Shown piece after piece: positions 1 to 64,000 of a stretch of 64,000 nt of DNA; the stretch's first letter is position 1; every line of letters starts with the position of its first letter. This DNA is from an uncultured Collinsella sp. (lineage in GTDB: Bacteria > Actinomycetota > Coriobacteriia > Coriobacteriales > Coriobacteriaceae): NCBI GenBank assembly GCA_934647195.1, contig CAKUFD010000007.1, positions 1 to 64,000 on the forward strand. The letters run 5' to 3'. The position numbers and the translations under genes are program-made. Below the pieces are notes generated by a model. That model saw only the letters and a program-made list of their open reading frames with translations, had not been told where the DNA came from and ran no database searches.

Positions 1-126
1 CGCGGTGACGGCGCGGGGCGCTTTCCGGCGCGGCGAGCAAGACGCGGGACGCGCCGGGGCGGGCGCGGGCGGCGCGGCGCGCGGAATCCGAGAGCTTCTC
101 CAAATGAAGCAGAAAATCCCTTTTAG
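1..126 (+). other. possible 3' end of an upstream gene (unresolved)
   Basis: Frame 1 is open from the window edge to a TAG at 124-126 and would encode an Arg/Gly-rich tail. The first 90 bases are almost entirely G and C, so open frames arise easily by chance. Another frame is also open across this stretch, and there is no upstream sequence to judge by. This may be the tail of a gene starting left of the window or simply non-coding DNA. Confidence 0.2.
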
Positions 127-170
127 CACGGGCGCAAGGCGGCCCGAACGGGATTTTCTGCTCCATTTGG
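100..170. repeat. 21-bp inverted repeat
   Basis: The arms at 100-120 and 150-170 are reverse complements with one mismatch, separated by 29 bases. The left arm begins CCAAATGAAG and the right arm ends CTCCATTTGG. No T-run follows either arm, so it is not a textbook intrinsic terminator. The rest of 171-384 is AT-richer spacer ahead of the surface-protein gene; I recognise no clear promoter there. Confidence 0.7.
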
Positions 171-384
171 GATCGGGGAGGACGGGGTTTCTCGGAAGAT
201 CCTTCGACACCACCGCTCTCGATAAAAACAATATTTGTCGATTATGCATCAATTGTACGTTTCTCTACATATGTGGTCTATTTATCCATTGTTGATGAAA
301 AGCTCGAGGAGTATTCTTTCGCGGTGAATTTAATGGACACGTGTTGCGCGAGCAGCTGCGGCACAATGGAGAAAAAGGTGCATC

Positions 385-3198
385 ATGGCCTTTTCCAAGA
401 AGAATTACTTCAAGCCGACGGTCGCCGCGGTGGTAACGGCCGGATTCGCACTTTCCCCCATGCTTTCTACTGCCGCGATGGCGCAGACCAATAACGACTT
501 GGTGCTTGCCGGCTGTTATGAGGAGTGCCAGGGCGGCACCATGTCGCTCTCCGCGTGCAAGAAAAACCTCGATGATGCTAAGGCTAAGCTCGATGAGGCG
601 AAGGCGAACTATCAGGCCAAGCGCGATGCGACTGGCGATGCCGTGACCGATCTCGAGACCGCCCAGGCGGCAGAGAAGGAGGCCGCCGCGAATCTTGAGG
701 CCGCTCAGGCAGCATATGACGAGGCCGCTGCCGCTAACGAGGCTGCCCAGCAGCACCTTAAGGATATCGAGGGCGGGTGGACCGAGAAGAGCGACGAGGT
801 CAAGGAAGCCGACCGCACGGTCGTGAAGAAGACTGCAGAGCTCGAAGCTGCTAAAGCCGAGCACGCTAAGGCGACGCTCGAGGTGCAGCGCCTCCAGGCT
901 CTCGCCGGTCTCTCGAACGATTCCGTCGACAGCCTTAAAGCGGCAGCCGATCTTGCCCAGAAGAATTACGAAGCCGCCCAGAAGCTCTGGGAGACGGCGA
1001 GCGCTCAAAGCAAAAAGGCGCAGGACAAGTTTGACGATGCACGCACTAAGCACGATGCCGCGGCAAGCGCGCTCGAGACTGCCAAGAAGAATCTCGAAAA
1101 CGCTGAGAACTGGTATAACAACATGGTCGATCGCCAGAAGGACGCGCAGGCCAAGTACGACAAGGCCAAGAAGGCTTTGGACGACGCCAACGCGCGTCGC
1201 GACGAGATCAACCAGGGGCACGACGACCTTGAGAAGAAGGTTGACGAGGCAAATACGGCGCTCGACGCGGTGAAGGCCGATGTTGCCTCGGCGCAGGCCG
1301 CGCTCGATGCCGCGACGAGTTCGTATAACGACGCAGTGGCAAATCAGCAGGCAAAACAGCAGGCAGCCGATGATGCCCGTACGCTCTATGAAGAAGCCTC
1401 AAAGGCGGCTGGCGATGCATCGCGGGTCCAGGCGCTGCGTACCCGCAAGAGCGAACTCGAGAGTAAGGTTGCGGACGAGAAGCAGCAGGTCGAAAACGAT
1501 CAGGCTGCGCTCGATAGCGCTGCCGCGGCGCTCGATGCGGCGCGGGCGGCTCAAAAGACCGCCGAGGATAATCTAGTCGCCCCGACGCAGGCGGTGGAGG
1601 ATGCCCAGGCCGCTCTCGCTGCAAGGCAAAAAGAGAAGTCGAAGATCGACTCTGAGGTGAGCGCCTCCCAGACCGTATACAACGCCGCGAAGTCCAGCTA
1701 CGACGCCATCAAGGACAGCAAATGGGTGTTGCAGGCGGTGAAAAACGAGGCCAAGAAGGCGCTCGATTCCGCCGAGTCCAACCTTAACGACCTGAAGGCG
1801 AAGCAGGATGCCAAGGCGGAGGAAGTCGCCGCCGCCCAGGCTGCGCTCGACAGCGCAAACGCCGCGAAGGCGCCGCTTGACGAGGCTCTGGCTCAGGCAA
1901 AGCAAGACGTGGCCGATGCTCAGGTGACAAAGCAGACGGCAAGTGACGATCTCGATGCGGCGAAGGCCGCCCTCGATACCGATCAGGCCGAGCTCGACGA
2001 TGTGAGTACTCAGCTGGACGCTATCGACCATTTGGATGAGTACAAGCAAAAGCTCGACGATGCCGAGACGGCTCTCGACCAGGCGAAGCAAGCGACCGAG
2101 CAGGCCGAGGCAAAAAAGAGCGAGGCCCAGCAGGCTCTCGATCAAAAGGTCGTCGCCCAGCAGGACGCGCAGGCTGCCGTCGATACCGCTCAGTCCGCCG
2201 TCTCCTCCTACGACGCGGAGCACGCCGCCGAACTCAAGAAACTCGATGAGCAGATTGATGGCAAGACCGTGCTTGGCGTGAAGATCCCGGGCGAACTTAC
2301 CCGAAAGTACGAGGAGGCGAAGGCGGAGCTCGATGTCGTGAACGCGCAGCTTGCGGTGGCTGCCAAGAACCTGGAGGCTGCTCGCGTGCTCGTGGTGGGT
2401 GCGGAGGTTGCCGAGAAGGCGACGAAACTCGCCATGGACGCAGCGGGCGTTCAGCTGCAGGTTGCAAAGGACGCCGAGGCTGCTGCCTATACCGTTATGG
2501 AGGCTGCTCGCAAGGTGGCTGATTCTGCCTCCAAGCTTGCCGAGAACGCCGAGCAGGCAGCTCAGCAGGCGGCGCAAAAGCTCGAGGAGGCTCGTGCGGC
2601 GCAAGCGGCTGCAAAGCAGAAGGTCGATCAGTCCCGTACCGACTTGGATGCGGCGAAGCAGCATGCGGAGCGCGCAAACAAGGAGCTGACCGAGTTGAAC
2701 GCGCAGGTTGCCCAGGCCGAAGTGAACGCCATCAAGGCTAAGATTGGCCTGCAGATGAAGGAGAAGCCGCTTGCTTCCGCCAAGGCGGCGCTTGAGACCG
2801 CTCATGCGAACGCGCTGGCGAAGCAGGCTGCATACGACAGCGCCGTGTCTGCGGAACGGCAGGCCAAAGATGAGCTTGATGCCGCGCAGGCAAACTACGA
2901 CGCTGCGCTCGAGTGCTTCAACAAATGCTCGCAGGCTGCAGGTTCTGGTACCGCCGCGGGCTCTGCATCTGGCGCCTCTTCGGCATCTTCGACGGGGGCC
3001 TCGGCTGAAGGCAAGGGCAACGCGTCCACCGCGTCCCAGCAGGCTTCGAGCGGCGCTGCTGCCACCTCGCACACCGCGGTCGCTGCGTTGCCTCAGACGA
3101 GCGATACGACTCTTGAGGGCATCGTGGTCATTGCCGGTGCTGGCGCTGCCGCCATTGCCGCGGGCGAAGCTGCTCGTCGTCGTCATGTCGCGAAGTAG
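385..3198 (+). CDS. secreted, cell-wall-anchored coiled-coil surface protein (LPQTS sorting signal)
   Basis: This encodes 937 residues. A signal peptide covers about residues 1-33 (two lysines, a hydrophobic core, likely cut after AMA). Three cysteines follow at 44, 48 and 58. Roughly residues 60-850 are an almost unbroken Ala/Lys/Glu/Asp/Gln-rich heptad pattern that predicts a long coiled-coil rod. A Ser/Gly/Ala/Thr linker leads to LPQTS at 902-906, a hydrophobic segment and a terminal Arg/Lys tail: a sortase substrate with Ser in place of the final Gly. ATG 385 follows a GGAG four bases upstream of a purine-rich stretch. It resembles rod-like adhesins, but no binding domain is recognisable. 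Long open frames on the opposite strand are by-products of its composition. Confidence 0.85.
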   Translation: MAFSKKNYFKPTVAAVVTAGFALSPMLSTAAMAQTNNDLVLAGCYEECQGGTMSLSACKKNLDDAKAKLDEAKANYQAKRDATGDAVTDLETAQAAEKEAAANLEAAQAAYDEAAAANEAAQQHLKDIEGGWTEKSDEVKEADRTVVKKTAELEAAKAEHAKATLEVQRLQALAGLSNDSVDSLKAAADLAQKNYEAAQKLWETASAQSKKAQDKFDDARTKHDAAASALETAKKNLENAENWYNNMVDRQKDAQAKYDKAKKALDDANARRDEINQGHDDLEKKVDEANTALDAVKADVASAQAALDAATSSYNDAVANQQAKQQAADDARTLYEEASKAAGDASRVQALRTRKSELESKVADEKQQVENDQAALDSAAAALDAARAAQKTAEDNLVAPTQAVEDAQAALAARQKEKSKIDSEVSASQTVYNAAKSSYDAIKDSKWVLQAVKNEAKKALDSAESNLNDLKAKQDAKAEEVAAAQAALDSANAAKAPLDEALAQAKQDVADAQVTKQTASDDLDAAKAALDTDQAELDDVSTQLDAIDHLDEYKQKLDDAETALDQAKQATEQAEAKKSEAQQALDQKVVAQQDAQAAVDTAQSAVSSYDAEHAAELKKLDEQIDGKTVLGVKIPGELTRKYEEAKAELDVVNAQLAVAAKNLEAARVLVVGAEVAEKATKLAMDAAGVQLQVAKDAEAAAYTVMEAARKVADSASKLAENAEQAAQQAAQKLEEARAAQAAAKQKVDQSRTDLDAAKQHAERANKELTELNAQVAQAEVNAIKAKIGLQMKEKPLASAKAALETAHANALAKQAAYDSAVSAERQAKDELDAAQANYDAALECFNKCSQAAGSGTAAGSASGASSASSTGASAEGKGNASTASQQASSGAAATSHTAVAALPQTSDTTLEGIVVIAGAGAAAIAAGEAARRRHVAK

Positions 3199-3231
3199 AC
3201 GCGAATTTTCGCATCCGCAATCTTCGATTTG

Positions 3232-3269
3232 AAAGGCGCGCCGAACCATGTGGTTTGGCGCGCCTTTTT
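3232..3269 (+). terminator. intrinsic terminator after the surface-protein gene
   Basis: A near-perfect hairpin (GGCGCGCC arms extended by AACC/GGTT, four-base loop) is followed by TTTTT, 33 bases after the stop codon. Confidence 0.9.
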
Positions 3270-3480
3270 CTTTGGTGAACGCACAACATATAGGTCAAGT
3301 GCTTTTTTAACGCCGTTCATCGGTGGACTCGTGAGGTTTTGGAAGATTTCCAAAAGGAATATGTCCGATGTGCTTGGCAGCCAAACTGCAGGTCACGTGT
3401 TGGGGGCGTGCGGAATAAAAATGCCAACGGGGGTAGTGCGGATATTTACGGTATCTTTCTTATGCCGTTGACCTGCTAAA

Positions 3481-3527
3481 ACACAATATATAGTGTTGAC
3501 CATAAATAAGAAAACATTATATAGGGT
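3481..3527. promoter_or_regulatory. tandem NrdR boxes upstream of nrdD
   Basis: The first box (3481-3496, ACACAATATATAGTGT) is a perfect palindrome matching the known NrdR consensus. The second (3512-3527) keeps the ATTATATAG core with a weaker right half. Their centres lie 31 bp apart, about three helical turns, the usual spacing for cooperative NrdR binding. No other gene lies between them and nrdD. The rest of the 3270-3743 spacer is a long leader in which I recognise nothing else. Confidence 0.85.
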
Positions 3528-3743
3528 GAGTAACTTGTCGTATGATAGGTATCAACGCACCGTAAGATATGACTTCGCGCTTGCCGAGTGAGTTGCGGCA
3601 CTTCCCTTGCTTGCCCCATAAGCAAGGTGGATTTGTCCGCACGCGAGCGTAAAGTCTTTCAACGAATAAAGAAGACGCAGGAAGGCGGGGAAGACCCGCG
3701 ACGTTCGTGCGCCTTGAAGAAGAGGACGAGAGGTACGAGCTTC

Positions 3744-5966
3744 ATGAAGATCATCAAGCGCAGCGGAGTGGAAGTTACGTTTGACATCGAGAAGATCACC
3801 AATGCGATTCGCGCGGCGAACCGCGAGGTCAAGGAATCCGATCGCCTGACTGAGCGTCAGGTTGTCTACGCTGCGCAAAACGTTGCCGACGCATGCGAAG
3901 CCGCTGGCCATACCGTTTCTGTCGAAGAGATTCAGGACATGGTCGAGGACGAGATTATGCGTCTCGACTGCTACGAGGTGGCGCGACACTACATCATCTA
4001 TCGCTACGTGCAGAGCCTCAAGCGCACCAAGAACACCACCGACGACAAGATCTTGTCGCTCATCGAGTGCAACAACGAGGAGGTCAAGCAGGAGAACTCC
4101 AACAAGAACCCCACCGTCAATTCCGTGCAGCGCGACTACATGGCCGGAGAGGTCTCCAAGGACCTGGCCCAGCGCGTCTTGCTGCCCGCCGACGTCGTGG
4201 CCGCCCACAACGAGGGCCTCATCCACTTCCACGACTCGGATTACTTTGCCCAGCATATGCACAACTGTGACCTGGTGAACCTCGAGGACATGCTGCAAAA
4301 CGGCACGGTCATTTCGGGTACGCTCATCGAGAAACCGCACAGCTTCTCGACGGCGTGCAACATCGCCACGCAGATCATCGCCCAGGTTGCTTCCTCTCAG
4401 TACGGTGGCCAGTCCATCTCGCTGACGCACCTGGCGCCGTTTGTCGAGGTGAGCCGCCAAAGAATTCGCCGCGAGGTGATTCGCGAGCTCGAGGAGCTCG
4501 GCGTGAACGCTCCCGAGGAGAAGGTGCACGAGGTTGTGGAAGAGCGCCTGCGCGATGAGATCCGTCGTGGTGTCCAGACCATCCAGTACCAGGTTGTGAC
4601 CCTCATGACCACAAACGGCCAGGCGCCGTTCGTCACCGTGTTCATGTACCTCAACGAGGCTCGTTCGGAGGCCGAGAAGCATGACCTTGCCATGATCGTC
4701 GAGGAGACCTTGCGCCAGCGCTACGAGGGCGTGAAGAACGAGGCAGGCGTGTGGATCACCCCGGCGTTCCCCAAGCTCATCTATGTGCTCGAGGACGATA
4801 ACGTGGCCGAGGACTCTCCGTTCTTCTACCTCACGCAGCTTGCGGCCAAGTGCACTGCCAAGCGCATGGTGCCCGACTACATCTCCGAGAAGAAGATGCG
4901 CGAGTACAAGCTGTCCCTTGGCGAGACCGAGGGCAACGGCGATTGCTACACCTGCATGGGCTGCCGCAGCTTCTTGACTCCCGATCGTTCTGGTAACGGC
5001 TACGACAACGTGGCGAATGCCGGCAACTGGGAGCCGGGCAAGCCCAAGTACTATGGCCGCTTTAACCAGGGCGTCGTCACCATCAACCTGCCGGATGTGG
5101 CGCTCTCGTCCCATCAGGACATGGATAAGTTCTGGGAGATCTTCGACGAGCGCTTGGAGCTGTGCCACAAGGCGCTCATGTGTCGCCACAACCGTCTGAA
5201 GGGCACGCTGTCCGACGCCGCTCCGATTCTGTGGCAGTACGGCGCCCTTGCGCGCCTCAAGAAGGGCGAGACCATCGACAAGCTGCTGTATGGCGGTTAT
5301 TCGACCATCTCGCTCGGCTATGCGGGCCTTTACGAATGCGTCAAGTACATGACGGGCCACAGCCATACCGAGGCCGAGGGCACGCCCTTTGCGATGCAGG
5401 TTATGCAGCACATGAACGACAAGTGCAACGAGTGGAAGGCCGAGAGCAATATCGACTTCTCGCTTTACGGTACACCGCTTGAGTCCACGACGTACAAGTT
5501 CGCCAAGTCGCTGCAGCGCCGCTTTGGCATCGTACCGGGCGTAACCGACAAGGGCTACATCACCAACAGCTATCACGTGCACGTGTCCGAGCAGATTGAC
5601 GCCTTTGACAAGCTCAAGTTCGAGAGCCAGTTCCAGCGTTTGAGCCCCGGCGGCGCCATCTCCTACGTCGAGGTTCCCAACATGCAGGATAACCTCAAGG
5701 CTGTTATCCGCGTGATGCAGTACATCTACGACAACATCATGTACGCCGAGCTCAACACCAAGAGCGATTACTGCCAGGTCTGCGGCTACGACGGCGAGAT
5801 CAAGATCGTGGAGGACGATGGCAAGTTGGTGTGGGAGTGCCCCCATTGCGGCAACCGCGATCAGGAAAAGATGAACGTGGCGCGTCGTACCTGCGGATAC
5901 ATTGGTACGCAGTTTTGGAATCAGGGCCGCACCGAGGAGATTCGCGACCGCGTTTTGCACCTGTAG
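3744..5966 (+). CDS. nrdD: anaerobic ribonucleoside-triphosphate reductase (class III), catalytic subunit
   Basis: The enzyme reduces ribonucleoside triphosphates to dNTPs in anaerobic cytoplasm with a glycyl radical. Starting at ATG 3744 it has 740 residues. An N-terminal ATP-cone begins MKIIKRSGVEV and fits the allosteric regulatory domain. The C-terminal zinc site is C677-x2-C680 and C699-x2-C702. The glycyl-radical motif RTCGYIG places the radical on Gly718. Upstream in-frame codons to 3588 carry no NrdD-like sequence, so ATG 3744 is preferred. The NrdR box pair upstream predicts repression when (d)ATP is plentiful. The activase nrdG lies 126 bases downstream. An 802-codon antisense open frame here is a shadow. 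Confidence 0.97.
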   Translation: MKIIKRSGVEVTFDIEKITNAIRAANREVKESDRLTERQVVYAAQNVADACEAAGHTVSVEEIQDMVEDEIMRLDCYEVARHYIIYRYVQSLKRTKNTTDDKILSLIECNNEEVKQENSNKNPTVNSVQRDYMAGEVSKDLAQRVLLPADVVAAHNEGLIHFHDSDYFAQHMHNCDLVNLEDMLQNGTVISGTLIEKPHSFSTACNIATQIIAQVASSQYGGQSISLTHLAPFVEVSRQRIRREVIRELEELGVNAPEEKVHEVVEERLRDEIRRGVQTIQYQVVTLMTTNGQAPFVTVFMYLNEARSEAEKHDLAMIVEETLRQRYEGVKNEAGVWITPAFPKLIYVLEDDNVAEDSPFFYLTQLAAKCTAKRMVPDYISEKKMREYKLSLGETEGNGDCYTCMGCRSFLTPDRSGNGYDNVANAGNWEPGKPKYYGRFNQGVVTINLPDVALSSHQDMDKFWEIFDERLELCHKALMCRHNRLKGTLSDAAPILWQYGALARLKKGETIDKLLYGGYSTISLGYAGLYECVKYMTGHSHTEAEGTPFAMQVMQHMNDKCNEWKAESNIDFSLYGTPLESTTYKFAKSLQRRFGIVPGVTDKGYITNSYHVHVSEQIDAFDKLKFESQFQRLSPGGAISYVEVPNMQDNLKAVIRVMQYIYDNIMYAELNTKSDYCQVCGYDGEIKIVEDDGKLVWECPHCGNRDQEKMNVARRTCGYIGTQFWNQGRTEEIRDRVLHL

Positions 5967-6007
5967 GAGATTGCATAGGGGCGCAGTCTCGATATATGCG
6001 AGAATTT

Positions 6008-6034
6008 ATGGGGCTGCTTTTGCGGCCCCATTCT
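6008..6034 (+). terminator. weak hairpin between nrdD and nrdG
   Basis: ATGGGGC and GCCCCAT pair around a 10-base loop, followed by TTCTTTC. It may cause partial termination and set the nrdD:nrdG ratio. The T-run is interrupted, so read-through is likely. Confidence 0.5.
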
Positions 6035-6092
6035 TTCGTTTGTGCTATATCTGGCTTGGAGCCTGCGCAAAAGACGCTCGCGGGGAGGCGTT

Positions 6093-6677
6093 ATGAATTA
6101 CTCGGCTATCAAATACTTTGATATCGCCAATGGCGAGGGGGTTCGTACCACGCTGTTCGTCAGCGGGTGTCGTCGTGGCTGCAAGAACTGCTTCAATGCC
6201 GTGGCATGGGATTTTGCCGCCGGCGACCTGTTTACGCCCGAGGTTGGCGACCAGATCATCGCAAGCATCGACCACCCGTTTTGCGACGGCTTCACGCTGC
6301 TGGGCGGCGAGCCGATGGAGCCGGAGAATCAAATGGGCCTCGTGGATTTCGTCGAGCGTGTGCGCGCCGCGTATCCTGCGGGTTCGGGCAAGACTATCTG
6401 GTGCTATACGGGCGACACGCTCGATGCGCTCATGCCGGGTGGGGCGCATCGCACCGACGTCACCGAGCGTCTTCTCGCCTGCATTGATATCTTGGTCGAC
6501 GGTCCTTTCGTGCAGGATTTGCATGACATCACGCTGCGCTTCCGCGGATCGTCCAATCAACGTATCATCGACATGAACGCGACGCGTGCCCGCGCTGCTG
6601 CGGAAGGCGTGAGCCTTGCAGATGCAGTTGAGCTCTGGCATGACGAAGCGATATACAGCACCCATACAATGGAGTAG
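6093..6677 (+). CDS. nrdG: anaerobic ribonucleotide reductase activating protein (radical SAM)
   Basis: This activase uses SAM and a 4Fe-4S cluster to generate the glycyl radical on NrdD. The cluster motif is C26-x3-C30-x2-C33 ([11 protein letters not shown]), followed by a GGEP motif typical of the family. The product is 194 residues, a little longer than many NrdG proteins. ATG 6093 has a strong GGGGAGG ribosome site; an ATG at 6042 in the same frame lacks one and adds unconserved sequence. The stop is 11 bases from folE, so nrdG, folE, the HD gene and folB are probably co-transcribed. Confidence 0.95.
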
Positions 6678-6688
6678 GAAAGGCCCTC

Positions 6689-7246
6689 ATGGTCGATTCG
6701 GAAAAGGTAAAAGAAGCGATTCGTCTGCTGCTCGAGGGGATCGGTGAGGACCCGACGCGTGAGGGCCTGGTAGAGACCCCCGACCGCGTGGCGCGCATGT
6801 GGGAGGAGCTTGCCGGCGGAATGGAGTCGGATGCCTCCGAGCATTTGAGCCGCACCTTCGCGGTGAATTCGAACGACCTGGTGATCGAGCGTGATATCAC
6901 GTTCTACTCCATGTGCGAGCATCACATGCTTCCCTTTTACGGACATGTGGCCATAGGCTATATCCCGCGTGGCCGCGTGGCGGGCCTCTCCAAGCTTGCG
7001 CGCACGGTCGAGGTTTACGCGCGTCGTCTGCAGTTGCAAGAACAACTCACCGCGCAGATTGCCGATGCATTGATGGAGCATCTGGCTCCCGAGGGCGCGA
7101 TCGTCCTTATCGAAGCCGAGCACATGTGCATGACCATGCGCGGCGTGCAAAAGCCCGGCACCACTACGGTGACGCTTGCGCGTCGCGGATGCTTTGAGAG
7201 CGACCCTGCCCTTGAGGAGCGCTTCTTCCGCATGCTGGAGCGCTAG
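6689..7246 (+). CDS. folE: GTP cyclohydrolase I
   Basis: It converts GTP to 7,8-dihydroneopterin triphosphate, the first step of folate synthesis. The 185-residue length is normal for the type I enzyme. Zinc ligands are visible as C76 with H78/H79 in [10 protein letters not shown] and C147 in EHMCMTMRG. The SKLAR substrate-binding segment is intact. It sits 11 bases after nrdG and 2 bases before the next gene. Pairing with the anaerobic reductase makes sense because folate is needed for thymidylate synthesis. Confidence 0.97.
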
Positions 7247-7248
7247 CG

Positions 7249-7779
7249 TTGCTCGCGAGCATGCCGCGTGTCGACGCAATTTGGGCAAACCCCCTGTTTC
7301 AAGAAAACCTGGCTGCTATCGAGGCGGCGGAGGCGCAGCGTGCTTACTGCCGCCACGGTTCGTCCCACCTGTTGGATGTGGCACGCGTGGCGTGGATCAT
7401 CAACCTTGAGGACAGCTTTGGCCTTGCGCGGGACGTGGTCTACGCTGCAGCGCTTTTGCATGATATCGGCCGTGCGGCTGAATATTCCGAGGGCATTTCC
7501 CATGATGAGGCAGGTGCCGAGATAGCGCGCCGAATTTTGGGTACGGTAGTGCCTGAACAGAGATTCTCTTCTGCCGAGGCCGATGCGATCGTCGAGGCGG
7601 TGCGAGGTCATCGTGCCGACGATGTCGATGCGGTGCCGCGCGAGCTTTCCTCTCTGTCGAGCCGTCTGGTCCGCGTGATTGCCGAGGCCGATCATCGTTC
7701 CCGCCCCTGCTTCGCATGCGCCTCGCGCGCTACCTGCTACTGGTCGGAAGAGAAGAAGAACATGGCGGTGCGTATCTAG
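7249..7779 (+). CDS. HD-domain phosphohydrolase, folate-cluster type
   Basis: The product is 176 residues from a TTG at 7249, or 172 from ATG 7261; neither has an obvious ribosome site, and coupling to folE is likely. H36, H40 and H71-D72 (ALLHDIGR) form the metal-binding HD signature, with RGHRAD further on. A Cys cluster near the end (RPCFACASRATCYW) could bind a metal or cluster. Being locked between folE and folB, it could supply the phosphatase step that removes phosphates from dihydroneopterin triphosphate; that role is inference from position only. Confidence 0.75.
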   Translation: MLASMPRVDAIWANPLFQENLAAIEAAEAQRAYCRHGSSHLLDVARVAWIINLEDSFGLARDVVYAAALLHDIGRAAEYSEGISHDEAGAEIARRILGTVVPEQRFSSAEADAIVEAVRGHRADDVDAVPRELSSLSSRLVRVIAEADHRSRPCFACASRATCYWSEEKKNMAVRI

Positions 7780-7811
7780 CCGATGCGAACCGCGTTGGAG
7801 GAGTGATTCGC

Positions 7812-8300
7812 ATGAGCAGCAAGAAATTGCCCGATAGCACAACGCCAATCGAGGGAGCGAAGCTCGCGCGTCGTGATGGCGCAAATGTTCCTGCGACGCG
7901 AACCTCGATCGTTCACGTGACGCCCGATCAGATTTCCCATGCTGACCGCATTCTGGTCGACGGACTTGAGATCTTCGCTAATCATGGCGTGTATCCCGAG
8001 GAAAATGCACTGGGGCAGAAATTCGTCGTCTCGCTGGTGCTCTACGCCGATCTGCATGCGGCGGGAGAGAGCGACGACCTGAATGCGTCAATCGACTATG
8101 GCGCTGTTTGTCACGATGTTGACGGATATATGCGAGAGCATACGTTCAAACTCATCGAGACGGCGGCAGAAGGCGTGGCACAAACCTTGCTCGCGCGCTA
8201 CCCGCTGCTCTTGGGCGTTCGCGTGAAGATCGAGAAACCCTGGGCACCCGTGGGTCTGCCGCTCGCATCTTGCGGCGTAGAGGTCGAGCGTCTTCGTTAA
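7812..8300 (+). CDS. folB: dihydroneopterin aldolase
   Basis: It cleaves 7,8-dihydroneopterin to 6-hydroxymethyl-dihydropterin and glycolaldehyde. The family core begins about residue 46 (DRILVDGLEIFANHGVYPEE) with the catalytic Glu pair, and ends near KIEKPWAPVGLP. From ATG 7812, behind a GGAGGAG ribosome site, the protein is 162 residues, about 40 longer than usual because of an unconserved N-terminal extension. folK and folP, which usually follow, are absent from this window. Confidence 0.93.
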   Translation: MSSKKLPDSTTPIEGAKLARRDGANVPATRTSIVHVTPDQISHADRILVDGLEIFANHGVYPEENALGQKFVVSLVLYADLHAAGESDDLNASIDYGAVCHDVDGYMREHTFKLIETAAEGVAQTLLARYPLLLGVRVKIEKPWAPVGLPLASCGVEVERLR

Positions 8301-8329
8301 TTGTGTCACTTCAGATGCATGGCATGCGA

Positions 8330-8363
8330 AAGGGCCCGTGCGCCAAGATGGCGTGCGGACCCT
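8330..8363. terminator. shared hairpin between convergent folB and the beta-helix gene
   Basis: A stem of about 14 pairs with small bulges (AGGGCCCG...CGGACCCT) lies 30 bases after folB and 46 bases beyond the stop of the converging gene. No strong T-run is present on the plus strand; TTTC follows on the minus strand. Confidence 0.6.
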
Positions 8364-8408
8364 TGCTGTGGCATGGCGATCTGCGCCGCGATCTGAGCGG
8401 CTCGGGCT

Positions 8409-9926
8409 TTACTCGGCTGTATAGGTGCCGGTGACCGTGACCGTGATCTCGCTGTCGCCTTGGACGACGGTCTTGCCGCCCGCCCTAATGGTGACCGTCT
8501 TTCCGCTGGCATCAACAATGCTGCCGCCTTGCTGGAGCGTGAGATTGGAGACGGTGCAGTCGTCGGTCACGATCCAGCTCGAGGTGCTGTCGACTGTGAC
8601 GGAGATGGGAGATTCGGAGGTTTCCTGCGCGTTTTGGTTCTCATCGATTTGGGTGGATCCTGTCCATGTGCTGCCATCGGCGAGTGAGAGGCTCACGCTT
8701 GAAATCGTGTCGACGACGATATTGCCCTCGAGCGTCTGCTCGATTGCGTTGAGCGTGACATCGGCGCCGTTGCTGCCTGCTTGACCCCAGTTGTTGGAAT
8801 CGTTGCCCGTTGCGGTGAGGAGTGCCGCCTTTGAGCTGTCGAAGTCGAGATTCGTGTTTTTGAGCGTGACGATGGCCTTCGTGTTGGTGAGATAGAACAT
8901 CGACCCCGACTCGATGGCGGAGCGGAGCGTGGAGTCTGTTGCGTTGAACGTGGCGCTCTCGCCAGTGGTGGATTCGGCATCACCGGAGGTTGACTGGTAG
9001 ATGATGGCGCCGTTGGCGATGGGATCGGATGCCGTCTTGCCGGTGATGGTGCTGGTGAGCGTCGAGGAGTCGATGTCGATGGTGTTGAGCCCCTCCATGC
9101 CGGCGATTTGGCTGCCAGAAGCCGTGCCGGTGAGATCTTCGACTTCGATATCACCGGTTGAATAAAGGATGGGCGATCCCGATCCCTGGGTGGAGATGGT
9201 CGAGGAGGTCGCTGTGATTGTGCCGCCGCCGCGATCGGTGGCGATGCCGGCGCAGTGATTGCCTGCCGTGGTGATGTCGACGTTGTCGGCAACGATGCTG
9301 CCTCCGTAGGTGGCATCGAGACCACGTGAGTTGTCCGCCGTCGTGTCGATAGAGGTGTCGCTTACGGTGACGACGGCGCCGTCGGTGGCGAAGATGCCGT
9401 TTGACCCTGCGCTCGTGGCGGCAAGCGATGAGTTGGATACCGTTGCCGTGGTACCATCGCCCACGGCAGTGAGGATGGAATTCACGCCGTAAAAGTTGCA
9501 ACGGTTGCCATCGGTGTCATCTCCGGATTTTTGCAGCAGGATCCCATCGAGATCGAGGTTGCCGCCGTCCTGCGCGAGGGCCGCGTTTTGATCGCTCTCG
9601 CTGGCCGTGTAGGTCTCGTCTGTTGAGGAGACGTCTTCTCCGTCGGCGGTAATGGCTCCGGTGTACGTGCCCGAGTAGTCAAAGTTCATAGTATCGGCGC
9701 CGCCGCCCGCTTGCATGCCGCCGGTGCCGTTTTGAGCGAAGGCCTGCTCCGCGGCAGCGGTCGTAGCGGTGAGGGCGATTGTCGCAGCACCGGCGGCGCC
9801 ACCGCTGATGAGTGAAAGGCCGGCGATGACGGCGATCGTGCGATGTGTGATGCGCAGGGCGATCTTCTTGTGGGAGGGACGTGCGCTTGCGGGGGAAGCG
9901 GGGGAGGTTCGCTGGGCGTTCTTCAT
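8409..9926 (-). CDS. secreted Ser/Thr-rich protein with predicted parallel beta-helix
   Basis: The product is 505 residues from the ATG at 9926, which follows an AAAGGAGA ribosome site. The N-terminus has a basic stretch then a hydrophobic segment (about residues 28-57) and Ala-rich sequence, consistent with a long signal peptide. The rest is Ser/Thr/Asp/Gly-rich with irregular repeats of about 20-25 residues such as SNSSL, SDTSI and DNVDI. These resemble pectate-lyase-like or adhesin beta-helix coils. There is no LPxTG motif and no C-terminal membrane span, so it is probably released or held non-covalently. No catalytic residues are recognised. Confidence 0.7.
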   Translation of the reverse strand: MKNAQRTSPASPASARPSHKKIALRITHRTIAVIAGLSLISGGAAGAATIALTATTAAAEQAFAQNGTGGMQAGGGADTMNFDYSGTYTGAITADGEDVSSTDETYTASESDQNAALAQDGGNLDLDGILLQKSGDDTDGNRCNFYGVNSILTAVGDGTTATVSNSSLAATSAGSNGIFATDGAVVTVSDTSIDTTADNSRGLDATYGGSIVADNVDITTAGNHCAGIATDRGGGTITATSSTISTQGSGSPILYSTGDIEVEDLTGTASGSQIAGMEGLNTIDIDSSTLTSTITGKTASDPIANGAIIYQSTSGDAESTTGESATFNATDSTLRSAIESGSMFYLTNTKAIVTLKNTNLDFDSSKAALLTATGNDSNNWGQAGSNGADVTLNAIEQTLEGNIVVDTISSVSLSLADGSTWTGSTQIDENQNAQETSESPISVTVDSTSSWIVTDDCTVSNLTLQQGGSIVDASGKTVTIRAGGKTVVQGDSEITVTVTGTYTAE

Positions 9927-10158
9927 GGTGTCTCCTTTGGTCGGGGTGCCATGAGTTATACCGCGCGGTGCTTTTGGCATATGCGCACACTTGAGAATCT
10001 AAGGCATGACTAAGCTACTGTTCAGGTGGTTATTGGCGCGTTCCACATGTCCCGCGCGCATGCCGATTAAAACTTTGCGCCCGTAGAGTTGGGGCGAGGC
10101 AAAGGAGACGAGCATGTGATAATCACGGCAAGACCCGATTACGATATGGGGGTATGCC

Positions 10159-11700
10159 ATGTTTTGCACCAACTGCGGGGCGCAGCTGAATGAGGGAGCC
10201 AAATTCTGCACGAGCTGCGGCGCTCCTGTCGCGGGCACCGGCCCCGCTCCCGAGCCGGAAGCACAGCCGTCTGCCGATGTCGCGCCCGAGTCTGCGCCGA
10301 TGCCCGAGTCGGCTTCAATTCCCGAGCCCGTTTCGGATTCTGCGGCTGTTCCCCAAGCCGCGCCGGAGCCGGTGTCGGAGACGGAGCCCATATCCGGGTT
10401 TGATTCCGAATCTGAGTCTGTTGCGGCAACGGAGCCTATGACGATTCCCGAGTCCGTGTCCGGGTGTGACTCCGAGCCCGCGCCGGAGCCTGAACCTGAG
10501 CCTCTGCCGGAACCTATGCCTGGCCCCGCGCCGGCTCCCATATCGGAGCCGTCGTCCGATTCCGCCGCAGGCCCTCATCCAGCGGCCGAGACGGTGCCCG
10601 ATTTCTCGTCTCAGGTCGCGACCTCCTCGCCTAAGAAGAATACGAAGCTGCCCATCATCATCGCGGCTGCCGTTGCCGTTGTCGCTCTCGTTGTTGGCGG
10701 GTTTTTCCTGCTGGGCAAGGGCGGCTCAGGCAAGCTTGCCGAGGAAATCACCCCTCAGATCGAGGAGTTGCTAGAAGAGGAATACGGCGAGTCCTTCGAG
10801 GGTTTTGCTTCCAACGATTATGTGGAGGAAGCCGAGTATCGCGTCAAAGACGTTGAGGTGTCGGATATTAAAGAAGCAAACGGGCGCGTTACCGCGACTG
10901 CCGAGGCAACCATTCAAAATCGCTTCTTCGTCTCCGAAGCGACGTTTGCGGTCAGCGCTCATATCGATAGCGACAACGATATTTCTTCCGTTCGCTTTGA
11001 GCTTGAAGACCAGACCACCACGCCGCGCTGTGGCGTCACGCGTGACGATGACAACGGCGGGGCCGCGCTTGACAGCGAACTCTCGTCTGACAAGAAAAGC
11101 TGCTCTGTTGTGACCACCGGTTGCTGGGTTACCGGTGGTACCAAGGTTACGAAGAAGTATGTCTTTACAGGCAAGAAGTGGGAGCTCGATAGCTCGAACA
11201 CAACGGGCGAGCAGAACAAGTGGGATGTCGCGGGCACGTACTATAGCGGTGACGATTACATCGAGATCTCCAATTGGGACAACAATCGCCACACAGCGAC
11301 GGTGAAGCTCTATATGGAGTGCAGCCTCAATCTCGATAACGGTTCGGAGGATTGCTCGGTTACCTCCACGCTCGATTCCGTCCAGATTATGGATGCCGGT
11401 GACGATTACTATTGGTTCCGCTTTGAAGATTATGGCGCCAAGACCAGCACCGGTAGGCCCGCGCTTGTCCACTTCGATGTCTACTTCAATCCGACCGAGG
11501 AAGGCGAGCTTGCGCTCTTTGCGGATGCCGACGCCGTGAACGAGAACGTTTCCAGCGAGGACGGCTATGCGGCAGCCAAGACCGTGATGGAAGTCGAGGT
11601 ATCGGAGGAAAGCGCTTACTACGGCGTTTACACCGACCTTTCCGATTTCGAGAAGACCGAGGATGCGTTTTTCTACAACTACCTGTACTTCTATCGATAA
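10159..11700 (+). CDS. zinc-ribbon, single-pass membrane protein with Pro/Glu-rich linker
   Basis: It encodes 513 residues. A zinc ribbon at the N-terminus has C3-x2-C6 and C17-x2-C20. Residues 30-150 are a low-complexity Pro/Glu/Ser/Ala linker with repeated PEP/PES units. A transmembrane helix lies at about 165-187. The remaining 320 residues, rich in acidic and aromatic residues, should be outside the cell. Zinc-ribbon-plus-membrane proteins of this layout are common in Firmicutes and Actinobacteria, often of unknown function, and I cannot assign one. The GGGGG ribosome site is six bases before ATG 10159. Confidence 0.75.
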   Translation: MFCTNCGAQLNEGAKFCTSCGAPVAGTGPAPEPEAQPSADVAPESAPMPESASIPEPVSDSAAVPQAAPEPVSETEPISGFDSESESVAATEPMTIPESVSGCDSEPAPEPEPEPLPEPMPGPAPAPISEPSSDSAAGPHPAAETVPDFSSQVATSSPKKNTKLPIIIAAAVAVVALVVGGFFLLGKGGSGKLAEEITPQIEELLEEEYGESFEGFASNDYVEEAEYRVKDVEVSDIKEANGRVTATAEATIQNRFFVSEATFAVSAHIDSDNDISSVRFELEDQTTTPRCGVTRDDDNGGAALDSELSSDKKSCSVVTTGCWVTGGTKVTKKYVFTGKKWELDSSNTTGEQNKWDVAGTYYSGDDYIEISNWDNNRHTATVKLYMECSLNLDNGSEDCSVTSTLDSVQIMDAGDDYYWFRFEDYGAKTSTGRPALVHFDVYFNPTEEGELALFADADAVNENVSSEDGYAAAKTVMEVEVSEESAYYGVYTDLSDFEKTEDAFFYNYLYFYR

Positions 11701-11724
11701 GGTATACTGAGTAAAACTTGATAC

Positions 11725-12417
11725 CTACCGCGGGGCGCTGCAGCAATTGGGCTCGGTGCCCCGCGTCATGTTTATAGCCTCGAGCGGGGATTGCTTGAGG
11801 ATGCGCGAGGCTTCTCGATTAGCGGGGCAATAGGCGTCGAGCAGGGCATGGAATCGGGCATTATGGCTGGGTTCCAGCAGATGCACGAGCTCATGGGTGA
11901 CAACCATTTCCAGACAGAGGGACGGGTAGGCGGCGAGCTGCGTGTTGATGCGGATTGTTTTGCGAGCGGGCGTGCACGAGCCCCAACGCGTCTTCATGGT
12001 TCGGATGCTCCACCGCTCGGCGTGCACGCCCATGGCTGCCTCGACTTGATCCACGACGCGCGGCAGCGCCTTCTCCAGCTCTAAGCGATAGAGTTGCTGG
12101 ACCGTGCCGGCGTTCGCGATGATGCTGGCCGCGTCTTCGAGTTTGCCCCAGAGGGGGACAAGGCCGTCGCGGGCCGGCCCGTCGGGCCGCGGTTGCGTGC
12201 GTGCGGCTTGCTCGGCGCGCTCGACATGCCGCACGATCCAGGACGCATGACGAGCGAGGAAATCTTCAATCTGCTTGTCGCTCGCTGCGTTTGGGGCGCT
12301 GCAAAAGACGCTTGCATCGGCACGGACATGCAGGTTGAAATTCTTGACGCATCTGCGTTCGACGAGGACGGACACATCGCGCTTGCTGTGATGAACGTAA
12401 TGCATGCTACGCTTCAT
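11725..12417 (-). CDS. YgjP-like metal-dependent hydrolase (DUF45/M48-like)
   Basis: The product is 230 residues. The zinc-protease motif HELVH followed by LLEPSHNARF matches the YgjP/DUF45 family, as does the upstream RWGSC motif. ATG 12417 has a GAGAGGAGA ribosome site; a TTG further upstream would add seven residues. It converges on the zinc-ribbon gene, whose stop is only 24 bases away, with no clear terminator between them. Its physiological substrate is unknown. Confidence 0.85.
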   Translation of the reverse strand: MKRSMHYVHHSKRDVSVLVERRCVKNFNLHVRADASVFCSAPNAASDKQIEDFLARHASWIVRHVERAEQAARTQPRPDGPARDGLVPLWGKLEDAASIIANAGTVQQLYRLELEKALPRVVDQVEAAMGVHAERWSIRTMKTRWGSCTPARKTIRINTQLAAYPSLCLEMVVTHELVHLLEPSHNARFHALLDAYCPANREASRILKQSPLEAINMTRGTEPNCCSAPR

Positions 12418-12564
12418 GTCTCTCCTCTCAGCTCTCAACCGGTTTGCAAGCGTTTGCCATTCTAGCGTTTATGAGACGATGCACCATCTTTGGCGACGAT
12501 GCCTATAATAGGGCCTCGTGAACAAGCGCGCCTGCGGGCGTCGCTGCGAGAGAGGACAATCCCC

Positions 12565-13629
12565 ATGACCAACGTCGCCATCCTGTTCGGCGGTATCTCT
12601 ACCGAGCACGATATCTCCCTTAAGTCTGCCGATAACGTTATCGCTGCACTCGATTCCGAGCGTTTCTGCCCGGTGCTGATCGGTATCGACCGCAACGGCT
12701 CTTGGTTTCACTACACGGGCGACGTCGCCGATGTGGTGACGGGTGCCTGGGAGGAGCATGATTGCGCTCCCGTCGTGCTGATCCCTGGCAGCGCGCCCGA
12801 TGCTCGCGGCGGCTTTCTCGAGCTTGTCGACGGTGAGTTCCGTGAGCTCGAGGTCGACGTGGCCCTTCCCGTCCTTCATGGCCAGGGCGGCGAGGACGGC
12901 ACCGTTCAGGGCGCCCTCGAGGTTTGCGGCGTTCCCTACGTGGGCTGCGGCGTGCTTGCGAGCGCTGTGTGCATGGATAAAGATGCGAGCCACCGCCTTG
13001 CTGCGGCGGCCGGCGTGCGCTCGCCGAAGTGCGAAGTGCTCTACCGCGGTGCTACCGCCGAGGACGAGGCGGCAGTAGTTGAGAAGTGCGGCGGATACCC
13101 GGTTTTCGTAAAGCCCGCTCGCGGCGGCAGCTCCATCGGCGTTTCCAAAGCAAACGATGCGGACGAGTACCGCGCGGCGCTCGATGCCGCCTTCGCACTC
13201 GACGAGAAGGTCGCCGTTGAGGAGAACATCACCGGCGTCGAGGTCGGTTGCGCCGTCGTAGGCGACGCTGTCCATGGCACGCGTATGGGCGAGGTGGACG
13301 AGATCGTCGTCCATGGCGATGGCTTCTTCCGCATCCATCTGGAAAAGGATCCGGGCGCCAACACCGAGCTTCGCTGTCCGTCCGAGCTTCCCGCGGATGT
13401 GCTCGAGCACGTGCGCGAGACGGGGCTCACGGTGTACGAGGCTCTCAACTGCTCGGGCTTTGCGCGTGTGGACCTGTTCGTCACACCCGAGGGCGAGGTC
13501 GTGTTCAACGAGGTCAACTCTACGCCCGGCATGACGTATTACAGCCGCTTCCCGCAGATGATGCGCGTGGCGGGACACGAGCTGGGCGATGTCCTGGCGG
13601 GCCTCATCGATACGAGGCTCGGGCTGTAG
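12565..13629 (+). CDS. ddl: D-alanine ligase (Ddl family) with VanA-like omega loop
   Basis: An ATP-grasp ligase joining D-Ala to a second D-residue for the peptidoglycan stem; 354 residues from ATG 12565 (AGAGAGGA upstream). Family motifs include FGGISTEHDISLKS at the N-terminus, LHGQGGEDGT, and NEVNSTPGMT near the C-terminus. The omega loop reads GFFRIHLEKDP with His at 258, resembling the FRIHQE loop of VanA/VanB ligases rather than the Tyr-containing loop (YEAKY-type) of ordinary D-Ala-D-Ala ligases. The YYSRFPQMM segment is also VanA-like. Substrate choice (D-Ala, D-Lac or D-Ser) therefore cannot be assumed. No vanH or vanX is visible nearby. Confidence 0.9.
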   Translation: MTNVAILFGGISTEHDISLKSADNVIAALDSERFCPVLIGIDRNGSWFHYTGDVADVVTGAWEEHDCAPVVLIPGSAPDARGGFLELVDGEFRELEVDVALPVLHGQGGEDGTVQGALEVCGVPYVGCGVLASAVCMDKDASHRLAAAAGVRSPKCEVLYRGATAEDEAAVVEKCGGYPVFVKPARGGSSIGVSKANDADEYRAALDAAFALDEKVAVEENITGVEVGCAVVGDAVHGTRMGEVDEIVVHGDGFFRIHLEKDPGANTELRCPSELPADVLEHVRETGLTVYEALNCSGFARVDLFVTPEGEVVFNEVNSTPGMTYYSRFPQMMRVAGHELGDVLAGLIDTRLGL

Positions 13630-13673
13630 GCGGGGCGCCTCGGCGCGAGGCGATTGTTCAATTGCTAAAGAAG

Positions 13674-13713
13674 GGCGGGCACGGAATGCAGTTCGATGCA
13701 TTCCGTGCCCGCC
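13674..13713. terminator. bidirectional terminator hairpin between ddl and the dipeptidase gene
   Basis: A perfect 17-bp stem (13674-13690 with 13697-13713) with a six-base loop lies between two convergent stop codons. On the minus strand it is followed by CTTCTTT. Confidence 0.85.
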
Positions 13714-13737
13714 TTAGTATTCGAATGGCGTTGTGGT

Positions 13738-14754
13738 CTAGAAGCGCTCGAAGAAGGACAGCGCATTCTCAAAGCAAAGCTTGCGCGTGATCGTTTCGCC
13801 AAAACGTTCGAGGAGCATCTGCTGGAATGCGGGGAACTTGGAAGCATCCTTAACGTATTCAGGAACATCGGCGCCATCGAGGTCGCCGCCGAGCGCGATG
13901 ACATCCTCGCCGCCCAGCTCGAGCCAATGCTCGATGTGGCGCGCGGTGGCGTCAAAGGTGACCAGTTCTGCCGACGTGTCCTTGTTGGCGCCATCGACCA
14001 AAAAGCCGTTGCAGAAGTTGAGGCCTACGACGCCGCCGGCATCGCGGATAACCTGGAACTGCTGGTCGGTGAGGTTGCGCACATGCCCGCAGACGGCACG
14101 CGAATTGGAATGGCTTGCCACGAAGGGGCGCTTGGAGAGGGCGGCCACTTCGTCAAAGCATTCATCGTTGAGGTGCGAGACGTCGAGTACCATGCCGCAG
14201 CGCTCCATTTCGGCAACGGCCTGGCGGCCAAGATCGGTGAGGCCTGCATGGGTGTCGTGTCCGCTGGCAAGCGGATTCGCGGCGTTCCACGAGAGGGAGG
14301 CCATGAGCACGCCGGCACGCTTGAGAGCCTCGATGAGATCAAGGTCATGCGCGAACATGCGCGCGTTCTCGATCGTGTGGATGCAGGCGAATCGACCCTG
14401 TTCGAGGGCAGGACGGATGTCGTTTGCGGTATGCACCTCGGTTGCCTCGGCGTGGTTGAGGTTGGTTTGGGCGCTGATGTGCGCCATGATCTGCGCGTGG
14501 AAGCGCAGGGACTGCTCGGGGGAGAAGCAATCGGGGACAAAAGTGGCAAAGCATTGCGCCCAGGGAGTGTCTGCTGCCATGTCAATCGAGATGGCGCAGT
14601 CGTTGTCTTTGAGGGAGAAGTAGCGGTCGGGGCATTCGGCGTCATCTGGGGTGAAGAACTCGTCTCCCGAGACGGTCTTGAGTTCGCGATCGATGGTTTG
14701 CCAGCCCAGGCGATCGGCGGTGTCGCAATGCAGGTCAAGTACGGGAATAGACAT
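13738..14754 (-). CDS. membrane dipeptidase family (M19) peptidase
   Basis: The product is 338 residues, starting at ATG 14754 with a CAGGAGG ribosome site. M19 zinc ligands are visible: HCDT near the N-terminus, the bridging Glu in IHTIEN, His in DVSHLND and in ASHSNSR, and the GGDLDG motif near the end. These enzymes hydrolyse dipeptides, often with a D-residue at the C-terminal side. It converges on the ddl gene, so a role in D-amino-acid dipeptide turnover is possible, but convergent genes need not be functionally linked. An in-frame ATG further upstream adds unrelated sequence. Confidence 0.88.
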   Translation of the reverse strand: MSIPVLDLHCDTADRLGWQTIDRELKTVSGDEFFTPDDAECPDRYFSLKDNDCAISIDMAADTPWAQCFATFVPDCFSPEQSLRFHAQIMAHISAQTNLNHAEATEVHTANDIRPALEQGRFACIHTIENARMFAHDLDLIEALKRAGVLMASLSWNAANPLASGHDTHAGLTDLGRQAVAEMERCGMVLDVSHLNDECFDEVAALSKRPFVASHSNSRAVCGHVRNLTDQQFQVIRDAGGVVGLNFCNGFLVDGANKDTSAELVTFDATARHIEHWLELGGEDVIALGGDLDGADVPEYVKDASKFPAFQQMLLERFGETITRKLCFENALSFFERF

Positions 14755-14915
14755 GAAGCCTCCTGTTGGTGCGTTTTTCGTCTTGTCCATTCTACACGTC
14801 TGCGTGTGGGCTACGTTCGTCCGGTAGGTCGGATTGCGGCGTACGGTTTGGGGTATAGTTGACCCTACGTGTCCGCTCGGCGGACAAATCGAGTTTTCAC
14901 TGAAATGAGGACGAT

Positions 14916-15344
14916 ATGTCAAACGAAGGCAAGAAGGTGCGCGCTCACTATCGCGGCACGCTGGATGACGGCACCCAGTTCGATAGCTCTTACGATCGTG
15001 GCGAGCCTTTGGAGTTCACCTGCTGTGCCCATCAGATGATCCCCGGCTTCGATGCTGCTGTGAAGGACATGGAAGTGGGCGAGAAGAAGACCGTCCACAT
15101 TCCGTGTGCCGAGGCTTACGGCGAGCGTCGCGAGGACCTGGTCATGTTCTTCCCCGCCGCACAGGTGCCCAACATCGATCAGATTCACGTGGGCGATAAG
15201 CTCGCACTTTCCGGTGCTGGCGGTCAGCCCGTTCCCGTGACGGTTGTCGAGGTGACTCCCGAGGGCGTCAAGATCGATGCCAACCACGAGATGGCCGGCA
15301 AGGACCTCAACTTCGAAATCGAACTCGTAGAGGTTCTGGGCTAA
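14916..15344 (+). CDS. slyD: FKBP-type peptidyl-prolyl isomerase, SlyD-like
   Basis: This 142-residue protein catalyses prolyl cis-trans isomerisation and acts as a folding chaperone. The FKBP half-domains DGTQFDSSYDRGEPLEF and IPGFDAAVKDMEVGE are present, and an insert-in-flap region (about residues 65-125) makes it SlyD-like. It lacks the His/Cys-rich metal-binding tail of E. coli SlyD. It is divergent from the dipeptidase gene. A strong terminator follows, so it is probably a single-gene unit. Confidence 0.9.
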   Translation: MSNEGKKVRAHYRGTLDDGTQFDSSYDRGEPLEFTCCAHQMIPGFDAAVKDMEVGEKKTVHIPCAEAYGERREDLVMFFPAAQVPNIDQIHVGDKLALSGAGGQPVPVTVVEVTPEGVKIDANHEMAGKDLNFEIELVEVLG

Positions 15345-15367
15345 GTAAGGCCCCGGATAAAATAAGG

Positions 15368-15405
15368 GGAGCGGCGACGTTGATGCAACGTCGCCGCTCC
15401 TTTTT
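15368..15405 (+). terminator. intrinsic terminator of the FKBP gene
   Basis: A perfect 15-bp GC-rich stem (GGAGCGGCGACGTTG arm) with a three-base loop is followed by TTTTT, 24 bases after the stop. Confidence 0.95.
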
Positions 15406-15466
15406 GATTTTCCCGCCCTGAACCTCGTCAAGGCAAGCTATAAACGTATGGAGCACGTTTCCGCAG

Positions 15467-15542
15467 CCGGGGGTCGGCATCCCCTCCCGAGCGATTTCGC
15501 AGCGCAGCGAGGACTAGCGAGGGAGGGGATGCCGACCCCCGG
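15467..15542. repeat. perfect 22-bp inverted repeat between convergent genes
   Basis: The arms at 15467-15488 and 15521-15542 are exact reverse complements separated by 32 bases. They lie beyond the FKBP terminator and end 11 bases from the stop of the converging ATPase gene. No T-run flanks the arms. Confidence 0.85.
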
Positions 15543-15552
15543 CGTTGGGATG

Positions 15553-17505
15553 CTACGCCCCCTTGACGTTCATGGCGCGCATTGCGTTCAGAATCGCTAG
15601 GATCGCCACGCCCACGTCGCCAAAGACCGCAAGCCACATGTTGGCGATACCCAAAGCTGCAAGTGCGAGGATCAACAGCTTCACGGCTAGGGCAAACACG
15701 ATGTTTTCCCAGACGATGCCCATAGTTTTGCGTGCGATACGCATGGCTCGCGCGATGTTTGAGGGCTTGTCGTCCATCAGCACGATATCCGCCGCTTCGA
15801 TGGCCGCGTCGGAGCCCATCGCGCCCATGGCGATGCCGACGTCGGCGCGCGTGAGGACTGGGGCATCGTTGATACCGTCGCCCACAAAGGCGAGCTTGTG
15901 CTTGGCATCCTCGCTTGCAAGAAGCTTTTCGACGCGTTCCACCTTGTCGCCGGGAAGGAGCTGCGCGTGGTATTCGTCCAGGCCCAGCTGATGGGAGACG
16001 GCGGCTGCCACCTCTTCGCGATCGCCCGTGAGCATCACGCAGCGGCGCGCACCTGCAGCGTGAAGGTCGCTGATGGTTTGCTCGGCGTCGTCTTTTACGG
16101 TGTCTGCAATCACGATATGGCCAGCGTAGATGGTATCGACCAGCACGTGGAGGATCGTGCCCACAACTTCGCAATCGGGTGCTGTGAAGCCTGCCTCGGC
16201 AAGCATCTTGGCGTTGCCCACCATGACCTTTTTGCCGTCGATGATGGCAAAGACGCCGTGGCCGGCCTCGTTGCCGGATTCCGTGATGCGCTTGGGGTCG
16301 AGCTTGCCCGTATATGCGGCGCGGACAGACTGCGCGATGGGATGATCGGAGAAGGATTCCGCAAGGGCTGCCATCTCGAGCAGGGAGGACTCGGTGTAGC
16401 CGTTTTCGGGGTGAATCGCTACGACCGAGAACGTGCCGCGCGTGAGCGTGCCTGTCTTATCAAACACAACGGTATCGACTTCGGCGAGAGCCTCCAGGTA
16501 GTTTGACCCCTTGACCAGCACACCGATCTTGGAGGCGCCGCCGATGCCGCCAAAGAAGCTCAAGGGCACGCTGATTACAAGCGCGCAAGGGCAGGAGACG
16601 ACCAAGAACGTGAGGCCGCGCAAAATCCAATCAGACCAAGCTCCGGTCACGAGGCCGCCGCCCAGAGCGAGCAGTGCGGCGGCGCCCGTGACGGCGGGTG
16701 TGTAAACGCGGGCAAAGCGCGTGATGAAGTTCTCGGTCTTGGCCTTCTTCTCGCTGGCGTTTTCCACAAGCTCAAGGATGCGCGAGACAGTGGACTCGCC
16801 AAACGGCTTGGTGGTTTTGACCTTGATGAGGCCGGTCATGTTGATGCAGCCCGAGATGACCTCGGCGCCCACCTCCGCATGGCGGGGGACGGACTCACCG
16901 GTGAGGGCAGCCGTGTCGAGCTGAGTCGTTCCCTCGACGATTGTTCCATCGATGGGCACCCGCTCGCCGGGCTTGATTGCGATGATAGTTCCGCAGGGTA
17001 CTTCGTCGGGATCGACCTGTTCGAGGTTGCCTGCTGCGTCTTCGATGTTGGCATAGTCGGGCGCGATGTCCATCATGGCACTGATGGACTTGCGGCTCTT
17101 GCCTACGGCGTAGGCCTGGAAGAGCTCTCCCACCTGATAAAAGAGCATGACTGCCGCGCCCTCTGCCATGTGCGGGTCGGCGTCGGGGAATAGCACCATG
17201 GCAAAGGCGCCGAGTGTGGCTACGACCATAAGGAAGCTTTCATCAAAGGCTTTGCCGCGTTGGATGTTGTTCCAGGCTTTTTTAAGAACGTCGTGGCCGG
17301 CGATGATGAATGGCACGAGAAAGAGCACGAAGCTCGCGTAGACGCTCCCCGGGTTTCCGAAGGAACGCTCGAGGACACCCAGTTCGTCCAATGCATATAC
17401 TGCGACAAAAATCGCGAGTGCTACGAGGATGCGATTGCGTTTTTGTTTGAGCGATTCCTTCTTGCGGCGCTTCTTCTTTTTCTTTTTGGGATCGGCGATT
17501 ACCAT
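15553..17505 (-). CDS. zinc/cadmium-type P1B-ATPase without its own HMA domain
   Basis: The product is 650 residues, a heavy-metal exporting ATPase. Motifs are TGES (actuator), SCPCAL in the metal-binding membrane helix (about residue 305), DKTGTLT with the phosphorylated Asp (about 347) and GDGINDAP. The N-terminus is an extremely basic tail (six Lys, two Arg, more Lys) rather than a metal-binding domain. A separate HMA protein is encoded just upstream and probably supplies that function in trans. ATG 17505 follows GGGAGGA. The neighbouring SmtB-type repressor favours Zn(II)/Cd(II) as substrates over copper. Confidence 0.92.
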   Translation of the reverse strand: MVIADPKKKKKKRRKKESLKQKRNRILVALAIFVAVYALDELGVLERSFGNPGSVYASFVLFLVPFIIAGHDVLKKAWNNIQRGKAFDESFLMVVATLGAFAMVLFPDADPHMAEGAAVMLFYQVGELFQAYAVGKSRKSISAMMDIAPDYANIEDAAGNLEQVDPDEVPCGTIIAIKPGERVPIDGTIVEGTTQLDTAALTGESVPRHAEVGAEVISGCINMTGLIKVKTTKPFGESTVSRILELVENASEKKAKTENFITRFARVYTPAVTGAAALLALGGGLVTGAWSDWILRGLTFLVVSCPCALVISVPLSFFGGIGGASKIGVLVKGSNYLEALAEVDTVVFDKTGTLTRGTFSVVAIHPENGYTESSLLEMAALAESFSDHPIAQSVRAAYTGKLDPKRITESGNEAGHGVFAIIDGKKVMVGNAKMLAEAGFTAPDCEVVGTILHVLVDTIYAGHIVIADTVKDDAEQTISDLHAAGARRCVMLTGDREEVAAAVSHQLGLDEYHAQLLPGDKVERVEKLLASEDAKHKLAFVGDGINDAPVLTRADVGIAMGAMGSDAAIEAADIVLMDDKPSNIARAMRIARKTMGIVWENIVFALAVKLLILALAALGIANMWLAVFGDVGVAILAILNAMRAMNVKGA

Positions 17506-17530
17506 GATTCAAATTCCTCCCATTTGAATG

Positions 17531-17549
17531 TGTGAACACTCGCTCATAT
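17531..17549. promoter_or_regulatory. possible third SmtB-type operator, upstream of the ATPase gene
   Basis: Read on the minus strand, ATATGAGC and GTTCACA flank a short spacer, a degenerate version of the two operators upstream of the repressor gene. It lies 26 bases before the ATPase start. Confidence 0.45.
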
Positions 17550-17598
17550 GACTTTGCGAATGAAGGCCGCATCGGCTGCGGCCTTGTGGGTGCGTGGG

Positions 17599-17817
17599 CT
17601 AGAGAATGATTTCGCAGTCCGGCTCGGCGTCGGCGGTGAACTCAACCACGCGGTCGAGCACCTCATCGAACTCGGTATCCTCGGCTTCGAGCGTGAGCTT
17701 TTGCGTCATAAAGTTGACGGATACGGATTTGACGCCATCGAGCTTGGCAAGCTCGTCTTGGAGCTCGCGAGCGCAGTTGGCACAGTCGATTTCGTCAAGC
17801 TTGAAGGACTTTTTCAT
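17599..17817 (-). CDS. free-standing heavy-metal-associated (HMA) domain protein
   Basis: A 72-residue ferredoxin-like metal-binding protein. The metal site is C12-x2-C15 in IDCANCARE. Start ATG 17817 has a GAAAGGAA ribosome site. It lies between the repressor and the ATPase, and the ATPase lacks an HMA domain, so this is likely the detached metal-binding module or chaperone of the pump. The acidic C-terminus (AEPDCEI) could provide extra ligands, as in zinc-handling HMA domains. Confidence 0.88.
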   Translation of the reverse strand: MKKSFKLDEIDCANCARELQDELAKLDGVKSVSVNFMTQKLTLEAEDTEFDEVLDRVVEFTADAEPDCEIIL

Positions 17818-17880
17818 GATGGGTTCCTTTCGTGTGCTGGCGGCTTGGGCACAGGCCGCACTGTTACCGGGGTCGAATCG

Positions 17881-18246
17881 TTACTCGCAGATGTGGCTCA
17901 TGCCCTGATTGAGCATGGTGTAAACGTGATCGTCTGCGAGAGAGTAGAGGATGTTGCGACCGTCGCGGCGAAATTTAACCAGGTGAGAGCTTTTGAGCGT
18001 GCGAAGCTGATGGGAGACGGCCGATTGGGATGTTTGCGTGGCGTCGGCAATGTCTGCGACACATAGCTCGCGACCCATAAGGGCATAGAGAATCTTGATA
18101 CGCGTGGTGTCGCTAAAAACCTTGAAGAGGTCTGCAAGGTCGTAGAGCAGTTCTTCGTCGGGAAGGTCTTCGGGAGTGCAGGTTACTACGAGGGGAACAT
18201 CACGTTCGTTAGAGCTGTTTGCAGGCTCGAGGAACTGATCGTTCAT
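17881..18246 (-). CDS. ArsR/SmtB-family Zn(II)/Cd(II)-responsive repressor
   Basis: The product is 121 residues with a winged helix (TSQSAVSHQLRTLKSSHLV). The alpha-5 metal site is complete: D105, H107, H118 and E121 in the spacing D-x-H-x10-H-x2-E, as in cyanobacterial SmtB and close to staphylococcal CzrA. ELCVADIADA also carries the single Cys of the ELCV motif, but the full cysteine thiolate site is missing, so zinc sensing through alpha-5 is favoured. It is first in the operon repressor-HMA-ATPase, and operators lie immediately upstream. Confidence 0.92.
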   Translation of the reverse strand: MNDQFLEPANSSNERDVPLVVTCTPEDLPDEELLYDLADLFKVFSDTTRIKILYALMGRELCVADIADATQTSQSAVSHQLRTLKSSHLVKFRRDGRNILYSLADDHVYTMLNQGMSHICE

Positions 18247-18260
18247 TGCAACATCCTTTC

Positions 18261-18320
18261 ATATGAACATGTGCTCATATTATCTAACCTTGATTATATG
18301 AATATATGCTCATGTGTCAA
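18261..18320 (-). promoter_or_regulatory. consensus promoter with two SmtB-type operators
   Basis: On the minus strand TTGACA (18320-18315), a 16-bp spacer and TATAAT (18298-18293) form a near-ideal promoter. Dyad 18296-18315 (ATATGA...TCATG) fills the spacer, and dyad 18261-18280 (ATATGAACAT GTGCTCATAT) covers the early transcribed region. Both match the 12-2-12 operators of this repressor family. Metal-free repressor should block the promoter and Zn/Cd should release it. Confidence 0.82.
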
Positions 18321-18418
18321 TGAGATTCCGCGGAAGGTCTATTTGCTGGGGTAAAAGTGACAGCGCGAAGCAGGGTTGTCGTGGCGTTATGGCATCGAGG
18401 CTGGGGTGGGCGTCCGGG

Positions 18419-18606
18419 CATCGTGCAAAATTCAAGGTATTCAGCACATAGATTGGGATGTATGCCAAGTCGAGAAGTCCAAATAGGCAGAAAAGCGTGC
18501 AATACTCCACAGATGTTGAAATGTGATTTGGGCATGGCGCTGGATGATCCCGTCTTGAGCAAGAGAAACGCGAGTAATGACTGAATACTTTGAATTTTGC
18601 ACGATG
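18419..18606. repeat. 188-bp element bounded by 26-bp inverted repeats
   Basis: The arms 18419-18444 and 18581-18606 are reverse complements with one mismatch, separated by 136 bases. Inside, ATGCCAAGTC and GATTTGGGCAT allow a second nested pairing. It fills most of the 377-base spacer between the repressor promoter and the stop of the DUF559-type gene. No coding sequence is evident. It could be a MITE-like element or a structured RNA. Confidence 0.75.
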
Positions 18607-18623
18607 CTCGAGCGTCTACTCTG

Positions 18624-19820
18624 CTATTTCAGTTCGATACCGCTTCCGAATACCTTGCCCTCGAGTGCGGGGCCGCTCGCGCTGTCAGTTCGAGGCGTCT
18701 GACGTTCGAATGTCTGCATGTCGTCGATTTCAGGGACGGTATTGATCGACGGGTCGTCAGGGAAGCCATCGAGCAAGGCTTTTTCATACTCGATTCGGTT
18801 TCGTTCTTCTCGGTCGCGGCGGATTTTCTCCTCAAGGCGTTTCTTTTCTTCGAGATGCCTTCTGAGCACGAACTGCCTCAGCTCCTCCTGCTTAACTCTA
18901 TAATTCGCTGGGAGGCGCGAAGGGCGGACGCCCTCTTTTCGCTGAATCACTTCCATGACCCGAGCAAACGGTTCGGCATGCATAAAGGAGTGTCTGCTGA
19001 CGGTAATAATTCCATAGCCCATGGCCGCAAGCGCGTTTTTGCGCTCCTCATCGATGGCGTGATTTTCTTCCGTATCGTGGTGAAAGCCGTTGTATTCAAT
19101 GTCGATGCGGGAGCGTTTGAGATACGCGTCCATGTAGAACTTTGTTCGCCTCGTGAGGCCCTTTGCGATGCTGGAAACCTTGATTTCGTAATCGGTTTCG
19201 ATTGCCCTCATTCCTAGGCCGCCTTCGGTTTTGGGCAGCGTGAGCATCATGACAAATGCCGTTTCCATGGGCGAGCGACAGCCGTCCCGTACGCACTTGA
19301 TCGCCTTCCGCGCTGGAATGAGCCCATCGCAAGCAGAAAGCGTATTGAAGAAATGCTTGAGTCGCGCAGTTGAGGTGAGAGGTGGTCTTTCGCTGTAGGA
19401 GGTCGTTGAGCCTGTCCCCAGTGAATAGGCCCCGCACAGTTCAAAGTAGTATTCAACGAGCTCGCGAAAGGGCAGATAGGTTGCGGCTTGAAGGGCGCAC
19501 AACTCAACCCCGACTATCGAGATGTCATCGGTAAGCTTGATGAAGCGGGAGCTCGAGAATCGTTTGGTCGAAACGTGGGTCCGGCATCCCGTGAGCCTGT
19601 GCATGCCGTTGCGCTCGAAAACTATTGTTTCAATGGGGGCGTTTTCATCGACTTTCACATTGTGAGCAGCGAGCCACCTCGATGCATCGTCGACGAGAGT
19701 TCTGCTTGGGCGAGATTTGAGGATGTCGGCATCGCGGCAGGACTCGATGCCGCTGCGTGCAATCGAGTGAGCGGTCTGATGGACCGCTCTTGCTGTGGTA
19801 TGTGACAAAACGATTCCCAT
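18624..19820 (-). CDS. DUF559/AbiEi-like protein with PD-(D/E)XK-type C-terminal domain
   Basis: The product is up to 398 residues. Residues 190-280 show a Vsr/DUF559-like nuclease pattern: an SPMET Glu, then DAYLKRSRIDIEYNGFHH and a YGIITVS strand. The front half resembles the transcription-regulator-like region often fused to DUF559 in Actinobacteria. The C-terminus is a charged coiled coil. ATG 19820 has no ribosome site and sits right behind a hairpin, so an internal GTG/TTG or a leaderless start is possible. Such proteins are frequent and mostly uncharacterised; nuclease activity is not established. Confidence 0.6.
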   Translation of the reverse strand: MGIVLSHTTARAVHQTAHSIARSGIESCRDADILKSRPSRTLVDDASRWLAAHNVKVDENAPIETIVFERNGMHRLTGCRTHVSTKRFSSSRFIKLTDDISIVGVELCALQAATYLPFRELVEYYFELCGAYSLGTGSTTSYSERPPLTSTARLKHFFNTLSACDGLIPARKAIKCVRDGCRSPMETAFVMMLTLPKTEGGLGMRAIETDYEIKVSSIAKGLTRRTKFYMDAYLKRSRIDIEYNGFHHDTEENHAIDEERKNALAAMGYGIITVSRHSFMHAEPFARVMEVIQRKEGVRPSRLPANYRVKQEELRQFVLRRHLEEKKRLEEKIRRDREERNRIEYEKALLDGFPDDPSINTVPEIDDMQTFERQTPRTDSASGPALEGKVFGSGIELK

Positions 19821-19824
19821 ATAT

Positions 19825-19866
19825 CGATAATGTCATAGGCTGCGGTCCGCGCCTGTGACATTATCG
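19825..19866. repeat. 16-bp hairpin just upstream of the DUF559-type gene
   Basis: CGATAATGTCATAGGC (19825-19840) pairs with GCCTGTGACATTATCG (19851-19866) with a single G-T pair and a 10-base loop. It ends five bases before the ATG of the minus-strand gene. Confidence 0.75.
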
Positions 19867-19972
19867 GTATTCGGGAGGCGGTTTGTTGATGGCCTCTTTG
19901 GTTGCGCGGGCTTGGCCGCTGGGGGTCGCTCGGCGCAGATTGGCGCTGGCCGAGCTTTATGGGGCCGCGGAG

Positions 19973-20010
19973 TCGGACGCGATAGCGGTATGGTAACTCA
20001 TCGCGTCCGA
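19973..20010. repeat. 11-bp inverted repeat downstream of the exonuclease gene
   Basis: TCGGACGCGAT and ATCGCGTCCGA pair across about 16 bases, with a further partial copy (ATCGCGTCCGG) close by before the exonuclease stop codon. It may act as a terminator, but no T-run follows. Confidence 0.6.
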
Positions 20011-20037
20011 TTGGCTAAATCGCGTCCGGCAATTGAA

Positions 20038-21006
20038 CTATTTGGCGAAGAGGCTCTTCTCGTTGAACTCTGCTTGCACGGTGCGAAGCATGAGGTCGGT
20101 GTCGTCGAGGCCCAGGTGCTGCTCGGCTTCACTGGCACCAAGCGTGCCGCGGCGGCGCGCCCAGTTCTCAAGCGCGGCGGGGGAGCTTTCACGCGGGAGC
20201 GTCTTCACCTCGCCGTCGAGCCTACGGCAGATTTCGCGCGAATCGATCACGATGATTTTGCCCTCGCGGCGTGCCTCGGCATATCCCTCGAGGTGCAGCT
20301 TGAACCAGGAGTCCTCGAAGGCGGCATTGTGCGCCATATAGGGGTACGTTTTCATGAGCTTGAGAATCTGCTTTTGCAGCTTCTTGTTTTCGCGGAAGGG
20401 CGTTTTGCCGTCAATATCATCCCAGGTGATGTGATGGATTTCGGTGAGCGGGACACCAGTCTCGCGGTACATCTCGGGCAGGCCGCAATAGTGAGCCTCG
20501 GCATCATGCGGGACCGCGTCGCTTGTGAGCTCCATGATCTCCCAGCCCACGTTGATGATGTATCCGCGCTCGGGCGCACGTCCGGTCGTCTCGATGTCGA
20601 TGCCGAGTACCGTGCCCTGGATGGGCTTGCGTGTGAAAGCGACGCCGAGCGCCTCGCGGTCGCCGCGGATCTCGCGCATGACGGCGGACGCGCTACGACG
20701 CTGCATCTTGCCGATGGCGGCGCAGGTATCTGCGTCGGACAGGCTACGGGCGAGCATGGAGGTGGGCTTGTTGCGCAGGCGCGTCTCGCCCACGTGGTCG
20801 CACAGCTCGCGGTTGCGATCGGCGAGGTCCATGATCACGTCGTAGCCAAAGGACGGCTCGGGATTTGCATTCCATTCGTCAACAAGGGCTTTGAGCGCCT
20901 CTTCGCTGCGCAGCCGCTCGGATTCGACCATTTCGTAGCCGCCCCCAAAGATGAACATGGGGATAAACGGTTGCATGGAGTATTCAAGTGCCTGTTGGGT
21001 ATTCAT
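20038..21006 (-). CDS. DnaQ-like (DEDD) 3'-5' exonuclease family protein
   Basis: The product is 322 residues; the nuclease domain is at about 130-310. Exo I is GIDIETTG with Asp and Glu, Exo II is MAHNAAFED, and Exo III is HLGLDDTD. These fit an RNase T/DnaQ-fold DEDDh exonuclease. The N-terminal 130 residues are charged and unassigned. ATG 21006 follows AAAGGTACG. It is divergent from the metal-exporter gene. Its substrate (DNA or RNA) cannot be told from sequence. Confidence 0.8.
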   Translation of the reverse strand: MNTQQALEYSMQPFIPMFIFGGGYEMVESERLRSEEALKALVDEWNANPEPSFGYDVIMDLADRNRELCDHVGETRLRNKPTSMLARSLSDADTCAAIGKMQRRSASAVMREIRGDREALGVAFTRKPIQGTVLGIDIETTGRAPERGYIINVGWEIMELTSDAVPHDAEAHYCGLPEMYRETGVPLTEIHHITWDDIDGKTPFRENKKLQKQILKLMKTYPYMAHNAAFEDSWFKLHLEGYAEARREGKIIVIDSREICRRLDGEVKTLPRESSPAALENWARRRGTLGASEAEQHLGLDDTDLMLRTVQAEFNEKSLFAK

Positions 21007-21077
21007 GATCGTACCTTTCGCTGTGAGGAAATAAAGGTTTGCTGCTTGTAGTAGTTTACCAACGGAAACTTTTATGT

Positions 21078-21106
21078 TGAACTATCATCTTCAGTACAAT
21101 AGTTCA
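21078..21106. promoter_or_regulatory. candidate operator upstream of the His-rich exporter gene
   Basis: TGAACTAT and ATAGTTCA form a perfect 8-bp dyad with a 13-base spacer. A TACAAT sequence (21094-21099) that could be a -10 element overlaps the right half. It lies 57 bases before ATG 21163 and 72 bases before the divergent exonuclease gene. Confidence 0.5.
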
Positions 21107-21162
21107 GTTCAAGCCCTGGAGACCAAAATCTCGGTAAAGCCATCGATGGGAGAACGCACTGC

Positions 21163-22311
21163 ATGGATTTGATTGCGGATATCGTATTGGATGCCGGCAA
21201 GGATACGCTGGCGCTGGTGCCGTTTTTGTTTGTGACCTATCTGGCGCTTGAGGTGCTGGAACATGTGGCGGGGGGTCGTGTTAATAACACGATTCGTCGC
21301 GCAGGAACAGCTGGTCCCGCTGTGGGTGCTCTGTTGGGAATCTTTCCGCAATGTGGCTTTTCCGCCATGGCGGCGACGCTCTACGCCGGGCGCATTGTGA
21401 CATTGGGAACGCTGGCGGCGGTGTTCCTTTCGACGTCCGACGAGATGCTGCCCATGCTCATGGCCGAGCATATGCCCCTTAAAAGCATGGCAACCATTCT
21501 CGTTATCAAAATGCTCGTAGCACTCATCACGGGTTTTTTGATTGACATGGCCGTGCGCGCTTTGCGCAAAAATGCGCGCGTCCATGCGGCGCTGCGTCAG
21601 ACCGTGCTTGGAGCCGCTGCGAATCCAAGTCGTGTGAACTGCGGCCATGGAGACCACAGCGAAGGCGACATTGTCGACGAAATCTCCGAGGCGGGTGTGA
21701 GCGCCGATCATATTCATGAGCTGTGTGAGCGCGATCATTGCGGCTGTGATGAGGATGCGGAGCGTCATCATCGTCATGGCTGCGAGCACGGGGGAGCCCA
21801 TGGTTGCGAGGGTTTTCGCGAAGCCGTCCACGCCTGTGAGGCAGACCACGCCCGTGCCCACGAGCACACCCACGTTCATGACCATGATCACGGACACACC
21901 CATGATGACGAGCACATGCTGCTTTCAATCGTGCGAAGCGCGCTGTCCCACACCGTGCAGGTGAGCGTTTTCATTTTCTTGGTCACGCTCGTGCTGGTGG
22001 GCATTTTGGATACCGTGGGCGAGCCGGTGCTCGAGCAGGCGCTGCGCGGTAACGAGACGCTTGCCGTTTTTGCATCCGCTCTGGTGGGCCTCATTCCCAA
22101 CTGTTCGGCAAGCGTGGTAATCACGCAACTCTATCTCGAGGGCGTGCTGACGCTTGCTCCCATGCTCGCGGGCACGCTCATCTCCGCCGGTGTGGGTTAC
22201 CTGGTGCTGTTCCGCACCAATCGCTCGGTGCGCGAGAACCTGGTCATCATCGTCATGCTTTATGTCATCGGTGTCGTGTGGGGCCTGTTCTTTACGGCGC
22301 TGGGACTCTAG
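21163..22311 (+). CDS. putative 10-TM heavy-metal exporter (ArsP_2-like) with His-rich loop
   Basis: The product is 382 residues with two hydrophobic halves, each carrying a PxCxxS/A-type motif: FPQCGFSAMAATLY in the first and IPNCSASVVITQLY in the second. That internal duplication is typical of the putative heavy-metal exporter permease family. The halves are joined by about 130 residues rich in His, Asp, Glu and Cys (runs such as HVHDHDHGHTHDDEH), a probable metal-binding cytoplasmic loop. Which metal is moved is unknown. The stop overlaps the stop of the converging YaiI-like gene by two to four bases. Confidence 0.8.
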   Translation: MDLIADIVLDAGKDTLALVPFLFVTYLALEVLEHVAGGRVNNTIRRAGTAGPAVGALLGIFPQCGFSAMAATLYAGRIVTLGTLAAVFLSTSDEMLPMLMAEHMPLKSMATILVIKMLVALITGFLIDMAVRALRKNARVHAALRQTVLGAAANPSRVNCGHGDHSEGDIVDEISEAGVSADHIHELCERDHCGCDEDAERHHRHGCEHGGAHGCEGFREAVHACEADHARAHEHTHVHDHDHGHTHDDEHMLLSIVRSALSHTVQVSVFIFLVTLVLVGILDTVGEPVLEQALRGNETLAVFASALVGLIPNCSASVVITQLYLEGVLTLAPMLAGTLISAGVGYLVLFRTNRSVRENLVIIVMLYVIGVVWGLFFTALGL

Positions 22312-23006
22312 AGCGGGGGCTGCGGCGGCTGCTCTCGCGGCGGCTGCTCGCGTAGCAGTTCGATGAGGTTGCGGCGAAAGCGCGTCCGGTCTGAGCCTTT
22401 GAACGGCTCCGGTCCGCGTGTGCGCCCTCCGGCGCGTCTCACCTTCTTCTCCTCATGGCGAATAAAGAGCTGCATATCGATAGTCGCTTTGTCGTATACG
22501 CGACCTCGAACGCCGATGGCGGCCGCTCCGCGGCCCAGAACCATGCTCGCAAGACCGATATCTTGGGTCACGACGATGTCGTTTGGCTGAAGACATTCGA
22601 TGATGGCGAAGTCGGCACTGTCTGCCCCAATCGAAACATCGAGTACATCGACCCAAAATCCGTCATGATCGGCGTCACGTCCCTGCGCCTTTTCCGGTTC
22701 GCGCGGGTCGTTGTGGCGGATGTGGCGTGCGAGGTTCTGCGTCGTGTTGCCCACGATGACGACAGGCGTGCGCGCGTCGCGGGCGCAGGCGAGTGCCTCT
22801 CGCGTGACGGGGCAGGCGTCGGCGTCGATAAAGAGGACGCGCCCGCGCGGGGGAGCTGCATTCTCCTCTTCATCCCACACGCCATATTCCTCGTCTGGCT
22901 CAGAATCCTTCGGAAGGTCCTCGTCGGGGTCAATCGGTGCCTTTTCATCGGTATGGGCCAGGGGGCTATCAAAAGAGGGCGTCTGGGGCATGTTCTCTTT
23001 GTTCAT
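22308..23006 (-). CDS. YaiI/YqxD family protein (DUF188, PIN-like)
   Basis: The product is 232 residues. The conserved core is FIDADACPV with paired Asp, then NTTQNLARH, FAIIECLQPNDIVVTQDIGLAS and ATIDMQLFIR, as in the YaiI/DUF188 PIN-like family. An acidic N-terminal extension (about 55 residues) and a Pro/Glu/Gln tail flank it. ATG 23006 with GGAGAGAAC upstream is preferred; a longer open frame upstream is spurious. The function of the family is unproven. Confidence 0.85.
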   Translation of the reverse strand: MNKENMPQTPSFDSPLAHTDEKAPIDPDEDLPKDSEPDEEYGVWDEEENAAPPRGRVLFIDADACPVTREALACARDARTPVVIVGNTTQNLARHIRHNDPREPEKAQGRDADHDGFWVDVLDVSIGADSADFAIIECLQPNDIVVTQDIGLASMVLGRGAAAIGVRGRVYDKATIDMQLFIRHEEKKVRRAGGRTRGPEPFKGSDRTRFRRNLIELLREQPPREQPPQPPL

Positions 23007-23105
23007 GTTCTCTCCGTTCGTATCATGCACTCTCATTGTACGCTGTCGCGAAGACATGCTCGCGGCGGTACAATGGCGCGAAGCTGCAACCGAGAGGGGA
23101 CTCCC

Positions 23106-23762
23106 ATGACAGAGCGAGAGAACATTTCCGCGCAGGCTGCATCCGCGCGCAACGAATACGGTCTTGTCCAGATGAGCGACCTTGTTGCCTCGTGCCGGAG
23201 CTTCCGCCGCTTTGACGAGGGACAACGTGTGCCGGAGGGGTTCTTGCTCGAGCTGGTCAACATGGCCCGCTTGTGCGCCAACGGTGCCAATCGTCAACTG
23301 CTGCGCTTTCGCGTTGTGAGCGATCCTGCGGCTTGTGATGCGGTATTTGCCGAGCTTGCTTGGGCGGGCTACTTCAAGGATTGGGCCGGTCCCGTGGCGG
23401 GGGAGTGCCCTACTGGCTATGTGATTATCGCCGCCGAGCGCGGTGCGGCAGGAAAGCCCGCCGCGCCCATCGCTGAGGTCGACTGTGGCATTGCAGCGCA
23501 GACTATGATGCTTGCCGCCCGATCCGCCACGCCTTCTTATGCTGGTTGCATGCTCAAGGCATTCACGCCGCGCCTGATCGACGCGCTTGGCATCGATAGC
23601 GAGCGATACGAGCTCAAACTTGTCTGCGCTTTTGGCATGCCTGCCGAGGAGGTGCGCCTGGAGCCGCTCTCCGCCTCCCCGGATGGTTCCATCAAATACT
23701 GGCGCGACGATGCCGGAGTGCACCACGTGCCCAAGCGCTCGCTCGAGGATGTTTTGATTTAG
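23106..23762 (+). CDS. nitroreductase-family protein
   Basis: The product is 218 residues from ATG 23106, behind GAGAGGGGA. SCRSFRRFDE near the N-terminus is the FMN-binding nitroreductase signature, and RLCANGANRQLLRF and DCGIAAQTMMLAA follow the family order. These enzymes use FMN and NAD(P)H to reduce nitro or quinone compounds. It is divergent from the YaiI-like gene and 42 bases before the histidine phosphatase gene, so the two may be co-transcribed. Confidence 0.85.
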   Translation: MTERENISAQAASARNEYGLVQMSDLVASCRSFRRFDEGQRVPEGFLLELVNMARLCANGANRQLLRFRVVSDPAACDAVFAELAWAGYFKDWAGPVAGECPTGYVIIAAERGAAGKPAAPIAEVDCGIAAQTMMLAARSATPSYAGCMLKAFTPRLIDALGIDSERYELKLVCAFGMPAEEVRLEPLSASPDGSIKYWRDDAGVHHVPKRSLEDVLI

Positions 23763-23804
23763 TGCGATTGTCGCCTTTTGCCCCTGTTACCCTCCGGAGG
23801 ACCC

Positions 23805-24407
23805 ATGACCAACGACCTGTATCTTGTTCGCCACGGCCAGACCCTGTTCAATCGTAAGAAGATGATTTCGGGCTGGACTGACTCTCCGCTTACCGAACTG
23901 GGTCTCGAGCAGGCACGCCGCGCTGGCGCATTCCTGCGTCACCGAGGCCTCGTTTTCGATCATGCCTACACTTCAACGCTCACGCGCACGCATGTGACCA
24001 TTCAAACCATCATGCCCGGTATTGAGTTTGAGCAGCGCGGAGGCATTCGCGAGTGGTTCTTTGGCGAGTATGAAGCCGAGCGAATCTCGTTAATGCCGCA
24101 GCGCCCCTGGGGCGATTACTTTGCGCACTTTGGCGGTGAGTCGCAGCAGGAAGTTCGCAATCGCATGATGGCAACGCTGCGCGACGTGATGGAAGTTCCG
24201 GGCAGCAAATGCGTGCTCGCCGTTTCGCATGGGTCGGCAATCAAAGAGTTCCACGATACGGTGTTGGGCAATGCTGCCGATCTGCTCAAGCCGGTGCCCG
24301 GCAATGCCTCTACCATGCATTTCGCCTATGAGGATGGCGTCTTCGAGCTGCAAGAGATCTTCACTCAGGAAGATTATGCACGCGAGTTGGGCATCGAGCC
24401 GCTCTAG
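23805..24407 (+). CDS. histidine phosphatase (phosphoglycerate mutase-like) family protein
   Basis: The product is 200 residues from ATG 23805, with a CCGGAGG ribosome site. The catalytic RHG motif is in LYLVRHGQTLFNRKK, and the second catalytic His is in VLAVSHGSAIKEF. Its length and lack of conserved mutase residues suggest a phosphatase rather than glycolytic Gpm. The substrate is unknown. Confidence 0.85.
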   Translation: MTNDLYLVRHGQTLFNRKKMISGWTDSPLTELGLEQARRAGAFLRHRGLVFDHAYTSTLTRTHVTIQTIMPGIEFEQRGGIREWFFGEYEAERISLMPQRPWGDYFAHFGGESQQEVRNRMMATLRDVMEVPGSKCVLAVSHGSAIKEFHDTVLGNAADLLKPVPGNASTMHFAYEDGVFELQEIFTQEDYARELGIEPL

Positions 24408-24512
24408 CTTGCGTTTCGCGGTACCTGAGGGCTGGAAGCGGCGGGGAGCATACTGTGCCTGGCGCACGAGATGTCTTCGCCGCCGTTGATTCGTTGAGCT
24501 CGATGCCGCTAT

Positions 24513-24690
24513 GAAATGCTACTGCAACAAAACAATTCGAAGTGCGTATCCTAATTCATTTTTCTGAAGTAGAAGGCTGTTTTGGGCGATAAAACCCCAG
24601 GATTCAGGGGCGTCAAAATCGCCCCTACTTGGCAAAATCGAAATAGGGTACGCACTTCGAGGAGTTTTGAAAAACAACCCCCTTTTACAC
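24513..24690. repeat. dispersed palindromic repeat, family A, copy 1
   Basis: The outer arms 24528-24553 and 24644-24669 are reverse complements with four mismatches, and an inner GGGCGAT/ATCGCCC stem lies between. A second copy is at 56127-56303 with the same arm-to-arm length of 142 bases but a different core. Flanks shared by both copies include GAAATGCTACT on the left and AACCCCCT on the right. It lies between convergent genes. The rest of the 24408-24835 spacer holds an imperfect GC hairpin (about 24762-24803) that may terminate the flanking genes. Confidence 0.85.
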
Positions 24691-24835
24691 CCCGGAAAAC
24701 ACGCCGCAGCCGAGGATATCGCTCCTGTTTGGGGGCTCTTAGGCTGGAAGAATCAAAGAGAACCCCGTGTCGCGCGGTTAGATGCGCGTCGCGGGGTGTT
24801 CCTTTTCAAGATGCAATAGACGACGGGGCGAATCC

Positions 24836-25510
24836 CTAAAGTTTGGCAACCTGGTGAGCAAGGAATCCAAAGGGCATGACAGCCGGGGCAACCTTGCCGC
24901 CATCTGTGGGGTAGAGCGCGAGCAGAGCATAGTTAAAGGGCTCGCGTCCCGTAAAAGTGCCTGTCGCTTGCGCCTCGGCGCGTGCGGCCTTGGCGTAGGT
25001 AACCATCGAAGCCAGGATGCCGGAGGAAACGTCGTTCACGGAGGGGATCTGCTGCAGCATGGTACGCACTGCCTCGACTGCCTCGGTACGGCCGATATGC
25101 CAGATACGATGGCGAACCCCCGTGGGATCGTAAAGATCATATAGAGGGGCACCTTGCTGCGCGGCAGCGAGAATTACATCCAAAACCGGCTGACGATCAT
25201 AGACAACGGGTGCGGGCACGCACTGAAGGGCCTCGCAGGGCACCGTGGCAACAGGACCATCGTCCTGAGCGGCAACATCGCAGGCAAGTGCCTCTGTAGC
25301 ACAGATGCCGACGAGCGCCGTCTGGCGAGTGCCATCTGCCGCCGTGTTTTCATACAGGTAATACGCCGGATGCAGGTCTTTTAGCAAAATCCCTGCCTCG
25401 CGCGCTTGCGTGATGGCATCGGCCGTGGCCAATACACCAAACGGTTGGGAGAGAACTTCGATAACGTGGTTCTCGGCAGGGCGAAGGCAGGGAAATGGCA
25501 AGATGTTCAT
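24836..25510 (-). CDS. short DUF1015-like protein
   Basis: The product is 224 residues from ATG 25510. Patterns such as ILPFPCLRP at the start, DLHPAYYLYE, ALVGI and PLYDLYDPTGVRHRIWHI match DUF1015 proteins, which are normally about 400 residues. The C-terminal half of the family is missing, with no frameshift remnants beyond the stop, so it looks like a compact version. It starts five bases after the stop of the preceding minus-strand gene and lacks its own strong ribosome site, so translational coupling is likely. Confidence 0.65.
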   Translation of the reverse strand: MNILPFPCLRPAENHVIEVLSQPFGVLATADAITQAREAGILLKDLHPAYYLYENTAADGTRQTALVGICATEALACDVAAQDDGPVATVPCEALQCVPAPVVYDRQPVLDVILAAAQQGAPLYDLYDPTGVRHRIWHIGRTEAVEAVRTMLQQIPSVNDVSSGILASMVTYAKAARAEAQATGTFTGREPFNYALLALYPTDGGKVAPAVMPFGFLAHQVAKL

Positions 25511-25515
25511 GGTGG

Positions 25516-25977
25516 CTAGGAGCGCTTCTCCGCTTTGCAGCCGCACTTGGGGCAGGTGATGAGGATACGACCCTTACCGCGCGGCACGGAGAGAATCTGA
25601 CCGCAGTTCTTGCAGCGGAAGTACATCGTGGTCTTACGGTTGACGAGCATCTTCTTGGCGGTGCGGCCGGCACGTGCCATGCGCTCGGTGCCGTGCTTGA
25701 AGGGCAGTTTGTCAAAGAGCCCGTCGAGAGCGGGCGCCTTGGAGGTGAGCTGGCGGAACTGGTCGTTCTCGCGCTCGCGGGCGGGGAAATTCTTGGAGAT
25801 AGCGCGCACGATAGCAAGCACGATAACGATGATGGCGATCCAGGTGAACAGACCCACCTTCAGAAGCGCACCCAGCAGGGCGATGATCACGCCTAGGGCG
25901 CCGAGCGCACAAGAAAGATCGTCAACGCCGTAGCGATCGTCCATGAAATGCTTCAGCTTGTTCAAGAAATCCTGCAT
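25516..25977 (-). CDS. small membrane protein with C-terminal zinc ribbon
   Basis: The product is 153 residues. One or two hydrophobic spans occupy about residues 22-60 (ALGALGVIIALLGALLKVG, then TWIAIIVIVLAIV). The C-terminus has C-x2-C (FRCKNCGQ) and C-x2-C (TCPKCGCK), a rubredoxin-like zinc ribbon. It is probably co-transcribed with the DUF1015-like gene. I recognise no named family. Confidence 0.7.
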   Translation of the reverse strand: MQDFLNKLKHFMDDRYGVDDLSCALGALGVIIALLGALLKVGLFTWIAIIVIVLAIVRAISKNFPARERENDQFRQLTSKAPALDGLFDKLPFKHGTERMARAGRTAKKMLVNRKTTMYFRCKNCGQILSVPRGKGRILITCPKCGCKAEKRS

Positions 25978-26093
25978 GAAATACTCCCCGTCGAGATGTT
26001 AATCGTTAAAAGAATACTCACAGTTTTACCCACATGCAACGCGAAAAGTGCAGTTTCCTGCACTTCCCCGCACGGAAAGGAACGAGAGGGTCG

Positions 26094-26366
26094 TTATTTA
26101 GCGAGTTTTTCGATAACGCGGCCGATCTCGTCGAGCTTCTGCGCCTTCTGCTCCTCGCTGCCATCTTCCAGGGCGCTGCGCACACAGCCCTCGACGTGCG
26201 CTTTGAGCACGTCGGCGTTGATGCGCGCGATGAGCGACTGCGTGGCCATGAGCTGGGTGGAGATGTCGATGCAGTAGCGGTCTTCGTCAACCATCTTCAT
26301 GATGCCGTCAATCTGGCCACGGGCGGTTTTGAGCAGGCGCGCTATGCTGTCGTGGTCTGCCATCAT
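26094..26366 (-). CDS. csoR: CsoR-family copper-sensing repressor
   Basis: A 90-residue all-helical repressor. The Cu(I) ligands of the family appear as C32 (YCIDI) and H57/C61 (KAHVEGCV), the Cys-His-Cys set that separates CsoR from the formaldehyde sensor FrmR. A second Met (M2) could also be the start. It follows copA by nine bases on the same strand, so it probably autoregulates the operon through the GC palindrome upstream of copA. Confidence 0.92.
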   Translation of the reverse strand: MMADHDSIARLLKTARGQIDGIMKMVDEDRYCIDISTQLMATQSLIARINADVLKAHVEGCVRSALEDGSEEQKAQKLDEIGRVIEKLAK

Positions 26367-26375
26367 GGTCGGTGC

Positions 26376-26597
26376 CTACGCTGCCTCGATGGAGACGACG
26401 GTAAAGCTCTCGCTTGCACCCTCGATGGCGGCGGTGAGGGCCTCGGGAGTCGTGTCCTGCGCGCACTCGACCTCGACGGTATTGGTCTCGTGGTCGGCGT
26501 CGGCGTCGGTCACGCCGGCAACCTTGAGCAGGGCAGCTTCAACGGAGGCGTCGCAGTGGCCGCAGTGCAGGCCACGGGTCTTGATCTGGTACTTCAT
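26376..26597 (-). CDS. copZ: internal in-frame start encoding a CopZ-like copper chaperone
   Basis: ATG 26597 lies within copA in the same frame and is preceded at 26610-26604 by GGAAGGA, a good ribosome site with six bases of spacing. It would give a 73-residue HMA protein, a typical CopZ length, with CGHC as metal site. The absence of a stop codon between the ATPase and this unit means either a fusion only, or a fusion plus separate CopZ. Both products are plausible. Confidence 0.65.
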
Positions 26598-28958
26598 GGT
26601 TTGTCCTTCCTGTAATGTTTGACAGATATAATAACAACTGCGCGGGCGGAACCGGCGCAGGCGCAGCGCGTTGGTGACCACGCAGACGCTCGACAGGCTC
26701 ATGGCTGCGGCGCCGAACATGGGCGAGAGTTGCCATCCCAAAATCGGATAGAGCACGCCTGCTGCCAGGGGAATTCCCATCGAGTTGTAAAAGAGTGCCC
26801 AAAACAGGTCTTGCTTGATATTGCGGATGACTGCGCGCGAGAGCTCGACGGCGCGCGCCACATCGGCAAGGTCGCTGTGCATGAGGACCACATCCGCGCC
26901 CTCTTTGGCGATGTCTGCGCCGGCCCCGATGGCCAGGCCCACGTCGGCGCGGGCGAGGGCGGGGGAGTCGTTGATGCCGTCGCCTACCATAGCAACGCGG
27001 TGGCCTGCCTGCTGCAGCTCGCGCACGTGGCGCTCCTTGTCGGCGGGCATGACGTCGGCGATCACTGAGGTGCCGCCGATCCCTACCGTGCGCGCAATCG
27101 CCTGGGCAGTGGCAGCGTTATCTCCCGTGAGCATCACGGGGCGAATGCCCAAGTTCGTGAGGGCCTGGATTGCCTCCGCGCTTGTGGGTTTTACCTCGTC
27201 GGCGACGGCGATGATACCCACAAGCTCTCCGTTTTTGGCAAAAAGTAACGGCGTTTTACCCTGCGCGGCGAGCGCGACGAGTGCTGTGCCGTCGTAGACG
27301 ATGCCCAGGTCGTCCATGAGTTGTGCATTGCCCGCAGCGATGACGTTTTGTCCCTCGCGAGCCGTGACGCCGCGGCCGGGGATGGCGCGGAAGTCCTCGA
27401 CGCTGCGGGCGACGATGCCCATCTCATTGGCGCGGTTCATGATGGCCTCGGCCAGGGGGTGCTCGCTGCCGCGCTCGAGGGCACAGGCGAGCTTCATCAG
27501 CTGCTTTTGGCTCATGGCGCTGCCGTCCCCGCGCGTCTGGGGCATGATGCCGACAACGGCGGGCTTGCCGCGCGTGATGGTGCCGGTTTTGTCGAGCACG
27601 ACGGTATCGACCTTGTGGAGCGTCTCGAGCGCTTCGGCGTTTTTGAAGAGCACACCCATCTCGGCGCCGCGGCCCGTGCCCACCATGATGGCCACGGGGG
27701 TGGCGAGGCCGAGCGCGCAGGGACAGCTGATCACCAGGACGGCGACGCTTGCGGTGAGTGCCTGCGTGACGTTGCCGCCCGCGGCGAGCCATGCGATGAA
27801 CGTGACAACGGCGATGACCAGTACCACGGGCACGAAGACGCCTGCCACCTTATCGGCCAGGCGCGCGATGGGCGCCTTCGTGGCGTTGGCGTCCTCTACC
27901 AGCTGGATGATCTTTGACAGGCTGGTGTCGGCCCCCACGCGCGTGGCACGCAGCTCAAACGAGCCCGTGCGGTTGATGGTGGCGGCAAACACGGTGTCAC
28001 CTGCAGTTTTTTCCTGCGGAATGGACTCGCCGGTGAGGGCGCTTTCGTCCACGGCGGAGGACCCTTCGACCACGATGCCGTCGACGGGGATGGATTCACC
28101 GGGCTTGACGCGCAGTATTTGCCCTATCTGGACGAGCGAAGCGTCGACGGTGGTCTCGCTGCCGTCTGGGCCCACGAGGTGTGCCTCCTTGGGGGCAAGG
28201 TCGATAAGCCCCTCGATGGCGCTGCCCGTCTTTGATTTGCTACGGCACTCTAGGTACTTGCCCACGGTGACAAGCGTGAGAATAGTGCCCGCGCTTTCGA
28301 AGTACAGGTTGTCCATGGCGGTCATCATGGCCATGTGTACCTCGGCGCGGGCGAGCTGATCGGCCATGACAAACAGCGCGTAGACCGACCAGCCTACGCT
28401 TGCCGCGGCGCCGATGGCGATGAGTGCGTCCATGGTGGGGGCACGGTGTGCGAGGGACTTGAAGCCGTTGATAAAGTAGGCGCGATTCATATAGAGGATG
28501 GGCAGTAGGAGTATGAGCTCGGTGAGGGCGAGTGTCATGGAGTGCGCGTGGTCGGCAAAGATCGCGGGCAGCGGCCAGCCGAGCATGTGGCCCATGCCTG
28601 GGTAGAACAGCGGGACGAGAAAGATGATGGAGACGATCAGGCGCGTTTTCATGGCATGGGCTGCCGCTTCGAGCTTTTTGGTGGGGGATTCCATGCGCGC
28701 TGCGCCTGTAGGGGCGGCGGTTCCGGTGCCGGCGGTGTCCGTGCCCGCTACCGGTGATGCGCTGTAGCCGGCGTGATCGACGGCGCTGCAGATGGCGTCC
28801 GCGTTGCAAGAGGCGTCGTCATAATCGACTGCCATGGACCCCGAGAGCAAATTGACCGAAACGCTCGACACGCCGGGAACGTTTTCCACAGCGCGCTCCA
28901 CGTGCGCCTGGCATGCGGCGCACGTCATGCCCCCTACGTCGAATTTTTGGTGAGCCAT
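26376..28958 (-). CDS. copA: copper-exporting P1B-ATPase fused in frame to a CopZ-like HMA domain
   Basis: The product is 860 residues from ATG 28958 (AAAGGAAG upstream). An N-terminal HMA carries C13-x2-C16 (GMTCAACQ). The ATPase core has [20 protein letters not shown] and GDGINDSP, and ends with the Cu-ATPase signature [18 protein letters not shown]. There the reading frame does not stop: 17 residues later a second HMA ([10 protein letters not shown]) begins with its own ATG and ribosome site. Cu(I) export across the membrane is the expected role. The long open frame upstream of 28958 crosses the operator and is not part of the protein. Confidence 0.93.
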
Positions 28959-29048
28959 GGGCGATGGCTTCCTTTCTATCGATGCATGCGTGTGGGTCCA
29001 GGCGAAGACGGCCGCATGCGGGATGGCCCCTCTCGGCTTGTCTTCACC

Positions 29049-29072
29049 ATACCCCCACCCCCAGGGGGTGTC
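29049..29072. promoter_or_regulatory. CsoR-type operator upstream of copA
   Basis: CACCCCC and GGGGGTG (29056-29070) form a perfect palindrome around one A, inside ATACCCCCAC...GGGGGTGT. GC-rich TACCCC/GGGGTA dyads are the known CsoR operators. It lies 90 bases before copA and about 340 before the divergent helicase gene. The remaining 29073-29410 is a long leader for the helicase gene in which I recognise no riboswitch. Confidence 0.8.
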
Positions 29073-29410
29073 AACAGGGGAAGGTGACAAAGTCAATCGC
29101 GCTTCTCCACCGCATCCTTCGCCACTCGCCGCTCCACCCTCCTCCGCTTGCCGAAAACATGGGGTTCGGGTGTGGACAGGCGAAAGCCGCACGACATTTT
29201 TCGGGTGCCATTTATACTTCTCTGTTGGCGAAACCTGCTCCATCGTCCATCAGCGCGCTGTTATTCCACTCGTTTTTCGCGCGCGGGCGATTCGCCCCAT
29301 GCGAACCCATCCTTTTCGCATGGTGTCATTGCAATCCATATCAACACTCACGAGCGCGGTCGCAAACCGGCTTATGTTTGCGTGCGCCGCGAGAGAACGG
29401 ATATACCTTC

Positions 29411-31402
29411 ATGCCTTCTACTATCGTTGAAGAGACGAACGAGAACCCGTCTGCCGAGGAGGAGACGACGGTCCGCTTTGCCGACCTCGGTCTTTCCGAC
29501 GCCGTGATGCAGGCCGTCGCCGACATGGGCTACGAAACCCCTACGCCCGTGCAGGCAGCCTCTATCCCCGAGGTGCTTGCCGGCCGCGACATCTTGGCCG
29601 CAGCGCAAACGGGCACCGGCAAGACGGCAGCCTTCCTGCTGCCCACCATGTCTAAGCTGGGCCACGTGGTGCCCCCTGCGAAAAAGGGCGACCGTGGCCG
29701 TCGCCGTCGCAACGCCGCTCGCGGCCGCGGCCCGTTGATGCTCGTCATCATTCCTACGCGCGAGCTCGCCCAACAGATCGACGAGGTGTGCACCACCGTT
29801 GCCAAGCGCACCGGTCATACGGCCGTGACCGTCGTGGGCGGTCTGAGCTACGGTCCGCAAAAGCAGGCGCTCGCCCGCGGCTGCGACATTCTGGTGGCGA
29901 CGCCGGGACGCCTGGTGGACTTGACCGAGCAGGGCGCCGCGAACCTCGACGAGGTGGGCGTGCTCGTGCTGGACGAGGCCGACCGCATGCTCGATATGGG
30001 CTTTTTGCCCCAGGTGCGCACTATTGTGAGCAAGTGCCGCGAGGAGCGTCAGACGCTTTTGTTCTCGGCCACGCTCGACGAGGAGCGCGTGGGCGCCATT
30101 ACCGATCTGGTCCATGAGCCCGCTCGCGTGGAGATCGCCCCTGTCACTTCCACTGCCGATACCGTCGACCAGTACGTGGTGCCCGTCTCTATGGACGAGA
30201 AGAACGGTCTTCTGACCGAGGTCCTCAAGAAAGAGGGCCCGGAGCGCGTGATCGTGTTCGTGCGCACCAAGCGCCGCGCCGACACCTGCGTGCGTCGCCT
30301 TGCGCGCAGCGGCTTTACGTGCGAGGCCATCCACGGCGATCGCAGCCAGGGCCAGCGCCAGCGCGCCCTCGCGGCATTCCGTGACGGCCGCGTCCAGGTT
30401 CTCGTGGCAACCGACGTCCTCGCGCGCGGCATCGACGTTTCCGATGTGCGCTACGTCATCAACTTCGATGTTCCCGAGGAGCCCACCGACTACATCCATC
30501 GCATTGGCCGTACGGGCCGCGCCGGCGAGGAAGGCTGGTCGCTCACCTTCGTGACCAAGGCCGATATCGCCGAGTTTTTTGATATCGAGGCCCTGATGGG
30601 CAAGACCGCCGACATGTACAATGCAACCGGTCTGACCCTTGGCACCGACTTGCCGCGCATCAACCCCAATCGCGTGCCGGCAGATCACGCCACGACCAAG
30701 AACGAGCGCAAGCGTCGCCGCCAAAAGGAAAAGCGTCGCGAGAACGCCGCCAAGCGTGCGGCCGCCAAGCGCAGCGACAGCAATCGCCCCGCTCGTCCCA
30801 AACGTGCGGGCAAGGCGCGCGTGCGTGCCGAGGAGACCGTGGAGACTGCAGCTGTCGAGAACGCGCCCAAGACCGAGGCAGCCGAGGTGAGCGGCAACCG
30901 CGCCGAGCGCCGTGCCGCCAAATTTGCCGGCCGCGAGCGTGAGTTCGATCGCCGGGGGCGTCGTCGCGAGTCCGACCGTTCTCGCCGTGGGCCCCGCAAG
31001 CCTTCTGCTGAGCGCGGAGACAAAGTCGAGAACAAGGCCGAGCGCGGCGAAGAGACCCGCTTCGATCGCGAGAAGAAAGCCTCTCGCGGCGGCGCTTCCA
31101 AGCGCGGTCGCGGCGGTGCAGCGCTTTCTGCCCGTGGTCGTCACACCTCCGACGCCGATACGCGCACGCGCAATGGCGAAGAGGTCCGCTTTAACGGCCG
31201 CGCCAAGCACGATACCTGGCGCAACTACGACGAGGGCGAGTACGGTCGCGGTGGCCGTGGCGGTCGCGGCAGCTATGGTGCTGGCGCACGCTCCGGTCGC
31301 GGTGGCGGTCGCGACAATCGCGGCAGCTACGGCGGCAATCGCGGCAGCTACGGCGGCAATCGTGGCGGGCGTCGCGTGGGAGACCGCGGCGGCAAGCGCT
31401 AA
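29411..31402 (+). CDS. DEAD-box RNA helicase with basic RGG-rich tail
   Basis: The product is 663 residues from ATG 29411. Helicase motifs in order: Q motif (TPTPVQ), I (AQTGTGKT), Ia (PTRELA), II (VLDEADRML), III (SAT), IV-VI (VFVRTK, ARGIDV, HRIGRTGR). After about residue 410 the protein is a long basic extension ending in Gly/Arg repeats such as GGRGSYG and GGNRGSYGG, an RNA-binding tail as in cold-shock helicases. RNA unwinding in ribosome assembly or decay is the expected role. The open frame continues far upstream through the copA promoter, but that part has no helicase homology. Confidence 0.93.
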   Translation: MPSTIVEETNENPSAEEETTVRFADLGLSDAVMQAVADMGYETPTPVQAASIPEVLAGRDILAAAQTGTGKTAAFLLPTMSKLGHVVPPAKKGDRGRRRRNAARGRGPLMLVIIPTRELAQQIDEVCTTVAKRTGHTAVTVVGGLSYGPQKQALARGCDILVATPGRLVDLTEQGAANLDEVGVLVLDEADRMLDMGFLPQVRTIVSKCREERQTLLFSATLDEERVGAITDLVHEPARVEIAPVTSTADTVDQYVVPVSMDEKNGLLTEVLKKEGPERVIVFVRTKRRADTCVRRLARSGFTCEAIHGDRSQGQRQRALAAFRDGRVQVLVATDVLARGIDVSDVRYVINFDVPEEPTDYIHRIGRTGRAGEEGWSLTFVTKADIAEFFDIEALMGKTADMYNATGLTLGTDLPRINPNRVPADHATTKNERKRRRQKEKRRENAAKRAAAKRSDSNRPARPKRAGKARVRAEETVETAAVENAPKTEAAEVSGNRAERRAAKFAGREREFDRRGRRRESDRSRRGPRKPSAERGDKVENKAERGEETRFDREKKASRGGASKRGRGGAALSARGRHTSDADTRTRNGEEVRFNGRAKHDTWRNYDEGEYGRGGRGGRGSYGAGARSGRGGGRDNRGSYGGNRGSYGGNRGGRRVGDRGGKR

Positions 31403-31419
31403 TAGATAACGCCAATCGA

Positions 31420-31449
31420 GGCGTGGCGCCTTTGGGTGCCGCGCCTTTT
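31420..31449 (+). terminator. intrinsic terminator after the helicase gene
   Basis: GAGGCGTGGCGCC pairs with GGTGCCGCGCC around a TTTG loop with one mismatch, followed by TTTTC. Confidence 0.85.
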
Positions 31450-31474
31450 CTATAGTTCGATCTGCTGCAGGGGC

Positions 31475-32443
31475 CTATAGCATACAGGTGAGGGCGATGA
31501 GTAACGGAATCGCATACGTGGGAAGAATCGCGCGCGTGAGGGCAGCGGCCTCGCGGATGTAGCCGCGCGACCAGACGCGGTGAGCACTGGAGGCGCCGAC
31601 GCCCAAGATGTTGAGGCCCTCGGCTGCGGCATACATCGTGCAGCGCGGCAGATGATAATCGGTCGAGACCACGGCGACGCATGCCTTCGCGCCCAGGTGC
31701 CTTTCAATCAGCAGACGCGAATAGTGCATGTTCTCCCTGGTTGTAGTGGAGCGGTCTTCATCGATGATGAGCTTTCCGGGAACTCCTTGTTCCTCGAGGT
31801 AACGACGCATTGCCGCGGCCTCGCTTACGCATTCGTCCGCGCCCTGTCCGCCCGAGACCACGATATGCGCATGACATCCCTGCTCACGCCACAGCTCGAG
31901 GGCGCGCTCAATACGCGAGGTGAGAAACGGGGAGGGGCGGCTGCCGTTAAGCGCCGCGCCGGGCACGATAATGACGTCTACGCGATCATCCGGGTTGCAT
32001 CGATGCGTGTGGGCATACCGATCAAGCGCGGCGATGCTCAACGAGAACCAGAGGCTACACGCATGTAGCACCTTTGTGCAGAAAAGGACCATGCCGCGCC
32101 ATCCTACGGCTGTCGCAAAGGGCAGGGCGAGAGGACAGGCGACAACGCAGAGCGCGAGGACGCAGCCCAGGCAAGCGATTAAAGAGGCGCCACGGGCGCG
32201 TATCGATGTGGAAACGTGAAGGACAAACGACCCGGCGCACCACCAGCAAATCAGAATGCACGCGATGGCGGCGCCCAAGCGGAGACCTTGCGATCCGTAC
32301 GCGCATGCGCGCTCAAGCGCCCATGTTATTGCCGTCATAAGGGGAATCGCGCAGGTAAAGGGGTGCGGTTGACGCCTGTGGCAAATCGTGTAGGCAATAA
32401 TGCATGCCAGGGGGACGAGCGATTCGTATGCCGCAGCTGCCAT
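31475..32443 (-). CDS. DUF218 (YdcF/SanA-like) membrane protein
   Basis: The product is 322 residues. The first 130 residues contain four or so hydrophobic spans. The DUF218 domain follows: VIIVPGAAL, then LWREQGCHAHIVVSGGQGADE, the conserved acidic and Arg residues in DEDRSTTTRENM, and VVSTDYHLPR. A short hydrophobic C-terminus completes it. DUF218 proteins act at the cell envelope and some affect vancomycin sensitivity in enterobacteria; no specific reaction is known. Confidence 0.85.
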   Translation of the reverse strand: MAAAAYESLVPLACIIAYTICHRRQPHPFTCAIPLMTAITWALERACAYGSQGLRLGAAIACILICWWCAGSFVLHVSTSIRARGASLIACLGCVLALCVVACPLALPFATAVGWRGMVLFCTKVLHACSLWFSLSIAALDRYAHTHRCNPDDRVDVIIVPGAALNGSRPSPFLTSRIERALELWREQGCHAHIVVSGGQGADECVSEAAAMRRYLEEQGVPGKLIIDEDRSTTTRENMHYSRLLIERHLGAKACVAVVSTDYHLPRCTMYAAAEGLNILGVGASSAHRVWSRGYIREAAALTRAILPTYAIPLLIALTCML

Positions 32444-32472
32444 GATGCTCCGAGCGCAATGCCGAGGGCTAA

Positions 32473-32501
32473 TAAAAAAGCTCCAACCAGGTTGGAGCTT
32501 G
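32473..32501 (-). terminator. intrinsic terminator of the tRNA-Ala transcript
   Basis: On the minus strand AAGCTCCAAC pairs with GTTGGAGCTT around a short loop and runs into TTTTTTATT, 12 bases after the tRNA end. Confidence 0.92.
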
Positions 32502-32512
32502 AAGAGTCAGGG

Positions 32513-32585
32513 TGGAGACGAAGGGAGTCGAACCCTCGGCCTCTGCCATGCGACGGCAGCGCTCTCCCAACTGAGCTACGTCCCC
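32513..32585 (-). tRNA. tRNA-Ala (anticodon CGC)
   Basis: The 73-nt cloverleaf folds fully. The acceptor stem is GGGGACG/CGTCTCC with one G-T pair, the D arm GCTC/GAGC, the anticodon stem CTGCC/GGCAG with loop GTCGCAT giving anticodon CGC, and the T arm GAGGG/CCCTT with loop TTCGACT. Discriminator base is A. The CCA end is not encoded. CGC reads the GCG codon, which is common in this high-GC genome. Confidence 0.95.
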
Positions 32586-32598
32586 AAGACAAGTGTCT

Positions 32599-32626
32599 AT
32601 GATAGCAAGACGATGAATGCTGTCAA
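32599..32626 (-). promoter_or_regulatory. promoter of tRNA-Ala
   Basis: On the minus strand a perfect TTGACA (32626-32621) is followed after 16 bases by TATCAT (32604-32599). The tRNA 5' end lies 14 bases further, so transcription should start only a few bases before it. Confidence 0.8.
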
Positions 32627-32642
32627 CTAGGACACACAAAAG

Positions 32643-32806
32643 GGCCACCCCACGCGTCACGAAAATGAACCCACCTCAACAAGGTGGGCGCCCTCATCGC
32701 TCTCTCCAGCGTCCTTAACAACGAAGGATACCTGTACCAGAAACGACTGTGTGGGCTCCCTAAATAAACTCGACGGTTCACCCAGTTGCTTCGCGTGGGG
32801 CGGAAC
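32643..32806 (-). ncRNA. ssrS: candidate 6S RNA
   Basis: The region has no credible coding sequence but strong RNA structure. CCCCACGCG (32800-32792) pairs perfectly with CGCGTGGGG (32656-32648), closing a molecule of about 164 nt. Near its 3' side, GGGCGCCCACCT followed by AGGTGGG forms a hairpin like the one beside the central bubble of known 6S RNAs. A TATTAT -10 element (32818-32813) precedes the 5' end, and TTTT follows the 3' end. 6S RNA sequesters housekeeping RNA polymerase in stationary phase. The SRP RNA GGAAG signature is absent. Identification is by pattern memory, not by covariance search. Confidence 0.6.
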
Positions 32807-32929
32807 AATTTCATAATAGGGCACCACATAGCCAATACCAGTCTTGACTTATAGCAATCTATGTCACAAGATGAAAAAACAGGTCTCGATGTTGTTTACG
32901 GCATGGGGATATGTAAGAGAATCTTGAAG

Positions 32930-32957
32930 ACGCCGCAGGTAGAAGCGGCGTTTTTCA
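32930..32957 (+). terminator. hairpin terminator upstream of the radical SAM gene
   Basis: GACGCCGC pairs with GCGGCGT, followed by TTTTTC. It is oriented on the plus strand and ends 16 bases before the radical SAM start. What it terminates is unclear: either a short transcript from the preceding 100 bases or attenuation of the gene itself. Confidence 0.6.
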
Positions 32958-32972
32958 TATGGAGGCATTGTT

Positions 32973-33914
32973 TTGACTGTTCAATCCGCACCGACGGCCC
33001 CTGCGTCCTGTGCGCTGTGCCCCAGGCTTTGTCGCGCCGACCGCGCGGCAGGTGCGCACGGTGTTTGCGGAGCCGATGATACCTTGTGTGTGGCTCGCGC
33101 CGCCTTGCACATGTGGGAGGAACCTCCCATTTCCGGTGAGACGGGGTCGGGCACCATCTTTTTTAGCGGATGCTCCCTCAAATGCGTCTTTTGTCAAAAT
33201 CATGAGATTTCGACCGGGAACTTTGGCCTCAAGATCGAGCCGGAACGTCTGGTCCAGATCATGTTGGAACTTCAAGACCAAGGTGCCCTCAATATCAATC
33301 TTGTCACGGCGACGCAATATGCCCATCTGCTCCCTTGGGCTATCGGGTGCGCTCGCGAAGAGGGGCTTTCTATCCCTATCGTCTATAACACGAGCGGTTA
33401 CGAGCTTGAGCGGGCCGTGCGCGATCTAGGCGATTTGGTTGACGTATGGCTCACCGACTATAAGTACGCCTCGCCCGACTTGGCGGCGCAGCTTTCAAGT
33501 GTGCGCGACTACCCAGATGTCGCACGGCGTGGCCTGGCGCAGATGTGCAGCGAGATCCGTCACCGTGGCGGCATTGAATACGACGAGCATGGCACGATGT
33601 TGCAGGGAATGATCGTGCGCCACTTGGTGCTGCCGGGCCATGCGGACGATTCGTGCCGCGTGCTCGATGCGGTGTGGGATGTGGCGGGCGATGTGCCCAT
33701 CTCGGTGATGAATCAGTACACGCCCAATAGAGCCATGCGCGCCGCGGGCGGCGATCTTGCCCGTGCCGTGACCGACGAGGAATACGAGCGCGTGCTCGAC
33801 CATGCCGATGACCTGGGCTTTACCACCATGTTTTGGCAGGAGGGCGGCGCAGTGGACGAGAGCTTCACGCCGGCTTTCGATACCACCGGCGTGCTGCACG
33901 TTGCCGACGCCTAG
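32973..33914 (+). CDS. PflX-like radical SAM protein
   Basis: The product is 313 residues. The SAM cluster is C67-x3-C71-x2-C74 (GCSLKCVFC). An N-terminal set, C13-x2-C16-x3-C20 and C32, could hold a second cluster and is typical of the PflX branch of pyruvate formate-lyase activating-enzyme-like proteins. The protein starts at TTG 32973, seven bases after GGAGG; no ATG fits the frame better. Substrate unknown; no glycyl-radical partner is adjacent. Confidence 0.85.
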   Translation: MTVQSAPTAPASCALCPRLCRADRAAGAHGVCGADDTLCVARAALHMWEEPPISGETGSGTIFFSGCSLKCVFCQNHEISTGNFGLKIEPERLVQIMLELQDQGALNINLVTATQYAHLLPWAIGCAREEGLSIPIVYNTSGYELERAVRDLGDLVDVWLTDYKYASPDLAAQLSSVRDYPDVARRGLAQMCSEIRHRGGIEYDEHGTMLQGMIVRHLVLPGHADDSCRVLDAVWDVAGDVPISVMNQYTPNRAMRAAGGDLARAVTDEEYERVLDHADDLGFTTMFWQEGGAVDESFTPAFDTTGVLHVADA

Positions 33915-34052
33915 GCCTCGCGGATGTTGATGGTGCGCGGAAGCTGTAGCCGCAGGGCTGTCGCTTTGGACAATACGGGTATACTGCAAGCCAATGCGAA
34001 CCGCTTCGCATGGATTTGTTGCCCTGCGAAACGTTGAAAACGAGGTGTTCCC

Positions 34053-34451
34053 ATGACTGATACCGAAGCATCGCCCTTAAGCGATGATGAACGCGCCGAG
34101 CTCGAGGCTCTGCGTGCCGAGAAGGCCCGCCGCGAGGAGGAAGAGCGCGCGCGTCGGGAGCGTGCTGAGCTTGAGGCCCTGCGCGCCGAGCGGCAGCGCG
34201 CCGAGGCGGCAAAAACCCCTGAGGCCAAGCAGCCCGCGCGGGTAGCGCCCGCAAAAGCAGCGCCTCGCCCCGCATCTACCCAGGAGAAGCCCGTCGTTGA
34301 TCCCGATCACCTCACCTTTGGCCAGAAGATGGTGTTGGGCGACGCGAGCGACGACGAGGATATTCCCGGTATGCCGCCGGCGCAAAAGCTCGTCCTCGGC
34401 CTTTGCCTGCTCTTTGTCGTATTCGGCGCCGCCTGGATATTCCTTCACTAG
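34053..34451 (+). CDS. tail-anchored membrane protein with charged coiled coil
   Basis: The product is 132 residues. Residues 10-52 are a Glu/Arg/Ala coiled coil, then a Pro/Ala linker, an acidic stretch, and a single C-terminal membrane helix (LVLGLCLLFVVFGAAWIFL). It starts at ATG 34053 after GAGG. It is 39 bases ahead of pncB and may be in the same transcript. No known family is recognised. Confidence 0.7.
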   Translation: MTDTEASPLSDDERAELEALRAEKARREEEERARRERAELEALRAERQRAEAAKTPEAKQPARVAPAKAAPRPASTQEKPVVDPDHLTFGQKMVLGDASDDEDIPGMPPAQKLVLGLCLLFVVFGAAWIFLH

Positions 34452-34490
34452 TAACAATTTGTTTAATGAACCCCTGTCATTGGAGATGCC

Positions 34491-36005
34491 ATGGCGCTGA
34501 CAGATGTTTCCCGCCCTACCGATGTGGCGATGCTCACTGACCTCTATGAGCTCACGATGGCTCAGGGCCTGTGGGAAAATGGCAAGCTCGAGGAGCGCGA
34601 CTGCTTTACTGCGTTCTATCGCGACAAGCCCTTTGGCAGCGCCTATGCCGTGATGTGCGGCACCTCAGACTTGCCCGACCTGGTGGAGAACCTGCGCTTC
34701 ACCGACGGGGATATCGACTATCTCGCCTCGCTTTCCGCGCCTGCGGGTGGGAGCATGTTCAACCCTGCGTTCCTTGAGTACCTTCGAGGCTTCCGCGCGC
34801 ACGTTGATATCGACGCGGTGGCTGAAGGCGACCTCGTGTTCCCGCGCGAGCCCATGGTGCGCGTGACCGGGCCCGCCCTTGAATGCCAGCTGCTCGAGAC
34901 GGCGCTGCTCAACACCATCGGCTTCCAGACGCTCGCGGCCACCAAGACGGCGCGCGTGGTTGCAGCCGCCAAGGGACGTCCCGTGGCCGAGTTTGGCCTG
35001 CGCCGTGCCCAGGGTCCTGACGGCGGTATGGCCGTTGCCCGTGCGAGCTACGTGGCGGGCGCCGCAAGCACATCCAACGTGCTCGCGGGTCGTAAATACG
35101 GCATCCCCGTCTTTGGCACGCATGCGCACAGCTGGGTGATGAGCTTCGACACCGAGCTCGAGGCGTTTCGCGCCTTTGCTAAGTCCATGCCCAACAACTG
35201 TACGTTGCTTATCGATACGTATGATGTGCGCGAGGGCATCGAGAACGCCATCACGGTGGCAAAGGAGATGGAGGCTCGTGGCGAGCGCCTCTCCGCCATC
35301 CGCATCGACTCCGGCGACCTGGCCAAGCTCTCTGCTTACGTACGCGGTCGCCTGGACGCGGAGGGACTGGACTACGTCAAGATCTCGGTCTCCAATGATC
35401 TGGACGAGTACACCATTCAGTCGCTTTTGTCGCAGGGTGCTCCCATCGACTCCTTTGGCGTGGGCACCAAGCTCGCCACCTGCTACGATCAACCCGCACT
35501 CGGTGGCGTATACAAGCTTTCGGCGCGCCTGGAGGACGATTGTGACGAGTGGACCCCAGTGGTCAAGCTCTCCGAGCAGCCCTATAAGCGTACTATTCCG
35601 GGGCGTCAGCATATCCGTCGCTTTATGGACGAGGCGGGCAGCCCCGTGTGCGACATGATTTATGACGAGATGTACATGGAGGGCGAGGGTGACGCGCGCG
35701 GTACCTCCGTTGTGAGCGTGGACGATGCAGCCCTCGTGGCGGACGTTTCCGGCCTTTCCAGCCGTGAGGTCATGGTGCCCATCGTGCGCGACGGACGCGC
35801 CGTGGCCCCGCGCGAGTCCATCGAGCTCGCGCGCACGCGTTGCCGCGAGGCTCTCGATTCGCTCGACGGCGTGTATAAGCGTTTCCTGTATCCGCAGTCT
35901 TATATGGTGGGCATGGAGTCTGGCCTTGCGCGCCTGCGCGACGAGCTCGTGCGCGAGCGCATGGCGGAGACGGCCCCGACGCTCTTGTGGAAGAAGCGAG
36001 GCTAG
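34491..36005 (+). CDS. pncB: nicotinate phosphoribosyltransferase
   Basis: The product is 504 residues. It joins nicotinate to PRPP in the Preiss-Handler salvage route to NAD. Recognisable segments are TDLYELTMAQGL at the N-terminus, EFGLRRAQGPDGG, the GTHAHSWVM loop, IRIDSGDLA and FGVGTKLATC. ATG 34491 follows TTGGAGA. The stop lies three bases before proB, so NAD salvage and proline synthesis genes share a transcript here, an unusual pairing. Confidence 0.95.
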   Translation: MALTDVSRPTDVAMLTDLYELTMAQGLWENGKLEERDCFTAFYRDKPFGSAYAVMCGTSDLPDLVENLRFTDGDIDYLASLSAPAGGSMFNPAFLEYLRGFRAHVDIDAVAEGDLVFPREPMVRVTGPALECQLLETALLNTIGFQTLAATKTARVVAAAKGRPVAEFGLRRAQGPDGGMAVARASYVAGAASTSNVLAGRKYGIPVFGTHAHSWVMSFDTELEAFRAFAKSMPNNCTLLIDTYDVREGIENAITVAKEMEARGERLSAIRIDSGDLAKLSAYVRGRLDAEGLDYVKISVSNDLDEYTIQSLLSQGAPIDSFGVGTKLATCYDQPALGGVYKLSARLEDDCDEWTPVVKLSEQPYKRTIPGRQHIRRFMDEAGSPVCDMIYDEMYMEGEGDARGTSVVSVDDAALVADVSGLSSREVMVPIVRDGRAVAPRESIELARTRCREALDSLDGVYKRFLYPQSYMVGMESGLARLRDELVRERMAETAPTLLWKKRG

Positions 36006-36008
36006 AGT

Positions 36009-37136
36009 ATGACAAACGACGCTAAGACGATGGTCGTGAAGATCGGTTCCTCAACGATAGTGGGGGAGGACGGTCGCATCGACCGCGCGTTCTTATCCGA
36101 TCTGGCACGTCAGGCGGCGGAGCTGCGCCGCCTGGGCTGGAACTTGGTTGTGGTGAGCTCGGGCGCCATGGCGTGCGGCTATCCCATCTTGGGCTTTAGT
36201 TCCAAGCCCAAGGGCGACTTGCCGAGCCTGCAAGCGTGCGCCTCGGCCGGTCAATGCATTTTGAGTGCAGCCTATGACGAGGAGTTCCATGCGCATGACA
36301 TCTTGACCTCGCTTGTGCTGCTCACGCGTCACGATACCGCTCGCCGCTCTTCTTATCTGCATGCGCGCGATGCGCTGCTGCGTCTGGTCGAGCTTGGCGT
36401 GGTGCCGGTTGTAAACGAGAACGACACCGTGAGCGTGGCCGAGATCAAGTTTGGCGACAACGATACCCTGGCAGCGCTCGTGAGCTGCCTGGTTTCGGCC
36501 GATATGTGCGTCACCCTTTCGGATATCGATGGCCTCTACACCGCCAATCCTTCGATTGATCCCGATGCGCGCTTTATTCCGCGCGTGGAGAAGATCGACG
36601 CGACGATCATCGGCTCTGCGGGCGATTCGTCCACGTCGGTGGGCACGGGCGGCATGATCACGAAGATCCGCGCGAGTCGTATTCTTATGACGGCTGGTAT
36701 CGAGAGCGTTATTTGCTCCGGTTCCGAGCCGGATGCCCTGGTACGCATCGCCCGCGGCGAGAGCGTGGGCACCTTGTTCGCGCCGCCGGTCAAGCATCTG
36801 GATATCGCTCCTCGTAAGTTGTGGATTGCTCTGGGCGACAAGGCCCATGGCTCCGTGACGGTTGACGATGGTGCGGCACACGCCCTTACCGATAACGGCT
36901 CATCCCTTTTGGCTGTGGGTATTCGTAGCGTCGAGGGCTCGTTTGCCGCCGGCGACATTCTGGATGTCAAGGATGCGGGCGGTATGGTTTTGGCGCGTGG
37001 CATTGCCGAGGCGGATTCCGATACGCTCGAGCTCGCTGCCGGGCGCCGGCAGGAAGAGATCGAATCCAATCGCCTACTGGCACAGCTGGCAGGAAAGCCT
37101 GCCATCCATCGTGACAATTTGATTGTGTTTGCATAA
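36009..37136 (+). CDS. proB: glutamate 5-kinase with PUA domain
   Basis: The product is 375 residues and phosphorylates glutamate in the first step of proline synthesis. The amino-acid-kinase core shows VVKIGSST, VVSSGAMACG, VNENDTV, FGDNDTLAA and GTGGMITKI. The C-terminal PUA domain is at about 280-370. It forms gamma-glutamyl phosphate for ProA, which is encoded 3 kb away at 40210-41493 rather than next to it. proC is not in the window. Confidence 0.95.
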   Translation: MTNDAKTMVVKIGSSTIVGEDGRIDRAFLSDLARQAAELRRLGWNLVVVSSGAMACGYPILGFSSKPKGDLPSLQACASAGQCILSAAYDEEFHAHDILTSLVLLTRHDTARRSSYLHARDALLRLVELGVVPVVNENDTVSVAEIKFGDNDTLAALVSCLVSADMCVTLSDIDGLYTANPSIDPDARFIPRVEKIDATIIGSAGDSSTSVGTGGMITKIRASRILMTAGIESVICSGSEPDALVRIARGESVGTLFAPPVKHLDIAPRKLWIALGDKAHGSVTVDDGAAHALTDNGSSLLAVGIRSVEGSFAAGDILDVKDAGGMVLARGIAEADSDTLELAAGRRQEEIESNRLLAQLAGKPAIHRDNLIVFA

Positions 37137-37170
37137 AGGTTTCATGCCTTGTATTGAGCGGTTTTTGAAC

Positions 37171-37215
37171 GGGCCATGCTCCGAGGTGCTGAGCGTCTCG
37201 GAGCATGACCCTTTT
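37171..37215 (+). terminator. hairpin after proB
   Basis: CATGCTCCGAG (37175-37185) pairs perfectly with CTCGGAGCATG (37197-37207), extended by GGG/CCC, and is followed by CTTTTC. It is the probable end of the pncB-proB transcript. Confidence 0.75.
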
Positions 37216-37231
37216 CGTAGAATTTGCGCGT

Positions 37232-37360
37232 ACGTGTCCGCTGCCGGGTGCGGGGCTGTTTTTCGTAGATTCCGCACGCAAAGAAGCGTCCAGTGGACCC
37301 TTCGTCTTGCACAGGACTTGACCGAGTGAAAAACAGCCCCGCACCCGGCAACGGACACGT
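37232..37360. repeat. 129-bp element bounded by 32-bp inverted repeats
   Basis: The arms 37232-37263 and 37329-37360 are reverse complements with one mismatch, around 65 bases. The inner ends are TTTTT and AAAAA, so each arm looks like half of a terminator facing inwards. A small GTCCAGTGGAC palindrome sits in the loop. It lies between convergent proB and the DUF389 gene. Confidence 0.85.
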
Positions 37361-37441
37361 CAAGTGGCACTTTCGTCGCAAGCGGGACTTGTTCGAGCAA
37401 AGAGCAAGTCTCTCCGAACGGACCCTCGGCGGGTGCTCGCC

Positions 37442-38581
37442 TCACTCTGTAATGAACTCCACCCGATCGAGTTCGGGGACGTTCAGGGAGATGAGCTTCT
37501 CGGCCGTCTTGCGGTCACGGTTGTCAAGCTTCTTCTCGGTGCTAACGCGCGCGACGATCTCGCGCTTGGTTCCGTCTTGCGAGCCTTCATCTGCAAGGGA
37601 AGTCTCGACACCCACGGTGTAATCTTCAAATCCCGGTACCACGGCGGCGAGCTCGCGCGTGGTTTCTGCAACACCGTAGGCATCTGTGACGCCAGATTCT
37701 GCCGAGCCGATGGAGCTGGCCGTTAGGATAAAGCAGGGGATGGCAAAGATCGTCGTGCCGACGATGATGCGGCGGCGGACGATACGCGAGAGCTTGTCTG
37801 TAAGGGCGCTCTCTTCGTCGGTGACGATGCCGTCGTCGTTGAGGTCGCGCTTGAGCGGTATGCGCAGCATGAGCAATACCGCTTCGGTGCCCAGCGCGAT
37901 AAACACCACATTGATGCCAAATTCGTAGAGCGCTGAGAGAAAAAGCGACAGGTCCCATGCGGCGATGCCGTATCCCGCGGCGCACAGGGGCGGCATGAGG
38001 GCGGTGGCGACGGCTACGCCTGCGATGAGCGTCGAGGGCTCCTGATCACGCGAGTTGCCCAGGCCTCCCGCAAAACCGCCCGCAAGCGCCACGGCGAGGT
38101 CCCACACGGTGGGCGACGAGTTGTCCACCAGGGCGGGCGTGACGGTGGAGATGGGCGAGAACTTGAAGTAAAGCGTCGAGGTTGCAAGACAAAACGCCAT
38201 CTGCAGCAAAAGGCCCGTGAAGGCATCGCGCGTGACGTTGCGGTCGAGGGTGGCGATGCCATAGGCGATAGCCAAGACCGAGCCCATGAGTGGGCAGATG
38301 AGCATAGCGCCGATGATGGCGATGTCGGAATTGATGTCCAGACCGATGCTCGCGATGAGCATGGCGACGATCAAGATGCACAGGTGCGTTCCATCGAGGC
38401 GCGCCCCGTTGACAAAGCGCTTGCGAATGGCGTTGTAGGGGGCGCGTCCCTCGCGAATGTTAAAGGCGCGTTTGAGAAAGCGCTTCGTGCGCATGCTGGC
38501 CTTGCTGTGCCACGGGTGGATACCGTGGCGGCGGTGGTGCCGCTCGCGCAGGCGCTTGAGCTCTTTGCGATCAAGTTCCAT
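37442..38581 (-). CDS. DUF389 family membrane protein
   Basis: The product is 379 residues. Six or so membrane spans in about residues 65-300 contain the DUF389 hallmarks: IGAMLICPLMGSVLAIAYG, and ALMPPLCAAGYG after a GVAVATALMPP segment. A basic N-terminus precedes it and a soluble acidic domain follows. Family function is unknown. ATG 38581 has no strong ribosome site. Confidence 0.85.
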   Translation of the reverse strand: MELDRKELKRLRERHHRRHGIHPWHSKASMRTKRFLKRAFNIREGRAPYNAIRKRFVNGARLDGTHLCILIVAMLIASIGLDINSDIAIIGAMLICPLMGSVLAIAYGIATLDRNVTRDAFTGLLLQMAFCLATSTLYFKFSPISTVTPALVDNSSPTVWDLAVALAGGFAGGLGNSRDQEPSTLIAGVAVATALMPPLCAAGYGIAAWDLSLFLSALYEFGINVVFIALGTEAVLLMLRIPLKRDLNDDGIVTDEESALTDKLSRIVRRRIIVGTTIFAIPCFILTASSIGSAESGVTDAYGVAETTRELAAVVPGFEDYTVGVETSLADEGSQDGTKREIVARVSTEKKLDNRDRKTAEKLISLNVPELDRVEFITE

Positions 38582-38620
38582 GGTCGTTCTCGTGTTTCGT
38601 TCTCGCGTCTTTTGCCCCAG

Positions 38621-40042
38621 CTAGAGAATCCCCGCGAGGTCTCCGCGCATGAGCGCCTCGTCAAAAAGATGTTTGAACACGGTGTCGCCATGCAAACCGT
38701 CGTGCTCAAACTCGTTGGTGACCCAAGCGTGGGAGGCGCCCACATGGCTGAGTGTGTCCAGTTGCAGGGTGGAATCGACGTACATATCGTCATAATATAC
38801 GGCTGCCTGCAAGGGCACCTCGTTTGCAGCGAGGCGCTGCGGGTCGTAGATGTGATCCCAAGAGGTGTCTTCCATAAGGAGGTTCATTGCCGGCGCAAAG
38901 GGCTTGAGCTCGGGCATTTCCTTAAACATCCAGGGGAAGGCGGCCTCGCCGGTGAGCATGAGGGGGCGCGCGGCGGGGTCGAACTCTGCGCGGCGCGCCT
39001 TTTCCTCGGCTGCCGCCCAACGGATGGGCATGGTGTCGCCATCGGCATAGACGAATTCCTGCAAGGTCCAGTACAGGGGATTCGTGGCGGTGGTGGTGCG
39101 CGCAAGGGCGCTCGTCAAGAAGCCATCGGAGATGATGGGCTCGGTGCTGCCCAGGGTCCCATCGGCACCTTCAAAAGCGTGGTCCATGATCCAGTGCATG
39201 CGCTCGAAGCTCGGCTTCATACCAAAATCGCTGCCAAAGAGCTGCAGGCGCTCGACCGTCATGGGACTGCCGTCGGGAAGGGTTGTGGGCGTGGCGGTGA
39301 GGGCGTCGGCAAGAGCCGCTACGCGTTCGACATCCTGCGGGTAGCGATCGTAGTACTGGCGCGTCTTTGCGGCCATGCGTGGGAAGGTGTGGGCGTAGAC
39401 CTCGGCGGCGCTTGCCGGGACATGGGGGATGCCGCCGCAAGTAAAGCAGGCGGCGAGACCTGCGGGGAAGAGCGATAGATACGTGAGGGTCAAAAAGCCG
39501 CCATAGCTTTGGCCGAGCGACACCCAGCGCTTTCCGCCAAACTGCGTGAGGCGCAGGTATTCGAAGTCGCGGACGATCGAGCTTGCTAGGTAGCGTTTGA
39601 GGAGGTCTGCCTGTGCGCGGGCAGTATCGGCGCCAACGGCAGCCGCGCGTTCGCCCAGCGCCTCGATCGCCTTGCCGCTTACGCGACCGCTGCGTCCGCA
39701 TCCGCGCTGGTCGGGCAGGACGATGCGGAAGTGCTTGATGGCTTCCGCAATCCAGCCGTCGCTCGTGGGCGAGCACGGGCGTGGGCACTCGCCGCCGGGA
39801 CCGCCCTGGAAAAAGACGAGCAGGGGCAGGTCGTCGCTCTCCCGTCCTGGGGCGCACAGGACGCGGTAGAACAGCTTGATGCTCTCGGTGGCGCCGGGGA
39901 TCGGGGCGGGCATGGCGCCGCGTCGCATGGTGGAGCCCACGGCAAGCAGCGTCGGCTCGAGCCCGCGCCAGTCGAGGGGGACGTCGATGGAGTGGTCTTC
40001 GACATAGAGGCCGGGAACGTAATAGCTGGCAAGTTTGGTCAT
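38621..40042 (-). CDS. alpha/beta-hydrolase, proline iminopeptidase-like (S33)
   Basis: The product is 473 residues from ATG 40042, with an AAAGGAG ribosome site. The oxyanion segment FFQGGPGGECPRP, the nucleophile elbow GQSYGGF and DQRGCGRSG mark the S33 aminopeptidase group, which releases N-terminal proline from peptides. It is longer than bacterial Pip (about 310) and closer in size to the actinobacterial peptidases. It lies between proB and proA, so proline recovery from peptides and proline synthesis are encoded side by side. The DUF389 gene follows 39 bases downstream. Confidence 0.85.
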   Translation of the reverse strand: MTKLASYYVPGLYVEDHSIDVPLDWRGLEPTLLAVGSTMRRGAMPAPIPGATESIKLFYRVLCAPGRESDDLPLLVFFQGGPGGECPRPCSPTSDGWIAEAIKHFRIVLPDQRGCGRSGRVSGKAIEALGERAAAVGADTARAQADLLKRYLASSIVRDFEYLRLTQFGGKRWVSLGQSYGGFLTLTYLSLFPAGLAACFTCGGIPHVPASAAEVYAHTFPRMAAKTRQYYDRYPQDVERVAALADALTATPTTLPDGSPMTVERLQLFGSDFGMKPSFERMHWIMDHAFEGADGTLGSTEPIISDGFLTSALARTTTATNPLYWTLQEFVYADGDTMPIRWAAAEEKARRAEFDPAARPLMLTGEAAFPWMFKEMPELKPFAPAMNLLMEDTSWDHIYDPQRLAANEVPLQAAVYYDDMYVDSTLQLDTLSHVGASHAWVTNEFEHDGLHGDTVFKHLFDEALMRGDLAGIL

Positions 40043-40209
40043 GGTTGCTCCTTTGGGGTTGTTTGACGCATTTATCATAGCCAATGGCCCGTGGGCTGCA
40101 GGCTTCAGAGGCCATCCGTTTCTAATTGGGACACGCGTCCATCCCGCTGCGGCGATGCGGTGGCATATCGTTTACCATGGATGCAATCGACGGACAGATG
40201 GAGGTATCC

Positions 40210-41493
40210 ATGGAAGATATTGCAACGTATGTGCGGGAGCTTGCGACTGCGGCGAAAGCGGCGTCGAGGCCTTTGGGTTTTGCCTCTGACGAACAGCGTG
40301 TGGGTGCCGTGCGCGCGATGGCTGTGGCCTTGCGCGAGGCGGAGCCGGTGATTCTCGAGCAAAACGCCCTCGATATGGATGCTGCCGCGCAGGCGGGCAC
40401 GAGCGCGGGTCTGCTCGATCGCCTCAAGCTCACGCATGAGCGCATCGAGGGTATGGCTGCCGGTCTTGAGAAGCTGGCCGAGCTTCCCGATCCGGTAGGC
40501 CGCGTGCTCGAGCATCGCACGATCGACTGCGGCCTCGACCTGCAAAAGGTGAGCGTGCCGCTGGGTCTTGTCGCCATGGTCTACGAGGCCCGCCCTAACG
40601 TTACGGCCGACGCCGCCGGCATCTGTATTCGTACCGGCAACGCCTGCATCCTCCGCGGCGGCTCGATGGCGCATCGTTCGTGTGTCGCCATCGCGCATGC
40701 GCTCGCCGATGCTGTGGAGGCGTGCGGCTTCCCGCGCGCCGCCGTGAGCATCATCGAGACCACCGACCGCGCCGCGACGGGCGAGCTTATGAGCTTGCGC
40801 GGTATCGTCGACGTGCTTATCCCACGTGGCGGTGCGGGTCTTATCCAGCGCTGCGTGAGGGATTCGCTCGTTCCTGTGATCGAGACGGGAACGGGAAACT
40901 GCCATATCTACCTGCATGAAGATGCCGACATGCAAAAGGCGCTCCCCATTATCGTCAATGCAAAGACGCAGCGTGTGGGCGTGTGCAACGCTGCCGAGTC
41001 GCTGCTGGTCGATGCTTCCATTGCCAACGAGGCGTTGTCGCAGGTGGTTGAGGTTTTGCATGAGCATGGCGTGCTGATTCATGGCGATGCGATGGCGTGT
41101 GCCGCCGCGGCTGCTGCCGGCTTGGCCGAGGGCACCGATTACGTTTCTGCGACCGAGGAGGACTGGGGCCGCGAGTACTTGGCGCTCGAGATGAGCGTCA
41201 AGGTAGTGGCCGACGAGGACGAGGCCATCGCCCACATCAACCGCTATGGTACGGGTCACTCCGAGGCCATCGTGACCGAGGATGTAGCGGCGGGCGAGCG
41301 CTTCTTGCGCGAGGTCGACGCGAGTTCGGTCTATGTGAACGCCAGCACGCGTTTCACCGATGGCGGCGAGTTTGGCCTGGGCGCCGAGATCGGAATCTCC
41401 ACCCAGAAGCTCCATGCCCGCGGCCCCTTCGCCGCTGAGGCTTTGACCACCTACAAGTACGAAATCCGCGGCTGCGGCCAAACCCGCCCCTAA
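40210..41493 (+). CDS. proA: gamma-glutamyl phosphate reductase
   Basis: The product is 427 residues and makes glutamate-5-semialdehyde with NADPH. The aldehyde-dehydrogenase-fold motifs are MVYEARPNVT, RGGSMAHRS, ETGTGNCHIY, and the catalytic Cys in RVGVCNAAESLLVD. ATG 40210 follows GATGGAGG by a good six-base spacing and matches the family start; longer in-frame starts at 40126-40177 do not. Divergent from the peptidase gene. A terminator-like repeat begins at its stop codon. Confidence 0.95.
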   Translation: MEDIATYVRELATAAKAASRPLGFASDEQRVGAVRAMAVALREAEPVILEQNALDMDAAAQAGTSAGLLDRLKLTHERIEGMAAGLEKLAELPDPVGRVLEHRTIDCGLDLQKVSVPLGLVAMVYEARPNVTADAAGICIRTGNACILRGGSMAHRSCVAIAHALADAVEACGFPRAAVSIIETTDRAATGELMSLRGIVDVLIPRGGAGLIQRCVRDSLVPVIETGTGNCHIYLHEDADMQKALPIIVNAKTQRVGVCNAAESLLVDASIANEALSQVVEVLHEHGVLIHGDAMACAAAAAAGLAEGTDYVSATEEDWGREYLALEMSVKVVADEDEAIAHINRYGTGHSEAIVTEDVAAGERFLREVDASSVYVNASTRFTDGGEFGLGAEIGISTQKLHARGPFAAEALTTYKYEIRGCGQTRP

Positions 41494-41601
41494 TGTGACA
41501 CACAGTCGACGGGTTTGTTTTGTCACATTTTCATATCCTGTTCATATACGTGTAGGACCCGTGAAAATGTGACAAAACAAACCTGTCGAAAAAGTGTCAC
41601 A
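41494..41601. repeat. dispersed repeat, family B, inverted pair after proA
   Basis: Two 40-base units, 41494-41533 and 41562-41601, are in inverted orientation with 35 of 40 positions matching, separated by 28 bases. Each unit has its own small stem (TGTGACA with TGTCACA) followed by TTTTCA, so each can act as an intrinsic terminator in its own direction. A third unit is at 51420-51459 after metY. The first unit starts at the base after proA's TAA. Confidence 0.85.
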
Positions 41602-41735
41602 TGCTGAGGGGGAGCGGTGACCGTCTACAGAGTGGGTAGATGCTTTAGCGTGGTGGCGTGTTACACTTGCCGATGGAAAACAAGCGCGTCGGTAATCGCT
41701 ACCAGCGCGCTCTTCGATATGACGGTGAGGTTCCC

Positions 41736-42035
41736 ATGGATGTTGAAGCCCTATTCGATCGCGAGGACGTCGATCAGCTTGTAAAGGCATTGCTTTTGCT
41801 CAAGAACGAGGACGATGTCCGAGCGTTCCTCAAAGACCTGTGCACGCCGCGCGAGATTTGCGATTTCGCTCAGCGCCTGACGGTCGCGCGCTTCCTCGAT
41901 GCCGGTGAACCCTATGTCGAGGTCCAGGCGCGCACTGGCGCCTCGTCGACCACGGTGAGCCGCGTCTCGAAAGCCCTGAACGGTGAATCTGGCGGCTATC
42001 GCCGCGTGCTTATCGAGCTTGATGACGCGAAGTAG
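41736..42035 (+). CDS. TrpR/YerC-like transcriptional regulator
   Basis: The product is 99 residues from ATG 41736, behind GGTGAGG, the length usual for YerC/YecD proteins. The helix-turn-helix is EVQARTGASSTTVSRVSKAL, and TPREICDFAQRLTVARFLDAG is the conserved core. In-frame starts at 41658 (GTG) or 41673 (ATG) would add 21-26 residues. The latter lies just after a TTACACT that could be a -10, which would make a leaderless message. Targets are unknown. Confidence 0.8.
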   Translation: MDVEALFDREDVDQLVKALLLLKNEDDVRAFLKDLCTPREICDFAQRLTVARFLDAGEPYVEVQARTGASSTTVSRVSKALNGESGGYRRVLIELDDAK

Positions 42036-42179
42036 GCGTCCGATTTAAAGCGATTGCCATCCGGGCTCCGCTCCTTTGGAACGGGGCCTGTTTTGTTTGC
42101 GCGAGGTGCCGACCGCGATGCTGTCTGTCCGCACGGGCATGTAGCATGGTTGGTAGCAAAATGAGAACGTGGGAGGACC

Positions 42180-45100
42180 ATGGCAGTTCACATTCGTATC
42201 GTCGATTCGGCTGCGGAGCCTGTCGGCGCGGAGCTTTTAACCATACGTCGTGCGGTGACCGCGCATGGACGCATTGAGCTGCTAACTTCCTCATTTGAGG
42301 AGCGCGAGACGTGCCGCCATGCGTTGGCGCAGGCCGGCTGTGGTCTGGGCGTTGAGGTGACAACGCCTGCCGGGTGGATCGCCTCGCTTTGGGAGTTGCT
42401 GGGAATGGGTACTCACCTGGTGAGTGCCCTGCAGCGAAGCTTGCTCATCGCCGATGTCCTGGCTTCTTGGGAACCTTCCGATTTGGAGCCGCTGCGCGAT
42501 ACTCCGGGTACGCGATTTCTGCTCGTCTCCATGGCGCGCGACTTTTTGCCCTGTGTGCTCGACGAAGAGCGCGTGGCTCGCCTGGCACCCGCTTCTGAGG
42601 CTGAGGACCTGGTGATGCGGCTGCTTAAGCGCTATGCGGAACGTCTTGCGAGCCTCGGTCTCGAGGAACCGTCGGCGGCTGCGACCTACTTGGCTCACTC
42701 GTTTGCAGACGAGCTTCCTGCCTGCGCTTCCTGCGTGGTCGTGCGCGGCATGCAAAAGATCCCTGCCTACCTCATGGATCTGCTTGCATCGGTGGGGGCG
42801 GCGGGCGAATGCACCGTGTTGCTAGCTCCCCAGCAGCGCGATGCGGCCCCTTGCATCGAGGAGGCGTTTGCCGCTCGTGGCGTGGAAGCTTCGGTTGAAG
42901 AGTCTCTTTCGGGCGAAGCTCCTGAGAAGTCGGCGCTTCCTGCACTGTTTTTTGAGGTGGCGGGCCCACATGCACGCGAGCGAGCCTACGCCCAGGTCAT
43001 TTCTCGCGCCGCCGAGCAGGCGTGTGCGGCTACATCAAATCCCGAGTCGGTTGTCGCCGTCGTGGCGCGTCGCCCGGTGAAGGCGGCTTGGCAGCTTGCC
43101 GAGCGTCTTGCTGCTCGTGGCATGCGGGCAATAGCTCCTGCCGATGCGAGGTTCGATGAGACGCGCACGGGCACACAATTCAACGCGTTGACCAATCTCG
43201 TGGCGCGCATGAGGGCTGCGGCGGTAGGGGAGATTCCCGATTCCGAGTGGTGGCCCGCCCCCGAGCTTTCCGACTGGCTCGCCTGTCCGCTTTCGGGCTG
43301 TGACACCTGGTCTGCGCGAGTTTTTGACAAGAAGATTCGCGGCAAGCGCGCCATGGGCGTCGATGCCGTGTTGAGCGAGCTGCAAAGTATCCAGACGCGC
43401 GTGACCGCCCAGCGCAAGAAGCTCGATTCCGACAATCCCTGGGCACAGGTTCCTGCGGTATGTGCCGATGTGGTGCAATACCTGATGCAGGAGCGCCCCG
43501 TCTCGGCATTTAAATCGATGCTTTCGGTTGCGGAGGCCCTGCCCGCGTATGCTTTTGGCAATGCGGATGGCGCGGTGGCGTGTGAGCGCGAGGCATCCAT
43601 GCTCAAGATGGCGATCGCCATGCTTATGGACGAGACGCGTGCCGTCGATGTGCCTCAGAGCGTAGCTACGAGCGTGCTTTCGGGCCTCAAGGTTGGCATA
43701 TCGGCAAAGACATCCGAGGTTGAAGCTGTCGATAACGCTTCTGAGTCCGCCGATGCTTCGACGATGCGTCCCGTGGCGCAGTTCTTGACGCTTGCCGCCG
43801 CTGCCGCAGCTCGCCCAGGCACCTTTGATGCGATGGTCTTTTTGGATGTCGACGCCGAAACCTATTCCCTTGCAGTCAAGGAGGATGCCTCTACCTTGCT
43901 GGGCGAGCGTCTGGCGGCAGCTCCCGTGGCGATCGACCCCGCGTCCTATCAGCGTGTGCTTTTTGATCGTGCCGTTCGCGCTTCAGGCGGCGCGGCAATC
44001 CTCGCGCGCGTGACGCACGATCGGCAGGCAAAGGACATCTATCCTGCTGCAATCTGGACCGAGCTTCGCACACGTGCGGGCGCCACGGCGATTGTGGAGC
44101 AGACCGACGAGGGCGATATCGCGCGCGACCTCGATCCTTCGGGTGCCGTTGGCCTCGATACGTGCCAGGTCCAGTGCCTTCCTCCTCAGCAGTTGAGCGA
44201 CGAGGCCACTCCTTACGTGGTCCTTCGTCAGTGCAATGGGGACGGCGAGCTTGTTCCGCGTCAACTTTCCGCTTCGCAGATCGAAAGCTACAGCTCCTGC
44301 CCTCTGTGCTGGTTTATCTCCTCGCGTGTGCGTCCTTCTTCGATTGACGCCGGCTTTGGCAATATCGAGAAGGGCAACTTTGTTCACGATGTGATGTTTC
44401 GCTTCCATAGCGAGCTGCTCGAGGCGGGCGTGGATCGCGTGCGCCCCGAGAACGTGCCGGCGGCTCTCTCTGTCTTGCACGAGGCGTTTGACGAGGTTCG
44501 CGCGGAGCATGCGCGCGGCAAGACGACGAGCTCCGCTGCCCTCGTGCCCCTCGATGCGGGCGAGCGCGCGCAGATCGATGAGATTCTGCCTCAGCTCGAG
44601 CGTGTGGTGCGCTACGAGGCAGAGGCCCTCATGCCGTTCAAGCCCGCATATCTTGAGTACTCCTTCAATGGCTTAGGCGTCACCTATGCCGGATGGCCGC
44701 TGGGTGGGCGCATCGACCGTGTGGATGTGGATGCCGAGGGCCGCGCGGCCATCATCGATTACAAGCATCGCGGTGACGTGAACCCCTTCAAGCTCAAAGA
44801 TCCCACCGTGCCGCTCAAGGACGGCTCGATTCCGGCCGAGGACGAGCGCTGGCTCCCCGAGCACACGCAATCGCTCATCTATGCCCAGGCGATGCGTCGC
44901 GCTTTGGGCCTCGAGCCGGCTGCTGCACTCTATTTCTCCACGAAGGGCCGCGCTCCTGCCATGCGTGGCGCTGCCGCCGCGGCACTCGTAGGCGATAAGA
45001 CCGACGAGAGCATGATTCCCGGCCTGCGCGACGGCTTCCCTGCGGCGGAACAGGGCGGGACCATGACGTTCGAGCAACTGCTCGATCGCGTCGAAGATGC

Positions 45101-45212
45101 CATCGCGCAGCGCCTGGACGAGATGGCTCACGGTGTCGTCTGCGCATCCGAGGACCCTGTCGGCCGTTGTTCGTTTAACCATCCGTCTGGATTTGAGAGG
45201 AGGGGAGCGTGA
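42180..45212 (+). CDS. addB: AddB-like helicase/nuclease subunit
   Basis: The product is 1010 residues. It is a partner of AddA in double-strand-break end resection. The C-terminal PD-(D/E)XK nuclease shows SQIESYSSCPLCWF, then GNFVHDVMFRFH and GRIDRVDVDAEGRAAIIDYKH with the catalytic Asp and Lys. Only a reduced Cys pattern (GVVCAS...GRCSF) remains at the C-terminus where AddB has the Cys trio of a 4Fe-4S cluster. The N-terminus lacks a canonical Walker A. Its stop overlaps the addA start (GTGA), so they are translationally coupled. Confidence 0.85.
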   Translation: MAVHIRIVDSAAEPVGAELLTIRRAVTAHGRIELLTSSFEERETCRHALAQAGCGLGVEVTTPAGWIASLWELLGMGTHLVSALQRSLLIADVLASWEPSDLEPLRDTPGTRFLLVSMARDFLPCVLDEERVARLAPASEAEDLVMRLLKRYAERLASLGLEEPSAAATYLAHSFADELPACASCVVVRGMQKIPAYLMDLLASVGAAGECTVLLAPQQRDAAPCIEEAFAARGVEASVEESLSGEAPEKSALPALFFEVAGPHARERAYAQVISRAAEQACAATSNPESVVAVVARRPVKAAWQLAERLAARGMRAIAPADARFDETRTGTQFNALTNLVARMRAAAVGEIPDSEWWPAPELSDWLACPLSGCDTWSARVFDKKIRGKRAMGVDAVLSELQSIQTRVTAQRKKLDSDNPWAQVPAVCADVVQYLMQERPVSAFKSMLSVAEALPAYAFGNADGAVACEREASMLKMAIAMLMDETRAVDVPQSVATSVLSGLKVGISAKTSEVEAVDNASESADASTMRPVAQFLTLAAAAAARPGTFDAMVFLDVDAETYSLAVKEDASTLLGERLAAAPVAIDPASYQRVLFDRAVRASGGAAILARVTHDRQAKDIYPAAIWTELRTRAGATAIVEQTDEGDIARDLDPSGAVGLDTCQVQCLPPQQLSDEATPYVVLRQCNGDGELVPRQLSASQIESYSSCPLCWFISSRVRPSSIDAGFGNIEKGNFVHDVMFRFHSELLEAGVDRVRPENVPAALSVLHEAFDEVRAEHARGKTTSSAALVPLDAGERAQIDEILPQLERVVRYEAEALMPFKPAYLEYSFNGLGVTYAGWPLGGRIDRVDVDAEGRAAIIDYKHRGDVNPFKLKDPTVPLKDGSIPAEDERWLPEHTQSLIYAQAMRRALGLEPAAALYFSTKGRAPAMRGAAAAALVGDKTDESMIPGLRDGFPAAEQGGTMTFEQLLDRVEDAIAQRLDEMAHGVVCASEDPVGRCSFNHPSGFERRGA

Positions 45213-48200
45213 GTACCATGGATCTTTCAACATTGATGCCTCAGCAGCGCGAGATCGTGACGACGCTCGATCGCCCTCTGTTCGTGTCGGCGGGCGCCGG
45301 CTCGGGCAAGACCTTCACCCTTACGCGTCGTATCCTGTGGGCGCTCTCCCCGGAGTCCGGTCCTTTTGCCGAGCATCTGGACCAGGTGCTCGCTATCACG
45401 TTTACCAAAGACGCTGCGGCGGAGATCCGCGAGCGCGTGCGCGCCGCCCTTATCGATGCCGGCATGGCCGAGGAGGCCCTGACGGTCGACGACTCTTGGA
45501 TCTCGACCATTCACGGCATGTGCTCTCGCATTCTTCGCACCCATGCGCTCGAGCTGGGCATCGATCCCGCATTCGAGGTGTTGGAGGAGGGCTCTGCCGC
45601 GCTGCTTATGGACCGTGCTGTGGAGCACGTGCTCTCTGCGGCTCGCGACGAGCGCGGCGATGATGCCGATCCTTTTGCCGAGCTCAAGACCTGGTATCCA
45701 CTCTACGGCGAGATTGGTCCTTCCGGCAGCGAAATGGGCACCTCGGCGCGCTCACTGGTGCGTCGCCTGCTCGAGGTCTCCTGTGCGCTTCCCCATGGCA
45801 TGGACGACATCCATATCGTGGGGGCGCAGGCGGACCTGAGCGCTCTTGCCGACGCGTATCGCCCCTGCTTGGAGGCGAGTCCCGGCGCCGCCGAGTGCGC
45901 GCGCACGGCGCTTGCCGCTATCGACGCCTTCGAGGCAAGCGAAAAGACCATGGCGGACCTTGGTGCCTGCATGTTGGCTTGCTCTGCCCCACGTGCGAGC
46001 AAGGCGTTTCCCAAAGACCAGGTTTTGCTTCTTAAGGCCGAGGCAGCAGACAGCTTTATCAATGCGATGGTTGCGGTGGGTTCCGCCGCGACGAGTCAGC
46101 TCTTCGAGCTTGCTCGTCGCGTCGAGGCTGAGTATCGCGAGCTCAAGCGTGCCGCGGGCGGCTTGGACAACAACGATTTGCTGCGCATGACCCATGAGGC
46201 CCTGCGCGACTATCCTTCGGTGCGCTCGGCTTACGAGAACCGTTTCAAGCTCGTGATGATCGACGAGTTCCAAGACACCGATCAACAGCAGGTCGATCTC
46301 ATCTCGTACCTTACGGGCGAGGATGGCCGGGCACTCTGTACCGTTGGCGATGCCCAGCAGTCGATCTATCGTTTCCGCGGTGCAGATGTCGAGGTGTTTC
46401 GCCGCCAGGAGCGCTCGATTGCACAGACTGCCGGTAACGACGATTCGTCCTCTCAGGGGCGCATCGTCAAGCTTGTGCGCAACTTCCGCAGCCACGCCCA
46501 AATCTTGGAATATGTAGCGCGCGTCTTTGATGGCGAACAGGGCGGCTTGATGCACGACTTCCTGGACTTGGAGGCACACGATGGCAGGCGCGATGCACTG
46601 GTCGCTGCAGACGTTTCTCGTCGCCAGGCGATTTTCGTTGCGGGCGGCAGCTCGGAGGAGCGCATTGACGTCAAGGCAGCGACGATCGCGGCGCGCTTTA
46701 AAGAGCTTGCCGATAAAGGCCAGCCCGTGGGCGGCATGGTGCTGCTTTTGGGAGGTATGACCTTTGCCGACCGTTATGCCGCTGCGTTTCGCGCGCAAGG
46801 ACTCGATTGCGTCATCTCTGGCGGCTCGGTGTTCTCGAGTGCGCCCGAGGTGTCCGCTGTGCGTGCGCTCGTCTGTGCGCTTGCGAATCCTGCGGATACC
46901 GCTCAGGGCCTCTCGCCGCTGCTTGCATCTCCGATGTTCGCGCTTGGCGTCGAGGAGTTCTTGGCTCTCGCTACCGGCTATGACTCCGAAACGGGCGAGA
47001 CGCGGCGCCGCAACCTGGATGCAGGCATTGCGTCGGATGACGATGCACCCGGTTTTGACGATCTCCCCCTGCTCCGCCGCGCACGGCAGGTGCTTCGCTA
47101 TGCGTTCGCGCGCGTGGGGCGCGATTCCTTTACCCGTATCGCGCGCGATGTGATCAACACTTCCGGATGGTTTGTTCGCCTGGCGAAGCGCGGTCCCGAA
47201 GGACGTGCCGTTGCCGCCAATGTGCTCAAGGCCCTCGACGCCCTGCAAGATGCAGAAGACGCCCTGGGCAATGCTCCGCGACAGATTGCGGGTGCATTCG
47301 ATGCGTTTTTGGCGGGCAAGGAGGCTCCCGGCGCCTTGAACGAGGGCGACGCCTCGGCGGTCCGCATCATGACGGTGCACGCCTCGAAGGGCTTGGAGTT
47401 TCCGGTCGTTGCGGTGGCAGATTGCTATAGCATCCATGCCAATTCTTCGCGCATGCAGATGCGCCGTGCGGCAGACCACGCCGACGTTTCGCTTCTGCCT
47501 GGGCGTTTTGCGGGCGGCCGCGCTGCGGACGGGACGTTTGTCGCAGGCGCCGATGTCGAGAAGGCTTTCAATAGGTATTTCCGTGGCAGTGCCTCTTCAC
47601 CTGCATGGCTTGACCCTGAGCTTATGGACGATGTGTGCGCCACGGATTCTGCTGCGGGTGAGTTTGTCGCCATGCGCGAAGAAGACGAGGCGGCGTCGCT
47701 TGAGGAGCGCGCGCGTCTGCTTTATGTTGCCATGACGCGTGCCCGCGAGGTGCTCATCTTGGCGCTCGATGCGGGTACGGGGACGGCACGCAAGGCAGGA
47801 AAGGTTGCGGAGCTCAAGTTCAACGAGGACCGTGACCTTACCGCTGCCGTGCTCGATCGCATTTTGCCTAAGGGTATAGCGGATCTTGCGCAGGGCCATC
47901 TGGTGTTCGAGGGCTCTCAAAACGGCGACTTCGCCTTCATCCCGCTGGGAGATTTTTCCTACGGCGAATTTCGTTACGTCGATATGACCGATACGTTTGC
48001 TGCTGTACCGGACGCGTCTGGTGCCGATACGGGCGTTCTTCCCAACGATGGCGGGCCACTTGATACCTTTACCCTTGCATACCCCGAGCGTCATCGTCTT
48101 CGTTCCGCTGCTGTTCCGCGCGTGCAGCGCGATTCCTATAGCTATTCCTCGATGGCGGCAACGCTTGACGAGGAGGGTGAGGATCGCCTGCCTTCGCAGG

Positions 48201-48853
48201 GGTCGAATCTCGTGTTTATCCCTCGGGCCGATGCGCTTGATGATCTGACGGGCGACGCGCTCGAGGAGACGCTGGCCTCTTCCGATGTTGCCTCTTCGCG
48301 ATCGCTCCTGCATGAGGGCGACCCCTGTGCGCTCGGATCGGCATTTCATGCCGCGGCGCAATGGCTCATCGAGACGGGTTCTGCGTTGCTGCCGACTGCG
48401 CGCGCGGAGGCGCTGTGCTCCTACTGGAAGGTATCTGCCTCGCAGCGCGCTCGTTTTGATGAGGCGTTGAGGCTCTGGTCTAGCTCGGATGTGCGCGCAG
48501 AGCTTCTTGGTTGGCCGCGCGTCTTGGCGGAGGTCCCGTTCTTCTCGTTGGGCCTTGATGACGATGATATTCGTCATCGTTTTGGTAGCTTTGCAGAAGG
48601 CGCAATCGATGCCTTGGCATACGATCCCGCCGATCCCTCACGTGCGTTAGTCATCGACTACAAGACGGGCGGCTCTTCCGATGAAACCCTCGAGGAACTG
48701 CGGGAAAAACATGCTCTGCAAGCGCGCATCTACCTCGATATCCTGTATCGCGCAGGCTTTTGCGAGGTGACCCTCAAGTTCGTGCGCGTCGAGGTCGAAG
48801 ACCCTCGAGTGCCGGGGCAGCCGCAAGTCGTGACCTATCGCTTGCTGGCTTAG
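45209..48853 (+). CDS. addA: AddA-like ATP-dependent helicase/nuclease subunit
   Basis: The product is 1214 residues, a UvrD-family helicase. Motifs are Walker A in FVSAGAGSGKTFTLTRR, AITFTKDAAAEIRERV, Walker B in MIDEFQDTDQQQ, GDAQQSIYRFRGAD, VHASKGLEFPVV and LYVAMTRAREVL. The C-terminal nuclease has AIDALAYDP, VIDYKTGG and QARIYLDIL. It starts at GTG 45209 (GAGGAGGGGA upstream) or ATG 45218. With AddB it processes broken DNA ends for RecA. Its stop overlaps that of the converging LysR gene by three bases. Confidence 0.92.
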   Translation: MSTMDLSTLMPQQREIVTTLDRPLFVSAGAGSGKTFTLTRRILWALSPESGPFAEHLDQVLAITFTKDAAAEIRERVRAALIDAGMAEEALTVDDSWISTIHGMCSRILRTHALELGIDPAFEVLEEGSAALLMDRAVEHVLSAARDERGDDADPFAELKTWYPLYGEIGPSGSEMGTSARSLVRRLLEVSCALPHGMDDIHIVGAQADLSALADAYRPCLEASPGAAECARTALAAIDAFEASEKTMADLGACMLACSAPRASKAFPKDQVLLLKAEAADSFINAMVAVGSAATSQLFELARRVEAEYRELKRAAGGLDNNDLLRMTHEALRDYPSVRSAYENRFKLVMIDEFQDTDQQQVDLISYLTGEDGRALCTVGDAQQSIYRFRGADVEVFRRQERSIAQTAGNDDSSSQGRIVKLVRNFRSHAQILEYVARVFDGEQGGLMHDFLDLEAHDGRRDALVAADVSRRQAIFVAGGSSEERIDVKAATIAARFKELADKGQPVGGMVLLLGGMTFADRYAAAFRAQGLDCVISGGSVFSSAPEVSAVRALVCALANPADTAQGLSPLLASPMFALGVEEFLALATGYDSETGETRRRNLDAGIASDDDAPGFDDLPLLRRARQVLRYAFARVGRDSFTRIARDVINTSGWFVRLAKRGPEGRAVAANVLKALDALQDAEDALGNAPRQIAGAFDAFLAGKEAPGALNEGDASAVRIMTVHASKGLEFPVVAVADCYSIHANSSRMQMRRAADHADVSLLPGRFAGGRAADGTFVAGADVEKAFNRYFRGSASSPAWLDPELMDDVCATDSAAGEFVAMREEDEAASLEERARLLYVAMTRAREVLILALDAGTGTARKAGKVAELKFNEDRDLTAAVLDRILPKGIADLAQGHLVFEGSQNGDFAFIPLGDFSYGEFRYVDMTDTFAAVPDASGADTGVLPNDGGPLDTFTLAYPERHRLRSAAVPRVQRDSYSYSSMAATLDEEGEDRLPSQGSNLVFIPRADALDDLTGDALEETLASSDVASSRSLLHEGDPCALGSAFHAAAQWLIETGSALLPTARAEALCSYWKVSASQRARFDEALRLWSSSDVRAELLGWPRVLAEVPFFSLGLDDDDIRHRFGSFAEGAIDALAYDPADPSRALVIDYKTGGSSDETLEELREKHALQARIYLDILYRAGFCEVTLKFVRVEVEDPRVPGQPQVVTYRLLA

Positions 48854-49797
48854 ACGCCCGCACCGTCCTCCGCGATCAAGACTGCTCCGTTGCGGTCGGC
48901 ATCGGCGATGATGCGCCGCAGCTCGGAGAGGTATTGCGTGAGAATCGGTGTGGGGCGTCGCTCGTCGTGCACGATGTAGCCCACAAGCATGTGCGCGTCT
49001 TCTTTGAGCGGGATGCTCGCCATGCCCGACTGCATCTCAGCTGAGAGCACGCCGGTAGAGAGCGCATACCCATTTGACGTGGTGAGCAGGTTGGTGAGAG
49101 TTCCGCGGTCCGACATGCGGATGTTGCGCGCGCAGGGGACGTACGAGAGCGGCTCCTCCGAAAAATAGAACGAGTTGGACGTTCCCTGCTCAAAGCTATA
49201 ACGCGTATAAGGCGCGAGGTCTTCCAGCCCGATGGAAGGCTTTGCTGCGAGAGGGTGGTTCTCGCTTACAAATACATGGACGCGCGCGTTGAAGAGCGGG
49301 TGAAAACTCACGCGTGCGTCGGCGAAGGCCTTCTCCAGTACACGCCGATTGAAGTCGTCCAGATAGAGGATGCCCACCTCGCTGCGAAAGGCGCGCACAT
49401 CGTCGATGATCTGCGCCGTTGTGGTCTCGCGCATGGTGAACTCGAACTTCTCGTCATCGCAAGCCTCCACCACGTTGATAAACGCCTGCACCGAGAAGGC
49501 ATAGTGCTGGGCCGAGACGGCGAGACGCGCCTGCGGTGCCTCATTGTGTTCATAGCGAGCTTCGAGCATGTTTGCCTGCTCGACCACTTGGCGAGCATAG
49601 CCCAGCAGCTCGGTGCCGTCGGCGGTGAGCATGACGCCGCGGCTGCTGCGCGTGAAGATGGATATCCCCAGTTCCGCTTCGAGCGATTTGATGGCGCTCG
49701 AGATGTTCGATTGCGCGGTGTAGAGGTTTTGAGCTGCGGCGTTGATGGAGCCGCTCTCGGCCACTGCAATGAGGAAACGCAGTTGCTGCAAAGTCAT
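48850..49797 (-). CDS. LysR-family transcriptional regulator, divergent from metY
   Basis: The product is 315 residues with an N-terminal helix-turn-helix (SINAAAQNLYTAQSNISSAIKSLE) and a substrate-binding effector domain. Being divergent from metY with an LysR-type dyad between them, it is a likely regulator of sulfur amino acid synthesis. The effector is unknown; O-acetyl(homo)serine is used by some relatives. Confidence 0.88.
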   Translation of the reverse strand: MTLQQLRFLIAVAESGSINAAAQNLYTAQSNISSAIKSLEAELGISIFTRSSRGVMLTADGTELLGYARQVVEQANMLEARYEHNEAPQARLAVSAQHYAFSVQAFINVVEACDDEKFEFTMRETTTAQIIDDVRAFRSEVGILYLDDFNRRVLEKAFADARVSFHPLFNARVHVFVSENHPLAAKPSIGLEDLAPYTRYSFEQGTSNSFYFSEEPLSYVPCARNIRMSDRGTLTNLLTTSNGYALSTGVLSAEMQSGMASIPLKEDAHMLVGYIVHDERRPTPILTQYLSELRRIIADADRNGAVLIAEDGAGV

Positions 49798-49817
49798 GGG
49801 CGTCCTTTCGTTTGAGT

Positions 49818-49838
49818 GTTATCTATTATAACGATAAC
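49818..49838. promoter_or_regulatory. LysR-type operator
   Basis: GTTATC and GATAAC form a perfect dyad with nine bases between, containing the ATC-N9-GAT (T-N11-A) pattern of LysR regulators. It lies 20 bases before the LysR gene and 21 bases before the metY -35 element. Confidence 0.65.
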
Positions 49839-49858
49839 TAGCTACCACATTTTAGTGA

Positions 49859-49887
49859 TTGACGTGAGCCGCGGGCGAATTTACTAT
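49859..49887 (+). promoter_or_regulatory. promoter of the metY leader
   Basis: TTGACG, a 17-base spacer and TACTAT give a good sigma-70-type promoter. Transcription should begin near 49894, leaving a leader of about 218 nt before metY. Confidence 0.8.
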
Positions 49888-49953
49888 GCTAAACATACCA
49901 AGCCGATAGGGAATTGTCCCTACGGAGATTGAGCCAGAGGGGAGGACCCACGG

Positions 49954-50034
49954 ATGTGTCAGACCGAACGAATGCACAGCTCCCGGTTGCTGCGCACGCT
50001 GAGGACGACCCGCGACTCACGAATGTCCCAATAG
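49954..50034 (+). CDS. leader peptide of the metY attenuator
   Basis: A 26-codon open frame, ATG 49954 to TAG 50034, has GGAGG eight bases before its start. The peptide begins MCQTERM and continues Arg-rich, with Arg at 11, 14, 17, 20 and 23. Met codons are at 1, 7 and 24 and the only Cys is codon 2. Codons 9-13 overlap the 5' arm of the antiterminator described below. Its position and spacing suggest that its translation, not its product, matters. It could sense Met or Cys supply; the many Arg codons leave another possibility. Confidence 0.65.
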   Translation: MCQTERMHSSRLLRTLRTTRDSRMSQ

Positions 50035-50069
50035 CGCCACGCGACCGGGAGCGTTAACGCCCCGTTTTT
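49979..50069 (+). promoter_or_regulatory. transcription attenuator (antiterminator/terminator switch) of metY
   Basis: Two exclusive structures share one segment. The antiterminator pairs 49979-49990 with 50041-50052 (12 bp, one G-T). The terminator pairs GGG-GCG (50047-50053, one bulged A) with CGCCCC (50058-50063) around TTAA and runs into TTTTT (50065-50069). The first arm lies inside the leader ORF, so a ribosome moving through it frees the terminator. A ribosome stalled early leaves the antiterminator to form. A small hairpin at 49907-49922 precedes the leader ORF. Confidence 0.7.
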
Positions 50070-50111
50070 ACTTCCCGCGCCTTTGCGCCGATTCTGTTTA
50101 AGGAGAACATC

Positions 50112-51419
50112 ATGTCCCAGTTCGTCAACAATCCCGAGCATACTTTTGGTTTCGACACCCTTCAGCTGCACGTTGGCCAGGAGACCGCAGATCCCGCATC
50201 CGATGCTCGCGCGGTGCCCATCTATCAGACTACGAGCTATGTCTTCCGCAACTCCAAACATGCTGCCGACCGCTTTGGTCTGGCCGACGCCGGCAACATC
50301 TATGGTCGTCTGACCAACTCGACCCAGGGTGTTTTCGAGGATCGCATCGCCGCGCTCGAGGGCGGCGTGGCCGGCCTCGCCGTCGCATCCGGCGCTGCCG
50401 CCATCACCTATGCTATCCAGGCACTTGCTCAGGCCGGCGACCACGTAGTTGCTCAGAAGACCATCTACGGCGGTTCTTACAACCTACTCGAGCACACGCT
50501 TTCTCAGTTTGGCATTGAGACCACCTTTGTCGACGCCCATAACCTCGAGGAGGTCGAGGGTGCGATTCAGGACAACACCACCGTTGTCTACCTGGAGACC
50601 CTGGGCAATCCCAACTCCGATATCCCCAACATCGACGCTATCTCCGAGATCGCCCATAAGCATGGCCTGCCGGTCGTCGTGGACAATACCTTTGGCACTC
50701 CGTACTTGTTCCGTCCGCTGGAGCATGGCGCGAACGTCGTCGTCCATTCGGCTACGAAGTTCATCGGCGGCCACGGTACGTCGCTTGGCGGCGTGATCGT
50801 CGACGGCGGCAACTTTGACTGGAAGGCCTCCGGCAAGTATCCGCAGCTTGCCGATCCCAACCCCTCCTATCACGGCATTTCTTTCGTCGACGCTGTGGGT
50901 GCTGCTGCATTCGCAACTTATATCCGCGCTATCCTGCTGCGCGATGAGGGCGCTTGCATCTCGCCGTTCAACGCGTTCCTGCTGCTCCAGGGCACCGAGA
51001 CGCTCTCCCTGCGCGTCGATCGCCATGTGGAGAACACCAAGAAGGTCGTCGAGTTCCTGAGCCAGGATCCGCACGTTGCCTCCGTTAATCACCCGAGCCT
51101 GCCCGATCATCCCGATCACGAGCTCTATCAGCGTTATTTCCCCAACGGCGGCGCCTCGATCTTCACCTTCGAGATCAAGGGCGGTCAGGAGGCAGCCTGG
51201 AAGTTCATCGACAACCTGCAGATCTTCTCCCTGCTTGCTAACGTTGCCGATGTAAAGAGTCTGGCGATTCACCCGGCAACCACCACGCATTCCCAGCTCA
51301 CCGAGGCCGAGCTTGCCGACCAGGGCATCACCCCTTCGACGATCCGCCTCTCCATCGGCACCGAGAACGCCGAAGACATCATCTGGGACCTGAGCCAGGC
51401 CTTCGCCAAGCTCGACTAA
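50112..51419 (+). CDS. metY: O-acetylhomoserine sulfhydrylase
   Basis: The product is 435 residues, a PLP enzyme that makes homocysteine (or cysteine-like products) from O-acetylhomoserine and sulfide. The PLP lysine lies in [14 protein letters not shown], with [23 protein letters not shown] and DNTFGTPY as family markers; the length fits MetY rather than the shorter MetB/MetC. ATG 50112 follows AAGGAGAA. Control appears to be double: the LysR dyad at the promoter and the attenuator in the leader. Confidence 0.95.
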
Positions 51420-51459
51420 TGTGACAAATAGTCGACAGGTTTATTTTGTCACATTTTCA
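51420..51459. repeat. dispersed repeat, family B, single unit after metY
   Basis: It matches the first unit after proA at 36 of 40 positions and, like it, starts at the base after the stop codon. TGTGACAAA pairs with TTTGTCACA and TTTTCAC follows, a usable intrinsic terminator. Confidence 0.85.
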
Positions 51460-51484
51460 CATTTCCATCATATTCTAGAAGTTA

Positions 51485-51522
51485 AGCCGGGCGCCCTGCA
51501 TGTGCGGGGCGCCCGGCTTTTG
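51485..51522. terminator. bidirectional terminator between metY and the PanE-like gene
   Basis: AGCCGGGCGCCC (51485-51496) pairs perfectly with GGGCGCCCGGCT (51507-51518), followed by TTTT. On the minus strand, CTTAAC follows the stem. Confidence 0.85.
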
Positions 51523-51560
51523 GGCGGGCAACGGGACGGATTTGCTGCGGATGCGGTGCG

Positions 51561-52472
51561 CTACCAGGAGGATTCGATTTCGCGGACGCGCCCAAGTAGC
51601 CAACGGTTTTGAGGCACCAGTAATCCGTGATGCCCGGCTCTCTCGATGATGGTGCCAGCAAAGAGTGCCACCTCGGTGGGCTTGTGGTTGATGCGATCTT
51701 GAGCCATCGAGGGCATACCGTTAGGGTCAAGCCCGGCGATGATGCCGACCATCTCGTTGAGGTCATCTTCCGTAAGGGCGATTCCCTCGGCGTTGGCCAC
51801 GGCCTTTGCCTCGCGCATGGCGGCGATGAGACAGCGGTTTTGCTCGCTGTCCGAAAGTGCACTTCCGTACGTGCCACCGTAAACCATGCAAGTCTGGTTG
51901 ATGCCCACGTTCATCATGAGTTTTGTCCACATGCGGCGGCGAATATCCTGCTCTATCGTGCGAGAGATGCCTGCGCGATCGAGCAACTCGGCGATGTCAT
52001 CGACAACGCCCGGTTCGGTCTGCGGTGCTGCACCCAGGCGAATCTCGCCCGGATGGGTATAGGTGAGCGCATTGTCGATAAAGACGGCGTCCATACCCTG
52101 CGTGATGGCAAGCACGAGGTGTTTCCAGTCATAGCGTGCGGCGATTGCCTCTTCGCTGGTCACGCCGTTGAGCAGCGAGATGATGCGCGTCTCGGGGCCC
52201 ACGAGGTTACCCATGCAGTCGATTGCCTCTTCTAGTCCCGTCGCCTTGACGGCAAGAATGACAAGGTCGACGGGCTTTGCCTTGCTGGCGGGGATGGTAA
52301 TAAAGTCCTGTTCCGTCCCGTTGATGAGGGTCTGGTCGTCGCGGTGGCGCAGGTAGCGATTGTCGTCCATCACGTACTGGAGACGCTCGCGCCCGATTGC
52401 TTGCGCGATCTTGCTGCCGTGAAGCAGCCCCACGGCTCCCTTGCCGATGATGGCGACGGTCTCGATGCGCAT
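51561..52472 (-). CDS. 2-dehydropantoate 2-reductase family protein
   Basis: The product is 303 residues from ATG 52472 (GGGAGGAA upstream). The Rossmann motif IIGKGAVGLLHG is near the N-terminus and the ketopantoate-reductase C-terminal helical domain includes KLMMNVGINQTC with the catalytic Lys. It reduces a 2-oxo acid with NADPH, as PanE does in pantothenate synthesis. No panB, panC or panD is nearby, so the substrate may differ. Confidence 0.85.
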   Translation of the reverse strand: MRIETVAIIGKGAVGLLHGSKIAQAIGRERLQYVMDDNRYLRHRDDQTLINGTEQDFITIPASKAKPVDLVILAVKATGLEEAIDCMGNLVGPETRIISLLNGVTSEEAIAARYDWKHLVLAITQGMDAVFIDNALTYTHPGEIRLGAAPQTEPGVVDDIAELLDRAGISRTIEQDIRRRMWTKLMMNVGINQTCMVYGGTYGSALSDSEQNRCLIAAMREAKAVANAEGIALTEDDLNEMVGIIAGLDPNGMPSMAQDRINHKPTEVALFAGTIIERAGHHGLLVPQNRWLLGRVREIESSW

Positions 52473-52614
52473 GTGGGTTCCTCCCGGTCTTGGTGCGGTT
52501 CGCGTCTGTCTATGATAGCGCCGTCGTGCCCATTCGCTGCGGCGGAGCGCGCAGGTTAACACTTTGCTGCGGCGCGGTATGATATTGGCCGATGACGCCG
52601 AGGAAAGGACGTGC

Positions 52615-53820
52615 ATGCAGTACAGAACAGATCCCACAAGCGGCAACAGGCTTTCTGCGTTGGGCCTGGGGTGCATGCGTTTTCCGGGTTATCAATTGGG
52701 ACGACCAGATGCGAAAGCCGCGGAGGATATTATCTCCCGTGCCGTTGAGCGCGGTATCAACTACTTGGACACGGCGTACCTTTATCCCGGCAACGAAGCT
52801 TGCGTGGGGGCGGCGCTCGAGAAACTCGGTCTGCGCAATGAGGTCTATATCGCAACCAAACTGCCCCATGCTTCGTGCAGGCGTTTTGAGGATTTTGACC
52901 GCTTCTTTAACGAGCAGCTTAAACGCCTGCGAACGGACCATATCGACTACTACCTCATGCACAACATCACGAGTCCCGCGCAATGGGAGCGTGTGGCGGC
53001 GTTGGGTATCGAGGATTGGATTGCGCAGCAAAAACAAGCCGGCCGCATTCGGCAAATCGGTTTCTCGTATCATGGCTCCGCTGATGATTTCCCGCACATG
53101 CTCGATGCCTATAACTGGGATTTTGTTCAGGTGCAATATAACTACGCCAACGAGCGCTACCAGGCGGGTACGGCAGGCGTGCTAGAGGCCCATGCGCGCG
53201 GCCTTGCCGTGTTCGTGATGGAGCCGCTTTTGGGCGGTCGCTTGGTAGACAAGCTGCCGCGCGCGGCCCAAGATATCCTGAAGAAGGAGCGCGGTGGGCA
53301 TTTGCAGACCCCGGCCGATTGGGGTCTGAGCTGGGTGTGGAACCATCCGCAGGTCACCATGCTGCTTTCGGGCATGGCGACGCCCGAGCAGGTGGATCAA
53401 AACGCTGCGATCGCCGACGTCGCCCAAGCCGATGCCATGACGCCCGCGCAGCTCGAGACCATCGCTCGCGTGGTCGAGGTCTTCGAGCGCTTTAACCGCG
53501 TGCCGTGCACGGGGTGCAACTACTGCATGCCTTGTCCGCAGGGGATTAATATTCCCGGCTGTTTCGCCGCCTATAACGCTAGTTTCGCCTATGGTCGCTG
53601 GACGGGTCTCTCCCAGTATTTCACCGCAAGCGCCGTGCGAACTTCTTCTCCCAAGCTGGTGAGCAACTGCATCCATTGCGGTAAATGTGCCCGCCACTGT
53701 CCGCAACAGATCGATATTCCCGCACGGCTCGATGACGTGCGCCGCCGTTTACAGCCGGGTCCTGTCGACCTAGTCCTTCGCGCCATGGCTCGTCATCGGC
53801 GCGAGGACGGCTCGAGGTAA
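52615..53820 (+). CDS. aldo/keto reductase with C-terminal 4Fe-4S ferredoxin domain
   Basis: The product is 401 residues from ATG 52615 (GAGGAAAGG upstream). The AKR barrel shows LGLGCMRFPG, YLDTAYLYPGNE with the catalytic Asp and Tyr, and DYYLMHN. Two cysteine clusters follow: CTGCNYCMPCPQG and CIHCGKCARHCPQQ, the ferredoxin-like pattern of anaerobe AKRs. Electrons probably come from ferredoxin rather than, or as well as, NADPH. The substrate is unknown. Confidence 0.88.
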   Translation: MQYRTDPTSGNRLSALGLGCMRFPGYQLGRPDAKAAEDIISRAVERGINYLDTAYLYPGNEACVGAALEKLGLRNEVYIATKLPHASCRRFEDFDRFFNEQLKRLRTDHIDYYLMHNITSPAQWERVAALGIEDWIAQQKQAGRIRQIGFSYHGSADDFPHMLDAYNWDFVQVQYNYANERYQAGTAGVLEAHARGLAVFVMEPLLGGRLVDKLPRAAQDILKKERGGHLQTPADWGLSWVWNHPQVTMLLSGMATPEQVDQNAAIADVAQADAMTPAQLETIARVVEVFERFNRVPCTGCNYCMPCPQGINIPGCFAAYNASFAYGRWTGLSQYFTASAVRTSSPKLVSNCIHCGKCARHCPQQIDIPARLDDVRRRLQPGPVDLVLRAMARHRREDGSR

Positions 53821-53932
53821 TTGCGGGACGGCATGATTGTCCTGCGTCGGGGTCGCACGGGCAGGGACGGGCTGCTGCCCCGTAGTCTATCCCTGTGCGT
53901 GCGTGCCTTACGCCCGCTGTATCGCCGGGGGG

Positions 53933-54805
53933 CTACGACTGCCGCGTTGCCGCGTCTTCGATAAGAAAATCGATAAAGGTCTTCGCGAGCGCCGAGATGC
54001 CGTCTTTGGGCAGCGAGGCAATCCCGATAGTCCGATAGCGCTGCGGGGACAGGTGCCTCGCGACGGGATAGGACTTGCAGCTCTTGAGAATAAGTTCGGG
54101 CATGATCGCTACGCCCAGCCCGCCCTCGACCATGGAGAGCACGGAGAAATCGTCGTTGAGGACATAGCGAATGTTCGCGGGCTTATCGGTTTCGTTGAGC
54201 ACTGCGTTGATGTCGTTGTCTGAACCTTGCGCCGGGATGATGAGCTCTTCATCCAGAAGATCTTCAAGAGCGAGCGATCGCTTGCGGGCGAGCGGATGGC
54301 CTTTGGGCAAAAACGCCAGCATCGGGTCGCGGTAGAGCGGGGAGAACTCGAGGCCCCCATGTGCGGGCGCTGCCAAGAAACCGCAGTCGACCTTGCCGGC
54401 GATGAGCATCTCGGTGATCTGGTCGTAGTCTCCCGCCTGCAGGTCGAACTCGACGCCGGGGTAGCGTTCCGTGAAAGCTTGGATGATACGTGGAAGCCAC
54501 TGCATGGATACGCTGGTGAAGGTTCCCACGCGCAGCGTGCCCGCCACCACACCGCCAATTTGGTTGATGGTTTGCGCCAGCGCGTGCTGGTCGTTCACAA
54601 GCGCCTGGACCGACGGCAACAGGCGTCGTCCGTTCTCTGTCAAAGTGACGCCGCGCGCGGTGCGTGCAAAGAGGGTGAAGCCTGCTTCTTTTTCCAGGGC
54701 AGCGATGGCATGGCTGATGCCTGCCTGCGTGTAGTGCACGGCTTGCGCGCACTTTGTGATATTGCCGCATTCAGCGACCTTCAAGAAGATTTCGTAGCGA
54801 TTCAC
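53933..54805 (-). CDS. LysR-family transcriptional regulator, divergent from an EamA transporter
   Basis: The product is 290 residues: helix-turn-helix ITKCAQAVHYTQAGISHAIAALEKE, then a periplasmic-binding-like effector domain. It faces the DMT transporter gene across 171 bases, a common arrangement in which the regulator controls the exporter. No clear dyad stands out in that spacer. Confidence 0.87.
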   Translation of the reverse strand: MNRYEIFLKVAECGNITKCAQAVHYTQAGISHAIAALEKEAGFTLFARTARGVTLTENGRRLLPSVQALVNDQHALAQTINQIGGVVAGTLRVGTFTSVSMQWLPRIIQAFTERYPGVEFDLQAGDYDQITEMLIAGKVDCGFLAAPAHGGLEFSPLYRDPMLAFLPKGHPLARKRSLALEDLLDEELIIPAQGSDNDINAVLNETDKPANIRYVLNDDFSVLSMVEGGLGVAIMPELILKSCKSYPVARHLSPQRYRTIGIASLPKDGISALAKTFIDFLIEDAATRQS

Positions 54806-54976
54806 GTGCGAATTCCTGTCTTAGACGCCGCGTACAGCAGGGTGCCTGCGTCATCTTAAAGCGATAACAACCTGTAATGTCTCTAATAATAATCATTCGC
54901 TTCTCAAATGAAAATCAGGGGGTTATAACAGTCCCGTCGAACGGAGCAGACGGAGTACGGAAAGGGGGACTGCTCG

Positions 54977-55927
54977 ATGCATACGAAGACCGCGCATTCG
55001 ATTGCATGGACTCAGGGTAAGGCTGATATTGCCCTGGGGCTGGTCGCCGTAGCATGGGGAAGTTCCTATCTCCTTATGAAGATCGGCTTGGGCGGTATGG
55101 GTCCGTTCATGGTGATTGCGATGCGTTTTCTCATCGCGTTTGCCGTGGTGGGAGTCGTGTCGTTCCGTAAGATTGCCCATACCAATCGCGCCGTTCTCAA
55201 ATGTGCAGCCGTGCTCGGCCTGCTCCTGTTCGGCCTTTTTGCGTTTCTCACCCATGGTCTCGAGACGACCTCTGCCTCCAATGGTGGCTTTTTAACCGCT
55301 TTGGCCGTGGTGTTTGTTCCCATTATCAATGCAGCTCTTCAGCGTCGTATGCCGTCGCGTCCCATCATTGCGGGAACGCTCGTGACGCTTGTGGGCATTG
55401 GCTTGCTTTCGCTGCGCGGTGGGGTCGAACTCCATCCGGGCGACGCCCTTTGCCTGGCGAGCGCCCTTCTCTACGCTGCGTTTATCGTTGCCACCGATCG
55501 TCTGGCTCCCGGATTTGACGGAATGCTGCTGGGTGCTTGGCAGCTTGGTTTTGCGGGTTTGTATGCGCTGGCGTTTTCCTTTGTGTTTGAGGTACCGGCG
55601 CTCCCACAGACGCCGGTGCAATGGGGGGCTATCCTGGCCCTCGCTATTGTGTGCAGTGCTTTTGGGTTTGTGATGCAGCCTGTGGCGCAGCCGCATACTA
55701 CGCCCGAGCACGCCGCGCTGCTGTTCTCGGTCGAACCGGTCGCTTCTGCCGTGCTTGCCTTTTTCGTGCTGGGCGAGACGTTGCCTGCGCAGGGCTACAT
55801 TGGCGCCGCTCTTGTGCTGGCGGGCGTTGTGGTGGCATCGCTGCCTAGTCGCGAAAGCGATCAAGCTGCCCTGGGCTTGGATGGGCCTGCCGAACCGATG
55901 CCGGATGGCTCTGTGCCAGCGATATGA
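54977..55927 (+). CDS. DMT-superfamily transporter (EamA)
   Basis: The product is 316 residues with about ten membrane helices in two EamA repeats. Family marks include AWGSSYLLMKIGL in the first helix and FSVEPVASAVLAFFVLGE in the second repeat. Such proteins export amino acids or other metabolites. The start ATG 54977 follows GGGGGAC. It is paired with the divergent LysR gene. Confidence 0.87.
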   Translation: MHTKTAHSIAWTQGKADIALGLVAVAWGSSYLLMKIGLGGMGPFMVIAMRFLIAFAVVGVVSFRKIAHTNRAVLKCAAVLGLLLFGLFAFLTHGLETTSASNGGFLTALAVVFVPIINAALQRRMPSRPIIAGTLVTLVGIGLLSLRGGVELHPGDALCLASALLYAAFIVATDRLAPGFDGMLLGAWQLGFAGLYALAFSFVFEVPALPQTPVQWGAILALAIVCSAFGFVMQPVAQPHTTPEHAALLFSVEPVASAVLAFFVLGETLPAQGYIGAALVLAGVVVASLPSRESDQAALGLDGPAEPMPDGSVPAI

Positions 55928-56126
55928 TGCAAGGTTTGGGGTGTTGACCCGGCGCTGATCCGGCGTCGGGCTCGGGCGACAGCCAAGCTTGTGTCCCGAT
56001 TGTTCCGGCGAGTAGCGCGCCGCGTCTCAGGCTCCTGCTCTCTATGTCCATGCTTAGGGAAAGCTCTGTGCGTTAATGTACACAACAATGCCAATGACGC
56101 TTATCTCCGCTTTGTTAGCGCCTTAA

Positions 56127-56303
56127 GAAATGCTACTCAAACAAAACAATTCGAAGTGTGTACCCTAAAATCGAAAAGCTGAGTAGACCGGCTGTCTGAG
56201 CTTTAAAAACCTGGGGTTTTATTGATTCAAGCGGTTGTTTACTCGAAGAATTCGATTTAGGGTACGCACTTCGAAGAGTTTTGAAAATAAACCCCCTGTA
56301 AAC
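56127..56303. repeat. dispersed palindromic repeat, family A, copy 2
   Basis: Arms 56142-56167 and 56258-56283 are reverse complements with few mismatches and are nearly identical to the arms of copy 1 at 24528-24669, with the same 142-base span. The core differs, carrying instead an AAAACCTGGGGTTTT palindrome. It too lies between convergent genes. The rest of the 55928-56517 spacer holds GC-rich imperfect hairpins after the transporter gene and nothing recognisable as coding. Confidence 0.85.
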
Positions 56304-56440
56304 GTGCGACGAGCGCGTGCCGGCGGGTCGACCGTGACTCGCGTGTTGGTCACCGAGGCAAAACATGCTGCGAGCGCGTGCACGCGGGGCCTTCGCGACA
56401 TGGCTCTGCCTCCGAACGACGCTTCGTGCACCACCTACGC

Positions 56441-56471
56441 AAAAAGAGGGCGCATCAGTCGATGCGCCCTC
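56441..56471 (-). terminator. intrinsic terminator of the coiled-coil membrane protein gene
   Basis: GAGGGCGCATC (56446-56456) pairs perfectly with GATGCGCCCTC (56461-56471). Read on the minus strand it runs into TTTTT, 47 bases beyond the stop. Confidence 0.92.
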
Positions 56472-56517
56472 CCCATTACCGCGGCGATCTAAATGTCGCT
56501 TGAAGTTGAAGCTTCCG

Positions 56518-58332
56518 TTACTTCACAAACGTGGTCCAACAAAAGATGACAAGCGCGACGATCGCGACGATTGCGGCGACAATACCCACGAACTTAAGAC
56601 GCGAGGTGCGCGTCTGCTCGCGGACGTTTTTCTCCGTTGCGGCGAGCGATTCGACTTGTTGCAGCTGCTGAGCTTGATATCCCTTATCCGAGTCGATGCG
56701 CGCGGCAAGCTGCTCGGTAATCTCCGGGTGAGCATGGATGTCGTTCGCATCGGCGAGAATTTCGACTGCGTTGTCGGCATCGTCTTGAGCGTCTTGTTGG
56801 GCCTTTTGCTGGTTCTTGAGGGCCTTTTCCTGCTCATTGATCTGTGCGCGCAGCTCTTTTTGGCGGGATTCGGCATCCTTGCGAGCGGCGTCCAGGGCGT
56901 CGCGGGCCTCGGCGGTAGCGTTGGAGACGTCGCGGAACGAAGAACGAGCTTCATCGATAGGCTTGTTTGCCTCGGCTACAACGGCTTCGGCGTCAGCGAT
57001 GGCTTGATCGAGTTCAGCGGTGAGGCGGGGGAGCTGGTCTTTGGCCTGGCGGAGCTGCTCGGCAGCATCGGAGATATCGTTTTCGAGCTCGATGCCGCGT
57101 ACGCTGTAGGCGGCGGAATTCGCGGACGGATTGCGCTGGATTTCGGCGAACTCTTCGCGCAGGGCGTCGAGGCGTGCCTGTGCGCTCTCCACGGCCTTCT
57201 TTGCTGCGGCGAGGTTGGTTTCGCGATCGGCCTTGGCAGACTCGAGTCCACGCTGGGCATCGGTCACGCGTCGCACCAGGCGATTCGCTCCCTCACGCGC
57301 GGAGGCTTCCTTGGACTCGGCTGCTTCGAGTGTCGACTTCAGACGCTTTTCCGTTGCCTTGTCCGCGTCTTTCATGGCAGAGAGATTCTGCTTGAGCTCT
57401 TCGATCACTTTGGCGATTGCCTGCTGGGCGGACATGGCTGCTCGGGCGGTTTCCAGTGAGTTGTTTTGGCGAGCGGTCTGCTCGGCAACAATCTGCGCGT
57501 AGTTGGCCTCGACCTCGCGACGATGCGCGAGTTCATCCTCGTTTTCCTCGATGACCTGCGAGAGCTCGTCAAGATGATCGCGCGCCTCGCTGTGCGCACG
57601 CCTGGCTGCATTCACCTCGCGCACGGCGCCCATGCCTTGGGAGAGCATGGAGCCCACACTTGCGGCTGCGTCTGCGATGGCGGCGCCGGCTTTGGCAACC
57701 GCCTGTGCGGCACTGTCTTCCGGCTTGGCGTCATGGTTCTCGATGCTGGGTCCGGTGGCGGCGGCTTCGGGGACAATGGGCGCGCGGCCTTTGTTCGCTG
57801 CCGAGATGCCGCCGTCGATGACCTCGAATCCCGGGGGTAGGGGTTCGGGATCGTCTCCAACCTGCTCGTATTGGTCGCGTGTGAGGAAGCGCGGGATGTT
57901 TTCGGTATCAGATACGGTGGCGGTGACGTCATCGAGTACGGGCGTGCCGTCGAGGGCGAGGGGAGCGCTGTCTTGCTGACTGCCCTCCTCGTCGGGTACG
58001 GCCTGCTCATCGGTGACGGCTTTTTCGTCATCCGGCGCGTTTTCGTTGTCGGCGCACTCTTCGCCTATCGGCTCGTCCTCGTCGTTGGCGTCCTCATCGT
58101 CTGCGCGCTCTTCGTCCGCCGGCTCGCTTGCGCTGTCGGCATGCTCATCGTCGTTGCGGTCGTTGCTGGCCCCTGCGGAGTCGTCCTCGAGTGCAGCATC
58201 CTCTGGACGAGCCGCATCGTCCGTTGCGGCTTCGATGCTCTCGACCTGGTCCGGGTTGTTCTGCTCGGTATCCGTCTCTTCCAATTTGTCTACATCTACC
58301 TGCGAATTCGGCGTCTTGATGTCTTCGCTCAT
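56518..58332 (-). CDS. long coiled-coil protein with acidic N-terminus and C-terminal membrane anchor
   Basis: The product is 604 residues from ATG 58332 (ATAGGAGCG upstream). The first 150 residues are low-complexity acidic (Asp/Glu/Ala). Residues 200-570 are Ala/Glu/Lys/Arg coiled coil. A single helix (FVGIVAAIVAIVALVIFCW) ends the protein. With no signal peptide, it should be a tail-anchored protein whose rod stays in the cytoplasm, unlike the secreted coiled-coil protein at the window start. A scaffold role is possible; no family is recognised. Confidence 0.75.
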   Translation of the reverse strand: MSEDIKTPNSQVDVDKLEETDTEQNNPDQVESIEAATDDAARPEDAALEDDSAGASNDRNDDEHADSASEPADEERADDEDANDEDEPIGEECADNENAPDDEKAVTDEQAVPDEEGSQQDSAPLALDGTPVLDDVTATVSDTENIPRFLTRDQYEQVGDDPEPLPPGFEVIDGGISAANKGRAPIVPEAAATGPSIENHDAKPEDSAAQAVAKAGAAIADAAASVGSMLSQGMGAVREVNAARRAHSEARDHLDELSQVIEENEDELAHRREVEANYAQIVAEQTARQNNSLETARAAMSAQQAIAKVIEELKQNLSAMKDADKATEKRLKSTLEAAESKEASAREGANRLVRRVTDAQRGLESAKADRETNLAAAKKAVESAQARLDALREEFAEIQRNPSANSAAYSVRGIELENDISDAAEQLRQAKDQLPRLTAELDQAIADAEAVVAEANKPIDEARSSFRDVSNATAEARDALDAARKDAESRQKELRAQINEQEKALKNQQKAQQDAQDDADNAVEILADANDIHAHPEITEQLAARIDSDKGYQAQQLQQVESLAATEKNVREQTRTSRLKFVGIVAAIVAIVALVIFCWTTFVK

Positions 58333-58550
58333 GGCGCTCCTATCTGTGTGCGCGGGCACGGCGCACCCTACAATCGTTTTGTTCAATCTTATACCCGCGC
58401 GTGAACACCGAATGCCGGATACGTGTTGCCTTTCGCCCCATTCGGTCTCTTTTTCGGCGGCGGACGAATAAACGCTCAGCTACATTGATGGTTTGAACCA
58501 CGGACCCTTGCCCGTGGAGATTTGAAGCTTCGATGCGATAGGAGTATCAC

Positions 58551-59351
58551 ATGGGACTGTTTGACGGAAAGACCGTGATCGTAACCGGCGGCGGCAAGGC
58601 AACACTCAAGGACGGTAGCGCTGGGTCCATTGGCTACGGCATCGATATCGCATTTGCCAAGGAGGGCGCAAACCTCGTCATCACCGGCCGCAACGTGGCC
58701 AAGCTCGAGGCCGCCAAGGAAAGCCTCGAGGCCGAGTTTGGCATCAAGGTGCTGCCCGTGCAGGCAGACGTCTCGGCTGGCCAGGATAACGAGGCCGTGG
58801 TCCAAAACGTTATCGACAAGGCTATCGAGGAGTTCGGTCGCATCGACGCTGTGGTCAACAACGCGCAGGCTTCCGCCTCGGGCGTGACCATCGCCGATCA
58901 CACGATGGACCAGTTCGACCTCGCCATCTACTCCGGCCTCTATGCAACCTATCTGTATATGCAGAAGGCCTACCCGCACCTCAAGGAGACCAAGGGCTCC
59001 GTGGTGAACTTCGCTTCGGGTGCCGGCCTCTTTGGCAACTTTGGTCAGTGCAGCTATGCGGCTGCAAAGGAAGGCATCCGCGGTCTTTCACGCGTGGCTG
59101 CAAACGAGTGGGGCCCCGACGGCATCAACGTCAACGTTGTGTGCCCGCTTGCCTGGACGGCCCAGCTCGAGAACTTCGAGGCTGCGTATCCCGAGGCGTT
59201 CAAGGCCAACGTCCACATGCCGCCGGCGGGCCACTACGGCGACGTCGAGAAGGAGATCGGCCGCGTGGTCGTGCAGCTGTGTGGTCCCGACTTCAAGTAC
59301 ATGAACGGCGAGACTGTCACCCTCGAGGGCGGCATGGGCCAGCGTCCGTAG
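58551..59351 (+). CDS. short-chain dehydrogenase/reductase with expanded glycine loop
   Basis: The product is 266 residues, an NAD(P)-dependent SDR. The N-terminal motif reads TGGGK, about ten inserted residues, then IGYG, instead of the compact TGxxxGxG. The NNAG motif is NNAQ. Catalytic Ser (FASGAG) and Tyr-x3-Lys (YAAAK) are intact, and the VNVVCPLAW segment follows. The insertion recalls FabI-type enoyl reductases, but the active site is a classical SDR. It is not similar to the Collinsella 7beta-hydroxysteroid dehydrogenase sequence I remember. Substrate unknown. Confidence 0.85.
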   Translation: MGLFDGKTVIVTGGGKATLKDGSAGSIGYGIDIAFAKEGANLVITGRNVAKLEAAKESLEAEFGIKVLPVQADVSAGQDNEAVVQNVIDKAIEEFGRIDAVVNNAQASASGVTIADHTMDQFDLAIYSGLYATYLYMQKAYPHLKETKGSVVNFASGAGLFGNFGQCSYAAAKEGIRGLSRVAANEWGPDGINVNVVCPLAWTAQLENFEAAYPEAFKANVHMPPAGHYGDVEKEIGRVVVQLCGPDFKYMNGETVTLEGGMGQRP

Positions 59352-59382
59352 GGCGACGGCTGTTCGTATCGTTTGCTTGTCG

Positions 59383-59414
59383 ATGGACCTTGCGTTCGCG
59401 CGGGGTCCATTTTC
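59383..59414 (+). terminator. intrinsic terminator after the SDR gene
   Basis: ATGGACC pairs with GGTCCAT around 14 bases and is followed by TTTTCG. The remaining 240 bases to the next gene are GC-rich spacer with a TAGAAT (59600-59605) that could be a -10 element for the transporter genes. Confidence 0.75.
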
Positions 59415-59656
59415 GTGCGGAGCTGGCGTACGGCCCCGGTGTGACGCCGCCGTCGGCGATGGACGTGTGACTGCTGCCGGTTGGGCACGGCCTCGGCGTG
59501 GCGACCCGACCCGGGCTTGAGCGCCGTGTTCGCCGCGCGTAAAACATGTGCCCTTCAGGCTGCTTTTTGCTGCTGGGTGCAACGCGTGCCGCCTCGCCGT
59601 AGAATGGAGCGTGCTGCCTTAGCGCGCGCTGCATCTTTTCGTCGAAAGGCTTTACT

Positions 59657-60547
59657 ATGTCTCGCTCCATCTCCCGCCGCGATTTTGTCGAACTGCTTGC
59701 CGGGGGCACCGTCGTTGCCCTTGCGGGTTGCTCCGCTCAAAACGGTGGCACCGGCTCGGCCGCATCCGGCTCCACTGCGACGGCCGCCGATGGCATCAAG
59801 GGCGCAAAGCTCACCTTTGTGGGCGATGATGCCTTTGCCCCGTATCGCTATATCGATACCGATGCGAACGGCAAGAACAAGGTTGTGGGCCTCGACATCG
59901 CCATCGCCGACGAGATGGCCTCGCGCCTGGGCTTCACCTACACCTTCGAGCCGCAGGACTTTGCCGCTACGCTTGCCTCCATCCAGGGCAACGATACTGC
60001 CTTCACCATGGCGATGAGCGCCAACGAGGAACGGGAGGAGACCTACGATTTCACGCGTGGCTACTATCAGCCGCTCGTGGGCGTGCTCACCATGGGCGGG
60101 GACCCCATCACGAGTGTCGAGGACCTTGTGGGCAAGTCCATCGCCTGCACTACCGGTACCGTGCAGAACAAGTTCGTTACCAAGGTCATGCCGGACGCCG
60201 ATGTCCACACCTATGACGGCGGCGACCAGTGCCTGCAGGAGGTGCTTGCCGGCCGTATCGACGCCTACCTGTGCGACGGTGCCGAGGGCCAGTCCATGCG
60301 CGATGCCAACGAGGGCCTGGTGCTTGGCCTGCTCGACCGCGTCGAGACCCGCGATCATGTGGGCGTCTACCGCCTGATGGCCAACAAGGGCGCGAGCTTC
60401 GTGACCGAGCTCGATCTGTGCATCGGCGAGATGCTTGAGGATGGGACGATCGACAAGTACATCGAGCAGTACGTGGGTGCCGACTTCATGTGGAACGGCG
60501 ACTTCTCCGCCTCCGGTACCTCGACCGTCGAGTCCCAGGGCAAATAA
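59657..60547 (+). CDS. amino-acid ABC transporter substrate-binding lipoprotein
   Basis: The product is 296 residues. SRRDF near the N-terminus resembles a twin-arginine signal and VALAGC is a lipobox, so it is probably a Tat-exported lipoprotein. The binding-protein fold follows: LTFVGDDAFAPYRYID, VVGLDIAIADEMASRLG, ERYDFT-like REETYDFTRGYYQ, and ACTTGTVQNKF. Polar amino acids are the usual ligands of this group. The permease follows 32 bases downstream. Confidence 0.88.
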   Translation: MSRSISRRDFVELLAGGTVVALAGCSAQNGGTGSAASGSTATAADGIKGAKLTFVGDDAFAPYRYIDTDANGKNKVVGLDIAIADEMASRLGFTYTFEPQDFAATLASIQGNDTAFTMAMSANEEREETYDFTRGYYQPLVGVLTMGGDPITSVEDLVGKSIACTTGTVQNKFVTKVMPDADVHTYDGGDQCLQEVLAGRIDAYLCDGAEGQSMRDANEGLVLGLLDRVETRDHVGVYRLMANKGASFVTELDLCIGEMLEDGTIDKYIEQYVGADFMWNGDFSASGTSTVESQGK

Positions 60548-60579
60548 CCGCCCGCTCCGCTCCGATTAGGCTCGCGTGC

Positions 60580-61233
60580 ATGACGATGAAGTTCTCCCTT
60601 CTGGAACCATACATATCGATGTTTATTGACGGCCTGGCCGTGACCTGCGAGGTCACGGTCGCGGCCCTTGCCATCGCGCTTGCGCTGGGTTTTGCCATCG
60701 CCGTGCTCAAGGTGGTGCCTTGCCGCCCGTTGCGCGCGGTGCTCGACTTCTATACGTCGATCTTTCGCGGCGTGCCCCTCATCGTCTTGCTCTTTATGGC
60801 CTACTTTGCAACGCCGCAGCTCACGGGCTATAAAATCTCGATGTTCGCCGCCGGCGTCATCACGTTGGGGCTCAACGGTTCGGCGACGGTTTCGGAGACC
60901 GTGCGTGGCGGCATCGAGGGCGTCGACCGCGGGCAGTACGACGCGGCGCGTGCCATCGGCCTGCCGTATGGCACCATGATGCGCCTGATTATTATCCCCC
61001 AGGCGTTGCGCTCGGTGATTCCCGCCCTTGTGAACGAGGTCATCACCCTCCTCAAGAGCTCATCGCTTGTCGCCACGATCGGCCTTATGGACATGATGCG
61101 CGCGGCCCAAAGCGTGCAGGCGCTGACGTACCGCGCATTCGAGCCGTTCCTGGCGGTGGCCGTCGTGTACTACCTTATCGTCATGGGACTCACCGCTGCG
61201 GGCCGTGCTATCGAGCGTCGTTTTCGTCTCTAG
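60580..61233 (+). CDS. amino-acid ABC transporter permease
   Basis: The product is 217 residues with about five membrane helices. The ABC permease loop EAA-like motif is QYDAARAIGLPYGTMMRLIIIPQALR, typical of the HisM/GlnP group. The start is ATG 60580 (or the Met two codons later). No ATPase gene follows; the next gene encodes FprA. It must share an ATPase encoded elsewhere. Confidence 0.9.
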   Translation: MTMKFSLLEPYISMFIDGLAVTCEVTVAALAIALALGFAIAVLKVVPCRPLRAVLDFYTSIFRGVPLIVLLFMAYFATPQLTGYKISMFAAGVITLGLNGSATVSETVRGGIEGVDRGQYDAARAIGLPYGTMMRLIIIPQALRSVIPALVNEVITLLKSSSLVATIGLMDMMRAAQSVQALTYRAFEPFLAVAVVYYLIVMGLTAAGRAIERRFRL

Positions 61234-61355
61234 TAGCGAGAACCATGCCGTGTGCGGGATCGCTCATGCGCATACCCTGTGACAACTCCGGTGCCATACC
61301 CCATGCGTGGTAGAATGCATGACGAATTCAGGGCTCAGCTCGAGATGGGAGCATC

Positions 61356-62516
61356 ATGGAGATTACCGAGGATATCCGCTATATCGGCGTCAACGATCAC
61401 GACATCGACCTGTTCGAGGGCCAGTATGACGTGAGCGAAAACGGCATGTCGTACAACAGCTATGTGATTCTTTCCGACAAGGTTGCCGTCACCGATACCG
61501 TCGATGCCCATTTCGTCAATGAGTGGCTGGGCAATCTCGAGACCGTGCTCGACGGCCGTACGCCCGATTATCTGATCGTTCACCATATGGAGCCCGATCA
61601 CTCCGCAGGCATCGTCGCTTTCATGGAGCGCTATCCCGAGGCTCAGGTTGTCGCCTCTGCCATGGCTTTCAAGATTATGAAGAACTACTTTGGCACCGAT
61701 TTTGCCGGCCGCAGCGTAGTTGTCAAGGAGGGCAGCGAGCTTGACCTCGGTGCTCATAAGCTTGCCTTCGTGGCGGCACCTAACGTGCACTGGCCGGAGG
61801 TCATGTTCTCCTACGACGCGCACGACAAGGTGCTGTTCTCGGCCGACGGCTTTGGCAAGTTCGGCGCCAACGACATCGAGGACCCCGAGGGCTGGGAGTG
61901 CGAGGCGCGTCGCTACTACTTTGGTATCGTGGGCAAGTTTGGCAAGAACGTGCAGGCTGTGCTCAAGAAGGCCGCCGGCCTCGACATCCAGGTTATCTGC
62001 CCGCTCCACGGCCCCGTGCTCAAGGAGAACCTGGGCTGCTACCTGGAGACCTACAACACCTGGTCTTCCTACCAGCCCGAGGACCGCGGCGTGACCATCG
62101 CCTACGCGAGCGTCTACGGCCACATGAAGCAGACTGCCGAGGAGCTTGCCGCAGCGCTTGAGGAGCGTGGCCAGAAGGTTTCGCTCTTTGACCTTGCCCG
62201 CGATGACATGGCCGAGGCCGTGGAGGACGCCTTCCGCTACGATCGCCTGGTCCTGTGCTCCATCACCTACGCGACGGGCATCTTCCCGTTCATGAGCACC
62301 TTCATCCACACGCTGGCAGAGCACAATTACCAGAACCGCACGATCGCGCTGGTCGAGGGCGGCTCCTGGATGCCCATGGCCGCCAAGGTCATGAAGAAGC
62401 AGCTTGCCGAGCTCTCCGACATCACCTTTACCGAGGCGGGCGTCACCGTCCTAGGTGCGCTCAACGACGATTCGCGCGCACAGATCGCGGCGCTTGCCGA
62501 CGAGCTCTCGGCGTAG
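61356..62516 (+). CDS. fprA: flavodiiron protein (FprA)
   Basis: The product is 386 residues. The N-terminal beta-lactamase-like domain holds the diiron ligands: H77, E79, D81 and H82 in HHMEPDHSAG, Asp in FSADGFGKFG and His in CPLHGPVL. The C-terminal flavodoxin domain (about 255-386) has the FMN loop ASVYGHMKQT. Such proteins reduce O2 or NO to harmless products in anaerobes. ATG 61356 follows GAGATGGGAG. A TAGAAT about 45 bases upstream may be its -10 element. Confidence 0.93.
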   Translation: MEITEDIRYIGVNDHDIDLFEGQYDVSENGMSYNSYVILSDKVAVTDTVDAHFVNEWLGNLETVLDGRTPDYLIVHHMEPDHSAGIVAFMERYPEAQVVASAMAFKIMKNYFGTDFAGRSVVVKEGSELDLGAHKLAFVAAPNVHWPEVMFSYDAHDKVLFSADGFGKFGANDIEDPEGWECEARRYYFGIVGKFGKNVQAVLKKAAGLDIQVICPLHGPVLKENLGCYLETYNTWSSYQPEDRGVTIAYASVYGHMKQTAEELAAALEERGQKVSLFDLARDDMAEAVEDAFRYDRLVLCSITYATGIFPFMSTFIHTLAEHNYQNRTIALVEGGSWMPMAAKVMKKQLAELSDITFTEAGVTVLGALNDDSRAQIAALADELSA

Positions 62517-62576
62517 GACGGCGACTGGGGCTGGCGCGCCGACGCTCGCCGCCCTTCACGCAGAAACGCTATGTAG

Positions 62577-62607
62577 ACGGCGCGGGTTTTGCTCCCGCGC
62601 CGTTTTT
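62577..62607 (+). terminator. intrinsic terminator after fprA
   Basis: ACGGCGCGGG pairs with CCCGCGCCGT around a short loop and is followed by TTTTT, 60 bases after the fprA stop. Confidence 0.92.
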
Positions 62608-62657
62608 GTGTGCGAAACTACTGCACGTACATGCATATCGGCAAGGAGCTCCAATAC

Positions 62658-63797
62658 ATGGATCAGTCCCTCTTCAAATACGACATCGTGGCCGAAGATC
62701 CCAAGACGCACGCGCGTGCGGGCGTCTTGCACACGCCGCACGGCGATGTCAAAACGCCCATCTTCATGCCCGTGGGAACCAAGGCCAACGTCAAGGGCAT
62801 TCCCACCGAGACGGTCAAGGCGCTGGGTGCGCAGATCGTGCTCGCCAACACCTATCACCTGAGCATGCGTCCGGGTGAGGACCTGATCGACGAGCTGGGC
62901 GGGCTCCACAACTTCATGAACTGGCACGGACCCATCCTTACCGACTCGGGCGGCTTCCAGGTCTTTAGCCATAACGATGCGGTCAAGCTCTCCGACGACG
63001 GCGTGCGCTTTATCGTGACCGACTACGATGGCCGTCATGTGTTTTGGACGCCCGAGGACAACATGCAGATTGCCATGAAGCTGGGAAGCGACATCTGCAT
63101 GCAGCTGGACCAGTGCCCGGGCTACCCGGCAACGCGCGCCTACGTGGAGCGTGCCGTGGAGCTTTCGAGCAAGTGGGCCGAGCGCTGCTACGCCGCGCAT
63201 ACGCGTCCCGACCAGGCTCTTTTTGGCATCGTTCAGGGCGGCATGCATCTGGATCTGCGCGTGCGCTCGCTCAAGCATCTGGAAGAGTGCGGCGATTTTC
63301 CCGGTTACGGCATCGGCGGCTACTCCGTGGGCGAGGACCACGAGACGATGTTCGAGACGCTTACGCCGCTGGCCTCTGAGTACATGCCGCGCAACAAGCC
63401 CCGCTACCTCATGGGCGTGGGCAACCCCACCACGCTGGTGCGCGGCGTGGGTGTGGGCATCGATATGTTCGACTGCGTGCTGCCTACGCGCACGGGCCGT
63501 ATGGGCACGGCGTTTTCCAGCCAGGGTCGCCTGAACTTCCGCAACGCCAAGTTCGCGCACGATGACGGCCCCATCGATCCCAAGTGCACCTGTCCGGTGT
63601 GCACGGGCGGCTACAGCCGTGCCCTCATCCGTCACATGGTCACGCAGAAGGAGATGCTCGGCGGCATCTTGCTTTCCGAGCACAACATCTACTTCCTGTT
63701 GGACCTGATGCGCCGTGCCCGCCAGGCGATTATCGAGGGCCGCTACGCCGAGTTCCAAAGCGAGTGGATGGCCAGCGAGGGCGCTGTGGACTATTAA
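62658..63797 (+). CDS. tgt: tRNA-guanine transglycosylase
   Basis: The product is 379 residues from ATG 62658, behind AAGGAGCT; an ATG at 62631 would add nine residues. It swaps guanine 34 of GUN-anticodon tRNAs for preQ1 or queuine. DSGGFQVFS contains the base-binding Asp, FGIVQGG and GVGIDMFDCVLPTR the catalytic region, and CTCPVC plus a distal His bind zinc. No other queuosine gene is in the window. Confidence 0.96.
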   Translation: MDQSLFKYDIVAEDPKTHARAGVLHTPHGDVKTPIFMPVGTKANVKGIPTETVKALGAQIVLANTYHLSMRPGEDLIDELGGLHNFMNWHGPILTDSGGFQVFSHNDAVKLSDDGVRFIVTDYDGRHVFWTPEDNMQIAMKLGSDICMQLDQCPGYPATRAYVERAVELSSKWAERCYAAHTRPDQALFGIVQGGMHLDLRVRSLKHLEECGDFPGYGIGGYSVGEDHETMFETLTPLASEYMPRNKPRYLMGVGNPTTLVRGVGVGIDMFDCVLPTRTGRMGTAFSSQGRLNFRNAKFAHDDGPIDPKCTCPVCTGGYSRALIRHMVTQKEMLGGILLSEHNIYFLLDLMRRARQAIIEGRYAEFQSEWMASEGAVDY

Positions 63798-63805
63798 GGA
63801 TGTGT

Positions 63806-63832
63806 GCCGCCATGCCGTGCAGGCATGCGGCG
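63806..63832 (+). terminator. hairpin after tgt
   Basis: GCCGCCATGCC pairs imperfectly with GGCATGCGGCGG around five bases. There is no T-run, so termination efficiency is uncertain. Confidence 0.5.
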
Positions 63833-63875
63833 GCATATACTCACGTTGGGTTATCTAAGCATTCAAGGAGCCATT

Positions 63876-64000
63876 ATGGGCAAACTGGGTTATATCGTTC
63901 GTTGTATCGCGCACATGGATTACGGTGCGCTGTTCCAAACGGTGGGGGACTGCCACAAGAAGAGCGGCAAGAACCGCGTGTGGCTATTTGCCGACGTGGT
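63876..64000 (+). CDS. start of a truncated gene, possibly sugar-transfer-associated ATP-grasp type
   Basis: The frame starts at ATG 63876 after CAAGGAG and stays open to the window edge (41 complete codons). The start MGKLGYIVRCIAHMDY followed by HKKSGKNRVWLFADVV resembles, from memory, the N-terminus of ATP-grasp proteins associated with sugar transfer. The catalytic part lies beyond the window, so this is tentative. Confidence 0.4.
   Translation, partial: MGKLGYIVRCIAHMDYGALFQTVGDCHKKSGKNRVWLFADV

Follow-up and report, generated by a model that had tools for sequence, protein, structure and literature searches.

The window, a stretch of 64,000 nucleotides of contig CAKUFD010000007.1, contains a metY gene for O-acetylhomoserine sulfhydrylase on the forward strand (50112..51419, 435 aa; TIGR01326, 622.8 bits against a cut-off of 495.1), preceded by the Shine-Dalgarno (SD) sequence AAGGAG at 50100..50105. 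Its closest counterpart, at 99% identity, is the metY of Collinsella bouchesdurhonensis (locus L001), which identifies the source as a Collinsella, and the two loci are 87% identical over 420 aligned bases upstream of the gene. A gene for a LysR-type regulator is divergent from metY (48850-49797, reverse strand). Between lysR and the metY promoter lies an inverted repeat, GTTATC-N9-GATAAC (49818-49838), which upstream regions of C. aerofaciens also have. The repeat is a likely operator, perhaps for the divergent LysR. In five other metY upstream regions from the same order (L247, L249, L267, L271, and L272), GTAGGT/ACCTAC repeats are found close to the promoter, along with the first part of a divergent gene; on visual inspection its product resembles an Rrf2-type regulator.

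The space between lysR and metY holds a promoter, a short leader ORF, and two overlapping RNA structures, all on the forward strand. The sigma-70-type promoter (49859..49887) has TTGACG as its -35 box (49859-49864) and TACTAT as its -10 box (49882-49887), with a 17-bp spacer. The promoter scan is weak by itself, reporting 2 such sites per 3 kb against 1.2 expected; the TTGAC(G/C)...TACTAT pair is visible by eye in the L001 and C. aerofaciens loci. An SD sequence, AGGGGAGG (49938..49945; anti-SD pairing -10.4 kcal/mol), precedes a leader ORF of 26 codons, MCQTERMHSSRLLRTLRTTRDSRMSQ, which starts with ATG at 49954 and occupies 49954..50034 with its stop codon included. The ORF contains a conserved, unpaired codon pair, CGA AUG (Arg6-Met7, 49969..49974; alignment columns 13-18), followed by the antiterminator 5' arm, GCUCCCGGUUGC (49979..49990). 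This arm forms 12 bp with the 3' arm, GCGACCGGGAGC (50041..50052), and the two arms covary. The 3' arm shares bases with an intrinsic terminator (50046..50069) made of the hairpin CGGGAGCGUUAACGCCCCG (50046-50064, one bulged A) and the T-run TTTTT (50065-50069), and the two structures are mutually exclusive in the window. Our scripted test scored this terminator at -9.8 kcal/mol; a simple terminator scan of the window did not report it. The original prediction had described the promoter, the ORF with its SD, the 12-bp antiterminator, and the overlapping terminator, and each could be read directly and by script. The window leader folds better than its shuffles (z -2.85), 2 of 200 being equally good.

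Met and Cys occupy codons 1, 2, and 7 of the window leader, as had been claimed, with a further Met at 24. Ahead of the 5' arm there is one Cys (Cys2) and one internal Met (Met7) only. The peptide also has Arg at every third residue from 11 to 23. This spacing, singled out in the original prediction, is present in the window and is not conserved. Because position 17 is Gly in L001, the nearest relative, and other leaders lack the pattern, we attribute it to chance.

We compared metY upstream regions across the order Coriobacteriales. The element has the consensus CGA-ATG-N5-CTCYCGG in frame, then a stop codon, and then CCGGGAG. It is present in 53 and absent in 42 of 95 upstream regions drawn from the metY genes of the order's 395 genomes, with 7 of 102 metY matches outside the count. 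Collinsella metY leaders have CGAATGC-N4-CTC[CT][CT]G in common. Within the family, a close metY (at least 79% identity) occurs in 30 genomes, and in 28 of them this string stands ahead of the gene; no element precedes metY in the family members C. tanakaei (G007, locus L028) and G047. Outside the family, seven more metY genes carry the element (G002, G088, G089, G090, G127, G128, and G209). With up to two mismatches allowed, it was found in 18 of 60 metY upstream regions from the order, a set that includes G007 and G047 and one region, L265, that ends early at a contig end. We collected 45 element sequences, leaving 35 after removal of the near copies L001, L004, L010, L019, L103, L104, L139, L170, L258, and L274. 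The original prediction had proposed the logic of classical attenuation and had named lack of conservation of the ORF frame or of the paired arms as the outcome that would speak against it. Many genomes of the order keep both the frame and the arms, the latter with compensatory changes.

One locus lies in a genome labelled Slackia isoflavoniconvertens (L002). Its metY is 93% identical to that of the window, and only L001 is closer among the loci listed. The L002 leader is minimal, encoding MRHTKRMPNSR before the stop codon. Horizontal transfer of metY together with its attenuator is possible.

The antiterminator helix covaries across these sequences. Its ten pairs are intact in 96.3% of cells over 41 of the 45 sequences (40 distinct). 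Six pairs vary on both sides, and 41 cells show double changes where shuffles give 10.1. At 0.390, the covariation score exceeds the shuffle mean of 0.209, was reached by 0 of 500 shuffles, and lies above every slid control; the shuffles keep the relatedness among sequences, so these figures are not probabilities. A first set of 19 sequences gave the same picture for the score and the cells, and its count of pairs varying on both sides was not unusual (169 of 500 shuffles). At core positions of the helix, some C-G pairs are replaced by U-A and some G-C pairs by A-U.

The leader ORF carries the signature of translation in one frame. We asked for a start codon with an SD of -7 kcal/mol or better within 105 bases, a frame that stays open across the motif, and a stop codon ahead of the 3' arm. 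The Arg-Met frame passes in 31 of the 35 non-redundant elements (all except L270, L273, L276, and L280), and the other two frames pass in 0/35 and 0/35; without the stop condition, the three counts are 31, 0, and 3. We also counted the residues in up to six codons ahead of CGA, inside leaders only and with the start codon left out. Among 197 residues from 35 leaders there are 60 Met, 31 Cys, and 10 Trp, and the background codon shares in the long ORFs of the window are 1.9%, 1.5%, and 0.7%, respectively. At least one Met or Cys stands ahead of CGA in 32 of the 35. Met and Cys abound in the leader peptides just ahead of Arg-Met, as in MTTTTMMMCMRMLSSR, MAIHSADQRIMMMMCCCRMPNSR, and MTATAANAMMMCCRMPFSR; those of L273 and L280 have Trp and Cys there in place of Met. 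The elements thus pair a translatable, SD-led ORF with control codons that, taken over all 35, fit the amino acid of the operon, as in ribosome-mediated attenuators.

These frame statistics and the Met/Cys bias argue against a metabolite-binding riboswitch, in which CGAAUGC and the hairpin would form an aptamer and the ORF would be incidental; a sulfur metabolite could be the ligand. Such an aptamer would fit the conserved CGAAUG nucleotides in unpaired columns and the many elements with no obvious terminator. The distance from CGA to the 3' arm is very variable (36-127 nt), which does not fit an aptamer well. No Rfam family matched the window between 49800 and 50120 at E-values up to 5, in keeping with the original prediction that SAM riboswitch signatures are absent, and neither the SAM riboswitch nor the T-box covariance model matched the window. 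At an E-value of 1, eight loci gave four Rfam matches, all away from leaders. We regard a riboswitch as highly improbable.

Terminators are found in part of the element set. A hairpin that begins within the 3' arm, with a T-run behind it, was detected in 16 of the 35 elements, the window included, compared with 32 of 350 shuffled trials; the terminator of L257 is weak (-5.4 kcal/mol). The scripted test found none in the other 19, C. aerofaciens among them, and three of the ten near copies have one (L170, L258, and L274). The downstream arm of the terminator often copies the antiterminator 5' arm (CTCCCGG or GCTCC), as would be expected if the two structures compete. Leaders of the C. aerofaciens group have their stop codon right next to the 3' arm, and a pyrimidine-rich stretch without a terminator follows; our guess is that termination there might depend on Rho. 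The predicted terminator thus stands for the window itself and was not detected by the scripted test in its nearest relative, L001, where the arms are kept. A looser fold count does find terminator pairs in L001 when the modelled ribosome covers the arm.

The missing terminator call in L001 raises the question of whether the leader is decaying, or already a fossil, in this part of Collinsella, with metY mainly under the control of the divergent LysR at the promoter. The adjacent lysR gene, the inverted repeat shared with C. aerofaciens, the absence of the element from C. tanakaei, and the small number of Met and Cys codons in the window peptide would all fit such a history. The substitutions between the window and L001 point the other way: the first 11 codons differ synonymously only and the frame is unchanged, whereas later codons vary freely. 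The antiterminator is kept in both, and the terminator pairs seen in L001 by the looser count also speak against decay. LysR control and attenuation are, moreover, compatible as two layers. We therefore consider a fossil leader improbable.

We propose that the element is a trp/his-type attenuator in which a translating ribosome controls transcription according to the supply of Met (and Cys), and we hold this reading to be likely. RNA polymerase would make the leader RNA while a ribosome reads the small ORF. When charged Met-tRNA or Cys-tRNA is scarce, the ribosome would stall, or would not initiate, upstream of the 5' arm. The free 5' arm would then pair with CCGGGAG, block the terminator, and allow metY to be transcribed. 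When Met and Cys are ample, the ribosome would arrive at CGA-AUG and mask the 5' arm. CCGGGAG would then go into the terminator, and transcription would end before metY.

We modelled the ribosome by blocking a 30-base footprint codon by codon and folding the remainder at equilibrium; co-transcriptional order is outside this model and should favour the earlier helix. With the A site at codon 2 of the window leader, the model gives 12 antiterminator pairs and no terminator. Met7 gives a mixed fold, and codons 10, 11, and 14 or the stop codon allow the terminator to form. A ribosome at codons 18-26 frees the 5' arm again, so termination in the window depends on the right timing. The early Met and Cys codons named in the original prediction are thus present ahead of the arm, but Met7 lies at the boundary of the mixed fold, and the informative early event would be a stall on codon 2 or a lack of initiation. 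Across 17 modelled elements, the terminator call begins 0-2 codons past the Met of Arg-Met in 11. Before that point, eight of these 11 show the antiterminator and three a mixed fold; among the eight, L020 and L176 each have a single stray terminator call further upstream. One of the remaining elements reaches a mixed state only, and 5 of the 17 are terminator-dominant almost throughout. We also considered that Met and Cys codons might be concentrated in the modelled antitermination zone; this was not supported, as they are no richer there (30/207) than in the termination zone (42/243). The anatomy of the element gives good grounds for read-through after a stall before the arm, and termination would rest on an inferred timing.

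A methionine attenuator faces a particular constraint: initiation itself needs Met, and the device has to tolerate loss of the initiator tRNA. With no ribosome on the leader, the antiterminator forms in the window model; over the 17 elements, the outcome is antiterminator in 9, mixed in 2, and terminator in 6. The default antiterminator suggests how such elements might cope with loss of initiator tRNA.

The CGA-AUG pair hardly varies. Arg is encoded by CGA in 34 of the 35 non-redundant elements and by CGG in one, a figure that partly reflects selection, since some elements came from pattern searches requiring CGA; ATG follows in 34 elements and CTG in the remaining one. Among the 18 elements from the mismatch-tolerant search, CGA occurs in all and is followed by ATG in 17 and CTG in one (L276). 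Of the Arg codons in the long ORFs of the window, 8% are CGA; in 19 related loci, counted over their longest ORFs, the share is 18%. CGA is a slow, wobble-decoded codon. The pair stands five bases ahead of the helix and takes no part in it, at the point where the modelled ribosome flips the fold. Pairing of CGAAUG with a conserved complement was dropped as an explanation because CATTCG occurs in only 3 of 35 leaders. We suggest, tentatively, that the leaders form an order-wide Met/Cys attenuator regulon in which CGA followed by AUG acts as a programmed gate. The gate would slow or halt the ribosome where it masks the arm, and the upstream Met/Cys codons would set the sensitivity. This extended reading is possible but less likely than not; if it is true, methionine supply is read at one position.

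Some leaders end just past Arg-Met and have no CTCYCGG arm (L282, L291, and L292; L275 is less clear). The first three encode MSGRMPR, MNMMMFGRMPS, and ...MSPMMMERMPC, respectively, with a UGA stop two codons after CGA-AUG, and in L282 and L292 a hairpin begins at the stop. These arm-less leaders suggest that the pair may matter by itself. At L262, a divergent Met/Cys-rich leader before metY (...MEMRMCTCMCKTCC...) has CGC for CGA and a strong terminator downstream.

The near-invariance of Arg-Met outside the helix is also compatible with nascent-peptide arrest, in which ...R-M-x-x-S-R would arrest its own ribosome when methionine or S-adenosylmethionine is sensed, and the fold would be set by this arrest instead of by tRNA starvation. 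Recurrence of Arg-Met in the arm-less short leaders, one of them ending in ...SGRMCR, fits such a signal. The count of CGAATG in arm-less regions is unremarkable, however: there are 7 occurrences in 42 regions, and 9 of 180 permuted hexamers (CGAATG itself among them) reach 7. The surrounding and intervening residues are highly variable, and the upstream Met/Cys runs suit codon starvation. A stop at Arg-Met would, moreover, cover the 5' arm and lead to termination, the opposite of an inducing arrest. Arrest by the peptide is thus unlikely.

Genome-wide searches extended the set of elements. The covariance model R1 gave matches in at least 167 of the order's 395 genomes at an E-value of 0.05. 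We inspected L190, L198, L212, L215, L217, and 20 further regions (L220-L239). They contained one new real element, ahead of metNI (L217), and L190 proved to be the already known L173. The other 23 were coding sequence or leaderless hairpins, three of them with E-values of 4e-6 to 1.4e-5. Because chance matches reach such values and the real element of G005 scores as weak as 0.025, R1 E-values cannot tell real from chance. The pattern CGAATGNNNNNCTCYCGR gave 106 hits across the order, against 59 for the reversed control. A search for the 3' arm split these hits into real sites at -20 kcal/mol or below and others at -17 or above; the sole exception, L355, reaches -21.0 kcal/mol but has no leader setting. 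This split leaves out the hits G137:C173, G216:C1:2528486, G273, G275, G289, G299, G300:C30, G318:C21, G353:C8, and G354:C2, of which G300:C30 precedes a metY outside the count. The search added a truncated metY (L340) and an element ahead of an MFS transporter gene (L344). In a class-level draw of 149 genomes, 81 of them beyond the order's 395, all 10 hits inspected in these 81 were coding sequence with 3' arms at -18.8 kcal/mol or above (hit G401 was left out). Within this sample, the element was not seen beyond the order.

We compared the element with known systems. RNA-based methionine control is known mainly via riboswitches and T-boxes, and SAM riboswitches and Met T-boxes control methionine genes by premature termination. 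Unlike these, the window leader has no Rfam match of either kind. In attenuators of the trp, his, and leu operons, an SD-led leader ORF carries control codons for the amino acid that the operon makes, and exclusive antiterminator and terminator structures lie before the structural gene. The Collinsella element shares the SD-led ORF, the control codons, and the exclusive structures. It differs in being Met/Cys-specific, in the near-constant CGA-AUG that borders the 5' arm, in a stop codon that varies in place between the arms, and in having no 1:2 pause hairpin in the predicted fold of the window leader.

Related leaders have been described for cysteine. The uORFC-8-2 motif ahead of cysS in Rhodobacterales is a candidate uORF with cysteine codons whose stalling is described as leading to read-through (PMC8632094). 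Both systems thus combine a uORF bearing sulfur-amino-acid codons with read-through on stalling; uORFC-8-2, compared here by its description only, is alphaproteobacterial and precedes a tRNA-synthetase gene. In the main text of that screen of 26 genomes, the words methionine and metY are absent. Cysteine leader peptides also precede cys genes in Mycobacterium and Propionibacterium and cbs operons in Bifidobacterium (PMC1262725). Like our element, these belong to Actinobacteria and place Cys codons in a short ORF; as described there, they lack a terminator and Rho has been proposed. Unlike our element, their Cys run is near the stop codon, and for Mycobacterium no conserved terminator hairpins are reported. 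The same survey of Actinobacteria gives no conserved RNA structure ahead of methionine operons among the genomes it covered, and its genome list as shown has no Coriobacteriia. Collinsella and Eggerthella are unnamed in the main text of a terminator survey (PMC2965389). Our literature search, which left most subscription papers outside its scope, found no methionine leader-peptide attenuator and none in Coriobacteria, and a description elsewhere is possible. We also found no Rfam family that describes the metY element. With the corrections given above, the original prediction stands. The element is probably a ribosome-mediated attenuator in kind, and we did not find its specificity and codon-pair signature described.

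The element also stands ahead of six other genes, five of which have family matches related to sulfur amino acids or sulfur compounds. Methionine synthases (NF005085, above cut-off) lie behind it at L168 and at L149/L181, in the latter case with about 480 bases between the element and the gene start. At L217 it precedes an ATPase and a permease that match MetN and MetI best. At L173/L190, whose leader has a weak start, a permease gene follows that is best matched by a cystine permease model; the matches at L217 and L173/L190 are below cut-off. A substrate-binding protein of the SsuA family (sulfonate-type, below cut-off) follows at L189, and the MFS transporter at L344. The link to sulfur amino acids drawn in the original prediction was borne out by Met/Cys runs before the arm in other leaders and by the methionine synthase, metNI, and related transport genes behind the element. 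Its signature offers a simple marker of sulfur-amino-acid genes in gut bacteria, including the L344 MFS transporter. The L173/L190 and L217 leaders have LCYG-x-F in common upstream of Arg-Met. This common motif hints at conservation at the peptide or RNA level that may go beyond the shared element. Upstream of the metNI leader at L217, an FMN riboswitch lies on the opposite strand (1027-1165, reverse).
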